A stretch of 53,147 nt of DNA from an uncultured SAR86 cluster bacterium. Lineage in GTDB: Bacteria; Pseudomonadota; Gammaproteobacteria; Magnimaribacterales; D2472. The stretch spans positions 1 through 53,147 of the forward strand of contig CACOEZ010000003.1 in the NCBI GenBank assembly GCA_902626385.1. Reading direction: 5' to 3'. The translations under genes were made by a program, and so were the position numbers. The number at the start of each line of letters is the position of its first letter. Position 1 is the first letter of the stretch. Below, piece by piece: positions 1-53,147 of this stretch. The notes beneath the pieces were generated by a model. The model was not told the origin of the DNA, did not search any database, and was given only the letters and a program-made list of their open reading frames with translations.

Positions 1-131
1 GAGTGGTGAGAAGATGTCAAGTAACAGGAAGGCCTCATGCTGTTTATAGAAAATTTGGCTTAAGTCGAATTAAATTGAGAGAAGCAGCCATGAGAGGTGA
101 CATTCCAGGTTTAGTTAAATCAAGTTGGTAA
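1..131 (+). CDS. rpsN: 30S ribosomal protein S14 (partial, 3' end)
   Basis: This is the C-terminal 42 or so codons of S14, in the frame that starts at base 3 and ends with TAA at 129-131. The visible part contains [19 protein letters not shown] and ends GLVKSSW, which is characteristic of the bacterial S14 C-terminus. The N-terminal half lies outside the window. S14 is an assembly protein of the 30S head. It is followed four bases later by rpsH, the normal spc-operon order. The visible stretch does not show whether this is the zinc-binding or zinc-free form of S14. Confidence 0.95.
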
Positions 132-135
132 TATT

Positions 136-531
136 ATGAGTTTTCAAGATCCTATATCAGACTGTCTTACTAGAATTCGAAACGGACTTATGCGTGGTAA
201 AACGCATGTAGAAATTCCTTATTCTAAGTTAAAACACGACTTAGTAAATGTTCTTGTATCAGAGGGCTATTTAAAGTCTGTGAATAAAATAGATTCGGGT
301 ATGAAACCAACAATGAAAGTTGAATTGAAATATCACAATTCTGAACCAGTTATCAAAGAGCTTAAGAGAATAAGCAAGCCAAGCTTAAGAAAATATTCAG
401 GTGCATCTACTTTAGATACAGTAAAGGGTGGCTTAGGCTCCTTCATCTTATCGACAAATCAAGGTCTGATGACTGATAGAGATGCAAAAGCAAAAAATGT
501 TGGTGGCGAAATTTTGTGTGAGGTATTTTAA
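136..531 (+). CDS. rpsH: 30S ribosomal protein S8
   Basis: This 131-residue protein is full length for S8, which binds 16S rRNA helix 21 in the platform. The N-terminus MSFQDPISDCLTRIRNG is the family start, and the C-terminal half has the conserved GGLGSFILSTNQGLMTD region. In E. coli S8 is also the translational repressor of the spc operon. The gene sits between rpsN and rplF, and its stop codon overlaps the rplF start (TAATG), so translation is probably coupled. Confidence 0.97.
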   Translation: MSFQDPISDCLTRIRNGLMRGKTHVEIPYSKLKHDLVNVLVSEGYLKSVNKIDSGMKPTMKVELKYHNSEPVIKELKRISKPSLRKYSGASTLDTVKGGLGSFILSTNQGLMTDRDAKAKNVGGEILCEVF

Positions 532-1079
532 TGTCTAGAGTTGCAAAAAATCCAATCTCAATCAACGACGGAGTTAACATTTCAGTCGATAATAATAAGG
601 TTATTGTAAAAGGCCCAAAAGGTGAACTTGAGTTTGTATTGCCCGAAACAGTTTCTTTAAATATTTCGGATGAATTTATTAATGTTGAATATAACGAAGC
701 TGTTCAGCAATCAGTTGCATTAGCCGGTACAACAAGATCTATTGTAAACAACATGATTATTGGAGTATCACAGGGGTTTGAGAAAAAACTAGAACTTATT
801 GGGGTAGGATATAGAGCAAAAGCTTCAGGAAAATTATTAGAATTAACTCTCGGATTTTCCCATCCTATAAAATATCAATTGCCTCCAGAAGTTGAAGTTG
901 AAACACCTTCTCAAACGGAGGTTGTTCTAAAGAGTCACAATAAACAGATACTTGGTCAAGCTGCTGCTGAAATAAGAGCTTTTAGACCACCTGAACCATA
1001 TAAGGGCAAGGGAGTAAGATATTCTGATGAGCAAGTGAAGAGAAAAGAAGCTAAGAAAGCTGCCGGGGCAGGAGCATAA
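531..1079 (+). CDS. rplF: 50S ribosomal protein L6
   Basis: L6 (182 residues, slightly longer than the usual 175-178) lies near the factor-binding site of the 50S subunit. It starts MSRVAKNPI and has the conserved C-terminal motif [13 protein letters not shown], followed by a lysine- and alanine-rich tail. The ATG overlaps the rpsH stop by one base, and rplR begins two bases after its stop. No oddities were seen. Confidence 0.97.
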
Positions 1080-1081
1080 TT

Positions 1082-1429
1082 ATGAGTATTAAAAATACCT
1101 CAAGAATTAGAAGAGCTAAGAAATCTAGGATTCATATAAAAAATCAAGAATCACCTAGGTTATCAGTATTCAGATCATCTAGACATTTTTATGCACAAAT
1201 ATTTGATAGTGTTGGTTCAAAAGTAATTGTTTCAGCCTCAACTGTTGAAAAAGATCTCAAAATAGACTCCAACAATGTTGAGGGCGCGGTTTCTGTTGGA
1301 AAAAAAATCGCTGAAAGAGCGCTTGAAAACGGTATCAAGAAAGTCGTATTTGATAGATCTGGATATAAATATCATGGACGTATCAAAGCTTTGGCAGATT
1401 CTGCAAGAGAAGCAGGATTGGAGTTTTAA
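1082..1429 (+). CDS. rplR: 50S ribosomal protein L18
   Basis: This 115-residue protein carries 5S rRNA into the 50S central protuberance. The conserved segments [18 protein letters not shown] in the first half and [26 protein letters not shown] at the C-terminus identify L18. The length is within a few residues of E. coli L18 (117). It lies in normal spc order between rplF and rpsE with short spacers. Confidence 0.97.
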
Positions 1430-1432
1430 TTT

Positions 1433-1942
1433 ATGAAAGAAGATAACACTATGACAAATCAACAGGTTGATACACTTGAAGAAAAGTTAGTTCAAGTTAA
1501 CAGAGTAGCCAAAGTTGTTAAAGGTGGAAGAATTTTTGGGTTTACCGCTTTAACAGTAGTTGGTGATGGAAATGGTAGGGTAGGATTCGGAAGAGGTAAG
1601 GCCAAAGAGGTACCAATCGCAATTCAAAAAGCCATGGAAAATGCCAGACGAAGCATGGTTGAAGTTGAACTAAACAATACAACTCTATGGTATCCAATTA
1701 AAGCGAAACATGGATCGGCTAATGTTTATATGCAGCCGGCTTCAGAAGGAACAGGAATTATTGCCGGTGGTGCCATGAGAGCAGTTTTAGAATTAGCTGG
1801 TGTTCAAAACGTTCTGGCAAAATGTTACGGCTCAACTAATCCTGTAAATGTTGTAAGAGCAACAATAAATGCATTAAGTGCTATGGAATCTCCTGAAACT
1901 GTTGCTGCTAGAAGAGGTAAGAAAGTAGAAGAAATATCATGA
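1433..1942 (+). CDS. rpsE: 30S ribosomal protein S5
   Basis: S5 (169 residues from this ATG) helps set decoding accuracy on the 30S body. It contains the N-terminal double-stranded RNA-binding domain ([27 protein letters not shown]) and the C-terminal domain with [15 protein letters not shown]. Two starts are possible: ATG 1433, preceded by GGAG, and ATG 1451, preceded by AAGAAG, which would give 163 residues. Both are in frame and short N-terminal differences are common in the family. The stop overlaps the rpmD start (ATGA). Confidence 0.95.
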
Positions 1943-2127
1943 GTAAAGATCAAACAATAACAATAAAATTAGTTAAAAGTGGAATTGGTCGGATGAACAA
2001 TCACAAACTATGTATCAAAGGACTCGGCTTTAAGAAACTTAATCAAGTTGTTACTGTTTTAGACACACCAAGCAATAGAGGCATGATTAATAAAATTTCA
2101 GATATGTTAGAAATTATTGAGAGTTAA
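1939..2127 (+). CDS. rpmD: 50S ribosomal protein L30
   Basis: L30 is a small, non-universal bacterial 50S protein, here 62 residues. The pattern [12 protein letters not shown] followed by a [11 protein letters not shown] segment and a final MLEIIE matches the family, and the position between rpsE and rplO is diagnostic. It overlaps rpsE by four bases (ATGA). Its retention is worth noting because L30 is absent from some reduced genomes. Confidence 0.93.
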
Positions 2128-2128
2128 G

Positions 2129-2629
2129 ATGACGGAAGAAACTACAAATAACATGAATTTAAACACTCTTACCAATATTGGAACATCCAAAAATAGAAAG
2201 AGAGTTGGAAGAGGCATAGGTTCTGGAACTGGTAAAACTGCAGGAAGAGGCCATAAGGGTCAAAAATCAAGATCAGGAGGCAATGTAAGACTTGGATTTG
2301 AGGGCGGACAAATGCCACTTCAAATGAGATTACCTAAATTTGGTTTCTCATCTAGAGTAAATAATTCATTTAAAGAGGTGAATGTCAAAAATATTGATGG
2401 CATGGATGTTGTAAGTCTTGAGACATTAAAAGCTAAGAAAATCATAGGAAAATCTATCAAGAAAGTAAAAATATTTGGTAATACTGATATTCAATCAAAA
2501 GTAGTTGTAGAAGGTATAAGCGTTTCTAAAGGCGCTAGAAAATCTATTGAGAAGGCAGGTGGAAAAATTTCAGAGGTTGCTTCAGCGAAACAAGATAAAT
2601 CTGAAGAAAAACAAGAGGGTAATGAATAA
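2129..2629 (+). CDS. rplO: 50S ribosomal protein L15
   Basis: L15 is a late-assembly 50S protein. The glycine/arginine-rich N-terminal region (KRVGRGIGSGTGKTAGRGHKGQ) and the GFEGGQMPLQMRLPK motif are typical. I place the start at ATG 2129, one base after the rpmD stop and preceded by GAGAG, giving 166 residues. ATG 2153 (MNLNTL...) aligns better with the E. coli N-terminus MRLNTL and would give 158, so the first eight residues are uncertain. The C-terminus is an extra charged lysine/glutamate tail of about 20 residues ending EEKQEGNE, making the protein longer than E. coli L15 (144). Confidence 0.94.
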   Translation: MTEETTNNMNLNTLTNIGTSKNRKRVGRGIGSGTGKTAGRGHKGQKSRSGGNVRLGFEGGQMPLQMRLPKFGFSSRVNNSFKEVNVKNIDGMDVVSLETLKAKKIIGKSIKKVKIFGNTDIQSKVVVEGISVSKGARKSIEKAGGKISEVASAKQDKSEEKQEGNE

Positions 2630-2631
2630 AT

Positions 2632-3933
2632 ATGGCTGATCAAGGAAGCAGTATGAGCGATCTTTGGAAGAGATTACGTTTCGTATTCGTTGCTATTTTG
2701 GTTTACAGGATTGGAACTCATATTCCAATACCTGGAATAGATCCTGACAGACTCGCTGCGCTATTTGCTCAAAATCAGGGAACGATAATTGAAATGTTCA
2801 ACTTATTCTCTGGAGGAGCTCTTGAGAGAATGAGCATATTTGCACTAAATGTTGTCCCATATATATCATCAGCAATTATTATGCAGTTATTTTCAAACTC
2901 GATACCTTATCTGCAGGAATTAAAAAAAGATGGTCAAGCTGGTAGAAATGCAATTACTCAATATACAAGATATGGAACCGCAGTACTCGCGTTTATTCAA
3001 GCATCCGCACTTGCAGTCACTCTTTCAGCAAGTGGGCTTGCTTACGTTCCTGGTCCATCATTCTTTGTTTCAGCAGTATTTTCGGTAGTAGCTGGAACAA
3101 TGTTCTTAATGTGGCTAGGTGAGCAAGTGTCTGAGAGAGGAATAGGAAATGGTATTTCAATAATAATTGCTACTAGTATATTAACTGGGATTCCTGGAGC
3201 TATTGGCCAGGCATTAGAACAATCAAGACAGGGCGACTTAAGTATCTTATTACTGATTGGAATTGGATTATTATCAATGGCAGTAATCGCAGTTGTTGTT
3301 TTTATAGAAAGAGGACAAAGAAGAATTACTGTTAATTACGCTCAGAGACAACAGGGAAGAAGAATGATGCAGGCACAAACAAGTCATCTTCCTTTTAAAG
3401 TAAATATGGCTGGAGTGATACCTGCAATATTTGCAAGTACATTTCTACTTTTCCCAGCTTCACTTTCAACATGGTTTGGTGAGAATGAATCATTGAGTTT
3501 TCTTCAGAGCTTTTCATTAGCCCTTAATCCTGGACAACCACTTTACATATTAGTTTTTGCTGGATTAATTATAAGTTTTTGCTTTATTTGGCTAGCTTTA
3601 ACATTCAATACAAAAGATGTGTCTGATAATTTAAAAAGATCGGGAGCATACATTGCTGGAATAAGACCGGGCGAACAAACAGCAAATTATATTGATTCTG
3701 TTCTCGCAAGGCTTACTGTTTTTGGAGCAATATATTTAACTCTAATTTGTTTATTACCACTTGCTTTAATTAATTTTGCAGGAATATCTCCAACAATATC
3801 AGTAGGTGGAACATCTGTGTTAATTATAGTTGTGGTTCTAATGGATTTTATGGCACAGGTTCAGTCGCATATGATGTCTTCACAGTATGCATCATTGATG
3901 AAAAAAGCAAATATTAAAAATTATAGAAGGTAG
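2632..3933 (+). CDS. secY: Preprotein translocase subunit SecY
   Basis: This is the channel subunit of the SecYEG inner-membrane translocon (433 residues, about ten membrane helices). The first helix region ([21 protein letters not shown]), the [23 protein letters not shown]-like plug segment and the cytoplasmic loop with [15 protein letters not shown] are all recognisable. The late loop [18 protein letters not shown] is the SecA/ribosome-contact region. It begins two bases after rplO and is followed immediately by rpmJ, as in E. coli. Confidence 0.98.
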
Positions 3934-3934
3934 T

Positions 3935-4051
3935 ATGAAAGTCAAGGCATCAGTAAAGAAGATTTGTAGAAATTGCAAAATTGTAAGAAGAAAGGGTGTT
4001 TTGTATGTCATATGTAAAACAGATCAAAAACATAAACAGAGGCAAGGTTAA
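3935..4051 (+). CDS. rpmJ: 50S ribosomal protein L36 (zinc-binding form)
   Basis: This 38-residue gene runs from ATG 3935 to TAA 4049-4051. The translation starts [15 protein letters not shown] and ends KHKQRQG, the standard L36 sequence. Cys11, Cys14, Cys27 and His33 form the zinc site, so this is the zinc-dependent (C+) version. It starts one base after the secY stop and ends three bases before rpsM, the conserved secY-rpmJ-rpsM arrangement. Confidence 0.96.
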
Positions 4052-4054
4052 GTT

Positions 4055-4411
4055 ATGGCTAGAATAGCAGGTGTAAACATACCAGAAAATAAACATGTCG
4101 AAATTTCATTAACTCATATTTTTGGTATAGGTAGAAAGACGGCGCAAAATATTTGCGTTGACTTGAAAATTGATTACACAAGAAAGATATCTGATTTATC
4201 TGAAGAAGAAATTGAGAATATTAGAACAGCAGTTTCTTCAATAGTTGTAGAGGGTGATTTAAGAAGGAACATAAGTACCAACATTAAAAGGTTACAAGAT
4301 TTGGCTAGCTATAGAGGTATCAGGCATAGAAGAAAGCTGCCAACAAGAGGTCAAAATACAAAGAATAATGCAAGAACTAGAAAAGGCCCTAAAAAGCCAA
4401 TGAGAGGTTAA
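4055..4411 (+). CDS. rpsM: 30S ribosomal protein S13
   Basis: S13 (118 residues) sits in the 30S head and contacts P-site tRNA and the 50S bridge. The N-terminal [26 protein letters not shown] and the C-terminal [28 protein letters not shown]-type tail are family signatures. It is the first alpha-operon gene in E. coli order. I could not identify an S4-binding pseudoknot in the short spacer before it. Confidence 0.97.
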
Positions 4412-4413
4412 TA

Positions 4414-4791
4414 ATGGCAGCGAAAGGTAAGAAAAATAAAAAAATTGTTACAGATGGAGTGGCACACATTCATTCATCTTTTAACAATACTATTGTCACA
4501 ATAACAGACAAACAGGGTAATACAATTTGCTGGGCTACTTCAGGCGGCAGTGGTTTCAAAGGCTCAAGAAAGAGCACACCATTTGCAGCACAAATTGCTG
4601 CAGATAAAGCTGGCAATGCTGCAAAAGAATTTGGGATGATAAATCTGGATGTGAAAGTAAAAGGTCCTGGAGGTGGCAGAGAGTCTGCTATCAGATCATT
4701 GAATGCATGCGGTTTAAAAATTAAAAGTATTACAGATGTAACACCCTTACCTCATAACGGGTGTCGACCATCTAAAAAAAGAAGAGTTTAA
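4414..4791 (+). CDS. rpsK: 30S ribosomal protein S11
   Basis: S11 (125 residues, family length near 129) lies on the 30S platform next to the E site. Recognisable segments are [17 protein letters not shown], the glycine-rich [14 protein letters not shown] and the C-terminal [18 protein letters not shown]. It is spaced two bases from rpsM and followed by rpsD. Confidence 0.97.
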
Positions 4792-4802
4792 GGGAGTATT
4801 AA

Positions 4803-5423
4803 ATGGCAAGATATAGAGGACCATCATTAAGATTATCTAGAAGAGAAGGAACTGATCTGCTTTTAAAAAGTGGCGTTAGAGCTATCGAGTCTAAGTGTAA
4901 TATGGATACCCAACCAGGTGTGCATGGAGCTAGAAGAGGAAGGCTATCTGACTATGGACTCCAGCTTAGAGAGAAACAGAAAGTAAGAAGAATGTACGGT
5001 GTGCTAGAAAAACAATTCAGAAACTATTATAAAAAAGCAGCTTCATCAAAGGGCAATACTGGTGAGAACTTATTATCTCTTTTGGAAAAAAGACTTGATA
5101 ATGTTGTTTATAGAATGGGATTCGGTTCAACAAGAGCTGAAGCTAGACAAATGGTCACACACAAAGCTTTTATGTTAAACGGAAAAGTAGTCAATATTCC
5201 TTCATATCAAGTTCAGGCTGGTGATGAAATTGAAGTAAGAGAATCTAAAAAAAGTCATCTTAGAATTGCTGCTGCTCTTAAAATTGCTGCTACAAGAGAA
5301 GATTGTGACTGGCTTGAAGTTGACGATAAAAATTTAAAAGGCGTATTTAAATCGGTTCCTGACAGAACAGATTTAAGTTCGGAAATTAACGAAAATCTTA
5401 TTGTTGAGCTTTACTCAAAATAA
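4803..5423 (+). CDS. rpsD: 30S ribosomal protein S4
   Basis: S4 (206 residues, the same as E. coli) nucleates 30S assembly on the 5' domain of 16S rRNA, and in enterics it represses the alpha operon. The segment [20 protein letters not shown] and the S4 RNA-binding domain at about residues 95-155 ([22 protein letters not shown]) are clear. An AAGGGAG ribosome binding site precedes the ATG. rpoA follows after a 19-base spacer with its own strong site. Confidence 0.97.
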
Positions 5424-5442
5424 TATAAAGGCGGAGAAAATT

Positions 5443-6408
5443 ATGCAAACATCAGTAATAGACCTATTAGTACCAACTGAAATTCAAGTTGATGATGTAA
5501 CACCAACTTTATCTAAGGTAACTTTAGAACCTTTAGAAAGAGGTTTTGGACACACTCTTGGTAATGCTCTTAGAAGGATTTTATTATCTTCAATGCCTGG
5601 CGCTGCTGTAACAGACGTAGCAATTGATGGAATCTCCCATGAATACAGCACCATTGAAGGAATAAGAGAAGATGTAATAGACATTTTGCTTAACATTAAA
5701 GATATGCCAATTAATTTGATTGAAGGAGATACTGCAGAGGTAACTCTAGATGTAACTGGGCCTTGTGATGTGCTCGCTTCTTCTTTTGATGTACCTGGTA
5801 ATGTTGAATTAGTTGATCAAGATTTCCACGTTGCAACTATAGTTGATAAAGTCAAACTAAAAATGACTCTTACAGTTAAGACTGGCAGAGGATATGAGCC
5901 TGCTGACTTAAGAGATGATGAAGACAGAGTAGTTGGAGCTTTAAAAGTTGACGCATCATATAGTCCAGTAAGAAGAGTTTCTTATACTGTTGATAATGCT
6001 AGATTTGGTAAAAGAACTGACCTAGATAAGCTAGTAGTCGAATTAGAGACTGATGGTACATTAGATCCTAAAATGGCTATTGAGCATTCCGCAACTATAT
6101 TACAGCAACAGCTTAGTGCTTTTGTTAATTTAGATGCAATAGCAGAGCAAGAAGCTAAGAAAGATCAAAATGACTTTGACCCAATATTGCTTAGATCAAT
6201 TGAGGAGCTCGAACTTACTGTTAGGTCAACTAATTGCCTTAAGGCAGAAAGTATCTTCTTAATAGGCGATTTGATTCACAGATCTGAGTTCGATTTACTT
6301 AAAACACCAAATTTAGGTAAAAAATCTCTTAATGAAATAAAAGATGTTTTAGCTTCTAAAGATCTTTCTTTAGGTATGAACGTTGAAAACTGGCCACCAG
6401 TAGGATAA
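5443..6408 (+). CDS. rpoA: RNA polymerase alpha subunit
   Basis: Alpha (321 residues from ATG 5443) dimerises to start RNA polymerase assembly and contacts promoters and activators through its C-terminal domain. The N-terminal domain has [23 protein letters not shown]. The C-terminal domain near residues 245-315 has [11 protein letters not shown], with the arginine equivalent to E. coli R265, and [16 protein letters not shown]. An in-frame TTG at 5401 would extend into rpsD, but the AAGGCGGAG sequence just upstream of ATG 5443 and homology both favour ATG 5443. It lies in standard alpha-operon order. Confidence 0.97.
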
Positions 6409-6411
6409 ATA

Positions 6412-6822
6412 ATGAGACACAAAAAATCTGGAAGAAAACTTAATAGAAATTCTTCACATAGAAAAGCCTTGTTTAAGAATCTTGCAATTGCATTGATTGA
6501 GAGAGATATCATTAAAACTACTCTTCCAAAAGCTAAGGAATTGAGAGGGTTTATTGAACCACTCATTACCATGGCAAAAGAGGATTCTGTTGCTAACAGG
6601 AGACATGTCTTTAACAAATTGCGGTCCGATAGCGCAGTCGCTAAACTTTTTACAGAAGTTGCAGTAAATTCAAAAGATCGTAACGGTGGTTATACAAGAA
6701 TCATTAAAGCTGGATTTAGAGCAGGTGATAAAGCAGATATGGCTTACATTGAATTAGTTGATAGAGATTTAGGTGAAGATATTGTTGAGGATAATAAATC
6801 TGAAGAGGAGAGTGCTGCCTAG
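6412..6822 (+). CDS. rplQ: 50S ribosomal protein L17
   Basis: L17 lies near the peptide exit tunnel. The N-terminus [24 protein letters not shown] is diagnostic, and [26 protein letters not shown]-type sequence fills the C-terminal half. At 136 residues it has an acidic tail after the core ([15 protein letters not shown]). Its TAG stop lies inside a CTAG palindrome shared with the stop of the opposing uvrA gene, so there is no separate terminator region between the alpha operon and uvrA. Confidence 0.96.
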
Positions 6823-9638
6823 GATAAAATTGGCTTGAGAAAGTTGCCAGTAAAAGATCCTTTAACTTTTGCAACCTCTTCCGGTGTTCCTTCTGCAACT
6901 ATTGCCCCTCCGTCACTTCCTCCTTCCGGTCCAAGATCAATAATCCAGTCCGCTGTTTTAATCACATCCAGATTATGCTCTATTACAACTACTGTGTTAC
7001 CTTGATCTTTTAATCTATTTAAAACCTTCAATAATAATTCAATATCTGCAAAATGAAGTCCAGTGGTTGGCTCATCGAGTATAAATAATGTTTTACCAGT
7101 ACTTCTTTTTGATAACTCTTTTGCAAGCTTTATTCTTTGAGCTTCTCCACCAGAAAGAGTTAAAGCAGATTGCCCAAGTGTTATATATCCAAGACCTACG
7201 TCATTAAGCGTTACTAATTTTTTCTTAATCGAAGGATGTGCGTCAAAGAAATTTAATGCGTCTTCGACAGTCATATTCAAAATGTCACTTATATTTTTTT
7301 CCTTAAATTTTACTTCTAGTGTTTGTTCGTTGTATCTGTTTCCATCACATATATCACACTTTACATAGACGTCAGCAAGAAAATGCATTTCAACTTTAAT
7401 CATTCCGTCTCCCTGACATGCTTCACATCTTCCGCCCTTCACATTAAAACTAAACCTTCCGGGCTTATAACCTCTTGATCTTGCTTCAACAGTTTGAGAT
7501 AGAAGATCTCGAATATGTGAAAATAAACCAGTATAAGTTGCTGGATTAGATCTAGGCGTTCTGCCAATAGGAGATTGATCGATATTAATTACCTTATCTA
7601 GATGATCAAGACCTTCTATCTTTTCACATTTAATTTCTTTAGAAAGCTTTGATTTATTTAACATAAATGAACTTATCGGCATTAAAGTTTGATTTATTAA
7701 GGAAGACTTTCCAGAGCCAGAAACTCCGGTAACACATGTAAAAAGACCAATCGGTATTTCTACATTAATATCTTTTAAATTATTTTCACATGCATTGATA
7801 ATTCGAATTTTTTCTTCTTTAATTTTTGTTCTTTTTTTTGGAATTTTGATTTCTTTTTTGCCAGATAAATACTGCGCAGTAATTGAATCTTTATTTTTTA
7901 AGATTGATTGAATATCACCTTGAGCACATATTTCTCCTCCATGTTTTCCAGCACCAGGTCCAATATCTATAATATGATCTGCTGACCTAATAGCCTCTTC
8001 ATCATGCTCAACAACTATCACAGTATTTCCTAGATTTTTAAGATTATTTAGGGTTCTTATAAGTTTAGAATTATCTCTTTGATGAAGTCCAATGGATGGC
8101 TCGTCAAGAACATATGTAACACCTACCAATCCTGAACCTATTTGGCTGGCTAGCCTTATTCGCTGTGCCTCTCCACCAGATAATGTTTCAGCACTTCTAT
8201 CTAGTGTTAAGTAATTTAACCCAACATCTTCTAAAAAAGTGAGTCTATCTGAAATTTCTTTGAGAATTTTCTCGGCTATTTTTTTCTTTGATCCTTTAAG
8301 ATTCATATTTTTAATAAACTTAAGAGAATCATTTATTCTCATACTCGTAATTTTGTGAATTTGAGTATCATTTATAAAAACATTTCTTGAATATGTGTTA
8401 AGTCTTGAGCCACCACATTCATCACATGAGCTCTCAGACATTAATTTAGCTAATTCATTTCTTATGTATTCTGAGTCAGTTTCTTTAAATCTTCTTTCAG
8501 TACTAGGGATAATTCCTTCAAAACGATGCTTTCTAATTATTCTACTTCCACTTCTAAATCTATGTGAAAAGTCAATTTTCTCTTTTGTTCCCCATAGGAT
8601 AATATCTTTAATATTTTGAGGATAATCTTTCCATTTTGTTGTGAGAGTGAAATCAAAATGATTACTTAAGCATCTCAACTGATAATAATAAAACCTATTT
8701 CTTCTAGTCCAACCTTTAATAGCTCCATTAGCAATTGAAACTTCATCATCTTGAATAAGCATTTTTTCGTTAAAAAACTGGATAACCCCTAGTCCATCGC
8801 ATTTTGTACATGCACCATAAGGGTTGTTGAATGAGAACATTCTAGGTTCTAGCTCCGGAACAGCATAACCACATTTTGAACAAGAGAAATTTGATGAATA
8901 CAAAGTAATTTCACCTTTATCCATATTTTCAATCTCAATTAGACCGTCTGAGAGTTGTAATGATGTTTCAATTGATTCGGAGATTCTCGATCTTATATCG
9001 TCATCTTTTTTAATTACTAATCTATCGATGACGGCTGATATATCATGTTTTTTATTTTTATCTAAATCTGGAAATTCTTCCATAGGATATACAACATCAT
9101 TTACTTTAACTCTTACATATCCACTCTTTCTTAATTCTTCATATACCCCCAAATGTTCACCTTTTTTTCCTCTTACTACAGGAGATAAAAGCATTATCTT
9201 TGTATTCTCTTTCATCGTAAGTATTTCATCACATATTTCTGAGACAGTTTTGGCTTTTAATTCTTGATTATGATCGGGACAAACAGGAGTACCAATCCTA
9301 GAGAATAATAATCGAAGATAGTCATAAACTTCTGTAACAGTTCCAACGGTCGATCTTGGATTGTGTGACGTTGCTTTTTGTTCAATGGATATTGCAGGTG
9401 AAAGACCTTCAATTTGATCTACATCGGGTTTTTCCATCATTGATAAAAAGCGTCTAGCGTATGTCGATAGTGACTCTACATATCTTCTTTGACCTTCGGC
9501 ATAAAGTGTATCGAAGGCGAGGGAAGATTTGCCAGAACCGGAAAGACCTGTAATTACAATAATTTTATTTCTTGGTATTTCAAGACTTACATTTTTTAAA
9601 TTATGCGTTCGAGCGCCTTTGATAAAAATACTATCCAT
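6819..9638 (-). CDS. uvrA: Excinuclease ABC subunit A
   Basis: UvrA (939 residues, about E. coli length) is the damage-recognition ATPase of nucleotide excision repair. Two ABC ATPase modules are visible: Walker [13 protein letters not shown] near residue 31 and [13 protein letters not shown] near residue 640, each with an LSGGEAQRI signature. The CxxC zinc modules are present ([18 protein letters not shown] and CEACQGDG...[10 protein letters not shown]). The gene is divergent from ssb, as in E. coli, across a 69-base spacer. I see no CTGT-N8-ACAG LexA box in that spacer. The stop overlaps rplQ by four bases. Confidence 0.98.
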
Positions 9639-9707
9639 ATGAAATAAAAATTCCGTGATGAAAAAATTAAATTAGGTTAAACTTCTAACATATTATAAGA
9701 GGTAATT

Positions 9708-10145
9708 ATGAGCAGAGGAGTAAATAAAGTAATTTTAGTTGGAAATTTAGGCCAAAAGCCTGAAATGAGATATACAGCTACTCAAACAGCCGTAGCAAAC
9801 CTATCAATAGCTACAACAGAATCATGGAAAGATAAGGAAAGTGGAGAAAATAGGGATAAGACTGAGTGGCATAGAGTTGTTTTTTTCGGGAATCTTGCTG
9901 AAATCGCAGAAAGATATCTAGATAAAGGTTCAAGTGTGTACGTTGAAGGAAAAATACAGACAAGAAAATGGCAAGACAAAGACGGAAATGATAGATGGAC
10001 AACTGAGATATTAGGAAATCAACTTACAATGCTAGGCTCAAGAGGTTCTAGTGACTCTAATATGCAACAAGAGAGCTCATCTGACACACCTTTTCCAGAA
10101 GATGATACTGGCCAAGGACTCACCGATGATGATATCCCTTTTTAA
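9708..10145 (+). CDS. ssb: Single-stranded DNA-binding protein
   Basis: SSB (145 residues) coats single-stranded DNA and recruits repair and replication proteins. The OB fold (residues about 5-110) starts [19 protein letters not shown] and includes [16 protein letters not shown] short polar linker leads to the acidic tip DDDIPF, the universal interaction motif. The linker is much shorter than in E. coli SSB (178 residues). A GAGGT ribosome binding site precedes the ATG. A TATTAT element at 9691-9696 could be the -10, but no good -35 was found. Confidence 0.97.
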
Positions 10146-10154
10146 AAATAAATT

Positions 10155-11030
10155 TTGATTAAAGAATATAAAACAGTCCTTTTAGAGGAATCAGATTCTA
10201 TAGCAATTCTTACACTTAACAGGCCTGAAAAACTTAATGCATTCAATATGCAAATGTTAGAGGATATGATCGATGCAATCGATTATGTTAATAAAGAGGA
10301 TGGAATTAATTCTTTAATAATTACAGGAGCTGGAAAAGCATTCTGTGCAGGCGCTGATCTCTCAGCTGGTGAAAAAACATTTGATAAAGGTTTTGATACA
10401 AGCGGTATTTTTGAATCAGATTTTAGAAGAGATGCTGGCGGAATATTGACACTAAAGATATTCAACTCTTTAAAGCCTGTAATAGCTGCATGTAACGGCG
10501 ATGCTGTTGGTGTAGGGGCTACTATGCAACTTGCTGCTGATATAAGAATCGCAAATAAGTCGGCAAGATATGGTTTTGTATTTGCGAGAAGAGGAATTGT
10601 TCCTGACGGATGCGCTAGTTGGTTTCTTCCAAAACTTGTTGGTGTTTCGAAATCTCTTGAATTATGTTATTCAGGAGAGCTGATAACCGCAGAGGATGGA
10701 CAGAAATTTGGCTTAGTGAATTATCTTGAGGATGATCCTAATAATTTGCTCAAAAAAGCAGTTGAAATTGCAAAAAAATTTACAGAAAATACTGCCCAAG
10801 TTTCTGTAGCTATGACAAGACAAATGTTATGGAATTACTCTTCTGATACTGATCCAGAAAATGCTCACATAATGGAGAGCAAGCTAATTGATTCAAGAGG
10901 TGCATCAGATGATGCGAAAGAGGGCGTTATGTCCTTCTTAGAAAAAAGAAAGCCAGTTTTTAAAAATAAAATTTCAAAAGATTTACCTGATTTTTTTCCA
11001 TGGAGAAAATCAAAATTTAAGGATGAATAG
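10155..11030 (+). CDS. Enoyl-CoA hydratase/isomerase family protein (crotonase fold)
   Basis: This 291-residue crotonase-superfamily enzyme probably acts on an acyl-CoA. The oxyanion-hole segments are present: KAFCAGADLS at residues 61-70 and NGDAVGVGATMQLAADIRI at about 114-132. The two glutamates of classical enoyl-CoA hydratase are not in their usual contexts. The second region reads RRGIVPDG, with Asp151 where isomerase-type members carry their acid, so hydratase activity should not be assumed. The start is TTG at 10155, nine bases after ssb, and no ATG fits. It is followed without a gap by an Old Yellow Enzyme homologue, suggesting joint action on an unsaturated acyl or fatty substrate; the substrate is unknown. 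Confidence 0.85.
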   Translation: MIKEYKTVLLEESDSIAILTLNRPEKLNAFNMQMLEDMIDAIDYVNKEDGINSLIITGAGKAFCAGADLSAGEKTFDKGFDTSGIFESDFRRDAGGILTLKIFNSLKPVIAACNGDAVGVGATMQLAADIRIANKSARYGFVFARRGIVPDGCASWFLPKLVGVSKSLELCYSGELITAEDGQKFGLVNYLEDDPNNLLKKAVEIAKKFTENTAQVSVAMTRQMLWNYSSDTDPENAHIMESKLIDSRGASDDAKEGVMSFLEKRKPVFKNKISKDLPDFFPWRKSKFKDE

Positions 11031-12110
11031 ATGTTATTTGAGCCCTATAAACTTAAAAAATTAAATCTACGAAATCGAATAGTTATGGCTCCCATGACAA
11101 GAAATCAGTCACCTGAAGGAGTCCCAACTGATCAAGTAGCAAAATATTATCAAAGAAGAGCTCAAGGAGAAGTTGGGTTAATTATTACTGAAGGAATTGA
11201 GGTCAGTCACAAAGCTTCTAGTGCATATCCAAATGTACCAAGACTAGATTCAGTAAAAGCCAGAGATGGTTGGAAAAAAGTAGTTCAAGGCATTAAAGAA
11301 GATAATGGTTCAGTAATTGCTCAACTTTGGCATTGCGGTGGGTTTAGAAAACTTGGAATGGGCCCTGATCCAGAAGTGCCGGGACATACAGCTTCAGGAC
11401 TTGTCAAACCAGGAAAAAAAGTTGCACATGAGATGACATTGAGAGATATAGAAGAAACAATTGAGGCTTATGCATCTGATGCAGAGTTTTGTGAAAATAT
11501 TGGTTTTGATGGAGTAGAAATACATGGTGCGCACGGATATTTGATAGACAACTTTTTCTGGGAGGGTACAAATGTTCGTGAGGATGAATATGGTGGAACA
11601 ATTGAAAAAAGATCACAATTTGTAACTGACATTGTAAAAGCAGTCAGATCGAGAGTAAGTGATGATTTTATTGTTGGGCTCAGATTTTCCCAATGGAAGC
11701 AACATGATTTTAATGCGAAGTTAGCTGATACAGCTGCAGAGCTTGAGGAAGTTATCATGCCACCGGTCAATGCTGGTTTAGACTACCTTCATTCAAGCAT
11801 GAGAAGGTTTTGGGAGAGTGAATTTCCAAATTCAGATGAAAATTTAGCATTTTGGACAAAAAAAATATCAAATATTCCAACAATTGCTGTTGGGAGTGTA
11901 GGATTAGACACCGATTTCATTGACATGACTGCCTCTGCAAATCCAACAAGTATTGATAGAGCAATTGAAGATATCTCTCAAAACAAATATGAATTAATTG
12001 CTGTTGGGAGGGCGCTCATAGCTGATCCAAATTGGGTAGTAAAGATGAAAGAGGGAAGATTGAAAGATTTAGTGCCTTATACTAAAGAAGCTTTGATGAC
12101 GCTTTATTAA
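11031..12110 (+). CDS. NADH:flavin oxidoreductase, Old Yellow Enzyme family
   Basis: This is a 359-residue FMN-dependent TIM-barrel ene-reductase homologue. The N-terminal strand NRIVMAPMTRN (residues 15-25), the active-site HGAHGYLIDNF near 165-175, NVREDEYGGTIEKRS at 181-195 and a late phosphate-binding VGRALIADPNWV identify the family. No iron-sulfur domain follows, so it is OYE-like and not 2,4-dienoyl-CoA reductase-like. ATG 11031 directly follows the upstream crotonase stop, so the two are surely cotranscribed. The pair could reduce and then rearrange an activated enone, but this is inference. The stop overlaps the opposing fabB stop (TTAA). Confidence 0.9.
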   Translation: MLFEPYKLKKLNLRNRIVMAPMTRNQSPEGVPTDQVAKYYQRRAQGEVGLIITEGIEVSHKASSAYPNVPRLDSVKARDGWKKVVQGIKEDNGSVIAQLWHCGGFRKLGMGPDPEVPGHTASGLVKPGKKVAHEMTLRDIEETIEAYASDAEFCENIGFDGVEIHGAHGYLIDNFFWEGTNVREDEYGGTIEKRSQFVTDIVKAVRSRVSDDFIVGLRFSQWKQHDFNAKLADTAAELEEVIMPPVNAGLDYLHSSMRRFWESEFPNSDENLAFWTKKISNIPTIAVGSVGLDTDFIDMTASANPTSIDRAIEDISQNKYELIAVGRALIADPNWVVKMKEGRLKDLVPYTKEALMTLY

Positions 12111-13315
12111 TTCTTGCTAAGTATTAGACTTGCATTAGTTCCGCCAAACCCAAAAGAGTTGCTCAAAATATGATTTACTTCGCAATTTCTAGTTTCAGTA
12201 ACTATATCCAAATTTTTTGCTTCATCACATAGTTCCGATACATTTATTGTTGGGGCAATAAAGTTTTCATTAAGCATCATTACTGAGTATATTGCTTCGT
12301 GGACACCTGTAGCCCCAAGTGAATGGCCTGTCATAGATTTTGTAGAGCTGATAGGAGGACAGCTAGATCCAAAAACTTCATTGATTGCATTTAATTCGGC
12401 CACATCACCGACAGGAGTACTTGTACCATGAGTATTTATATATCCAATCTCTAATTGAGAATCCTCCATGGCTCCTTTCATGCACCTTATTGCGCCCTCA
12501 CCGGAAGGTGCAACCATATCGTAGCCATCAGAGTTAGCATAATATCCCGAAATTTTAGCTAAAATATTTGCATTTCTTTTCTTTGCGTGTTCCTCATCCT
12601 CAAGAATTATCATCCCAGCACCTCCTGCAATAACAAAGCCATCTCTATTTACATCATATGGTCTTGAGGCTAATTCAGGGTCAGAATTAAATTTAGAGGA
12701 CAAAGCTCCCATAGCATCAAACAAACAAGATGAACTCCAATGTTCGTCGTCACTTCCTCCAGCAATAACTATATCTTGTTGACCATTTCTAATTAGGTCT
12801 GCTGCATGACCAATACAATGTGCGCTAGTAGCACAAGCCGATGAGATTGAATAATTTATACCCTTTAGTTTAAATGCGGTCGCAACGATTGCTGATATAG
12901 AGCTAGACATACTTCTTGTAACTCCATAGGGGCCGATCCTTTTTGGTCCTTTTTCTCTCGCAATATCCCCATTAGCAACCATAATTCTAGTTGAAGAGCC
13001 TCCGGATCCTGCAACAATACCAACTCTAGGTGAATCAAGCGCATCTTCACTAATACCCGCCATGCTTAATGCGTCTTTAGTAGCTAAATAAGCATATCCT
13101 GCAGATTCTCCCATAAATCGTAATAGCTTTCGATCAATGTGTTCTGAAAGATCTATATCAATAGATCCAGATACACAACTTCTAAAGCCCATATCTGAAT
13201 ATGTTTGATTAAAGGTTATACCTGAATTGCCGTTTTTAAGGTTAAATAAAACATCATCATAAGTATTGCCAATACATGATTTTATTCCCACACCTGTTAT
13301 AACTACATTCTTCAT
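12107..13315 (-). CDS. fabB: Beta-ketoacyl-ACP synthase I
   Basis: This condensing enzyme (402 residues) elongates fatty acids and is needed for unsaturated acyl chains. The Cys-His-His active site is complete: Cys161 in SSACATS, His296 in NTHGTSTPVGD and His331 in KSMTGHSLGATG. These lie almost exactly at the E. coli FabB positions. Pairing with fabA (TAATG overlap) supports FabB over FabF. The neighbouring genes are cotranscribed on the minus strand. Confidence 0.95.
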   Translation of the reverse strand: MKNVVITGVGIKSCIGNTYDDVLFNLKNGNSGITFNQTYSDMGFRSCVSGSIDIDLSEHIDRKLLRFMGESAGYAYLATKDALSMAGISEDALDSPRVGIVAGSGGSSTRIMVANGDIAREKGPKRIGPYGVTRSMSSSISAIVATAFKLKGINYSISSACATSAHCIGHAADLIRNGQQDIVIAGGSDDEHWSSSCLFDAMGALSSKFNSDPELASRPYDVNRDGFVIAGGAGMIILEDEEHAKKRNANILAKISGYYANSDGYDMVAPSGEGAIRCMKGAMEDSQLEIGYINTHGTSTPVGDVAELNAINEVFGSSCPPISSTKSMTGHSLGATGVHEAIYSVMMLNENFIAPTINVSELCDEAKNLDIVTETRNCEVNHILSNSFGFGGTNASLILSKN

Positions 13316-13839
13316 TAGAAATTGCTTGGGTCTTTAAAGAGTCCAACTTTAAGCTTTTCAGCACTATAAATTTTCTTATCATCTACAAACATTTCACCAT
13401 CTGCCAAGCCCACAATTGCACCCCTATTAATAACTCTCTTTATGTCAATTTTATATTTTACTTTTTTTGCACTTGGAAGAACTTGTCCAAAAAATTTTAC
13501 ATTTTCTGCTCCAAGAGCTCTTCCAATTCCTGGAAGACCAGACCAGAGTAAATAAAAACCAAGAAGTTGCCACATTGCATCAAGTCCAAGACAACCGGGC
13601 ATAACAGGATCTGTCTTAAAATGACATTTAAAAAACCACAAATCAGGATTTATATTAAGATGTGCTTCGATCGATCCTTTTTTATAATTACCACTAGAAT
13701 CATTGATATTTGATATCTCATCAAACATCAACATATTATCTGAGGGAAGCCTGCCATCTCCCTCTTTTGTAAATAGCTCCCCATTTGCACATGCTATCAA
13801 GTCACTTTTTGAATAACTATTTTTAGGTATGAATGTCAT
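13315..13839 (-). CDS. fabA: 3-Hydroxydecanoyl-ACP dehydratase/isomerase
   Basis: FabA (174 residues) dehydrates 3-hydroxydecanoyl-ACP and isomerises the product, which commits carbon to the anaerobic unsaturated fatty acid pathway. The hot-dog fold motif [22 protein letters not shown] carries the catalytic His73 and Asp87. It is coupled to fabB downstream by a one-base overlap and to ispB upstream by ATGA. A second hot-dog dehydratase, FabZ, is encoded at 38869-39309. Confidence 0.95.
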
Positions 13840-14783
13840 TTGTCCCTGTTATAAGCGATATTGGTTAATTCTATCATTTCTTTTTTAACTTTAAGATTAT
13901 CAATCCCTCCAGCAAAGATTATCGCATTTTTATGAAATTGTTTTGCAAGAAGCTCTGTTTTACGTATACCTTGTAAATTTTTTATGACTTCCAATACTTT
14001 ATCTGCATTAATTCTCTGGTTCCCCAAGAAATTTAGTAATATTTTTTTTTCACTGCTTTTTGCGTTTTTGTAAGCGAAATAGAATGGATAAGTGATTTTT
14101 CCTTCTTTTAGATCCTGAAAAAGCGGTTTGCCCATTTTTTTGTTAAATGAATAATCTAAAAGATCATCTTTTATTTGAAATAGTATGCCAATATTTTTTG
14201 CACACTCACTAATATTTTTTATATATTTTTTATCAGCATTTACCAAAAGTGCGCCTGTTCTTGCTGAAGCCTCAAACAACCTTCCGGTTTTAAAATAACT
14301 TATTTTTTTTAATTTATTTAGAGATATATTTTCATTATTGATTGCATCAAGCTGAATTAATTCTCCTTGGGATATATCATTAGTTGCCCTAGATAGCTCA
14401 TTTAGAATTTCTTGATTGCCGATATCAACCATATACATAAAGGCTTTGGAATAAATATAATCACCTATCAAAACTCCGTGAGCGTTAGACCATAGTTTAT
14501 TGACAGACTCTTTTCCTCTTCTAAATGACGAATCATCAACGACATCGTCATGCACCAAAGTTGCTGTATGTAACAACTCAATTATCGCAGCAAGCTTAAT
14601 TCTGTCTTTTTTCTTTCTGTTTGCTGATGACGCTATGAGATTAAGTTTTGACCTAATTTTTTTTCCATTCGATTTGAAGATATGCTTATAAAGATTTTTT
14701 ATGGTTTTTTCTTTTACAACATCATTTTTTATTATTTTTTCAACAAGTCGCACTTCTTTTAATGTTGATTGCATTGATTTCAT
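13836..14783 (-). CDS. ispB: Polyprenyl diphosphate synthase (octaprenyl type)
   Basis: This all-helical trans-prenyltransferase of 315 residues most likely makes the ubiquinone side chain. The first aspartate-rich motif is DDVVD at residues 79-83, followed by SSFRRG, and the second is KDDLLDY at about 205-211. Its position divergent from rplU-rpmA-obgE is the same as E. coli ispB. Chain length cannot be read from sequence alone. ATG 14774 is an alternative start three codons in. A TATAAT element lies 24 bases upstream. Confidence 0.92.
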
Positions 14784-14806
14784 TTTTATAGACTATTTAA
14801 GTCAAA

Positions 14807-14812
14807 ATTATA
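14807..14812 (-). promoter_or_regulatory. ispB: Putative -10 element for ispB-fabA-fabB
   Basis: A perfect TATAAT on the minus strand lies 24 bases upstream of the ispB ATG. The -35 region is poor: nothing better than a three-of-six match was found at 16-18 bases. It sits next to the divergent rplU promoter, so the two promoters are packed into 90 bases. Confidence 0.4.
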
Positions 14813-14820
14813 CATAAGTA

Positions 14821-14849
14821 TTGATAATTTCTTCATTAAAGCGTATATT
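14821..14849 (+). promoter_or_regulatory. rplU: Sigma70-type promoter for rplU-rpmA-obgE
   Basis: TTGATA at 14821-14826 and TATATT at 14844-14849 are separated by exactly 17 bases. This predicts a start near 14856 and a leader of about 18 bases before the rplU ATG. The downstream AAAGGA is a suitable ribosome binding site. It is the best sigma70 match I found in the window. Confidence 0.65.
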
Positions 14850-14873
14850 TTGCGGGCTTTAAAGGATTATATT

Positions 14874-15191
14874 ATGTACGCGGTTATTGAAACAGGTGGA
14901 AAACAACATAAAGTTGAGAAAGGCATGGTTTTATCGATTGATCTCACAAAAGATGAGGTTGGTAAAAAGATAACTTTTGAAAATGTTCTTTTGTACGTTG
15001 ATGGTGATAATGTTGAGGTTGGTCAACCTTACCTCAGTAATGTAAAAGTAACAGCTGAAGTTAAAGATGTTGTTAAATCTGATAAAATTTCAGTTCTTCG
15101 ATTTAGAAGAAGAAAGCATAGTATGAGAAAAGTAGGACATAGAGCAAAGCATACTCAGATAGAAATTAAGAATATTAAATTAGAGAGTTAA
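14874..15191 (+). CDS. rplU: 50S ribosomal protein L21
   Basis: L21 (105 residues) starts [17 protein letters not shown], the universal N-terminus. The C-terminal half has [24 protein letters not shown]. An in-frame TTG at 14850 would add eight residues, but homology and the AAAGGA site fix the start at ATG 14874. It is the first gene of the rplU-rpmA-obgE operon, with one base before rpmA. Confidence 0.96.
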
Positions 15192-15192
15192 A

Positions 15193-15450
15193 ATGGCACA
15201 TAAGAAAGCAGGTGGATCAAGTAAGAACGGTCGAGATTCCAACTCCAAACGTCTTGGAGTAAAGAGGTTTGGTGGTCAGATAGTTAAAGCTGGAGAGATT
15301 TTAATTCGTCAACGTGGTACCAATACTCATCCTGGTCTAAATGTGGGGATAGGAAAAGACGATACTCTTTTTGCAAAAGCTTCAGGTATGGTTCAATTCA
15401 CATACAAAGGTCCAAAGAAAAGAAAAACTGCTAACGTTATTCCTCAGTAG
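15193..15450 (+). CDS. rpmA: 50S ribosomal protein L27
   Basis: L27 (85 residues) reaches into the peptidyl transferase centre with its N-terminal tail. The sequence [20 protein letters not shown] is canonical and has no cleavable Firmicute-type extension. FGGQ and [13 protein letters not shown] follow. It is in operon with rplU and obgE. Confidence 0.97.
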
Positions 15451-15459
15451 TTTAATCAA

Positions 15460-16467
15460 ATGAACTTCATTGATGAGGCCTATCTCGAAGTCAGGGCAGG
15501 AGATGGGGGTTCTGGCGCGTCTAGTTTTAGAAGAGAAAAGTATATTCCATTTGGTGGTCCTGATGGCGGTGATGGTGGTAAGGGCGGAGACGTCTTATTT
15601 AGAGTGAATCCAAACTCTAATACGCTAATAGATTTCCAGAATAGAAAAATATTTGAGGCAAAGAATGGTGAAAGAGGTTCAGGTAAAAATAAGTCTGGAT
15701 CTGCTGGAGAAGATCTAATCATTAATGTGCCAAATGGTACAGTCATATATGATGATGTTACTAATGAGGAGTTGTTAGATTGCGTTGATGAAACAAAAGA
15801 ATATTTGATTGCCAAAGGCGGAGAGGGTGGACATGGGAATGCAAGATTTAAATCCTCTACAAATAGAGCTCCAAGGAAGTCAACACCTGGTTTTAAAGGC
15901 GAGATCCGATCATTAAGGTTGGAGTTAAAATCACTTGCAGATGTTGGTTTAGTTGGATTTCCTAATGCTGGAAAATCAACTTTTCTCAATTATGTATCAT
16001 CGGCTAAGCCTAAAATAGGTAATTATCCTTTTACAACTTTAAGACCTCACCTTGGCACAATTAAAGGCTCAGAATCAAGTTATGTAATCGCTGATATCCC
16101 CGGCCTTATTGAAGGTGCATCTGATGGAGCAGGTCTAGGAACAAAGTTTCTAAAGCATATCTCTAGGACAGGCTTACTTCTAATATTTGTTGATTTATAT
16201 CCAACAGAGAATTTAAGTCCGACTAAGCAAGCAAGCTTGCTTTATAAGGAGCTTGAGACCTACAAAGATGATTTGACTCAAAAAATTTCATGGATTGTTT
16301 GCAATAAAACAGATTTATTAGAAGAAGATGAGCTTAGAAAAATCAAAGTCGAAATTCTTACAAATCTTAATTTCTCGGAAAATGAAATTTTTATGATCTC
16401 AGCAGCTACGGGTAATGGAATAGACCAGCTTCTAAAAAAACTGGAAACGGAAGTTTGTCAAAATTAG
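15460..16467 (+). CDS. obgE: Ribosome-associated GTPase Obg/CgtA
   Basis: This essential late-50S assembly GTPase has 335 residues. The glycine-rich Obg fold fills roughly residues 1-158 (FIDEAYLEVRAGDGGSGASSF). The G domain follows, with GFPNAGKST (G1), DIPGLIEGAS (G3), NKTD (G4) and SAATG (G5). It ends soon after G5 and lacks the extended acidic C-terminal region that brings E. coli ObgE to 390 residues. The yhbE gene found before obgE in E. coli is absent. The stop overlaps the opposing rpsT stop within TTAG. Confidence 0.96.
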   Translation: MNFIDEAYLEVRAGDGGSGASSFRREKYIPFGGPDGGDGGKGGDVLFRVNPNSNTLIDFQNRKIFEAKNGERGSGKNKSGSAGEDLIINVPNGTVIYDDVTNEELLDCVDETKEYLIAKGGEGGHGNARFKSSTNRAPRKSTPGFKGEIRSLRLELKSLADVGLVGFPNAGKSTFLNYVSSAKPKIGNYPFTTLRPHLGTIKGSESSYVIADIPGLIEGASDGAGLGTKFLKHISRTGLLLIFVDLYPTENLSPTKQASLLYKELETYKDDLTQKISWIVCNKTDLLEEDELRKIKVEILTNLNFSENEIFMISAATGNGIDQLLKKLETEVCQN

Positions 16468-16727
16468 CCTAAGCTTTTAACAGCTTTTGATAACCTGCTT
16501 TTAGTCCTAGCAGCAGCATTTTTGTGGATAACATTTTTAGAAGCTGCAGAATCAATTACTTTTTCTGCATTTTTTAACAGTTCTTTAGCTTTTACAGGAT
16601 CGTTATTATCGATACTTGCACGAACATTTTTTACCGCTGTTCTCACCATTGATCTCTGAGCATGCCTTAATTTATACCTTTCAGTATTTTGCTTAGCTCT
16701 TTTAATTGCTTGTTTTGAATTAGCCAT
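16464..16727 (-). CDS. rpsT: 30S ribosomal protein S20
   Basis: S20 (87 residues) starts MANSKQAIKRAKQNTERYKL and is lysine-rich and helical throughout, ending RTKSRLSKAVKSLG. This is full length for the family. It binds the 16S 5' domain. It lies tail-to-tail with obgE and downstream of the TonB-receptor terminator, so it needs its own promoter in 16728-16800. Confidence 0.96.
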   Translation of the reverse strand: MANSKQAIKRAKQNTERYKLRHAQRSMVRTAVKNVRASIDNNDPVKAKELLKNAEKVIDSAASKNVIHKNAAARTKSRLSKAVKSLG

Positions 16728-16746
16728 AATGTTTAATTAGGTGCGT

Positions 16747-16775
16747 AGTTTAATAATGAAACGCTTCAATGTCCA
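16747..16775 (-). promoter_or_regulatory. rpsT: Candidate rpsT promoter
   Basis: On the minus strand, TGGACA (16770-16775, five of six matches to consensus) is followed after 17 bases by TAAACT (16747-16752, four of six). The -10 is followed by ACGCACC, a GC-rich discriminator of the kind seen at stringently controlled ribosomal promoters. The predicted leader is short, about 13 bases. Confidence 0.35.
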
Positions 16776-16802
16776 TATTTCAGCCCATTATTTGAAATAA
16801 AA

Positions 16803-16828
16803 AAAAGGCAGCTAGAACGCTGCCTTTT
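16803..16828 (-). terminator. Intrinsic terminator after the TonB-dependent receptor gene
   Basis: A perfect ten-base inverted repeat, AAAAGGCAGC and GCTGCCTTTT, flanks a six-base loop. On the minus strand it is followed by a long T run (16795-16806 read in reverse), giving a classic GC-core hairpin plus U-tract. It lies 14 bases beyond the receptor stop codon and also insulates rpsT. Confidence 0.88.
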
Positions 16829-16841
16829 AATTATATTCTTA

Positions 16842-19475
16842 CTATTTAGAATATTTAAGTCCAATATAAACCATTCTTCCTCTAGGATCATGATGTTTAG
16901 GATCATAGCTGAAATTAGCTGCATCATAAACTTCCGGTACATCCTCATCAAATGCATTAGTCATACCTAATGTAAGAAGAAGATTACTATCATTCATATC
17001 AAACTTGTATGAATACTTAAGATCTACAGTAAAGAAACTATCTATATTTTGATCGAATCCTCTCGATGTTGCGAACGCATCTAAAGGTCTAGTAGTTTCG
17101 TAATCTGAAACATATCTTCCATAAGCAACCGCAGAATGATTTCCATTTTTTAGTGCTGCGTGAAGAACCATTTTTGTCTCAGGTAATGATCTTGCAAAGT
17201 TATCGTGATTAAAGAGCCCAACAACATCCGCAGTAGTTCCTGTTTGAAGAGGAATTTTATACTGAAGCATGTGCATTGATTTTAATCCAACCTGAGCAGA
17301 GCCCATATTAGTATCAAAATCATAAGTCATCTCTAAGTCAAAACCATTTGTATCAACAGAAGAAGCATTAAAGTAGCTAGTGGTCACACCTGTTAAGGTT
17401 CCATCAACTGTTCTTTTAACATCTGGATCTAGTGGATTAGCTATTACTTTACCTTGTGCGCTCTCAATTGTAATCAAGTCAGAATAGTCGATAGCCCAAT
17501 AATCAAGTTTGAGATTGAAATTATCACCTGGTGACCAAATTAAACCTATATTGGTATTATCTGATTCTTCTGGTTCTAAATTAGGATTGTTTGCTTGAGA
17601 AATTCTTATAAATGCAACACCACCTACAGGAGCACCAGTTGTATCAAAATCTTGAATACCCTGAAGACCAATCGTTGTAGCTGTTAATTGAGATAGTGAT
17701 GCTTCTCTGAAAGAAGTACTAAGTGAAGCACGTAATATTAAATCATCTGAAACCTCATATCTTGCTGAAATTTTTGGATTTACTGAACTATCACTTTCAA
17801 GACTTTCATATCTTAGTGCACCCCTAACTTCTAGTCGATCAGAGACCTGATTAGATGCCTCAACAAAAATAGCTTTTGCATTTCTACTTGCGTCACTATC
17901 TAGACCACCACCTAAGAATAATAAATCTGCAGGTACCGCAATACTTCCATCTGCTGCAAATTGAGCAATAGATTCCGGACCACGTTTTATTGAGAAAGAT
18001 TCATCCCTGAATTGAAAGCCTGCAGCAACTTCCATTTTTCCTACAGTTCCAGACATAACATAATCAAGAACTGTAAGATCAGTATCAGTCCATGTTTGCT
18101 GAGCAGTTGAGATATAGTCAATTAACTCTTGAGAGTTTGCAGTTGGATCAAAAAGATTCCAACTTTGATTGCCTGATGCACCGCCAGTGCCAGCAATAGC
18201 TGCTGTAAATCTTGACGTGCTAGTATCTGGTTGACGACCATAACCTGAATCACTGCTATCTGTATAAGAAAGATCCCATGAGAATCCATTATCAAATTCA
18301 CCTGTTAAGCTCATTGACAGTCTATCTGTTTCACCCTCTCTTGGTGCAAGTGGCGATGGAAAAGCAGAACCTAAAGGTCTACCCAGCCATAACAAAGGAA
18401 CTCCAAAAGGATTTCCAGCTTGTCCAGGTAAAATTGCATTTGCTGGACTTAGGTATGATAAAGCAGGGTAAGAAGGAGATTGTGGATTATCATTCACATC
18501 AATTTCTGTGTGTGTAATATTTACATTAAATGTTATTCCACTCTCTAATTCGTTTGTAAATGAAGCAAACGTACTCATATGGTCTTCATCATTAACAAGA
18601 TTAAATCTCGGACCATAATGAAACCCACAACGTGAACCACTAGTTTGAGGTATTAAGAAACCTCCATTAGCTAAACAGTTTGCATCAGGAACATTTTGAA
18701 ATGGAGTATAAGTTCCAGCATAAGGCCCACTATCAACAGTGCTAGGACCAAAAAGTAAGAAGCTGTTTCCTAAAGTACTTATAGCTAGTTCAGATGTTTT
18801 AGGACGAAGAGAAGAGCTCATTGGTGATCGGTCAAGTTGACTAAAAGCAACTACTAAATTGCTGTTACCGTTCTCAACTCCCCAAATAACACCAACTCTA
18901 TCATCAGTTTGTCCGCCAATATCTGCTTCTTGCCTAGAAACTTCTACTTCTAAACCAGTGAAATCCTTTCTTAGAATGTAGTTAACAACACCAGCAACAG
19001 CATCTGAACCGTAAATAGATGCAGCACCTTCTTTTAGCACTTCAACTCTGTCAAGCGCTATAACTGGGATAGCATTAGTATTTACAAAGACACTTCCATC
19101 ATTAGCAGTTGCTGTAGCTAGAGTATGTCTTTTGCCATCCACCAACACTAAGGTTGAAGATAGACCTAAGCCTCTCAGATTAATATTTGATGTTCCTTGA
19201 GTAGCTCCCTGTGTAAATGAATCAGGATTATTTTCCGATCCTGAATTAACAGCTATGTTTGCAGTAATATCTGCAATTGTAGTAGCATTTAAGTTATCAA
19301 TTTCATCTCTATTAATAATCTCAACAGGCGATGCTCCATCTGTTGGACTTGCCTTAATATATGAACCAGTAACTACAACTTCTTCAACAGACTCTTCTTG
19401 TGCATTAATGGCAAATGAATTGAATATGAGAAAAATTGAAAGACACCGGACAAATAATTTTTTTGAATTTTGCAT
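16842..19475 (-). CDS. TonB-dependent outer-membrane receptor
   Basis: This is an 877-residue outer-membrane transporter. Residues 1-25 are a signal peptide ending INAQ. EEVVVTGSYIK just after it looks like a TonB box. The plug domain follows (about 40-170), with STLVLVDGKRH, KEGAASIYGSDAVAGVVNYILR and DFTGLEVEVS. The remainder is a beta barrel with many aromatic, glycine and serine segments, ending GRMVYIGLKYSK. The ligand cannot be named. The gene is monocistronic, with its own terminator, between rpsT and tmRNA. No Fur box was seen in its upstream region. Confidence 0.93.
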   Translation of the reverse strand: MQNSKKLFVRCLSIFLIFNSFAINAQEESVEEVVVTGSYIKASPTDGASPVEIINRDEIDNLNATTIADITANIAVNSGSENNPDSFTQGATQGTSNINLRGLGLSSTLVLVDGKRHTLATATANDGSVFVNTNAIPVIALDRVEVLKEGAASIYGSDAVAGVVNYILRKDFTGLEVEVSRQEADIGGQTDDRVGVIWGVENGNSNLVVAFSQLDRSPMSSSLRPKTSELAISTLGNSFLLFGPSTVDSGPYAGTYTPFQNVPDANCLANGGFLIPQTSGSRCGFHYGPRFNLVNDEDHMSTFASFTNELESGITFNVNITHTEIDVNDNPQSPSYPALSYLSPANAILPGQAGNPFGVPLLWLGRPLGSAFPSPLAPREGETDRLSMSLTGEFDNGFSWDLSYTDSSDSGYGRQPDTSTSRFTAAIAGTGGASGNQSWNLFDPTANSQELIDYISTAQQTWTDTDLTVLDYVMSGTVGKMEVAAGFQFRDESFSIKRGPESIAQFAADGSIAVPADLLFLGGGLDSDASRNAKAIFVEASNQVSDRLEVRGALRYESLESDSSVNPKISARYEVSDDLILRASLSTSFREASLSQLTATTIGLQGIQDFDTTGAPVGGVAFIRISQANNPNLEPEESDNTNIGLIWSPGDNFNLKLDYWAIDYSDLITIESAQGKVIANPLDPDVKRTVDGTLTGVTTSYFNASSVDTNGFDLEMTYDFDTNMGSAQVGLKSMHMLQYKIPLQTGTTADVVGLFNHDNFARSLPETKMVLHAALKNGNHSAVAYGRYVSDYETTRPLDAFATSRGFDQNIDSFFTVDLKYSYKFDMNDSNLLLTLGMTNAFDEDVPEVYDAANFSYDPKHHDPRGRMVYIGLKYSK

Positions 19476-19580
19476 AAGTTCCCCCCTTATTGTTTAAATT
19501 TCAAAATAATTTTTAAACCCTATTGAGTTAATATTACTACTTTTGGGTTATTTTGAACAGAAAAGAAAATCATGACATTT

Positions 19581-19926
19581 TGGTGGAGGCGGCGGGAATT
19601 GAACCCGCGTCCGCTAATCCTTCAGCCTAACTTCTACATGCTTAGCTCATTCTATTATTTTTGACTTTCAAGGCCCGAAGAGCAGGGTTTGAAAGCGAGC
19701 TTGATTAAGTTTAACCAAACTGTATCCAAGCAATACAGCCTGGCTAGACTATGTGTTTATCCGATGCTTCAAACCATAGTCAATTTTTGCATCGGTTAGC
19801 ATTAAGCTGCTAAAGCGTAGTTGTCGTTATTTGCAACTATTTTTTTATAGTATGTTTTACAAGAGTTACTACAATCTTGGCATGCGCTTTGGAGTCCAGT
19901 AGAAACGTCGAACCCTATTCGCCCCC
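19581..19926 (-). ncRNA. ssrA: Transfer-messenger RNA (tmRNA)
   Basis: tmRNA rescues stalled ribosomes together with SmpB. The 5' end GGGGGCG pairs with CGCCTCC before the 3' terminal ACCA, giving a seven-base acceptor stem with a G3-U wobble, the alanine identity element. The 5' side has GGGTTCGACG and the 3' side the T arm GGTTCAATTCCCGCC. The tag reading frame (19802-19834) follows an ATAGTTGCAAATAA-type resume site and encodes ANNDNYALAA, then TAA. The length is 346 bases. smpB lies directly upstream on the same strand, as in E. coli. Confidence 0.96.
19802..19834 (-). other. ssrA: tmRNA tag-peptide reading frame (ANNDNYALAA)
   Basis: The resume codon GCA at 19832-19834 begins a ten-codon frame encoding ANNDNYALAA and ending with TAA at 19802-19804. 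The LAA end is the ClpXP degron, and the first residues resemble the SspB-binding half of the enteric tag ANDENYALAA. Confidence 0.93.
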
Positions 19927-19938
19927 AACGGGAAAAAG

Positions 19939-19944
19939 ATTATA
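19939..19944 (-). promoter_or_regulatory. ssrA: Putative -10 element for ssrA
   Basis: A TATAAT on the minus strand lies 12 bases upstream of the mature tmRNA 5' end, in the 50 bases between smpB and ssrA. The -35 is not convincing: the nearest good TTAAAA is 20 bases away. Some transcription may also come from smpB. Confidence 0.4.
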
Positions 19945-19976
19945 CATTATTAATAGTATCTAGCTTTTAATTTAGA

Positions 19977-20441
19977 TTATTTATTCTTATTTTTAAGAAT
20001 TCTAGCTTGATCTCTCTGCCAATCTCTTTTTTTAATATCTTCTCTTTGGTCTCTTTGTTTCTTTCCTGTACCAAGTGCAATTTCACATTTAGCGTTATTA
20101 TTTTTCCAATATAGCTTGGTTAAAACACAAGTAAGCCCTTTTTCCCCTTTGAGCTTTTGAATTTTTAAAATTTCTTTTTTATGAAGCAAAAGTTTTCTAG
20201 ATCTAGTTATATCTATATCCTCACCAATTAATGAAGCAGGGCTATCTATTTTTACACCTATCAACCATGCTTCATTTTTTTTAATATTTACATAAGAATT
20301 CTTAACATCTACTTTATTTTGTCTTAGTGATTTAACTTCCCATCCTTCCAGAACAATGCCAGCCTCAAAAGATTCATTAAGCTTATAGTTTCTTGATGCA
20401 TTTTTATTTTTTACAATTAATGCAGGTTTTTCATTAGACAT
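19977..20441 (-). CDS. smpB: SsrA-binding protein SmpB
   Basis: SmpB (154 residues) binds the tRNA-like domain of tmRNA and places it in the stalled ribosome A site. Recognisable parts are KNASRNYKLNESFEAGIVLEGWEVKSLR at the N-terminus and CEIALGTGKKQRDQREDIKKRDWQRD near the C-terminus, the latter being the tail that enters the mRNA channel. It lies next to its RNA partner ssrA. In E. coli smpB is divergent from ratA; here two membrane-protein genes intervene. Confidence 0.96.
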   Translation of the reverse strand: MSNEKPALIVKNKNASRNYKLNESFEAGIVLEGWEVKSLRQNKVDVKNSYVNIKKNEAWLIGVKIDSPASLIGEDIDITRSRKLLLHKKEILKIQKLKGEKGLTCVLTKLYWKNNNAKCEIALGTGKKQRDQREDIKKRDWQRDQARILKNKNK

Positions 20442-20491
20442 ACTTTATTATGTATTGTGAAAAGTGATATGCAATAAATTTTAGACTTAAA

Positions 20492-20953
20492 TTGAACATT
20501 ACAAATATAAAATCAACATATGGATACATTGGATTTATTCCCTTTGCGATCTTTTCTCTTATACCCTGGATAATAGATGGCGATCTTGGCAAAACATCAA
20601 TTCAATTTCAGCTTGCATATGGATCGATAATAATTACATTTCTCGGTGGTTTTGCTTGGGGGTGGAGTGATGAAGAAAAAAATCAGCCTAGAAATCTCTC
20701 AATTGGAATTGGATTTAGCTTGTTAGGCTGCTTGATGCTTTTAATAACATATTTTGATTTTATTTTTACAGGATTAATTTTATCAATAATAAGTTTTTAT
20801 TTATTTTATGTTTTCGAAAGCTCAACAGAGATATTTCAAAATAAAGACGAAGATTATAAGAAATTTAGAAAAATACTCACTTTACTTGTTTGCATTAGTT
20901 TCCTAATATCTTCTGGATATTGGATAAATCCTTACAGTAGCCCATACTTATAA
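20492..20953 (+). CDS. DUF3429-like small membrane protein
   Basis: This hypothetical inner-membrane protein has 153 residues and about five hydrophobic segments (near residues 10-28, 41-58, 69-88, 89-106 and 128-146). The segment YGSIIITFLGGFAWGWS resembles the conserved motif of the DUF3429 family (small membrane proteins of unknown function), recalled from memory. The start is TTG at 20492, and no suitable ATG lies near the N-terminus. It is eight bases upstream of the sodium symporter gene, probably in the same transcript. No function can be assigned. Confidence 0.7.
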   Translation: MNITNIKSTYGYIGFIPFAIFSLIPWIIDGDLGKTSIQFQLAYGSIIITFLGGFAWGWSDEEKNQPRNLSIGIGFSLLGCLMLLITYFDFIFTGLILSIISFYLFYVFESSTEIFQNKDEDYKKFRKILTLLVCISFLISSGYWINPYSSPYL

Positions 20954-20960
20954 AATAATT

Positions 20961-22310
20961 ATGCAAAAAACATTAAAGTCACATGGAACTTGGATCGGAA
21001 AATGGACATTTGTACTTGCTGCAACTGGTTCAGCTGTCGGTTTAGGTAATATATGGGGCTTTCCATATAAGGCTGGTACAGAGGGTGGAGCCGCTTTTGT
21101 TCTTATTTATTTGCTTTGCATCGTTGTAATTGGAGTTCCGATTATGATTAGTGAAATTTTAATTGGACGTCGCTCAGGAAACAGTCCAATAAATGCGATG
21201 AAGAAATCTGCGGTTGATTCTGGTGCTTCATCTTGGTGGCAATTGGTTGGTTGGACTGGAATCATTGCTGGAGTTTTCATTTTATCTTTCTACAGCGTAA
21301 TAGCTGGCATTTGTCTAAATTACATTTTCATATCTGCGTCGCCAAATGAGCTTTTAAGCGCTTCTGAACAATTTGGTCAAGTTACTTCATCTCCTGAAAA
21401 TCTTATATTTTGGCACACAATATTTATGGTTCTTACTCTCTTAATTGTTTCGGCAGGCATTGAAGACGGTATTGGAAGGATGGTAAAAATCTTGATGCCT
21501 TTGTTAGGTTTTTTATTAATATTTATGGTCATTTATGGAATGATAAATGGTGCCTTTCTTAAAGCCCTTTCTTTTTTGTTCACACCTGATTTTAGCAATG
21601 TAGGTACCGATACTTTTTTATCTGCTATGGGCCAAGCTTTTTTTAGTATGAGTTTAGGAATGGGTTCAATAATGGCTTACGGAGCTTATATGCCAAAAGA
21701 ACAGGAAATTGTATCTACATCATTTAGTGTTGGTTCTCTAGATACTTTGGTCGCCATATTGGCGGGATTAGCAATTTTCCCAATTATTTTTGCATTTAAT
21801 CTTGAACCAGGAAGTGGCCCAGGCTTGGTATTTGTATCTCTTCTCTCAGCATTTAATCAAATGGAGTTTGGCCAATTAATCGGACCAATTTTCTTTATTC
21901 TCTTATCCATTGCAGCATTGAGTTCATCTATTTCTATTTTAGAGCCAGGTGTGGCCTATCTTGCAGAGGAGGGTTTTCTTTCAAGAAAGCAATCTGCAAT
22001 CACAATCTCAGCTTTATGTTGGGTAATTGGCATCGGAACAGCAACTGGCTTTAATATATTTTCAGCAGTAGATTCTTCCGGCGAAACTATTAATCCTTTT
22101 TTAAACTTAGTTGAAATGATCTCAGTTCAATATTTGCAACCATTCGGTGGCATGATGATTGCAATATTTGTTGGATGGTTTATGAGTGAGTCATTGATAA
22201 AGAATGAAATTAAAACGATTAATCCTCTGTTGTACAAACTTTGGAGATTTTTTATAAAATTCGTTGCGCCTTTAAGCGTTGTGTCTATTTTTATATCTCA
22301 ATTAACGTGA
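20961..22310 (+). CDS. Sodium-dependent transporter, neurotransmitter:sodium symporter (NSS/SNF) family
   Basis: This is a 449-residue polytopic transporter with the LeuT fold. The first helix carries the family signature WTFVLAATGSAVGLGNIWGFPY and GGAAFVLIYL, with the unwound glycine segment that binds substrate and sodium. A later helix has AFFSMSLGMGSIMAYGAYM, and AALSSSISILEPGVAYLAE corresponds to the helix 8 sodium site. The substrate is most likely an amino acid or similar zwitterion, but this cannot be specified. The stop overlaps the ratA start as GTGA. Confidence 0.92.
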   Translation: MQKTLKSHGTWIGKWTFVLAATGSAVGLGNIWGFPYKAGTEGGAAFVLIYLLCIVVIGVPIMISEILIGRRSGNSPINAMKKSAVDSGASSWWQLVGWTGIIAGVFILSFYSVIAGICLNYIFISASPNELLSASEQFGQVTSSPENLIFWHTIFMVLTLLIVSAGIEDGIGRMVKILMPLLGFLLIFMVIYGMINGAFLKALSFLFTPDFSNVGTDTFLSAMGQAFFSMSLGMGSIMAYGAYMPKEQEIVSTSFSVGSLDTLVAILAGLAIFPIIFAFNLEPGSGPGLVFVSLLSAFNQMEFGQLIGPIFFILLSIAALSSSISILEPGVAYLAEEGFLSRKQSAITISALCWVIGIGTATGFNIFSAVDSSGETINPFLNLVEMISVQYLQPFGGMMIAIFVGWFMSESLIKNEIKTINPLLYKLWRFFIKFVAPLSVVSIFISQLT

Positions 22311-22729
22311 TAAAAAATCTTGAGATTGCTAGAACAATACCAACAAATAGTGATAAAGCATTTAGAGTAATAGCTAATTTTGAGAACTACATGAACTTCA
22401 TTCCCGGCTGTTCAAATGCAAAACTTGTTGAAAAATTGGAAGATTATGAAATAGGTATTCTCGAGTTTGATTTTTTAACGAAGAAATATCAGATAAAATC
22501 TAAAAATACTCTTTCTAAAAATCACATCAAAATTGAACAAATCGAAGGTCCTTTTGAGATATTTGAGGGCCAATGGCATTTAAATCCTATAAGTGAAGAG
22601 TCGTGTGAAGCGAAACTAACCGCAAGATTTAAGTTACCATTTTTATTGGATAAACTTGTACCTGAAAATGTAATTAATTCTTTTTGTGAAGCCGCTTTAG
22701 ACGGCTTTTTAAAAAATATCGATAGTTAA
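22307..22729 (+). CDS. ratA: RatA-like START/coenzyme Q-binding domain protein
   Basis: This 140-residue single-domain protein belongs to the COQ10/RatA polyketide-cyclase-like family. It starts IKNLEIARTIPTNSDKAFRVIANFENYMNFIPGC, the typical helix-grip start, and the C-terminal helix contains INSFCEAALDGF. GTG 22307 overlaps the symporter stop; the longer in-frame extension back to 22241 lies inside the symporter and is not supported. In E. coli ratA sits between smpB and bamE, and the same neighbours flank it here. Both a quinone-chaperone and a ribosome-association role have been proposed for relatives. Confidence 0.85.
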   Translation: MIKNLEIARTIPTNSDKAFRVIANFENYMNFIPGCSNAKLVEKLEDYEIGILEFDFLTKKYQIKSKNTLSKNHIKIEQIEGPFEIFEGQWHLNPISEESCEAKLTARFKLPFLLDKLVPENVINSFCEAALDGFLKNIDS

Positions 22730-23076
22730 TTTGAGTCTTTTATTTCTTCAATTGTCCAACTGTCTACGAGACCCTGAGTGTTAAAAAAGATTGAAAGTTT
22801 ATTTTCATTTAGTTTTTTATCACCGACTTGAACGGAATAATAATAATCCCATCTATCAGAATGAAAGGGATCTTTTATAAGCGCAGTCCCAAATATAAAT
22901 TGAACCTGATCTCGCGTAAGGCCCTCTGATAACTTCTCAATGTCTTTCTCTTCAAAGATATTTCCTTGCAAGATTGGAACTTTGTAAGGGCTTAATGATG
23001 AGCATGAAACAATCATAGCCATTATTAAAAAAGAAAATAAAATTTGACGGAACATAATATGTTTAGGTTGTTTCAT
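22726..23076 (-). CDS. bamE: Outer membrane assembly lipoprotein BamE (SmpA/OmlA)
   Basis: BamE (116 residues from this ATG) is an accessory lipoprotein of the BAM complex. A lipoprotein signal ends at the lipobox IVSC, and the mature part has the helix LSEGLTRDQVQFIFGTALIKDPFHSDRWDYYYSV, the SmpA/OmlA signature. ATG 23055 (MFRQILF...) is an equally plausible start that gives a shorter signal peptide. It is divergent from fur, the arrangement known in Pseudomonas (omlA-fur). A TATAAT at 23088-23093 on this strand may be its -10. Confidence 0.9.
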   Translation of the reverse strand: MKQPKHIMFRQILFSFLIMAMIVSCSSLSPYKVPILQGNIFEEKDIEKLSEGLTRDQVQFIFGTALIKDPFHSDRWDYYYSVQVGDKKLNENKLSIFFNTQGLVDSWTIEEIKDSN

Positions 23077-23087
23077 GATTAAAATTA

Positions 23088-23093
23088 ATTATA
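23088..23093 (-). promoter_or_regulatory. bamE: Putative -10 element for bamE
   Basis: A TATAAT on the minus strand lies 11 bases upstream of the longer bamE start and 32 upstream of the ATG at 23055. The predicted start near 23081 would leave almost no leader for the longer start, which weakly favours ATG 23055. No clear -35 was found. Confidence 0.35.
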
Positions 23094-23124
23094 CTTTCTT
23101 ATAATTTCAATGTCCCTTTGTAAA

Positions 23125-23154
23125 TTAAAAAACATGCGAAGAGACTGTTATAAT
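23125..23154 (+). promoter_or_regulatory. fur: Putative fur promoter, possibly giving a leaderless mRNA
   Basis: TTAAAA (23125-23130) and TATAAT (23149-23154) are 18 bases apart. Initiation six to eight bases after the -10 would fall at 23161, the A of the fur ATG. No Shine-Dalgarno sequence precedes that ATG. Confidence 0.5.
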
Positions 23155-23160
23155 AAATAA

Positions 23161-23574
23161 ATGAATAACCAAAACAAAGAACTTAAAAAAGCAGGACTGA
23201 AGGCAACTTTGCCAAGAGTAAAAATTATGGAGGTTCTTGAATCCACTGTTATACAAGAAGAAGCTCATTTTAGCGCTGAAGATATATATAAAGAACTTAT
23301 AAAAAAGGGTGAGAATATTGGCTTAGCTTCTGTATATAGAGTATTAACTCAATTCGAAGCCGCTGGAATGGTTAAAAAACATCATTTCGAAGGAAGTACT
23401 GCTGTTTACGAGGTACTAGGCGATCATGAGCACATGGTAGACGTTGAAACTGGAAAGGTTTTGGAATTTCAAGACAATGATTTAATAAATAGATTGAATA
23501 AAATTGCTAATGATGCAGGATACCAATTAGTTGATCATAATCTCGTTCTTCACGTCAAAAAACAAGAATCATAA
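23161..23574 (+). CDS. fur: Ferric uptake regulator Fur
   Basis: Fur (137 residues) is the iron-responsive repressor. The N-terminal winged-helix domain (ELKKAGLKATLPRVKIMEVLE and IGLASVYRVLTQFEAAGMV) is almost as in E. coli and Pseudomonas. The dimer domain contains GDHEHMVDVETGKVLEF and ends LVDHNLVLHVKK, close to Pseudomonas Fur. The CxxC structural zinc cysteines of E. coli Fur are absent, as is usual in the Pseudomonas branch. It is divergent from bamE. The recN gene that often lies nearby in gammaproteobacteria is missing. Confidence 0.95.
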   Translation: MNNQNKELKKAGLKATLPRVKIMEVLESTVIQEEAHFSAEDIYKELIKKGENIGLASVYRVLTQFEAAGMVKKHHFEGSTAVYEVLGDHEHMVDVETGKVLEFQDNDLINRLNKIANDAGYQLVDHNLVLHVKKQES

Positions 23575-23589
23575 ATAAATCCTAGTGCT

Positions 23590-23617
23590 CTTGAACTGAG
23601 CTTTTAAATCCCAATAT
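23590..23617 (+). promoter_or_regulatory. grpE: Sigma32-type heat-shock promoter for grpE-dnaK-dnaJ
   Basis: CTTGAA at 23590-23595 and CCCAATAT at 23610-23617 are separated by 14 bases. The -10 matches the heat-shock consensus CCCCATNT at every defined position but one, and the -35 matches CTTGAA. It lies between fur and grpE with a predicted leader of about 16 bases, exactly where a heat-shock promoter is expected. Confidence 0.75.
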
Positions 23618-23639
23618 ATTTGATGAGTGGGTTTTAAAA

Positions 23640-24194
23640 ATGACAAAAAAAGAAAAGAAAAATATTCAAAACGGGGCTGATGTTGAATCTCCTGCAAATG
23701 AAGATTCTTTGGATACCGAAGTTGATAACAATGAGAATCTAGCTACACCGAGTTACGAAGAATTATTTGATAAAAATGAAGATCTTGAAAAAGCCTTGCT
23801 TAGAGCAAATGCTGACCTTGATAATGCCTTAAAGAGAACGCTTTCTGAAGTAGAAAAAGCTCATAAATATGGTGTAGAGAAGCTCATACAAGAGCTTTTA
23901 CCAGTTATAGACAATCTTGAACATGCGCTATCAAATCTTTCTAAAGATGCAACAAATGAAGATAAAGAGGGCATCGAATTAACATTAAAATCTTTTGAAT
24001 CTACCCTTGATAAATTTGGATTGATACCCATTTATCCTGTTAATGAGGAATTTAATCCTGAGAAGCATGAAGCTGTTTCAATGGAGAAAGATGATAAGAA
24101 AAAAGATGGAGATATTGGGAGTATCTTCCAAAGAGGTTGGGAACTTCACTCTAGAGTCTTAAGACCAGCTAGAGTTACTGTCATCAAAAATTAG
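23640..24194 (+). CDS. grpE: Nucleotide exchange factor GrpE
   Basis: GrpE (184 residues) releases ADP from DnaK. An acidic disordered N-terminus (about residues 1-40) leads into a long coiled coil (YEELFDKNEDLEKALLRANADLDNALKR), then the four-helix and beta-wing region with FNPEKHEAVSMEK and VLRPARVTVIKN at the end. It is the first gene behind the sigma32-like promoter and is followed nine bases later by dnaK. Confidence 0.95.
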   Translation: MTKKEKKNIQNGADVESPANEDSLDTEVDNNENLATPSYEELFDKNEDLEKALLRANADLDNALKRTLSEVEKAHKYGVEKLIQELLPVIDNLEHALSNLSKDATNEDKEGIELTLKSFESTLDKFGLIPIYPVNEEFNPEKHEAVSMEKDDKKKDGDIGSIFQRGWELHSRVLRPARVTVIKN

Positions 24195-24203
24195 AGGAAT
24201 AAT

Positions 24204-26120
24204 ATGTCAAAAATAATAGGTATTGATTTAGGAACAACTAACAGTTGTGTTGCTGTGGTTGAAGGGCAACAGCATAAGGTAATTGAGAATGCTGAAGGTG
24301 GAAGAACCACGCCTTCCGTTATTGCCTACACCGAAAACGATGAAGTTCTTGTTGGTCTTCCAGCAAAGAGACAAGCTGTTACCAATCCAGAAAATACGCT
24401 GTATGCCATTAAGAGACTAATTGGTAGAACCTTCGATGATGAAGTTGTTAGCAAGGATGCAGATATGGTTCCATACAAAATTATAAAAGCTGATAACGGA
24501 GATGCTTGGGTTGAAGCATCTAATAAAAAATTAGCACCACCACAAGTTGCCGCTGAAGTTTTAAAGAAAATGAAAAAGACTGCTGAGGACTATCTTGGTC
24601 ATGAAGTCAAAGAAGCAGTTATTACTGTTCCAGCATATTTTAATGATTCCCAAAGACAGGCAACTAAAGATGCTGGAAAAATTGCTGGCCTAGATGTAAA
24701 AAGAATAATTAATGAGCCAACTGCAGCAGCTCTGGCATATGGTCTAGATAAAAATAAAGGAGATGCAACTGTTGCTGTATATGATCTCGGTGGGGGTACC
24801 TTTGATATTTCAATAATAGAGATTTCTGACGTTGATGGCGAACATCAATTTGAAGTTTTATCTACTAATGGAGATACATTTTTAGGCGGTGAAGATTTCG
24901 ATCTTAGACTAATTGATTATTTTGTAGATAAATTTAAGGAAGAATCTGGGTTTGATCTTAAAAGTGATCCTCTTGCTTTACAAAGGCTAAAAGAAGCTGC
25001 AGAAAAAGCAAAAATTGAACTATCTTCTTCAGAACAGACAGAAGTTAATCTGCCATACATAACTGCTGACAGTTCTGGACCAAAGCATTTTGTTCATAAA
25101 ATTACTAGAGCAAAACTTGAATCGCTTGTAGAGGATCTCGTCGATAAAAGCTTAGAACCCTTAAAACTAGCATTAAAAGATGCAAAAATTTCAAAGGGCG
25201 ATATAAATGAAATATTGCTTGTAGGCGGACAGACCAGAATGCCTTTAGTACAAAAAAAGGTCTCAGAATTTTTTGGAAAAGAGCCCAGAAAAGACTTGAA
25301 CCCTGACGAGGCAGTTGCTGTTGGTGCTGCAATACAAGGTTCCGTTTTATCTGGAGATACAACTGATGTTTTATTACTTGATGTTACGCCTCTTACTCTT
25401 GGTATAGAAACACTCGGAGGAGTAGCAACACCTTTAATAGAAAAAAATACAACTATACCTACGCAAAAATCTCAGGTATTTTCAACTGCTGAGGATAATC
25501 AGACCGCTGTGACAGTTCACGTATTGCAGGGAGAAAGAACTCAGGCCACTCAGAACAAATCTTTGGGACAGTTTAATTTAACAGATATACCTCCAGCTAG
25601 TAGAGGTGTGCCTCAAATAGAAGTTTCATTTGACTTGGATGCTAATGGTATTTTGAACGTATCTGCTAAAGATAAAAATACAGGAAAAGAACAATCTATT
25701 GTTATTAAGGCATCTAGTGGTCTCTCAGACGAAGATATTGAGAAAATGGTAAAAGATGCTGAAGCTAATGCAGAGGATGATAAGAAGTTTGAAGAATTAG
25801 TTAAAACTAAAAATAATGCAGATATGCTTGTTCATGCAACTCGAAAAACTATTGATGAATCTGGAGACGCCTTAAGTGAGGAAGAAAAAAATCAGGTAGA
25901 AGATGCAATTAAATCACTTGAGGATTCAATATCTTCTGAAGATACTTCATCTATTGAGTCTGCTACAAAGAACCTAAACGATGTTTTAACTCCTTTAACA
26001 CAAAAACTATACAAGCAGGAAAATGCTGAGAGTCAACAAGAAGCTCAAGCTGACGAAGATAGTAATTCAGAAAATACTGTCGATGCTGAATTTGAAGAAG
26101 TAAAAGAAGACGAAAAGTAA
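24204..26120 (+). CDS. dnaK: Chaperone DnaK (Hsp70)
   Basis: DnaK (638 residues, the same as E. coli) starts [21 protein letters not shown], with the ATPase-domain signatures [13 protein letters not shown] near residue 193 and [11 protein letters not shown] near 340. The linker and substrate-binding domain follow ([18 protein letters not shown]), and the protein ends [12 protein letters not shown], the conserved EEVK-like tail. It lies in heat-shock operon order with GrpE and DnaJ. Confidence 0.98.
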
Positions 26121-26129
26121 TAATCAATT

Positions 26130-27230
26130 ATGTCAAAGAGAGACTACTATGAAACTCTGGGAGTCTCTCGCGATTCATCACCAAGTGAGTTAAAAAAAGC
26201 CTTCAAAAAGAAGGCTATGAAATATCATCCTGACAGAAATCCAGATAATCCCGAGGCTGCAGAAAAGTTTAAAGAAGCAGCCGAAGCTTATGATGTATTG
26301 TCTGACTCACAAAAAAAATCTGCATATGATCAGTTTGGACACTCTGGTGTAGAAGGCATGGGCGGAGGGCCAAATTTTAATGACATAAACATAAATGATA
26401 TTTTTGGAGATATTTTTGGTGATGTTTTTGGAACTAGGTCTCAGTCAAGAAGACAAAGAAGAGGTTCCGATCTTCAATATAATCTTGAGTTAGATTTAAA
26501 AGAGGCTGTTCTTGGAGTTCAGAAAAAAATAAAAATACCTACTCATGTTGAATGTATTGATTGTAAAGGTTCTGGTGCTGAAAAAGGCTCTAGTCCATCT
26601 GTGTGTCCAAATTGTAATGGCGCAGGTCAAGTTAGAATGCAACAAGGCTTCTTTTCTGTGCAACAAACTTGTGGCACATGTTCAGGAAGCGGCCAGATAA
26701 TAAAAAACTTATGTAGACCTTGTAGAGGAAATGGAGCTATAAAAGATAACAAAACCCTTTCAGTTAATATACCAGCTGGAGTTGATAATGGTGATAAGGT
26801 TAGACTTTCTGGAGAGGGTGAATGGATGAAAGGCGGACAAAGAGGCGACCTTTACGTTGCAATAAGAGTGGTTGAAAGTCCAATTTTTGAGAGAGACGGA
26901 AGACATCTATACATAGAAGCTCCAATACCTTTTGATATTTCAGTCACGGGTGGATCAATAAAAATCCCAACATTAGAGAACAATATTTCATTAAAAATTC
27001 CTGCAAACACTCAAACTGGAAAGATTTTTAGAGTAAAAGGGAAAGGTGCATCAATTGTTAGGGATAGACGAAGAGGGGATATACTATGCAGAGTAATTGT
27101 CGAAACACCTTCAAATTTAACAAAAAAACAACTAGAAACACTCAACAATTTTAAAGACTCTCTAGATAAAGAAAAAAATTATCCCGGTAGCAATACATTC
27201 TCTAAAGCTATTTCAAAATTGAATAAATAA
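26130..27230 (+). CDS. dnaJ: Co-chaperone DnaJ (Hsp40)
   Basis: DnaJ (366 residues) stimulates DnaK ATPase and delivers clients. The J domain (1-70) has the HPD motif in MKYHPDRNP, followed by a short Gly/Phe region. Four CxxCxGxG zinc repeats follow: [24 protein letters not shown] and CRPCRGNG. The C-terminal domains are standard. It is one base from dapB. Confidence 0.98.
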
Positions 27231-27231
27231 T

Positions 27232-27873
27232 ATGCAAAAAGTCTATTTAAATGGTCGATCGGGCAAGATGGGCCAGGTAATAGTTAGTCGTGCAAAAATT
27301 TTAAATTTACATATTGTTGATAATATTCAAGATAGCGATGTCGTTATAGATTTTTCACATCCAAGCTCGATATCTGATCTTCTTGATCAATGTATATTTC
27401 ATCAAAAACCTTTGATATCAGGAACAACAGGGTTTTGCGAAACAGAATTATTCAAGCTAAAACTTGCCTCAAAAAAAATAGCAATTTTGCATGCATCAAA
27501 CTTTTCAAGCGGTATTTCTTCTTTAAAAAACTCAATTTTAAAATTTTTAGACTCCAGTAGTGAAAAATTTCATTGCGAGATTGAAGAAGTGCACCATAGA
27601 GAAAAAGTTGATTTTCCATCTGGAACCGCTTTGCAACTAAAAGATTTTATTGAATCCATAGACAAGGAAAAAAAAATAAAATCTTTAAAAATAATATCTA
27701 GGCGAGTAAAAAATATTTTTGGTGCACACAAAGTAATTTTTAAAAATTCAAAAAATTATAGTGAATTTATTCATGAGGCTTTGTCTAGAGATGTTTTCGC
27801 AGACGGAGCATTAATAAACATAAAAAAAATTCTTAATTTAAAGCCAGATTTATATGAATTATCAGATTTTTAA
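27232..27873 (+). CDS. dapB: 4-Hydroxy-tetrahydrodipicolinate reductase (compact form)
   Basis: DapB makes tetrahydrodipicolinate for lysine and peptidoglycan. Diagnostic motifs are present: GRSGKMGQ at the nucleotide-binding start, VVIDFSHPSS, LISGTTGF, and EVHHREKVDFPSGTA with the catalytic histidines and lysine. The protein is only 213 residues against about 270 in E. coli. About 35 residues are missing between the first helix and VVIDFS, and the segment around the E. coli GERVPGTIGF region is also cut. The frame is open throughout, so this is compaction and not decay. In Pseudomonas dapB also follows dnaJ. Cofactor preference cannot be read. Confidence 0.9.
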   Translation: MQKVYLNGRSGKMGQVIVSRAKILNLHIVDNIQDSDVVIDFSHPSSISDLLDQCIFHQKPLISGTTGFCETELFKLKLASKKIAILHASNFSSGISSLKNSILKFLDSSSEKFHCEIEEVHHREKVDFPSGTALQLKDFIESIDKEKKIKSLKIISRRVKNIFGAHKVIFKNSKNYSEFIHEALSRDVFADGALINIKKILNLKPDLYELSDF

Positions 27874-27908
27874 AATTATTAAAATTTCTTTAATAATTTA
27901 CTTTTTTT
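27873..27908 (+). terminator. AT-only intrinsic terminator after dapB
   Basis: A perfect 11-base inverted repeat, AAATTATTAAA (27873-27883) and TTTAATAATTT (27889-27899), has a five-base loop and is followed by ACTTTTTTT. The stem contains no GC pair, so it is weaker than usual, but the T tract is strong. It begins on the last base of the dapB stop and separates the heat-shock operon from rpsB. Confidence 0.6.
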
Positions 27909-27951
27909 CTATAGAATACAGACACTTTTAACACGAAGATTCTATATAGAT

Positions 27952-28009
27952 AAGGTTGGGGTGCTTTTTAAGTCAACCTTATTATGAATTGGAGAATAAC
28001 CCCAAGGAG
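27952..28009 (+). promoter_or_regulatory. rpsB: rpsB leader: hairpin/pseudoknot over the Shine-Dalgarno sequence (putative S2 autoregulatory element)
   Basis: A seven-base stem AAGGTTG (27952-27958) and CAACCTT (27974-27980) encloses a GGGTGCTTTTTAAGT loop. TTGGGGT (27956-27962) is also perfectly complementary to ACCCCAA (27999-28005), which overlaps the AAGGAG Shine-Dalgarno (28004-28009). Stem plus loop pairing would form a pseudoknot that hides the ribosome site. Autoregulation of rpsB-tsf by S2 through a conserved leader is known in gammaproteobacteria. The assignment here is from structure and position. Confidence 0.7.
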
Positions 28010-28016
28010 AAAAAAA

Positions 28017-28931
28017 TTGAGTATAGTTTCAATAAAAGACCTACTTCAAGCAGGCGTTCATTTCGGTCATCAACAAAGATTCTGGAATCCAAAAATGGAG
28101 CAGTTTATTTTTGATACACGTAAACAAATTAGCATAATAAATCTCGACTTAACTCAAGAGCACTTAAGTGCCGCAGCTTCAAAAGTTGAAGATATTTGCT
28201 CTAAAGGAAATAAGATTTTATTTGTTGGCACTAAAAGATCAGCAAGCAAGACAATTAAAGAAGAGGCCTCTTCTATAGGATTGCCATATGTTGATAAAAG
28301 ATGGCTTGGTGGAACATTAACAAACTGGAAAACTATCAGAGGCTCAATAAGAAGGTTGTTAGATATTGAAGAAATGATTTCATCTGGAAGGATTGAAAAA
28401 TTAATTAAAAAAGAAGCTGTAGAAATTCAAAAAGAGTACGCGAAGCTTCAAGCAAGTGTTGGAGGTATAAAGGATATGAAAGGACTTCCAGATGCGATAT
28501 TTGTTATTGATGTTAAGTACGAAAAAATAGCAGTGCTAGAAGCCCAAAAAATGGGCATTCCAGTAATCGCGCTTGTAGATACAAACTCTGATCCAGATGG
28601 AATAGATGTCATTATTCCAGGTAATGACGATGCTATTAGATCCATAAGGTTGGTTACAAAGGTAATAGCTGACGCTTGCTCCCGCGGGATAGAGTCATCT
28701 AAAGGTTTTGCCCCAAAATCTGATTCACCAGTTATACAAACAGTTAAAAAAGATAAGGAAATCAAAGTTGACGATGAAGACAACACTAAAAAACCGAGTA
28801 ATGAACCAAAAGATGATACTTCAAATGAGGAGGAAAAAGTCTCAGAGGTTGAATCTGAGCCTGAAGACTCTAATATCGAAGAAGTAAGTGAAGAAACTCC
28901 ATCTGAGGACGCTATTGACAAGGAAGATTAA
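28017..28931 (+). CDS. rpsB: 30S ribosomal protein S2 with acidic C-terminal extension
   Basis: S2 (304 residues) joins the 30S late and supports S1 binding. The N-terminus [23 protein letters not shown], with [21 protein letters not shown] and [17 protein letters not shown], is canonical. The start is TTG at 28017, seven bases after a strong AAGGAG; the upstream ATG 27984 lies in the leader and lacks a site. After the normal end near residue 240 a strongly acidic, low-complexity tail of about 55 residues follows, ending DAIDKED; E. coli S2 has 241 residues. It is followed by tsf, with which it is normally coexpressed. Confidence 0.95.
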
Positions 28932-28933
28932 AA

Positions 28934-29791
28934 ATGGAAATTAAAGCATCGCAAGTAAAAGAACTCAGAGATATGACAGGTGTTGCAATGATGGACTGTA
29001 AAAAGGCATTAGTTGAATGCTCAGGCGACATTGAGAAAGCCTTAGATCTTTTAAGATCAAATAGCGCTTTAAAAGCTGAAAAAAAATCTTCTAGGGTTGC
29101 AGCTGACGGCGTGTTAGTAGCCGCAGTAAATGATGATTATGCAACTATTCTTGAAATAAATTCAGAAACTGATTTTGCTGCAAAAGATGCAAATTTCTTG
29201 GCATTTGCAGATAAAGTAAAGACATATATTACTAATAATCAAGTTACCGATGTAGAAGCATTGAGTTCAACTGAAATAGAAGAAGATAGAAAATCATTGG
29301 TGCAAACAATTGGTGAAAATATTCAATTAAGAAGACTTATTACTGTTAGTCTGGAAGATCAGTCCAATTTAGGCCTTTACGTTCACTCTGATTCAAAATT
29401 AGGTGCTTTAGTAGTTCTTAATGGCGGCAACAGTGAGATGGCAAAAGATATAGCTATGCATGTGGCTGCATTCAATCCATTGTGCCTTTCTAAAGAAGAT
29501 ATTGATTCTGAAGTATTAAATCGCGAAAAAGCAATTTATGAAAATCAAGCTCAAGAGTCAGGAAAGCCTCAAGAAATAATGGACAAGATGGTAGAGGGAA
29601 AATTAAATAGGTTTTTATCAGAAGTTTCACTTCTATCACAAGGTTTTGTTAAAGATGCCGACATCACTGTGAATGAGTATATATCTAGTGAAGGTGCCTC
29701 AATTGCTTCTTTCAGCAGATTGAAGGTTGGAGAGGGCATTCAGGTTGAAACTAAAGATTTTGCAGAAGAGGTTGCAGAACAGTTAAAGTAA
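28934..29791 (+). CDS. tsf: Elongation factor Ts
   Basis: EF-Ts (285 residues) recycles EF-Tu by releasing GDP. The UBA-like N-terminal domain (residues 1-55, [21 protein letters not shown]) and the core motif [19 protein letters not shown] near residue 78, with the TDF wedge that enters EF-Tu, are clear. It is two bases after rpsB and four before pyrH. Confidence 0.97.
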
Positions 29792-29795
29792 AAAT

Positions 29796-30509
29796 ATGGC
29801 AGAAGTAAAGCATAAAAGAATACTTCTAAAATTTAGCGGAGAGTCTGTTGCGGGCAACGATGAGCATGGCATTGATCCAAAAATTTTAGATCAAATGGCT
29901 GAATCAGTTAAGTCATGCAAAAGTATTGGAACTGAAATTGGTATTGTCATTGGTGGTGGTAATTTATTCAGAGGAGAAAAATTAAACCAAGCTGGAATGG
30001 ATAGAGTCGCAGGTGATCATATGGGTATGCTTGCCACCGTGATGAATGGAATTGCTCTAAGAGATGCTCTTGAAAGAGCTGGTATAAAAACAAGAGTTAT
30101 GTCAGCAATTTCTATGTCCGGTATAGTTGAACACTACGATAGACGACTCGCTATTCAGTTACTAAATGACGGATTTGTTGTCATCTTTACTGCTGGGACT
30201 GGGAATCCATTTTTTACCACTGATACTGCTGGTTGTCTAAGAGCAATTGAAACAGAAGCTGATTTAATGTTAAAAGCAACAAGAGTTGACGGAGTTTATG
30301 ATTCTGATCCTGAAACCAATCAGGAAGCAAAATTATTTGATGAATTATCATTTGATGATGCAATTTCAAAAAATTTAAAAGTCATGGATGCAACTGCACT
30401 TACTTTAGCTAGAGATCATAAACTTCCAATTAAAGTTTTTAATGTTAACGAGCATGATGCTCTTAAAAATATAATTTGTGGAAAGAACATAGGTACTCTA
30501 ATATCTTAA
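29796..30509 (+). CDS. pyrH: Uridylate kinase
   Basis: UMP kinase (237 residues) of the amino-acid-kinase fold makes UDP for RNA and cell-wall precursors. Motifs include [13 protein letters not shown] at the start, [25 protein letters not shown] and [14 protein letters not shown]. Length and order (tsf-pyrH-frr) are as in E. coli. The stop is two bases before frr. Confidence 0.97.
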
Positions 30510-30511
30510 TT

Positions 30512-31066
30512 ATGGATATGATTCTTAAGGATGTTACTGAGAGAATGGATAAATCAGTCCTTGCTCTCAGAAACGCATTTAATAAAATAAGAACAGGCAG
30601 AGCCAACCCGGCAATCCTTGATGACGTAAAAGTTGACTACTATGGAAACTTAACTCCAATAAATCAAACATCAAATATAACTGTTGAAGAGGGAAGATCT
30701 ATTGTCATCTCACCATGGGATAAAAGTCTGATACCAGAAATTGAAAAGGCGATATTAAATTCAGATTTAGGTTTAAATCCAAGTACCAGCTCAGATCTTA
30801 TTAGAGTAAATATGCCTGCCCTTACTGAAGAAACTCGACAAAATTATATTAAACAAGCAAGATCAGAGGCAGAAAACTCTCGTGTTTCAATCAGAAATAT
30901 TAGACGCGATGCTAATCAGTCTGTTAAAGACAAACAACAATCATCTGAAATATCCGAAGATGAGCATAGAAGAATCGAAGACCTAATCCAAAAAGAAACT
31001 GATAAATTTATATCAATTGTTGATTCTGAACTGAAAAACAAAGAGTCAGATCTTCTTGAAATCTAA
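30512..31066 (+). CDS. frr: Ribosome recycling factor
   Basis: RRF (184 residues from ATG 30512) splits post-termination ribosomes with EF-G. Domain I helices and the segment IRTGRANPAILDDVKVDYYG, then RVNMPALTEETR, are characteristic. The upstream in-frame ATG at 30476 lies inside pyrH and is rejected by homology. ATG 30518 is a minor alternative. The gene is spaced for coupling with pyrH. Confidence 0.96.
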   Translation: MDMILKDVTERMDKSVLALRNAFNKIRTGRANPAILDDVKVDYYGNLTPINQTSNITVEEGRSIVISPWDKSLIPEIEKAILNSDLGLNPSTSSDLIRVNMPALTEETRQNYIKQARSEAENSRVSIRNIRRDANQSVKDKQQSSEISEDEHRRIEDLIQKETDKFISIVDSELKNKESDLLEI

Positions 31067-31074
31067 CAGCCAAC

Positions 31075-31791
31075 ATGGCTAAAAATAACAATAAGTTTCC
31101 AAAAAATGTTGGAATCATTATGGATGGCAATGGCAGGTGGGCACTTAAAAACTCTTTACAAGTAAGCCAAGGGCATAAAAAAGGGGTTGATACAGTAAGG
31201 GAAATTGTTGAGGTGTCTGTTGAAAAAAAAATTAAGTCTCTTACACTTTATGCATTTAGTTCTGAAAATTGGCAAAGACCAAAGTCTGAAATTAATGCAA
31301 TAAAAAATCTCGTTATTGATGCTATTAACGATCAAGTACCTGAATTAAAAGAACAAAGAGTTCAACTAAAGTTTTTCGGCCATCTAGAAGAATTCGGTAA
31401 TAAAGTGATCAATAAAATTAAGTACGCAGAATCAGAGACAAATTTTGAAGATCCAAAATTAAACTTAAATATTGCACTCAGTTATGGAGGTCAACAAGAC
31501 ATTCTTGATATTGTTAAAGGTATTGCTGCAGATGTTTTAGACAAAAAAATTAATCTTAAAGATATTGATCAAAAAATAATTAGCGAGTTCTCTTGTGCTC
31601 CTGTTGAAAGTATTGATCTTTTAATAAGAACAGGTGGTGATAAAAGGGTGAGCAATTTCTTGTTATATCAAATAGCATATGCAGAAATTATGTTCATCGA
31701 TAAATTCTGGCCAGATTTTAAAAAAACAGATTTTATTGAATGTTTAAATAATTTTAAAAAAGTGAGTAGAAGGTTTGGAAAAAGACTATAG
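31075..31791 (+). CDS. uppS: Undecaprenyl diphosphate synthase
   Basis: This cis-prenyltransferase (238 residues) makes the C55 lipid carrier for peptidoglycan. It has IMDGNGRWA (catalytic Asp17), SSENWQRP, and LLIRTGGDKRVSNFLLYQIAYAE, followed by WPDF. The region after GNGRWA reads LKNSLQVSQGHKKG, where most homologues have a conserved Arg three residues before the Gly-His; here that position is Val. The gene overlaps cdsA by 17 bases. Except for that arginine the active site looks complete. Confidence 0.94.
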   Translation: MAKNNNKFPKNVGIIMDGNGRWALKNSLQVSQGHKKGVDTVREIVEVSVEKKIKSLTLYAFSSENWQRPKSEINAIKNLVIDAINDQVPELKEQRVQLKFFGHLEEFGNKVINKIKYAESETNFEDPKLNLNIALSYGGQQDILDIVKGIAADVLDKKINLKDIDQKIISEFSCAPVESIDLLIRTGGDKRVSNFLLYQIAYAEIMFIDKFWPDFKKTDFIECLNNFKKVSRRFGKRL

Positions 31792-32422
31792 AAAAAATCT
31801 ATTAAAGAGATTTTTTACCTCATTGGTAATTTTATTTCCTATTGCAATAATTATTCACATTGAAAGCATTCTTTTGTTTTCTGTTTTAATAAGTCTAGTT
31901 TGTATCGGCGGGCTTTTTGAATGGATAAAAAACAGAATGGGTAATAATTTTTTGGGAATTTTTTTAATTTCCAGTTTTGGAATAAGCTCAATTATTTTTG
32001 TAGATACTTTTGTAGAAAAGTTTATTTCCGCTTATCTAGTTTTTCTACTTGTTATTTTAAATACAGCAATATTTGATACCTTTGCTTATATAGTTGGATC
32101 AAATTTTGGCCGCACTAAAATTGCAAAAGAAATTAGTCCAAATAAAACATACGAAGGTTTGGTTGCTGGGACAATATTTTCTGTTATTTATGGATATTTA
32201 GTCTGTATTTTTTTAAATATAGATTTATTGATCATTCCTTGTTTTGTCATAGGTTGTTTATTTGCATTTTTAGGAGATCTCTTAATTAGTTATTTTAAAA
32301 GAAGATCAGGTATCAAAGATACTGGATCATTATTACCAGGTCATGGTGGAGTTCTCGACAGATTAGACTCTCATCTACTTGCCACTCCTTTATTACTAGG
32401 GTTAATTTCATTAGTTCTATGA
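31775..32422 (+). CDS. cdsA: Phosphatidate cytidylyltransferase (compact form)
   Basis: CdsA makes CDP-diacylglycerol, the precursor of all phospholipids. The family signature is intact near the C-terminus: KRRSGIKDTGSLLPGHGG, then VLDRLDSHLLATP. SPNKTYEGLVAG and FGDLLISYFK-like helices precede it. The protein is 215 residues with about six hydrophobic helices, clearly shorter than the 285 residues of E. coli, with N-terminal helices missing. The TTG start at 31775 overlaps uppS; no better start lies nearby. The stop overlaps dxr (ATGA). Confidence 0.9.
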   Translation: MEKDYRKNLLKRFFTSLVILFPIAIIIHIESILLFSVLISLVCIGGLFEWIKNRMGNNFLGIFLISSFGISSIIFVDTFVEKFISAYLVFLLVILNTAIFDTFAYIVGSNFGRTKIAKEISPNKTYEGLVAGTIFSVIYGYLVCIFLNIDLLIIPCFVIGCLFAFLGDLLISYFKRRSGIKDTGSLLPGHGGVLDRLDSHLLATPLLLGLISLVL

Positions 32423-33564
32423 ATATTTTGTTATTGGGTGCCACAGGAAGCATTGGCAAGAGCGTTCTAAGTGTTATTGAACAAAATAAATCATCTCTAA
32501 ATCTTTTTGGAATTGCATTAAATAAAAATACATTAGAATCAAATAAAATAATCCATAGTTTTTCACCAGCATTTGTATATATAGAGAATAAAGATGCTTT
32601 TGAAAAACAAAAAAAAATAGATAAAACAACTTTTTTAAATGGTGACTCTGAATTAAAAGACTTAATCAATCACGAAGATGTTGATGTCATAGTATGCGCA
32701 ATCTCTGGATTTGCTGGACTAAAGGCAACACATTTAGCAGCAAGTTCAGGCAAGAGAATATTATTAGCAAACAAAGAGAGTATTGTTTCTGGCGGCGACC
32801 TGATACTTCCTATAGCAAAAGAAAATAAATCTGAAATCATACCAATTGATAGTGAGCATAATGCTATTTTTCAGTGTTTATCCGGCGAGAGAACAACAGA
32901 TGATGTTAAAAAAATAATTATTACTGCATCAGGTGGACCATTTTTAAATAAAAAACTATCTGATCTAAGGGACGTAACAAAAAAAGACGCACTTAATCAT
33001 CCAAATTGGAAGATGGGCAGTAAAGTTTCTATTGATTCTGCAACACTTGTTAACAAATGCTTAGAATTAATTGAAGCAAAATATCTATTTGATCTTGAAG
33101 AAAAATATTTCGAACTTGTTGTCCATCCTCAAAGCATTGTGCACTCAATAGTAACCTACATTGATGGATCTAGTATATGTCAACTAAGTATGCCTGATAT
33201 GAGGGTTCCAATAGCTCATGCATTGTCTAATAAAAGTAGATTGCCAATAGATTTTAATTCGATAGATTTTAGTTCCTTGAGTCTCACATTTCAGGAATTT
33301 CCAAAAGACAGAGAAAAAATTCAGGAGATTGCGCGAATTGTTTGCAATAAAGGAGGCCATCTTGGAACCATATTTAATGCTGCAAATGAAGTAGCCGTTG
33401 AAAGTTTCTTAAAAGAAGAAATAAGTTTTGAAAAAATATATGAAGTAATATATCGAACTTTTGACGATAATGAGGTGTCTAAAGATATATCGATTGAATC
33501 AATAAATGAGGTTGATGCGCAAACACGCAATCATGCAAAGAAGGTGGTAAAATCGATTGCTTAA
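32419..33564 (+). CDS. dxr: 1-Deoxy-D-xylulose 5-phosphate reductoisomerase
   Basis: This is the second step of the MEP isoprenoid pathway (381 residues). Visible motifs are the NADPH-binding GATGSIGKSVLSV at residues 7-19, LLANKESIVSGG, PIDSEHNAIFQ, the flexible loop region ASGGPF and HPNWKMGSKVSIDSATL, and VHPQSIVHS. Neighbouring uppS and cdsA use downstream products or share the membrane theme. Translation is coupled to cdsA. Confidence 0.97.
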   Translation: MNILLLGATGSIGKSVLSVIEQNKSSLNLFGIALNKNTLESNKIIHSFSPAFVYIENKDAFEKQKKIDKTTFLNGDSELKDLINHEDVDVIVCAISGFAGLKATHLAASSGKRILLANKESIVSGGDLILPIAKENKSEIIPIDSEHNAIFQCLSGERTTDDVKKIIITASGGPFLNKKLSDLRDVTKKDALNHPNWKMGSKVSIDSATLVNKCLELIEAKYLFDLEEKYFELVVHPQSIVHSIVTYIDGSSICQLSMPDMRVPIAHALSNKSRLPIDFNSIDFSSLSLTFQEFPKDREKIQEIARIVCNKGGHLGTIFNAANEVAVESFLKEEISFEKIYEVIYRTFDDNEVSKDISIESINEVDAQTRNHAKKVVKSIA

Positions 33565-33576
33565 AATAATTTAAAT

Positions 33577-34932
33577 ATGACTTATCTAATATATTTCTTA
33601 GCTTTTATGGTTCTAGTTGGAATTCTTGTAACTATCCACGAGTTTGGACATTTTATTGTCGCTAGAATGTGCAAAGTTCATGTCCAAAGATTTTCAATCG
33701 GCATGGGGCCAGTTTTTTATAAAAGAAACGATAAATATGGCACAGAATTTGCGCTTTCGGCAATTCCTCTTGGCGGATATGTCTCTATGATTACTAATAA
33801 ATTAATTGAGTTAGAACCTGAAATTAAACAAAACTTAACTGAGGAGCAAATTAAAAATACATTTGATTCGAAGCCAAAGTGGCAAAGAGCTTCAATTATG
33901 TTTGCAGGACCATTAGCAAATTTCTTATTATCAATATTTATTTTTACCGCAATTTTCCTCAATACGCCTGACCCTCAAACTGTCCCTGTTATTAATAATC
34001 TCAGCGAGGAAACTAGAAATTACACATCTGAACAGATCTTAAAATTAGATGATCAGATTTTAAAAATAAATAACGTCGATATCAGAGATGCAAAAGATTT
34101 TAATTTGGAGTTACTTTCATATGCAGGATATTCAGGACCATTAACTTTAGAGATCTTGAGATCATCAGAAAATGAATCAAATCTTGTTGAAATTTTTGTC
34201 ACTGATTTTTTACCAACTTCTGAATCACAAAATGATCCTTTAGAGTATCTTGGAATTGGTATTGATTACAAAATGAAACCTTATATCGGGAGTGTGATAT
34301 CTGGTGGTGCAGCAGATATAGGTTTGCTTAAGGCTAATGATAAAATTTTGAGCATTGCGGATACTGAAGTGACATATGCAGAAGATATTCGGTCAGTCGT
34401 TTCAATGTATCCAAACTCCAATTTAGTTTTTAAAGTTGAAAGAAATAGTGAAATACTTTACCTGCCAGTCACAATCGGATCATCAATAAGAGATGGGAAA
34501 GAAGTTGGAGTTTTGGGAGTTTCTTTTGGAACATCAAGAAGTTTTCTTCAATCGCTTAACAAAGGCGTATACGAAACCTATAACTTAAGTTTAAAAACAC
34601 TTCAGTTTGTAGGAAAAATGATTTCTGGAAACATGGGTACTGAAAATCTCAGCGGCCCAATAGGTATTGCTCAAATGGCAGGAAATACAGCACAAGCTGG
34701 ATTTCTTCCTTTTATGTATCTAATGGCTCTTTTAAGCATTAGTTTAGCAGTACTGAATCTTCTACCAATACCCGTCCTTGATGGAGGTCAGTTAACACTT
34801 TTGGGAATTGAAGCATTAAGGGGCAAACCATTGCCTGAAAAAGTTGAAAATTTAATATACTCTGGTGGAGTAGTGCTTGTTTTGATGCTAATGATATTTG
34901 CTATATTTAATGATGTATCAAGATTTTTGTAG
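33577..34932 (+). CDS. rseP: Site-2 intramembrane protease RseP
   Basis: RseP (451 residues) cleaves the anti-sigma factor RseA in the envelope stress response. The zinc motif HEFGH lies at residues 21-25 in the first membrane helix, and the third ligand is in NLLPIPVLDGGQL near residue 400. Two PDZ domains occupy the periplasmic middle (DDQILKINNVDI and LKANDKILSIADTEVT). It lies directly upstream of bamA, its usual position. Confidence 0.96.
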   Translation: MTYLIYFLAFMVLVGILVTIHEFGHFIVARMCKVHVQRFSIGMGPVFYKRNDKYGTEFALSAIPLGGYVSMITNKLIELEPEIKQNLTEEQIKNTFDSKPKWQRASIMFAGPLANFLLSIFIFTAIFLNTPDPQTVPVINNLSEETRNYTSEQILKLDDQILKINNVDIRDAKDFNLELLSYAGYSGPLTLEILRSSENESNLVEIFVTDFLPTSESQNDPLEYLGIGIDYKMKPYIGSVISGGAADIGLLKANDKILSIADTEVTYAEDIRSVVSMYPNSNLVFKVERNSEILYLPVTIGSSIRDGKEVGVLGVSFGTSRSFLQSLNKGVYETYNLSLKTLQFVGKMISGNMGTENLSGPIGIAQMAGNTAQAGFLPFMYLMALLSISLAVLNLLPIPVLDGGQLTLLGIEALRGKPLPEKVENLIYSGGVVLVLMLMIFAIFNDVSRFL

Positions 34933-34941
34933 GAAAAATTT

Positions 34942-37362
34942 GTGAAAAATACAAAAATATTCATCATTTCTCTCCTCCTAGCAATTCAAATCAATGCATT
35001 TGATGAATTTCTTGTGAGTGATATCAGAATTATTGGTTTACAAAGAGTTTCAACTGGTAGCATCTTTAATGTAATACCTATAAGTGTCGGGGATAGAATT
35101 GATCAAAGAAAGTCTAATGATATTGTTAGGTCTCTTTTCTCAACTGAGCAATTTGATGACATCCAGATCGGAAAAGATGGGAATACACTAATAATAACAG
35201 TAGTGGAGAGACCGTCAATATCCGCCATTGAGCTTTCAGGAAATAAAGCCTTGAAGACTGAACAACTTTTAGAGAGTTTAGATGGAGTAGGTATCAAAGA
35301 AGGTGAAGTGTATAAAAGATCCACTTTAGAAAAAGTTAAATCAGAGCTGGTCAGATCTTATGCATCAAATGGAAGATATGGCGCATCAGTAAGCATTGAA
35401 GAAATTAAAAAGCCCAGAAACAGAATAGAAATATTTATTGATGTTGATGAAGGAAAAAATGCCAAAATTGAAAAAATAAGCATCATCGGTAATGAAGTTT
35501 TCAGCACTGATGAATTATTAGATAGTTTTGAATTATCTGAAGGATCATTTTTTTCTTTTCTTTCTAACGATGATCAATATTCAAGAGAAAAGCTTCAAGG
35601 AGACATTGAATCGCTTGAATCATATTATAGAGATAGAGGCTATTTAAAATTCTCAATTGAATCCTCACAAATCAGTCTTTCAAGAGATAAGAAATCTATA
35701 TTTATTACATTTAATGTAAATGAAGGTGAAAAATATTCTATAAAAGACGTAAATGTAGTTGGTGATATACCTTTTGAAGAATCAATATACATTAATATAA
35801 CCGATTCTCTTAAGGATCAGACATATTCTCAAGCAGCAATTACTGGAATTGAAGAATTTTTCACTAGCGTTCTAGGTAATAGGGGTTATGCATTTGCTGA
35901 AGTTAAGGGCGAGCCAGAAGTTGAAGATGATTCAACTGAAGTAGAGCTTACATTTATTGTCCAGCCTGGTAAAAAGACATATACAAGAAAAATTTTATTT
36001 ACAGGCAATCACATAACTCAGGATCATGTTTTAAGACGAGAAATGAGACAATTTGAGGGGGCTTGGAGTTCAGATAATAGTATTGAAGCTGGCAAAATAA
36101 GATTAGAAAGACTAGGTTATTTTAAAGAGGTATCTGTTGAGACAATTCCTGTTCCAGGTACTGATGATCAAATAGATGTTATTTATAGTGTTGAAGAAGA
36201 GACAACTGGAAGTCTAGGCGGAAATATTGGATATAGTGATTTCGGCCTAATGCTCGGCTTCAATTTACAAGAGCAAAATTTCTTAGGGACCGGAAATACT
36301 GTAGGCATCGGGATAAATAAAAGTATTTATAGCGAGGTTTACAATATTTCATTTTTAAATCCATATGCTACCAAAGATGCTGTAAGTTTGGGATATAACC
36401 TTTATTTCAGAGAAACAGACTACGGAGAATTTAATGTAGCTAATTATTTAACCAACTCAATGGGTTTTGGAGCACAATTTGGTTATCCAATATCTGATAC
36501 AAGAAGATTAAGTTTTAGCATTACGTATGATAAGACAGATATTGACATTGGTAGTTTGCCTGCAAGGGAAATATATGATTTTGTCGCAACAGAAGGAAAT
36601 ATATTTGAAACTCTATCTGCTGGCCTTTCTTGGCAATCTGTAACGTTAAATAGAGGCTTGTTTCCAACTGATGGGGCATCAACAGTAGTTGGTTTGAGTA
36701 CTACCGTTCCCGGAAGTGATCTCAGTTACTATAGATTAAATTTAAGACAGAGATTTTATCAACCATTGTCGTCGAGTTTAATTTTTGGTTTTCAGGGTGA
36801 ATTAGGTTATTTAAGTGCTTATGGAGAAACAGAGGTTACACCATTCTTTCAAAATTTTTATGCAGGTGGGCCCAGATCGCTCAGAGGATTTGAATCAAAT
36901 ACTTTAGGACCAAGAAGCACAGATGCACCATGTTATGAGTTTAATTATGAAGAGGGAACATGCCCAAATTTAGTAGATACCGACGGTGATGGTGAATTTG
37001 ATGCACCATTTTATAACCCCTACGCAAATAACACCTCACGATACAGGGACGCACCCATTGGAGGTAACATAAAAGTTGAGGGAAGTCTCCAATTAATTTT
37101 TAAATTACCATTTATAGAAGACCAAAGATCAATGAGATCGGCTTTTTTCTTCGATTTTGGTAATGTTTTCTCAGATAACTGTAAAGATTATCAAATTAAT
37201 TGCTATAAACCTTCTATTGACGATTTAAGATATTCTTATGGTGTTGGTGTTACTTGGATAACAGGATTTGGACCAATGAGCTTTGCAATATCAAAACCAA
37301 CAAACGCAGGACCGCAGGAGAGAACGGAAGAATTCCAATTTACAGTAGGAAATGTTTTCTAG
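34942..37362 (+). CDS. bamA: Outer membrane protein assembly factor BamA
   Basis: BamA (806 residues) inserts beta-barrel proteins. It begins at GTG 34942 after AGGAAA, with a signal peptide of about 19 residues (MKNTKIFIISLLLAIQINA). Five POTRA domains follow to about residue 420, and then the 16-strand barrel. The conserved loop-6 motif GGPRSLRGFESNTLGP lies near residue 650. The C-terminus ends FTVGNVF, with the terminal phenylalanine typical of outer-membrane barrels. A long acidic loop, CPNLVDTDGDGEFDAPF, precedes the last strands and is calcium-loop-like. Confidence 0.97.
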   Translation: MKNTKIFIISLLLAIQINAFDEFLVSDIRIIGLQRVSTGSIFNVIPISVGDRIDQRKSNDIVRSLFSTEQFDDIQIGKDGNTLIITVVERPSISAIELSGNKALKTEQLLESLDGVGIKEGEVYKRSTLEKVKSELVRSYASNGRYGASVSIEEIKKPRNRIEIFIDVDEGKNAKIEKISIIGNEVFSTDELLDSFELSEGSFFSFLSNDDQYSREKLQGDIESLESYYRDRGYLKFSIESSQISLSRDKKSIFITFNVNEGEKYSIKDVNVVGDIPFEESIYINITDSLKDQTYSQAAITGIEEFFTSVLGNRGYAFAEVKGEPEVEDDSTEVELTFIVQPGKKTYTRKILFTGNHITQDHVLRREMRQFEGAWSSDNSIEAGKIRLERLGYFKEVSVETIPVPGTDDQIDVIYSVEEETTGSLGGNIGYSDFGLMLGFNLQEQNFLGTGNTVGIGINKSIYSEVYNISFLNPYATKDAVSLGYNLYFRETDYGEFNVANYLTNSMGFGAQFGYPISDTRRLSFSITYDKTDIDIGSLPAREIYDFVATEGNIFETLSAGLSWQSVTLNRGLFPTDGASTVVGLSTTVPGSDLSYYRLNLRQRFYQPLSSSLIFGFQGELGYLSAYGETEVTPFFQNFYAGGPRSLRGFESNTLGPRSTDAPCYEFNYEEGTCPNLVDTDGDGEFDAPFYNPYANNTSRYRDAPIGGNIKVEGSLQLIFKLPFIEDQRSMRSAFFFDFGNVFSDNCKDYQINCYKPSIDDLRYSYGVGVTWITGFGPMSFAISKPTNAGPQERTEEFQFTVGNVF

Positions 37363-37398
37363 TTAATATAAAATGATCAAATCCATTAAGGGGTAATT

Positions 37399-37935
37399 AT
37401 GAAAAATATATTAAAAATTTATTTAACAGCGTTTTTATTTATTGCTGCACCTTTATTCGCAGTCGAAGGAGTTGCTGTAATTGATATGAGAACAGCGGTT
37501 CTGTCAACTCAAGCAGCTGCCGATGCATTTAAGGCGCTCGAAGAAGATGCCGATTACTCATCAAATCTTGAAGAAGCACAATCACTGCAGGCAGAGAGAC
37601 AAGCCATTGCTGAAAAACTTCAAAAAGAACTTGAGACTTTATCTCAAGCTGAAATTGCACAAATGCAAAAAGATATTCAAGACAAAGGTAAGGATTTAGA
37701 ATTTCTTGCTGGCAAAATACAGCAAGCTCAAGAAGAGACCGCTCAACAAGTTTTTGCTAGTAGTGGTCCCGCAATGCAAAAAATTATTAGTGAATTAATT
37801 GCAGCAAAACAAATTAAAGTTCTCTTAGCTAAAAATGAGACAATGCTTTTCAGCGATCCAGCATTAGACCTCACAGATGATGTTACATCGATGCTAGACG
37901 TAGCAAATGCTGAGGCTAACACACAGTCTGAGTAG
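37399..37935 (+). CDS. skp: Periplasmic chaperone Skp/OmpH family
   Basis: Skp (178 residues) holds unfolded outer-membrane proteins on their way to BamA. There is a signal peptide of about 21 residues ending LFA, then the OmpH start VEGVAVIDMRTAVLSTQAA. A long charged coiled coil (roughly 45-120, rich in E, K and Q) follows. The stop TAG overlaps the lpxD GTG start by one base. The bamA-skp-lpxD order is standard. Confidence 0.92.
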   Translation: MKNILKIYLTAFLFIAAPLFAVEGVAVIDMRTAVLSTQAAADAFKALEEDADYSSNLEEAQSLQAERQAIAEKLQKELETLSQAEIAQMQKDIQDKGKDLEFLAGKIQQAQEETAQQVFASSGPAMQKIISELIAAKQIKVLLAKNETMLFSDPALDLTDDVTSMLDVANAEANTQSE

Positions 37936-38867
37936 TGCCGAAGCACAAAAGTTTTAAACTAATTGAGTTAGAAAAATTACTTGATGCAAAGCTAGAGGGC
38001 AACCCCGATTGCCTAGTTGATAATATATCAACTACCTTAAACTCTAATGATTCTTCAATCACCTTTGTAACTAATAAAAAATATTTTGGCCATATTGATA
38101 ACTGCAAGGCTGCAGCAATTATTGTTTCAAAACAGTTTGAAATTAAAGATGAAAAAAATTATCTAGTTTGCGATGATCCCTATGCAGCATATGCAAGATT
38201 GAGCAACCTTTTTTCAGACGATCATCTCGCATTGCCATATATTCATGATTCTGCCGTTATTTCTGATAATTCAGAAATTCATGACAATGTTTATATCGGT
38301 CCAAATGTTTATATTGGCCCAGATTGTAAGATTGGAAATAATGTCATTATTCATGCAAATTGTTCTATCGTCAAAAATGTAACAATTTCGGAAGATGTTG
38401 TAATCCACCATGGGAGTGTACTTGGTTCGGATGGATTTGGCTTCGCTCCTACATCAAATGGATATATAAAGATTGAACAACTTGGCGGACTTTACATAGG
38501 AAAAAGAGTTGAAATTGGTGCTAATTGCACAATTGATAGAGGTGCTATAGACGATACCGTAATTAAAGATGGAGTTATTTTTGATAATCTTATCCACATT
38601 GCTCATAATGTCGTGATTGGTGAGAACTCAGCAATTGCTGCTTCATGTGCAATAGCTGGATCAACAAATATAGGTAAAAATTTCCAAATGGGAGGTCTCT
38701 CTGGTGTTCTTGGGCATTTAAATATCTGTGACAATGTGAAAATAGGGGCTCATACTTTAATCACAAAAGATATTCATGAGCCTGGAGAATACGTAGGTAT
38801 TATGCCTGCTCAAGATCACAAGGCGTGGGCAAAATCCTCTGTGTATATTAAAAAGAAGGGAAAATAA
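37935..38867 (+). CDS. lpxD: UDP-3-O-(3-hydroxyacyl)glucosamine N-acyltransferase
   Basis: LpxD (310 residues) adds the second acyl chain in lipid A synthesis. After an N-terminal uridine-binding domain (about 1-95) comes a left-handed beta helix of hexapeptide repeats (ISDNSEIHDNVYIGPNVYIG...). The catalytic histidine lies in IHIAHNVVIGEN. GSDGFGFAPTSNGYIKIEQLG is the characteristic loop. The start is GTG. It is followed one base later by fabZ. Confidence 0.96.
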   Translation: MPKHKSFKLIELEKLLDAKLEGNPDCLVDNISTTLNSNDSSITFVTNKKYFGHIDNCKAAAIIVSKQFEIKDEKNYLVCDDPYAAYARLSNLFSDDHLALPYIHDSAVISDNSEIHDNVYIGPNVYIGPDCKIGNNVIIHANCSIVKNVTISEDVVIHHGSVLGSDGFGFAPTSNGYIKIEQLGGLYIGKRVEIGANCTIDRGAIDDTVIKDGVIFDNLIHIAHNVVIGENSAIAASCAIAGSTNIGKNFQMGGLSGVLGHLNICDNVKIGAHTLITKDIHEPGEYVGIMPAQDHKAWAKSSVYIKKKGK

Positions 38868-38868
38868 T

Positions 38869-39309
38869 ATGAATATCAACAAAGATGATATCAAAAGATA
38901 TTTGCCTCACAGAGAGCCATTTTTATTTATTGATGAAGTTGTAGATATTAAAGATAATGAAATAATTCATGCTAAGAAGACTATTTCAGAAGATGAATAT
39001 TTTTTAGAAGGTCATTTTCCTGGTAATCCCATTTTTCCAGGAGTCATTATTATAGAGGCTTTGGGCCAAGCTTCAGGCATTTTGGGTTTTACTACAATGA
39101 ATAAAACTCCTGAGGAAGGATCAATATATGTTCTTGCTGGAGTTGATAAAGTAAGATTTAGGAGGAGGGTAAGACCGGGAGATACGATTGACTTGTTTAG
39201 TAAAGTTGTAAGTGAGAAAAGAGGTATTTGGAAATTTGATTGCAGAGCAGAATTAGATAATGAAATAGTTTGCACTGCTACTATATTGTGCGCAGACAGG
39301 AAAGCTTAA
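38869..39309 (+). CDS. fabZ: 3-Hydroxyacyl-ACP dehydratase FabZ
   Basis: FabZ (146 residues) is the general dehydratase of fatty acid elongation. Its position among lpx genes matches the shared use of 3-hydroxyacyl-ACP. The motif GHFPGNPIFPGVIIIEALGQASG carries the catalytic His and Glu. YLPHREPFLFIDEV at the N-terminus is conserved. The stop overlaps lpxA (TAATG). Confidence 0.97.
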   Translation: MNINKDDIKRYLPHREPFLFIDEVVDIKDNEIIHAKKTISEDEYFLEGHFPGNPIFPGVIIIEALGQASGILGFTTMNKTPEEGSIYVLAGVDKVRFRRRVRPGDTIDLFSKVVSEKRGIWKFDCRAELDNEIVCTATILCADRKA

Positions 39310-40088
39310 TGAGTATTCATTCAACATCGATTGTACATGCTTCATCTAAAATTCATGATTCCGTTGAAATAGGACCATTTTGTACTATAGGAGAGAATGT
39401 AGAAATTTTAGAGGGCACTAAAATTATAAGCCATGCGGTCATAAAGGGACCAACTAAGATCGGGAGAGATAACATCATATATCAATTCTGTACAATCGGA
39501 GATGATACTCCTGATAAAAAATTTCAAGGAGAAGAGACAAAACTCATTATAGGTGACAAGAATATTTTCAGGGAAGGTGTAACAATACACCGAGGAACAG
39601 TTCAGGATAGATCCTTAACCTCAATAGGTTCTAATAATTTATTAATGCCTTTTGCTCATGTTGCTCATGATTGTATTGTCGGTGATGATAATGTCTTTGC
39701 TAATTTAGCCGCTTTAGCTGGGCATGTTGAGGTTGGCAATAATGTGAATATTGGAGGTATAACAACTGTCCATCAATACTGCAAATTAGGCGATTTTTGT
39801 TTTGCTGGGATGAATTCCTCTATAACAATGGATGTTCCGGCATTTGTGAAAGTTGCATCCGACCCTGCAAGAGTCGTAGGAATTAATTCAGTAGGCATGT
39901 CTAGAAATGATATTTCAGATGAATCAATCGCTGTGATCAAGAAAGCTTATAAGATTGTATACAGAAAGGGTTATAAGCTTGATTATGCAATTAATGAGCT
40001 TAAGTCATTGTATGCTGAGAAAAATGAACCTCTGATCAAGATATTTATTGAGTCTATTGAAGCTTCAAAGAGAGGAATCCTTCGTTAG
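39309..40088 (+). CDS. lpxA: UDP-N-acetylglucosamine O-acyltransferase
   Basis: LpxA (259 residues from ATG 39309) starts lipid A synthesis. Hexapeptide repeats run from IHSTSIVHASSKIHDSVEIGPFC through about residue 190. The catalytic histidine is in FAHVAHDCIVGDDN, and GGITTVHQYCKLGDF is conserved. A helical C-terminal domain completes it. The longer in-frame start at 39270 lies within fabZ and is rejected. Confidence 0.97.
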   Translation: MSIHSTSIVHASSKIHDSVEIGPFCTIGENVEILEGTKIISHAVIKGPTKIGRDNIIYQFCTIGDDTPDKKFQGEETKLIIGDKNIFREGVTIHRGTVQDRSLTSIGSNNLLMPFAHVAHDCIVGDDNVFANLAALAGHVEVGNNVNIGGITTVHQYCKLGDFCFAGMNSSITMDVPAFVKVASDPARVVGINSVGMSRNDISDESIAVIKKAYKIVYRKGYKLDYAINELKSLYAEKNEPLIKIFIESIEASKRGILR

Positions 40089-40091
40089 CCG

Positions 40092-41207
40092 ATGACTGGC
40101 AATCATTTAAAGGTTGGTATTGTTTGTGGAGAGCAGTCAGGTGATTTACTTGGATCAGAGCTAATCCAGGAGTTAAAAAAATATAAAAATGTTAAATTAT
40201 TTGGTATTGGCGGACCAAAATTAAAGAATCTTGGCTTAAATTCATACTTTGACTTCGAAGAGCTCCAAATTATGGGGATCGTTGAACCTCTTCTAAATTA
40301 CAAAAGAATTTCAAACAGAAGGAAACAATTAATCAAAAATTTTAAAAAAGAAAAGATTGATATTTTTGTTGGTATAGATTCACCAGATTTTAATATTTCA
40401 ATTCATAAGCAACTCAAAAAAGAGCAAATCTGTAAAAACATTCAAGTTGTTAGTCCTTCTGTATGGGCATGGCGGCAGAATCGCATAAAAGCTATTTTAA
40501 AATACATAGATCTAACCTTATGTTTATTTAATTTTGAGCATAAGTTTTATCAAGAAGTTGGACACACGAGCTCTCATCTAGGACATCCATTTAGCAAAAT
40601 TGAAAAAATTTCTAAACATTATGTCTTTGATAAATTTCAATTAGATCAAGCCAAAAAATATGTTTCTGTTCTTCCTGGAAGTAGAGAATCCGAAATAAAG
40701 TATATGCTTCCAATCTACAAAGACTTCATAGAACTCCACTCAGGCGAAAATCCAGATTATATTTACTTAATACCTACAAGTAATGAGAAATTGCATAAAG
40801 AGATTGAGAAAATAATAGGGACAAACAAAAATGTAATTATAAGGATGAATTCTATTAGAGAATTTCTTTCGATATCAGAATTTTCTGTTGTCACTTCTGG
40901 GACTGCTTCGCTTGAGTCAGCAATTTTGGAATGCCCACCCATTATTTGTTACAAAACAAATCCAATTAACTATTTTATTATTTCAAAAATGTTAAAAGTT
41001 CAGAATGTAGGCCTACCAAATTTGCTTTTAAGAAAACAAATGTTTCCTGAACTAATTCAAAAAGAGTGTAATTCTGAGAATATAAACAAAGCCATTAATG
41101 ATTTGGACGAGATAATATCTAAAAGTTCAGAAATTCAAGATGAATTGAAGCAAGGCCTTTGTGGAATCGGTCCTAGTAATGCTTGTAAATTAATTTTAGG
41201 ACTTTGA
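40092..41207 (+). CDS. lpxB: Lipid-A-disaccharide synthase
   Basis: LpxB (371 residues) is a GT-B glycosyltransferase that joins UDP-diacylglucosamine and lipid X. Motifs include VCGEQSGDLLGSELI at the N-terminus, GIGGPKL, QVVSPSVWAWRQNRI, HLGHPF, and VLPGSRESEIK. The C-terminal half has TSGTASLESAILECPPI. Its stop overlaps the rnhB start (TTGA). Confidence 0.96.
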   Translation: MTGNHLKVGIVCGEQSGDLLGSELIQELKKYKNVKLFGIGGPKLKNLGLNSYFDFEELQIMGIVEPLLNYKRISNRRKQLIKNFKKEKIDIFVGIDSPDFNISIHKQLKKEQICKNIQVVSPSVWAWRQNRIKAILKYIDLTLCLFNFEHKFYQEVGHTSSHLGHPFSKIEKISKHYVFDKFQLDQAKKYVSVLPGSRESEIKYMLPIYKDFIELHSGENPDYIYLIPTSNEKLHKEIEKIIGTNKNVIIRMNSIREFLSISEFSVVTSGTASLESAILECPPIICYKTNPINYFIISKMLKVQNVGLPNLLLRKQMFPELIQKECNSENINKAINDLDEIISKSSEIQDELKQGLCGIGPSNACKLILGL

Positions 41208-41749
41208 AAGAAAAAATAGCTGGTACTGATGAAGTTGGACGGGGAGCGCTCGCTGGACCAGTTATAGCTGCGGCAGTTATTTTAAAAAAAAACATTGATG
41301 GTTTAAAAGACTCAAAAAAGCTTTCTGCCAAGAAAAGATTTGAGCTTTCCGAGAAAATTTTAAAAAACTCATACTATGCATTCGGCCAAGCAACAAATAT
41401 AGAAATTGACAAAATTAATATTCTTAATGCTTCTTTATTAGCAATGAAAAGAGCTATACTAAAGCTACCAGTAAAACCAACTTTGGTTTTAGTCGATGGA
41501 ATATATAAACCTGATTTAAATGTCCAAATGGAGGCAATAGTGAGCGGTGATTCTCTAAAAAAAGAGATAAGTGCAGCATCAATAATAGCTAAAGTATATA
41601 GAGATAATCTAATGTTAAATTACGATAAAGAATTTCCTGCATATAGTTTTAAAGACAATAAAGGTTATGGGACTAAAAAACATCTTGATTCAATAAAAAT
41701 TTATGGGTCAACTGAAATTCATAGAAAATCATTTAAGGGAGTTTCATAA
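41204..41749 (+). CDS. rnhB: Ribonuclease HII
   Basis: RNase HII (181 residues) removes misincorporated ribonucleotides. The DE catalytic pair is at residues 9-10 in GTDEVGRGALAGPVIAAAV. LKDSKKLSAKKR, VLVDGIYKPD and AASIIAKVYRDNLM supply the rest of the active site. The start is TTG, overlapping the lpxB stop. It is slightly shorter than E. coli (198). The lpxB-rnhB-dnaE order is conserved. Confidence 0.96.
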   Translation: MKEKIAGTDEVGRGALAGPVIAAAVILKKNIDGLKDSKKLSAKKRFELSEKILKNSYYAFGQATNIEIDKINILNASLLAMKRAILKLPVKPTLVLVDGIYKPDLNVQMEAIVSGDSLKKEISAASIIAKVYRDNLMLNYDKEFPAYSFKDNKGYGTKKHLDSIKIYGSTEIHRKSFKGVS

Positions 41750-41751
41750 GA

Positions 41752-44700
41752 ATGAGTTTATTTTCTCATTTGAGAGTCTCTTCTGAATACAGTATTTCTC
41801 AAGGCTTGTTGACAGTAAATCAAATAGTCGAAAATGCTGTTAAAAAGTCAATACCTTCTGTAGCTATGACTGATAGAGCAAATATGTTTGGCCTAGTAAA
41901 ATTTTTTGATAAGTGTGAAGCATCAGGTATTAAGCCAATTTCAGGTTGTTCTTTGAATGTAGTTTTTAAAGATGACGATGAGTCATATGAGCTTTTGTGT
42001 CTTGCTAAATCAAATAAAGGACACAAAAATTTAATGAAAATTATTTCAAGTGCTCACAATAATATCTCATTTACATCTCCAATCATTAAATTTGAGGAAT
42101 TAGTTGAATTAAAGGATGACATTGTTGTAATTTCTGGTGGAAAAGGCAGCCACGTATTTGAGTTACTTAGAAGAAATAACATATTAGATACTAATAAAAA
42201 AATAGATCAATTTACAAAATATTTTAAAGATGATTTTGTACTAGAAATTCAAAGAACTAATAGAACTGATGAATCAGATTATATCGAAAAGGTTATTCCT
42301 ATTTCTATTGAAAAAAGTATTCCGATCATAGCAACTAACGATGTGCTCTTCTCATCATCGGAAGATTATGAAATTCATGAAACAAAAGTATGCATCAATA
42401 CTGGGAAGACCCTCAATGATCCAAATAGAGAGAAAAAATTTTCTGATCAGCAATATTTTAAATCTGCTGAAGAAATGACAAATTTATTTAAAGAAGCAAT
42501 TTCTTTTATAGAAAATACAAATGAGATTTCAAAGAAGTGCAATGTATCTTTAAAAACAAAAGGATATTTTTTGCCAGAGTATCCTGTTCCCAAAGAACAT
42601 GATTTTGATTCTTATCTTACTGACTTATCTCATCAGCGTCTTAAACAATATCTTGAAAATTTTAATATAGAGAAAAAAGCAGAATACGTAAAAAGACTAG
42701 ATTATGAATTAGAACAAATTAAAACAATGGGTTTTTCCAGCTACTTTTTAATTGTTTATGATTTTATTCAATGGTCCAAAAACAATGATGTTCCTGTTGG
42801 CCCTGGTAGAGGTTCTGGTGCTGGATCATTAGTTGCTTTTGCACTTGGTATAACTACCTTAGATCCAATCATTCATGGTCTCCTATTTGAAAGATTTCTT
42901 AATCCAGAGCGTCTGTCAATGCCTGATTTCGATGTTGATTTTTGCATGGAGAAAAGAGATCTAGTAATTGATTATGTAAGTAACAAATATGGATCAGGTG
43001 CTGTATCACAAATTGCAACTTTTGGAACAATGGCTGCAAGAGCAGTAGTAAGAGACGTTGCTAGAGCAATGGGCAAACCATATGCACTTGGAGATAGAAT
43101 ATCTAAAATGATACCGTTCGCACCGGGAATGACGCTAGATAAAGCAAAAATAGAGCAACCAATATTTGCTCAAACAATCAAAAATGATTCCGAAGTAAGA
43201 GAAATTGTAGATTTATCATATAAATTAGAGGGTATAGCAAGAAATGTTGGTAAACATGCTGGCGGGGTTGTTATAGCGCCAGGAAGCATTTCAGATTTTT
43301 GTCCAGTATATGTTGATCGTCAATCTTCATCAGTAATGACTCAATATGATAAAGATGATGTTGAAAAAATAGGATTAGTAAAATTCGACTTTTTAGGATT
43401 AAGAACCCTGACCGTTATCGATCGTGCTGTAAAGTCAATTAATCTTGATAAAGATGAGGCAAAGAAATTCGACATTGAATCTATTCCATTGAATGATGAT
43501 AAAGTTTTCAAGTTGCTATCATCAGGAAAAACAATGGCTGTTTTTCAATTAGAATCTTCTGGAATGCGAGATCTTATAAAGAGATTAAAACCTACAAAAT
43601 TTGAGGAAATTACCGCTCTACTAGCATTATATAGACCAGGTCCTCTTAATTCTGGCATGCATGACGAATTCGTTGACAGAAAACATGGCGATAGTCCTGT
43701 CACATATCCACACGAGCTTTTAGAAGAAGTGCTTGAGGAAACATATGGAGTAATTGTTTATCAAGAACAAGTGATGGAAGCTGCTAGAGTGTTGGCAGGA
43801 TTTTCTTTGGGTCAAGCAGACATCCTTAGAAGAGCAATGGGGAAAAAGAAAAAAGAGGAGATGGAGGAGCAAAGAGAAATATTTGTAAAGGGCTGTGTAA
43901 AAAATAATATCAAAGAAAAAAATGCTGAACAAATTTTTGATTTAATTAATCAATTTGCAGAATATGGATTCAATAAGTCACACTCAGCAGCTTATGCACT
44001 TATTTCATATCAAACTGCCTATCTAAAGGCTTACTATCCTGAACATTTTATGGCATCGGTTATGTCATCTGAGTTAGGAAATACTGATAAAATCTATGCA
44101 CTGACTCAAGAGTGTGTCCGAATGGGCATTAAGGTTCTTAAGCCTAACATAGTTTCTAGTAGCAAAAGATTTCTTGTAAATGATAAAAATGAAATTGAAT
44201 ATGGCCTTGGAGCAATAAAAGGCGTAGCAGACACCTTTATTAAACATGTATGCGAATCACGAAAAAACAGAAAATTTAGAGATTTATGGGATTTTTCCAA
44301 GAAAGTAGATATAAAGCTTGGAGGAAAAAAATCTTTAGAGGCCTTGTCGCAATCCGGAGCATTTGATAGCTTGAGTCCATCGAGAAGCATTGCAATAGCA
44401 TGTGTTGAAGACATGCTTAAAGATGGATCATTGCAAAATGGTGAAAATCTTAAAAGTGGAGATTTGTTTGCAGACTTTGATGAGAGCTTCGATCCATATG
44501 AAAAATATAAGAATATTCAAAATCTTACCTTAAGTGAAAAATTAGAACTAGAAAAAAAATCACTTGGATACTACATGTCTGGCCATCCTGTAATTGCTAT
44601 CGAAAATAAAGTTAGCAGAATTAGAGCAAATAAAATATCTGATTTGACAAATGATATTAAAAGATCATCACTTGTATGTTTAATAAATAGCGTCAGACAA

Positions 44701-45186
44701 ATTAAGGATAGAAAAGGGAAGCCACTCACGTTTGTTAATTTCGATGATGGTACTGGAGTAATGGATGGAATAATATCAAGTGAAGTTTTAGAAAATTGCC
44801 ACGTTTTCCTTAAAGAGGGGTCAATTTTATGCTTAAAAGGCTCTATTGAAGTTGATGATTATAGAACTAATGATATTGGTGCATTAATGTTTAGAATGCG
44901 CGTGAAAGAGGTAAGCACAATAGATAACGAACTTAAAAGAAAAATAAGCAGTATTGAAATCGATGTCAGTAAGTCAGATTTATTATCTTTAGAAAATTTT
45001 GGCGACAAGTTAGAACTTATTGATTCAGAATTTTGGTCTGATGGATCTTGTAGAATTAATCTTAAAGTTCAATCAAATAATTCAGAAGCTATAATAGAAC
45101 TTGGAGATGAGTATAAATTTGTTCCAAATATTGAAAACTTATTTTATTTAGAGGATTTGTTTGGAAAGGACACATTAAAAGTTTAA
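41752..45186 (+). CDS. dnaE: DNA polymerase III alpha subunit
   Basis: This is the replicative polymerase (1144 residues, E. coli 1160). The PHP domain is at the N-terminus (FSHLRVSSEYSISQGL). The catalytic core has GPGRGSGAGSLVAFALGIT near residue 350, the metal-binding PDFDVDFCMEKR near 395 and FDFLGLRTLTVI near 545, and the tandem HhH region follows. The OB-fold (LVCLINSVRQIKDRKGKP) lies in the C-terminal quarter. No intein or frameshift is visible. Confidence 0.98.
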   Translation: MSLFSHLRVSSEYSISQGLLTVNQIVENAVKKSIPSVAMTDRANMFGLVKFFDKCEASGIKPISGCSLNVVFKDDDESYELLCLAKSNKGHKNLMKIISSAHNNISFTSPIIKFEELVELKDDIVVISGGKGSHVFELLRRNNILDTNKKIDQFTKYFKDDFVLEIQRTNRTDESDYIEKVIPISIEKSIPIIATNDVLFSSSEDYEIHETKVCINTGKTLNDPNREKKFSDQQYFKSAEEMTNLFKEAISFIENTNEISKKCNVSLKTKGYFLPEYPVPKEHDFDSYLTDLSHQRLKQYLENFNIEKKAEYVKRLDYELEQIKTMGFSSYFLIVYDFIQWSKNNDVPVGPGRGSGAGSLVAFALGITTLDPIIHGLLFERFLNPERLSMPDFDVDFCMEKRDLVIDYVSNKYGSGAVSQIATFGTMAARAVVRDVARAMGKPYALGDRISKMIPFAPGMTLDKAKIEQPIFAQTIKNDSEVREIVDLSYKLEGIARNVGKHAGGVVIAPGSISDFCPVYVDRQSSSVMTQYDKDDVEKIGLVKFDFLGLRTLTVIDRAVKSINLDKDEAKKFDIESIPLNDDKVFKLLSSGKTMAVFQLESSGMRDLIKRLKPTKFEEITALLALYRPGPLNSGMHDEFVDRKHGDSPVTYPHELLEEVLEETYGVIVYQEQVMEAARVLAGFSLGQADILRRAMGKKKKEEMEEQREIFVKGCVKNNIKEKNAEQIFDLINQFAEYGFNKSHSAAYALISYQTAYLKAYYPEHFMASVMSSELGNTDKIYALTQECVRMGIKVLKPNIVSSSKRFLVNDKNEIEYGLGAIKGVADTFIKHVCESRKNRKFRDLWDFSKKVDIKLGGKKSLEALSQSGAFDSLSPSRSIAIACVEDMLKDGSLQNGENLKSGDLFADFDESFDPYEKYKNIQNLTLSEKLELEKKSLGYYMSGHPVIAIENKVSRIRANKISDLTNDIKRSSLVCLINSVRQIKDRKGKPLTFVNFDDGTGVMDGIISSEVLENCHVFLKEGSILCLKGSIEVDDYRTNDIGALMFRMRVKEVSTIDNELKRKISSIEIDVSKSDLLSLENFGDKLELIDSEFWSDGSCRINLKVQSNNSEAIIELGDEYKFVPNIENLFYLEDLFGKDTLKV

Positions 45187-45218
45187 TTTTAGTGAGTTTT
45201 TACAATAATGGTAATTAA

Positions 45219-46166
45219 ATGGATGAAGAAAAATTTTTAAATTTTGAGGAGCCAATAAAGGAACTTGCTCAAAAGCTGAGTGCACTGAGAACAGCTGCCG
45301 TAGATTCACCAGCTCTGAATGAAGAGATCCTAAGTTTAGAAAAAGAGAATAAGGCACTTACAAAGAAAATATATTCTAAATTAGATACGTGGCAAATTGT
45401 TCAAGTAGCAAGACACCCAAACAGACCTCATACTTCTGATTTTATCGAAAGAATATTTGATGACTTTGATGAATTGCATGGTGATAGACAATTTGGAGAT
45501 GATGCATCAATAATTGGTGGAATTGGCATGCTAGAAAATATGCCCGTGATGGCAATTGGTCATGAAAAAGGAAGAGATACTGACGAAAAAGTAAAAAGAA
45601 ATTTTGGAATGACAAATCCTGAGGGATATAGGAAAGCAAAAAGATTAATGTTGCTTGCTGAACAATTTTCTCTACCTGTAATAACTTTTGTCGATACAGC
45701 AGGTGCTTACCCGGGAGTTGAAGGTGAGGAGAGATGTCAAAGTGAAGCCATAGCAAGAAATTTGGCAACAATGTCCGAGCTTAAAACACCGATAATAGTA
45801 GTTGTGACTGGAGAGGGTGGTTCTGGCGGAGCTTTAGCAATAAGTGTAGGTGATCATCTTTCGATGCTCGAGTATGCTATATATTCTGTTGCTTCTCCGG
45901 AGGCATGTGCATCTATTATTTGGCGATCTTCTGAAAAGGCTCCAGATGCAGCTGAAGCAATGAAAGTGTCTTCGAATGAGCTAAAAAAAATAAAAATCGT
46001 AGATGAAGTTATACAAGAACCTCTCGGAGGAGCTCATAGAGACTATGATCTAATTTCTCAAAATATTAAAGGATCTCTTATTAGAAATTTATCAATATTA
46101 AACAAGCTTTCGATTGAAGATTTGCTTGATAGACGATATCAAAGAATTTTGAGCGTTGGCGCATAA
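45219..46166 (+). CDS. accA: Acetyl-CoA carboxylase carboxyltransferase subunit alpha
   Basis: AccA (315 residues, near the E. coli 319) forms the carboxyltransferase with AccD and makes malonyl-CoA. Motifs are WQIVQVARHPNRPHTSDFI, GDRQFGDDASIIGGI, TFVDTAGAYPGVEGEERCQSEAIA and GEGGSGGALAI. It lies directly downstream of dnaE, as in E. coli. Its end overlaps the tilS start by 11 bases. Confidence 0.97.
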   Translation: MDEEKFLNFEEPIKELAQKLSALRTAAVDSPALNEEILSLEKENKALTKKIYSKLDTWQIVQVARHPNRPHTSDFIERIFDDFDELHGDRQFGDDASIIGGIGMLENMPVMAIGHEKGRDTDEKVKRNFGMTNPEGYRKAKRLMLLAEQFSLPVITFVDTAGAYPGVEGEERCQSEAIARNLATMSELKTPIIVVVTGEGGSGGALAISVGDHLSMLEYAIYSVASPEACASIIWRSSEKAPDAAEAMKVSSNELKKIKIVDEVIQEPLGGAHRDYDLISQNIKGSLIRNLSILNKLSIEDLLDRRYQRILSVGA

Positions 46167-47139
46167 ATTGTTATCAATAGAAGATTTAAAACAGAAAATA
46201 GACTTCACGAAGAAGATTTTTGTTGGTTTTAGTGGTGGTTCAGATTCATCAGCATTACTTCATGTGCTTGCAAAAACAGCTTTTAAATATAAGCTTGATT
46301 TGAATGCAATTCATATCAACCATAAACTTTCTAAAAATTGCGATGACTGGGAAGAACATTGCAGAAATATGTGTAATAACTTGAATGTAAATTTAATAAC
46401 TGAGACAGTGAAAATAGAATCATCTGGAGGTGGTACCGAAGCAGCAGCAAGAAAAGCAAGATATAAAATTTTTGAAAAATATATCGATATAAATGATCAG
46501 CTGCTAACCGCTCATCACTCAGATGACATAACAGAAACAATTTTCTTGAGATTGATGAGAGGCACTGGCCTTGAGGGTCTTCAAGGTTTGTCAGTTTCAA
46601 GAAAGTTTGGTAAAGGCTTCATAATAAGACCTTTATTAGAATGTTCTAAAAAAGACATTATTAAATATGTTGAAGATAATAAAATTCAACATATATGTGA
46701 TGAGTCTAATGACAATAATTTAATTGATAGAAACTTTTTAAGAAACGAAATATTTCCAATGCTTGATAAAAGATGGAATGATTTTTCTTTACGAATTTCA
46801 AAAACATCGAAGATCATTTCAAATAGAAATAAAAATTTCTCTAAATTGCTTAAAAAAAATTATAAAGATTTAATTTCAGATTCAATCGAAAAAAAAGCAT
46901 TATCTGATTTAGATAATGAAATTATCAAAGAAATCTTAAGACATGTCATTAAAGATAAAGGCATAGCTATGCCAAGTTCAAAAGTGCTTGATGAAGTTTT
47001 AAAAACTTTTATTAATTCAAATCCATCACAAAAATCAATTGTCACTTGGTCAAGAGCTGACAAAGAAGACCAACCAGGTAAAATAACTTACAAAGATGGA
47101 AAAATTTTGATTTCTGCAAACAAAACAAAGGAGAAATAA
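46156..47139 (+). CDS. tilS: tRNA(Ile)-lysidine synthase
   Basis: TilS converts C34 of the AUA-reading tRNA-Ile to lysidine. The N-type ATP pyrophosphatase loop SGGSDSSALLH lies near residue 24, followed by AIHINHKLS and the THHSDDITETIFLRLMRGTGLEGL-like region. The protein has 327 residues against 432 in E. coli, so the C-terminal TilS substrate domains are reduced. Two TTG starts (46156, 46168) are possible; the first overlaps accA. The stop overlaps the next gene (TAATG). Confidence 0.93.
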   Translation: MAHKLLSIEDLKQKIDFTKKIFVGFSGGSDSSALLHVLAKTAFKYKLDLNAIHINHKLSKNCDDWEEHCRNMCNNLNVNLITETVKIESSGGGTEAAARKARYKIFEKYIDINDQLLTAHHSDDITETIFLRLMRGTGLEGLQGLSVSRKFGKGFIIRPLLECSKKDIIKYVEDNKIQHICDESNDNNLIDRNFLRNEIFPMLDKRWNDFSLRISKTSKIISNRNKNFSKLLKKNYKDLISDSIEKKALSDLDNEIIKEILRHVIKDKGIAMPSSKVLDEVLKTFINSNPSQKSIVTWSRADKEDQPGKITYKDGKILISANKTKEK

Positions 47140-47912
47140 TGAATCTGAAAACTATCGAAATAATTAATCAGGAAAAAGTTTCAACTATTAAATTAAATAG
47201 GCCCGACTTGTTAAACGCTGTAAATGAACAACTTGTTTGGGATCTTCAAAAGGCTACTGAACAGGTAATGAATGATGAAAAAATAAAGGTTGTTATTTTG
47301 ACTGGGGCTGGCAGAGGTTTTTCAGCTGGAGCAGATTTGAGTGAAAGAAAAGCAAGCTGGGAAGGTTCAAAAGATGCATTGTTAAGAGGATATAAACCAT
47401 CTTTTGAAAATATAATTACTATGCCAAAGCCTGTAATTGCTTCTGTATCAGGTCCTGCTGCTGGCATTGGAGCAGCCTTAGCTATGTCATGTGACTTAAG
47501 GGTTATGTCTGAAGATTCTTATTTATTATCTGTTTTTAGTAATATTGCTTTAGTCCCAGATGGAGGCCTTTCATGGTTTTTACCAAAGTTTATGGGTTAT
47601 GCAAAAGCTTATGAATATGCTGTGGAAGCAAAAAAAATATCTGCATCAGATTGTTTGAAGTATGGTATTGCAAACAAATTGGTTCCTGCAGATAAAATTG
47701 AAGAGACAACGCTTGAATGGGCAAATAAGTTATCAAAAAGATCTTCACAGTCTTTGAATCATACAAAACGACTTATGCGTGAGTCATTGGCAGTAGGTTA
47801 TTGGGATACCTTTAATAATGAAGCTGAAATTCAAAATGAACTTACTGTAAGTCCACAAAATCGTGAGGCTGTAAAAGCATTTTTAGAGAAAAGAGAACCA
47901 AATTTTGATTAA
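47139..47912 (+). CDS. Enoyl-CoA hydratase/isomerase family protein (crotonase fold)
   Basis: This second crotonase (257 residues) is paralogous to the one at 10155-11030. The oxyanion-hole segments are GRGFSAGADLSERK (58-71) and SGPAAGIGAALAMSCDLRV (104-122). The later acid position reads ALVPDGGLSWFLPK with Asp141, as in PaaG-type isomerases, and there is no clear hydratase glutamate pair. Function is probably on a CoA thioester; the substrate is unknown. The one-base overlap with tilS puts it at the end of the long plus-strand run, far from other beta-oxidation genes. Confidence 0.87.
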   Translation: MNLKTIEIINQEKVSTIKLNRPDLLNAVNEQLVWDLQKATEQVMNDEKIKVVILTGAGRGFSAGADLSERKASWEGSKDALLRGYKPSFENIITMPKPVIASVSGPAAGIGAALAMSCDLRVMSEDSYLLSVFSNIALVPDGGLSWFLPKFMGYAKAYEYAVEAKKISASDCLKYGIANKLVPADKIEETTLEWANKLSKRSSQSLNHTKRLMRESLAVGYWDTFNNEAEIQNELTVSPQNREAVKAFLEKREPNFD

Positions 47913-47914
47913 AG

Positions 47915-49567
47915 CTAAAGGAGTTTGCTTAAACCGACAATGATGGCATCAAAAGATGCTCTTGTGGTATTGGGATTAATACCAACGCCCCAAAAAGTTT
48001 TACCATCTTTTTCTAATTCAATATATGCAGCAGCTTTAGCATCTGATCCAGATGAAATAGCTGTTTGATGATAATCTGCAACTTTTATTTGCATACCAAT
48101 TTTTTCAGACAGACCGTTAATAAAAGAATCAATTGGCCCATTCCCCGAACCTTTAATTAATGTCTCAGAATTTTGCATGTTCATTGTTAATTCCAAGGTA
48201 TGAATTTCATCTTTTGAAGATGATTCATGTTTTATGTAGGAAAAATTATTTTTCGGTGATAAATAACTTTCCTCAAAAATCTCCCATATTTGCGAACTAG
48301 AAATTTCTTTTCCAGTTTCGTCAGCTAATTTTTGAATTTTTTGACTTAGGCTAATCTGTAATCTTCTTGGCAGAGAGACTCCATGATCTTTCTCTAATAG
48401 AAATGCAACTCCGCCTTTTCCTGACTGAGAGTTAATTCTAACAACGGCTTCATAGTTTCTTCCTAGATCAGCAGGATCTATTGGTAAATATGGAACCTCC
48501 CACTTGGGATCGTTTGAATTTTTAATAGCATTAAAACCTTTTTTTATCGCATCTTGATGAGATCCAGAGAATGCTGTGAATACCAAATCTCCAGCATATG
48601 GATGCCTCGGATGAACAGGTAATTGATTACAATACTCAACTTCTCTCATTACAGAATTGATATTTGAGAAGTCTAATTTAGGATCAATTCCTTGTGTAAG
48701 CATATTCAATGCAATTGTTACAACATCTACATTCCCTGTTCTTTCGCCATTACCAAATAATGTACCCTCTACTCTGTCAGCTCCTGCCATTAAACCAAAT
48801 TCAGATGCAGCTACTGCAGTACCTCGATCATTGTGAGGATGAAGACTAAGACAAATATCATTTCTATTTTTAAGATTTTTATTCATCCACTCAATTTGAT
48901 CACCATAGATATTTGGAGTTGACATTTCGACAGTTGCAGGGAGATTAATGATAATTTTATTTTTAGACACCGATTTGAGAATATCTACAACTGCGTCACA
49001 CACGTCTCTAGCATAATCAAGCTCAGTGCCTGTAAAACTTTCTGGTGAATATTCAAAAGTCCATTCAGTTGAACTATTTTCTTCTGCAAGATTTTTTATT
49101 AGCTGCGCGGCATCAGTAGCAATTTTTTTTACTCCGTTTTTATCCTGATTAAAAACAACTTTTCTTTGAAGGGTAGAGGTTGAATTGTAAAAATGAACTA
49201 TAGCTTTTGAGGAACCTTTTAGTGACTCAAATGTCTTTTTAATTAAATCCTCTCTTGCTTGGGTGAGAACTTGGATTTTGACGTCACTCGGTATTTTTTT
49301 ATTCTCTATAAGATCTCGAACAAAATCATAATCTGTTTGCGAAGCAGAGGGAAAACCAACTTCAATTTCTTTGAAGCCTATATTACATAGCAAGTCAAAC
49401 ATTCTATTTTTTCGTTCAGCTCCCATAGGTTCAATTAATGCTTGATTTCCATCTCGCAAATCAACTGAACACCATATAGGGGCATTCTTAATAGTTTTTT
49501 CAGGCCATTTTCGATTTTCTAAGTCAATTGGCTTAAATGCTGAATATTTGTTCGTAGGATTGTCCAT
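47915..49567 (-). CDS. leuA: 2-Isopropylmalate synthase (LeuA type 2)
   Basis: LeuA (550 residues) condenses acetyl-CoA with 2-oxoisovalerate, the first leucine step. The N-terminal extension ending APIWCSVDLRDGNQALIEPM is typical of the long type found in Pseudomonas and Actinobacteria. The TIM barrel has the metal site LSLHPHNDRGTAVAASE. The C-terminal regulatory domain (after about residue 420) includes KGSGNGPIDSFINGL and would bind leucine. It is divergent from holD with only 22 bases between starts. Confidence 0.96.
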   Translation of the reverse strand: MDNPTNKYSAFKPIDLENRKWPEKTIKNAPIWCSVDLRDGNQALIEPMGAERKNRMFDLLCNIGFKEIEVGFPSASQTDYDFVRDLIENKKIPSDVKIQVLTQAREDLIKKTFESLKGSSKAIVHFYNSTSTLQRKVVFNQDKNGVKKIATDAAQLIKNLAEENSSTEWTFEYSPESFTGTELDYARDVCDAVVDILKSVSKNKIIINLPATVEMSTPNIYGDQIEWMNKNLKNRNDICLSLHPHNDRGTAVAASEFGLMAGADRVEGTLFGNGERTGNVDVVTIALNMLTQGIDPKLDFSNINSVMREVEYCNQLPVHPRHPYAGDLVFTAFSGSHQDAIKKGFNAIKNSNDPKWEVPYLPIDPADLGRNYEAVVRINSQSGKGGVAFLLEKDHGVSLPRRLQISLSQKIQKLADETGKEISSSQIWEIFEESYLSPKNNFSYIKHESSSKDEIHTLELTMNMQNSETLIKGSGNGPIDSFINGLSEKIGMQIKVADYHQTAISSGSDAKAAAYIELEKDGKTFWGVGINPNTTRASFDAIIVGLSKLL

Positions 49568-49589
49568 GCTTTAATAAGTAAATGATATT

Positions 49590-50039
49590 ATGTATCTTAT
49601 GCTTACTCCGGAAATAAAAACTAACCTTATATTAAAAGAGATTGGAATTAAAAGATATTCATTAAGGCCTAAGAAAACAGATATTTCAAAAAAAACATAC
49701 AATTCTTTTCAAAAAGGTGCCATTCTCGCAATTTTAGATAAACCTTTTGATAATTTTATAAAAGAACAACAGGATCTTTTAAAAGCTGTTCTTGCTTCAA
49801 CTAAACTCGATAAAGATAAAGAGTGCACGGAGGGTCTTACTTTCACATCACCTGATGAATTAAAAAAGAAGTTATCTAATTTTAATGAAATTAAACTTAT
49901 TATTATTTTTGGGAAGATCTGGAGCAATCTAAATTTTGACTGTTTAGTAATAAACTCCCCATCTCTTAGTGAATTAGCTCTCAAGAAAGAAGCAAAAGCT
50001 AAGCTTTGGACTGAAATAAAAAATAAATTAAATTTATAG
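49590..50039 (+). CDS. holD: Putative DNA polymerase III psi subunit (HolD-like)
   Basis: This 149-residue protein would normally be called hypothetical. Two blocks resemble E. coli HolD. Near the N-terminus, LKEIGIKRYSLRPKK parallels LQQLGITQWSLRRPG. Near the C-terminus, VINSPSLSELALKKEAKAKLW parallels QVASPALTDLRANPTARAALW. The gene is six bases upstream of rimI, the same holD-rimI adjacency as in E. coli. Psi links the clamp loader to chi and SSB. The middle of the protein is not conserved. ATG 49599 is an alternative start. Confidence 0.75.
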   Translation: MYLMLTPEIKTNLILKEIGIKRYSLRPKKTDISKKTYNSFQKGAILAILDKPFDNFIKEQQDLLKAVLASTKLDKDKECTEGLTFTSPDELKKKLSNFNEIKLIIIFGKIWSNLNFDCLVINSPSLSELALKKEAKAKLWTEIKNKLNL

Positions 50040-50045
50040 AAATTA

Positions 50046-50486
50046 ATGTTTAAGATTTCACTAACAGATTCTTCTGAATTAGAAAAGCTATATGAGATTG
50101 AAAAAAATACAAATCCATCACCATGGTCGAAAAAAAACTTTTATTCATCTTTTGAAGTTGGACATAAATCACTTGTTTGTAAGAAAGATAAAAAAATTAT
50201 TGGATTTATAATTTTTTCTATTGTTAACAGAGAATGTCATCTTTTAAGTATCGCAGTAGTAAGGAAATTTCAAAGATCTGGTGCCGGCACTATTTTGATA
50301 GAATCAATGATAAGGCAATCAAAAGTGCTTGGAGCAAAGAAAATATTTTTAGAGGTAAGGTCTAAAAACAAAAAAGCAATCAGCTTTTATAAAAAATTTA
50401 ATTTTGAAACAGATGCTATTCGAGCAAATTACTATACGGGCAAAACACCTGATGATGCAATATTGATGAGCCTCAATATCGGCTAA
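50046..50486 (+). CDS. rimI: Ribosomal protein alanine N-acetyltransferase RimI
   Basis: This is a GNAT-fold acetyltransferase of 146 residues. PSPWSKKNFYSSF near the N-terminus, the acetyl-CoA loop VVRKFQRSGAGTILIESMI (V-R-x-x-Q-R-x-G-x-G type) and YKKFNFETDAIRANYYTG at the C-terminus match RimI, which acetylates S18. holD lies immediately upstream. The stop overlaps the opposing gpx stop within CTAA. Confidence 0.9.
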   Translation: MFKISLTDSSELEKLYEIEKNTNPSPWSKKNFYSSFEVGHKSLVCKKDKKIIGFIIFSIVNRECHLLSIAVVRKFQRSGAGTILIESMIRQSKVLGAKKIFLEVRSKNKKAISFYKKFNFETDAIRANYYTGKTPDDAILMSLNIG

Positions 50487-50962
50487 AGTAATTTTATTAT
50501 TTCAGGCTCGATTTCGCTTACTTCACTTTGTGGACTAAATCTCTCTTTCACCTCACCATTTTTATTAATTAGAAATTTAGTAAAATTCCATTTTATTTGT
50601 TTTGTTCCCGCAACTCCTGGGATTTTATTTTTTAGAAACTTGTAAAAAGGATCAGCATTAGAACCATTAACTTTAACTTTATTAAATATTTTAAAAGTCA
50701 CACCATATTCTGAATCACAAAATTTTTGTATTTCTTCATTAGTACCAGGTTCTTGAAGGGCAAATTGATTGCATGGGAATGCCAAGATATCAAAACCATC
50801 TTTTGTGTATTTTTTATATAATTTTTCTAGTCCTTTATATTGATATGTAAGTCCACAATAACTTGCTACATTCACTACAAGAAGAACCCTCCCTTTATAA
50901 ACGCTTAAAGATACTTCATTTAATAAAGCATCTTTGACAGAGAAATCATAAATTGTTTTCAT
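50483..50962 (-). CDS. Glutathione peroxidase-family thiol peroxidase (Cys type)
   Basis: This 159-residue GPx-fold peroxidase has the tetrad Cys36 (VASYCGLT), Gln70 (FALQEPG), Trp125 and Asn126 (KWNFTKF). It has cysteine in place of selenocysteine. A second cysteine in FPCNQF (Cys64) is conserved, and the resolving-cysteine position could make it thioredoxin-dependent, so glutathione use is not certain. ATG 50962 is chosen; an in-frame TTG at 50983 would add seven unconserved residues. It is divergent from elaA across about 80 bases. Confidence 0.92.
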   Translation of the reverse strand: MKTIYDFSVKDALLNEVSLSVYKGRVLLVVNVASYCGLTYQYKGLEKLYKKYTKDGFDILAFPCNQFALQEPGTNEEIQKFCDSEYGVTFKIFNKVKVNGSNADPFYKFLKNKIPGVAGTKQIKWNFTKFLINKNGEVKERFSPQSEVSEIEPEIIKLL

Positions 50963-51042
50963 AAAATTTAGACATGTGTGCAAGAATTTCGAATATTATA
51001 TATGTATTCAAAATTAAACGACACAATGAGTATGATCTAAAA

Positions 51043-51504
51043 ATGAACTTTAAAATTGAATATTCTTGGAAAAACTTCAAAGATTTATCTTTGGACGATC
51101 TATATGCTATTTTGAACTTAAGACAAGAAGTCTTTGTTCTAGAGCAAAATTGTCCATACATAGATGCGGATTACTCAGATCAAGATGCAATTCATCTTTT
51201 GGGATATTGTAAAGATGAACTTATCTCATATTTGAGGGCATTTCCGCCAAATATAAAATATGAAGGCTCATCCATGGGAAGGATCGTAGTTAAAGAATCA
51301 ATGAGAAAAAAAGCTATTGGCAAGGAAATAACTAAAATCGGCGCATCTTTTCTTAAAAAAAAGTATCCAAATTATGAAATTGTAATTTCAGCCCAGCACA
51401 GACTTGAGAAGTTTTATGAGGATCTTGGCTTTATTTCCAGAGGTGGAGTTTACTTAGAAGATAACATCGATCATATTCAGATGTATTTACCAGTTACTCA
51501 ATAA
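51043..51504 (+). CDS. elaA: ElaA-type GNAT N-acetyltransferase
   Basis: This 153-residue GNAT protein closely resembles E. coli ElaA. LYAILNLRQEVFVLEQNCPYIDAD near residue 20, IGRVVV-like GRIVVKESMRKKAIGKEI near 85-105 and FYEDLGFISRGGVYLEDNIDHIQM at the C-terminus correspond block by block. The substrate is not established. ATG 51043 is chosen by homology; an upstream in-frame ATG at 50974 would add 23 residues with no family match. The end overlaps the valS end by 11 bases. Confidence 0.88.
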   Translation: MNFKIEYSWKNFKDLSLDDLYAILNLRQEVFVLEQNCPYIDADYSDQDAIHLLGYCKDELISYLRAFPPNIKYEGSSMGRIVVKESMRKKAIGKEITKIGASFLKKKYPNYEIVISAQHRLEKFYEDLGFISRGGVYLEDNIDHIQMYLPVTQ

Positions 51505-53147
51505 TAGATTCTTTGAATAACAAATCACTAATTTCTTCTGTCAAAAATGGAGCAAATGGATGCAAAACGTGAAGTATCTCTTTTAAAAGTGGTCTTAAAT
51601 TTTTTGTTTCACCTGATTTTTTACACTTTTCAATATACACATCACAGAACTTATTCCAAAAAAATTCGTAAATTTCATTAACTGCAAAATCTAATCTGTA
51701 GTCGTTAATATTTTTTTCTATTTGCTTCTTTGTCTTAATGAATTCTTCAAAAATCCACTTGTCATCATCATTTTGAGCTTTAAACGATTCACTTTCGCTT
51801 GGGTAACCCTCAATAAATCTAGCTGCATTCCATACCTTATTACAAAAGTTTCGGTATCCCTTCAAACGGCCAAACTCAAAGCTTATATCTTTTGTATGAG
51901 TAGCCATTGAGAAAAATGACATTCTCAAAGCATCCGTTCCATATGATTCAATACCTTTTGGAAATTGATTTCTAGTTTTTTTCTCAATTTTTTGAGCAAT
52001 ACTTTCTTGCATTAAGTTTGAAGTTCTTTTTTGGACAAGTTCATCTTGAGTGATTCCATAAACTAAATCTAAAGGATCAATAATATTACCTTTCGATTTT
52101 GACATTTTTTGTCCATTTTCATCTCTTATCAAACCAGTAACATATACATCTTTGAAAGGTATTTGATTTGTAAATTCAAGACTCATCATCATCATTCTTG
52201 CAACCCAAAAAAATATTATGTCAAAACCAGTTACAAGTAATGATGTTGGAAAGTGTTTTTTAAAATCGATTGTTTCTTCAGGCCAGCCCAAAGAAGAAAA
52301 TGGCCATAAGCTTGAAGAGAACCATGTGTCCAAAACATCTTCATCTTGAGTCAGCTCTCTATCATCAAGTTTGTAATATTCTCTAACTTCAGATTCATCT
52401 TTACCAACATAAACATTTTTTTCTTCGTCATACCATGCGGGAATTCTATGGCCCCACCAAATTTGTCTACTTATGCACCAATCTTCAATGTTATTCATCC
52501 AATTAAAATATGTTTTTATCCAATTATCTGGATGAAATTTAATATCACCTTTTTTAACAGCTTCATTTGCTTTTTTTGCCATTTCAGCTGTTTTCACATA
52601 CCACTGATGGCTAAGCTTCGGTTCAATTACAATATTTGATCTTTCACCTCTCGGGATACTTACATTATGCTTTTCTTCCTTTTCAAGAAGATCTAGTTCT
52701 TTTAAATTTTCTAGAACCAATTTTCTTACTTTAAATCTATCAAGGTTTCTAAAAGGTTCCGGAACATTATCATTTGTCCATGCATCTTCATTAAATATAT
52801 TTATGGGTTCAAACTTACTCAAGTCATCTGATACAAATACCTTTCCATTGATTTCATGCAACGAATGCTTTTTACCTATCTCATAATCATTAAAGTCATG
52901 CCCAGGAGTAATCTTTAAGCAACCTGTTCCAAACGCCATATCTACGTATTCTTCTGCGATGATTGGAATTTTTCTTCCAACAAATGGAAGAATTGCATTT
53001 TTCCCAATAATTTCATTGTATCTTCTGTCATCAGGATTAACTGCGATGGCCATATCTCCAAACATTGTCTCTGGTCTTGTAGTTGCAACTATTAAGTGAT
53101 TTTCACTGTCTTCAATTTGATATTTAATGTGCCACAAAAATCCTTCT
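51494..53147 (-). CDS. valS: Valyl-tRNA synthetase (5' partial; short C-terminus)
   Basis: About 550 codons are visible and the N-terminal part lies beyond the window edge. The visible frame opens in the CP1 editing domain (ATTRPETMFGDMAIAVNP) and continues with NIEDWCISRQIWWGHRIPAWY, the KMSKSKGN motif and the helical anticodon-binding domain (FAVNEIYEFFWNKFCDVYIEKCK). It stops right after HPFAPFLTEEISDLLFKESIIE. E. coli ValS (951 residues) continues for roughly 180 more, including the coiled-coil tRNA-binding tail. No continuation was seen in other frames downstream, and the gene end is buried in elaA. Confidence 0.95.
   Translation of the reverse strand, partial: EGFLWHIKYQIEDSENHLIVATTRPETMFGDMAIAVNPDDRRYNEIIGKNAILPFVGRKIPIIAEEYVDMAFGTGCLKITPGHDFNDYEIGKKHSLHEINGKVFVSDDLSKFEPINIFNEDAWTNDNVPEPFRNLDRFKVRKLVLENLKELDLLEKEEKHNVSIPRGERSNIVIEPKLSHQWYVKTAEMAKKANEAVKKGDIKFHPDNWIKTYFNWMNNIEDWCISRQIWWGHRIPAWYDEEKNVYVGKDESEVREYYKLDDRELTQDEDVLDTWFSSSLWPFSSLGWPEETIDFKKHFPTSLLVTGFDIIFFWVARMMMMSLEFTNQIPFKDVYVTGLIRDENGQKMSKSKGNIIDPLDLVYGITQDELVQKRTSNLMQESIAQKIEKKTRNQFPKGIESYGTDALRMSFFSMATHTKDISFEFGRLKGYRNFCNKVWNAARFIEGYPSESESFKAQNDDDKWIFEEFIKTKKQIEKNINDYRLDFAVNEIYEFFWNKFCDVYIEKCKKSGETKNLRPLLKEILHVLHPFAPFLTEEISDLLFKESIIE

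Follow-up and report, generated by a model that had tools for sequence, protein, structure and literature searches.

The closest described system for the enzyme examined here is the valyl-tRNA synthetase (ValRS) of Thermus thermophilus (PDB 1gax), which shares with it the catalytic core, the editing domain and an anticodon domain built as a helix bundle. The coiled-coil arm of the Thermus enzyme packs on the tRNA elbow, and the D-loop of the tRNA carries G18, G19 and base 20. The coiled coil reportedly contacts the G19-C56 pair as well as base 20; without it, KM is said to rise and kcat to fall strongly, so loss of the arm should carry a cost. Passages of PMC4810234 place ValRS among the few synthetases that touch the tRNA elbow, and passages of PMC9976931 give G20 and G45 as minor valine identity elements, while the portion of PMC7373986 that we drew on contains nothing on the ValRS arm. 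We found no report of a natural ValRS without the C-terminal arm in the open-licence literature searched, and the same literature yielded nothing that joins SAR86 with valyl- or aminoacyl-tRNA synthetases.

The window analyzed here, a 53,147-nucleotide stretch of DNA from an uncultured SAR86 cluster bacterium, ends within a valS gene (Table 1). The frame is open from position 53146 at the window edge to its stop codon, and its C-terminal sequence is HPFAPFLTEEISDLLFKESIIE. NCBIfam matches of the translated frame end at position 683 of 860 (NF004349) and 700 of 863 (TIGR00422). The Pfam Anticodon_1 match is likewise incomplete, covering 93 of 148 positions in the window and 91 of 148 in the short relative L060, and neither protein matches the coiled-coil arm family PF10458, which is present in the full-length SAR86 ValRS L137 at 1.1e-12. 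From the HPF.PFITEE motif to the C-terminus, 11 full-length SAR86 ValRS have 194-201 residues. We also superposed the model of a short relative, L056, on residues 3-701 of 1gax (Z 39.1, rmsd 2.9 Å, 678 residues aligned). Since the superposition ends at residue 701 of 862, the short SAR86 enzyme has nothing to match the last 161 Thermus residues (702-862), which comprise the end of the anticodon profile, the junction and the arm. This confirms that valS in the window stops before the anticodon-domain profile is complete and encodes neither the junction nor the coiled coil, as the original prediction of an early stop had it.

That prediction had also placed elaA on the opposite strand at the end of valS, and the neighbor is indeed an ElaA-type GNAT gene, matched by NF007644 at E 5.8e-30 with 104 bits, a score below the curated cut-off of 171. 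An Rfam scan of positions 45000-53147 at gathering score returned no RNA element at the end of valS. Elsewhere in the window, a tmRNA gene with the tag ANNDNYALAA lies on the minus strand at 19581-19926.

Table 1. Coordinates of the valS region in the window and of the tRNA-Val(GAC) genes of genus g1 (the latter in the coordinates of their own records).
Feature	Position	Strand	Remark
valS, C-terminal 550 codons and stop	51494..53147	-	Gene runs on past the window edge; 741-codon frame in G000:C3
End of the anticodon-binding helix bundle	51494..51760	-	Frame closes ahead of the expected junction and coiled-coil arm
valS stop codon	51494-51496	-	Within the 11 bp by which valS and the convergent GNAT gene overlap tail to tail
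ElaA-type GNAT acetyltransferase	50974..51504	+	Convergent neighbor of valS
tRNA-Val(GAC), g1	L342 8114-8190		
tRNA-Val(GAC), g1	L344 10087-10163		
tRNA-Val(GAC), g1	L346 9978-10054		
tRNA-Val(GAC), g1	L349 6830-6906		

By every core feature tested, the protein is a class Ia valyl-tRNA synthetase without the usual arm. The PF10458 arm is a common but not a defining trait of ValRS, and we likewise do not count a complete Anticodon_1 profile among the defining ones. The whole protein from the window genome (G000) scores 906.7 bits against TIGR00422, with a curated cut-off of 612.1. Among 50 aligned ValRS headed by L056, HMGH is nearly invariant and KMSK invariant; KMSKS can be read in the window frame, and the HIGH region of this gene falls outside the window. 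The editing (CP1) domain, residues 2-160 of the window fragment, superposes on Thermus 1wk9 with Z 23.7 and an rmsd of 1.1 Å over 142 residues. AlphaFold models the whole L056 protein with a mean pLDDT of 90.6 and a pTM of 0.84, including a closed anticodon-binding helix bundle, and the window fragment with a pLDDT of 85.0 and a pTM of 0.60, its low-confidence stretches lying in the cut catalytic part. Between the window genome and G025, dN/dS is 0.013/0.170 = 0.08 across valS and 0.010/0.278 = 0.04 over its last 80 codons; the gene is under strong purifying selection up to its very end. The short ValRS would be expected to charge tRNA-Val efficiently. In the same genome, IleRS still has a near-complete anticodon-domain profile and its zinc finger, and LeuRS its anticodon domain.

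We next consider how ValRS varies across the order. An order-wide search covered 203 genomes, 182 of which had a match, and 150 rows among the matches listed were counted by eye; about 32 matching genomes lie beyond this listing, and their ValRS length enters here only where another search gives it. The short end is common to 78 of these 150 and is therefore not a matter of chance or assembly error; 68 rows are full length, and four pieces (G104, G012, G145 and G146) have no resolved end. Within this listing, 76 short frames are whole at 739-754 codons and two more (G007, G103) are cut at the front only, the 68 long frames span 859-952 codons, and no frame lies between the two ranges. Short forms occur in family f1 (62 rows; genera g1, g2, g3, g12, g13, g15 and g17, and one g16 species, G139) and in family f4 (16 rows), and full-length forms in families f2 and f3 and in the f1 genera g14, g16 and g18. 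Each of the one-contig genomes G034, G041, G044 and G139 has a single ValRS match. In a pattern scan of named genomes, taking the best 80 of 590 relatives, the short end is seen in L056-L061 and L063. L062 and L082 have cut sequences, and all remaining rows, starting with L064, continue for at least 119 residues past the match.

Aligning the C-terminal boundary in close relatives, as had been proposed, showed that proteins 68-96% identical to the window ValRS stop at the same place, and the short forms share an internal deletion after IEKCK. The full-length SAR86 enzymes form a separate gene lineage, 48-57% identical to the short one. They resemble it in their locus near pepA and in the order of the common domains, but differ in having 911-952 codons as a rule, the PF10458 arm where scanned (L137) and an 8-nt D-loop in tRNA-Val(UAC). 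As a separate observation, a 4.2-kb contig in a Flavobacteriaceae MAG (L059, CAJVZM010000096.1) carries a SAR86-type short valS and is probably misbinned. The short end is conserved among these relatives, under purifying selection and confidently modeled, and the idea of a natural minimal ValRS without a tail is supported.

At the level of the class, we surveyed 136 gammaproteobacterial genomes, of which 133 matched (G221, G295 and G328 had no match). Frames shorter than 913 codons occur in six rows, those of G000, G290, G250, G253, G248 and G038. The G290 contig ends inside the gene, and in G250, G253, G248 and G038 the match starts within the first 60 bases of the contig, which means that the front is cut; G038, an f4 genome, has the short C-terminus besides its cut front. 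A survey of 150 genomes across the phylum, with G405, G434, G445 and G448 left out of the length count, gave four rows below 850 codons besides G000. Here the G439 gene is cut by a contig end, and G425, G386 and G442 (in two pieces) all match the ValRS profile through to its last part. By frame length, then, the 136 class and 150 phylum genomes hold no other natural ValRS closing near the same point except that of G038, and every other frame with a resolved end is full length. Even genomes of 0.3-0.4 Mb still have a long frame (955 codons in G217, 948 in G336).

The history of the short gene can be read from the ValRS and rpoB trees. In a ValRS tree built on tail-free columns (63 of 85 rows used), the short forms are a single clade with support 100 and a long stem of 0.78. 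The rpoB tree places f4 next to f1, at the end of a long branch, and G139 next to the long-ValRS species of its own genus. Between G044 (f4) and G015 (f1), valS is 74% identical, rpoB 64% and five neighbor genes 25-49%. G139 and its sister G138 share 53% identity in valS and 85% in rpoB, while G139 and G015 share 71% and 79%, respectively. The pepA gene adjoins valS or sits one small gene away in the 23 loci compared, and G139 and G138 have the same pepA-valS locus. Judged from these sequence comparisons, the identities and the shared locus show horizontal movement of the short valS between f1 and f4, in either direction, and clearly point to displacement of a full-length valS in place in one species, G139. 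In-place displacement is probable in f4 as well, and a single loss of the arm, from a ValRS of SAR86 type, is the most likely origin.

The small gene between pepA and valS differs between families. In f2 it is holC (DNA polymerase III chi; PF04364 in G039), as seen at 6419-6859 of L164 in comparison with L169. Family f3 shows the same holC gene cluster as f2, f1 loci have no holC there, and f4 has at this position a frame of about 133 amino acids with no Pfam match in G044.

To look for the missing part elsewhere in the genome, we built a profile of it from 16 rows and searched 27 genomes, 18 with short ValRS (among them the one-contig genomes G034, G041, G044 and G139) and 9 long-ValRS controls. 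All nine controls matched at E 2.7e-30 or lower, inside valS only; G123, G040, G037 and G039 had supplied profile rows and the other five had not. At E up to 10, 16 of the 18 short-ValRS genomes stayed without a profile match; the remaining two gave unconvincing partial matches of 12-14 bits (E 0.028 and 0.085). A PF10458 search of the window genome for a stand-alone C-terminal domain returned nothing above cut-off. The gene downstream of valS encodes a GNAT protein in G000, AstB in G139, a hydrolase in G015 and a short-chain dehydrogenase in G044. Because these downstream genes differ between lineages and the profile results are unconvincing, we rejected readthrough or frameshifting into a tail across the genus.

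Several other readings of the short gene were weighed against this evidence. The window genome is a draft, 72% complete, which could suggest an assembly error, a frameshift or a decaying pseudogene whose true protein is full length. However, the end is shared by the 78 listed rows, one-contig genomes included, and is found in the complete genome CP097973.1 (L060); strong purifying selection acts right up to it, the genes beyond it vary between lineages, and no close relative was seen to have a frameshift with a full-length C-terminus, so that the relatives refute this reading and we give it practically no weight. Truncation on separate occasions, by convergence in f1, in f4 and in G139, would explain why all lineages compared have valS at the same chromosomal locus, as vertical descent predicts. 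This is very improbable given the single, fully supported clade, the common deletion after IEKCK, and the 68-76% identity of f1 and f4 short ValRS, as opposed to 53% between short and long forms within one genus (G139 and G138). Split arrangements exist for other synthetases, and here too the missing C-terminus might in principle work in trans, as might a tRNA-binding protein of unrelated origin, the latter outside the reach of homology searches. The original prediction had offered such a replacement as an alternative. It fares poorly here, since the lost-part profile found all nine controls and nothing convincing in any of the 18 short-ValRS genomes, PF10458 is absent above cut-off from the window genome, and the downstream neighbors vary among short lineages. 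We regard a split enzyme as improbable, though less so than convergence.

The tRNA partner differs as well. We read tRNA-Val(UAC) in full from 57 genomes. The D-loop has 9 nt in all 29 short-ValRS genomes, with the sequence AGTTTGGTA in f1 (19 genomes) and AGTTGGTTA in f4 (10, including G038 with its front-cut valS), and 8 nt in all 28 from long-ValRS groups, as AGTTGGGA in f1 (14) and AATTGGTA in f2 and f3 (14). The extra U precedes G18-G19 in f1 and follows them in f4. A pattern search of 107 f1 genomes found the gene in 86, 60 with 9 nt and 26 with 8 nt. Leaving aside 18 genomes without a resolved ValRS end, f1 contains 51 short ValRS with 9 nt, 17 long ValRS with 8 nt and no mixed case. 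Adding f4 (10) and f2/f3 (13 resolved; G168 unresolved), the loop is 9 nt in 61 of 61 short-ValRS and 8 nt in 30 of 30 long-ValRS genomes. On the rpoB tree this amounts to only three independent switches. All three point the same way, which makes the correlation perfect yet formally weak (p 0.25 by a sign test).

In the class sample, the tRNA-Val(UAC) pattern matched 122 of 136 genomes. Besides G000 and G038, one of the remaining 120 has 9 nt (G313), five have 7 nt and the rest have 8 nt, counted by eye. The G313 genome, gammaproteobacterial and 1.1 Mb in size, encodes a ValRS of 914 codons; no other genome of the 120 shows this pairing with a 9-nt UAC loop. The tRNA-Val(GAC) D-loop measures 9-11 nt in short- and long-ValRS genomes alike; this and G313 mean that a larger loop does not require the short enzyme. 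U20 is part of the f1 change, but U20 alone was rejected as the correlated base, as f2 and f3 carry it with a long ValRS.

Other features of these tRNAs were noted in passing. The f4 tRNA-Val(UAC), for example in L316 and L317, has the acceptor stem GCGAGTT, compared with GGGYGAY in the other SAR86 genes read, and looks as if it had been swapped for another tRNA. A tRNA-Val(GAC) seemed at first to be missing from genus g1, but ARAGORN finds the gene in G000, G011, G015 and G030; our pattern missed it because it excluded C33. In all four genomes this tRNA has C33 in place of the near-universal U33. Its acceptor stem, GGGCGAG, is unlike that of sister genera, and its orientation is opposite to tRNA-Val(UAC), unlike in G034.

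The tRNA-Val(UAC) gene of G139 lies about 580 kb away from valS in record coordinates. Its flanks are colinear with those of G138 (73.8% over 2.6 kb), and its D-loop is of the short type. The tRNA is one base off that of G100 and has a 53-nt stretch, from the D-arm to the T-arm, identical to that of G096.

Our preferred reading, which we consider probable as a whole, is that a functional minimal ValRS is encoded here, its arm lost once and its gene later passed among SAR86 families, and that the lost elbow contact is accommodated by the D-loop of tRNA-Val(UAC). The enzyme would consist of the catalytic core, the editing domain and a closed anticodon-binding helix bundle, with the alpha/beta junction and the coiled-coil arm missing. 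The single loss would have struck a ValRS of SAR86 type. The short gene subsequently moved between families and displaced full-length valS at the same site, clearly in G139 and probably in f4. Recognition of the anticodon and the acceptor end would stay with the retained domains, and the lost contact would be offset on the tRNA side by the growth of the UAC loop from 8 to 9 nt. The 9-nt loop was reached by different sequence routes in f1 and f4, the f4 tRNA having another acceptor stem, with the result that no tRNA-Val read from short-ValRS genomes has fewer than 9 nt in its D-loop.

The main competitor holds that the D-loop change is neutral, its length being free to drift once the arm is gone, and that the correlation stems from a small number of events and from common ancestry or the joint transfer of enzyme and tRNA. 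The small number of switches and the G313 pairing of a 9-nt loop with a long enzyme speak for drift, and the near-identity of the G139 tRNA to that of G100, with the stretch shared with G096, is compatible with gene conversion. Drift predicts mixed lengths, however, and every resolved short-ValRS genome has exactly 9 nt in UAC; f1 and f4 arrived there by different sequences; and the tRNA-Ala(UGC) loop stays at 8 nt in 13 of 13 genes compared, five of them from short-ValRS genomes. We view drift as less likely than not. Because the D-loop differs with the state of the arm, and by different routes in the two families, co-evolution is the best explanation, and we infer that the change compensates for the lost arm. 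Between a loop that compensates and one that is merely permitted, compensation has somewhat the better chance. More tentatively, armless ValRS and tRNA-Val(UAC) may form one two-locus unit, in which uptake of the enzyme forces the D-loop change because the short enzyme would handle an 8-nt loop poorly. If so, D-loop size would be a valine identity determinant that the coiled-coil arm normally makes irrelevant. Displacement of full-length valS would then hint at a selective advantage, such as escape from an agent that targets the arm; phage T4 Vs acts on ValRS.

Compared with the coiled-coil deletion of the Thermus enzyme, the short SAR86 ValRS likewise has no coiled coil. The Thermus deletion, however, is laboratory-made and reportedly impaired, with its tRNA unchanged, while the SAR86 form is natural, has also lost the junction and is accompanied by a changed D-loop. 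A free-living ocean clade thus manages without an arm whose removal in the laboratory is said to cripple the enzyme. SAR86 are abundant ocean bacteria, and their armless lineages show a slightly larger elbow loop in one valine tRNA. With an armless clade, a matching change at the tRNA elbow and horizontal replacement, nature supplies pairs of enzyme and tRNA in which the parts in question differ, and the purpose of the arm is therefore directly testable with them.
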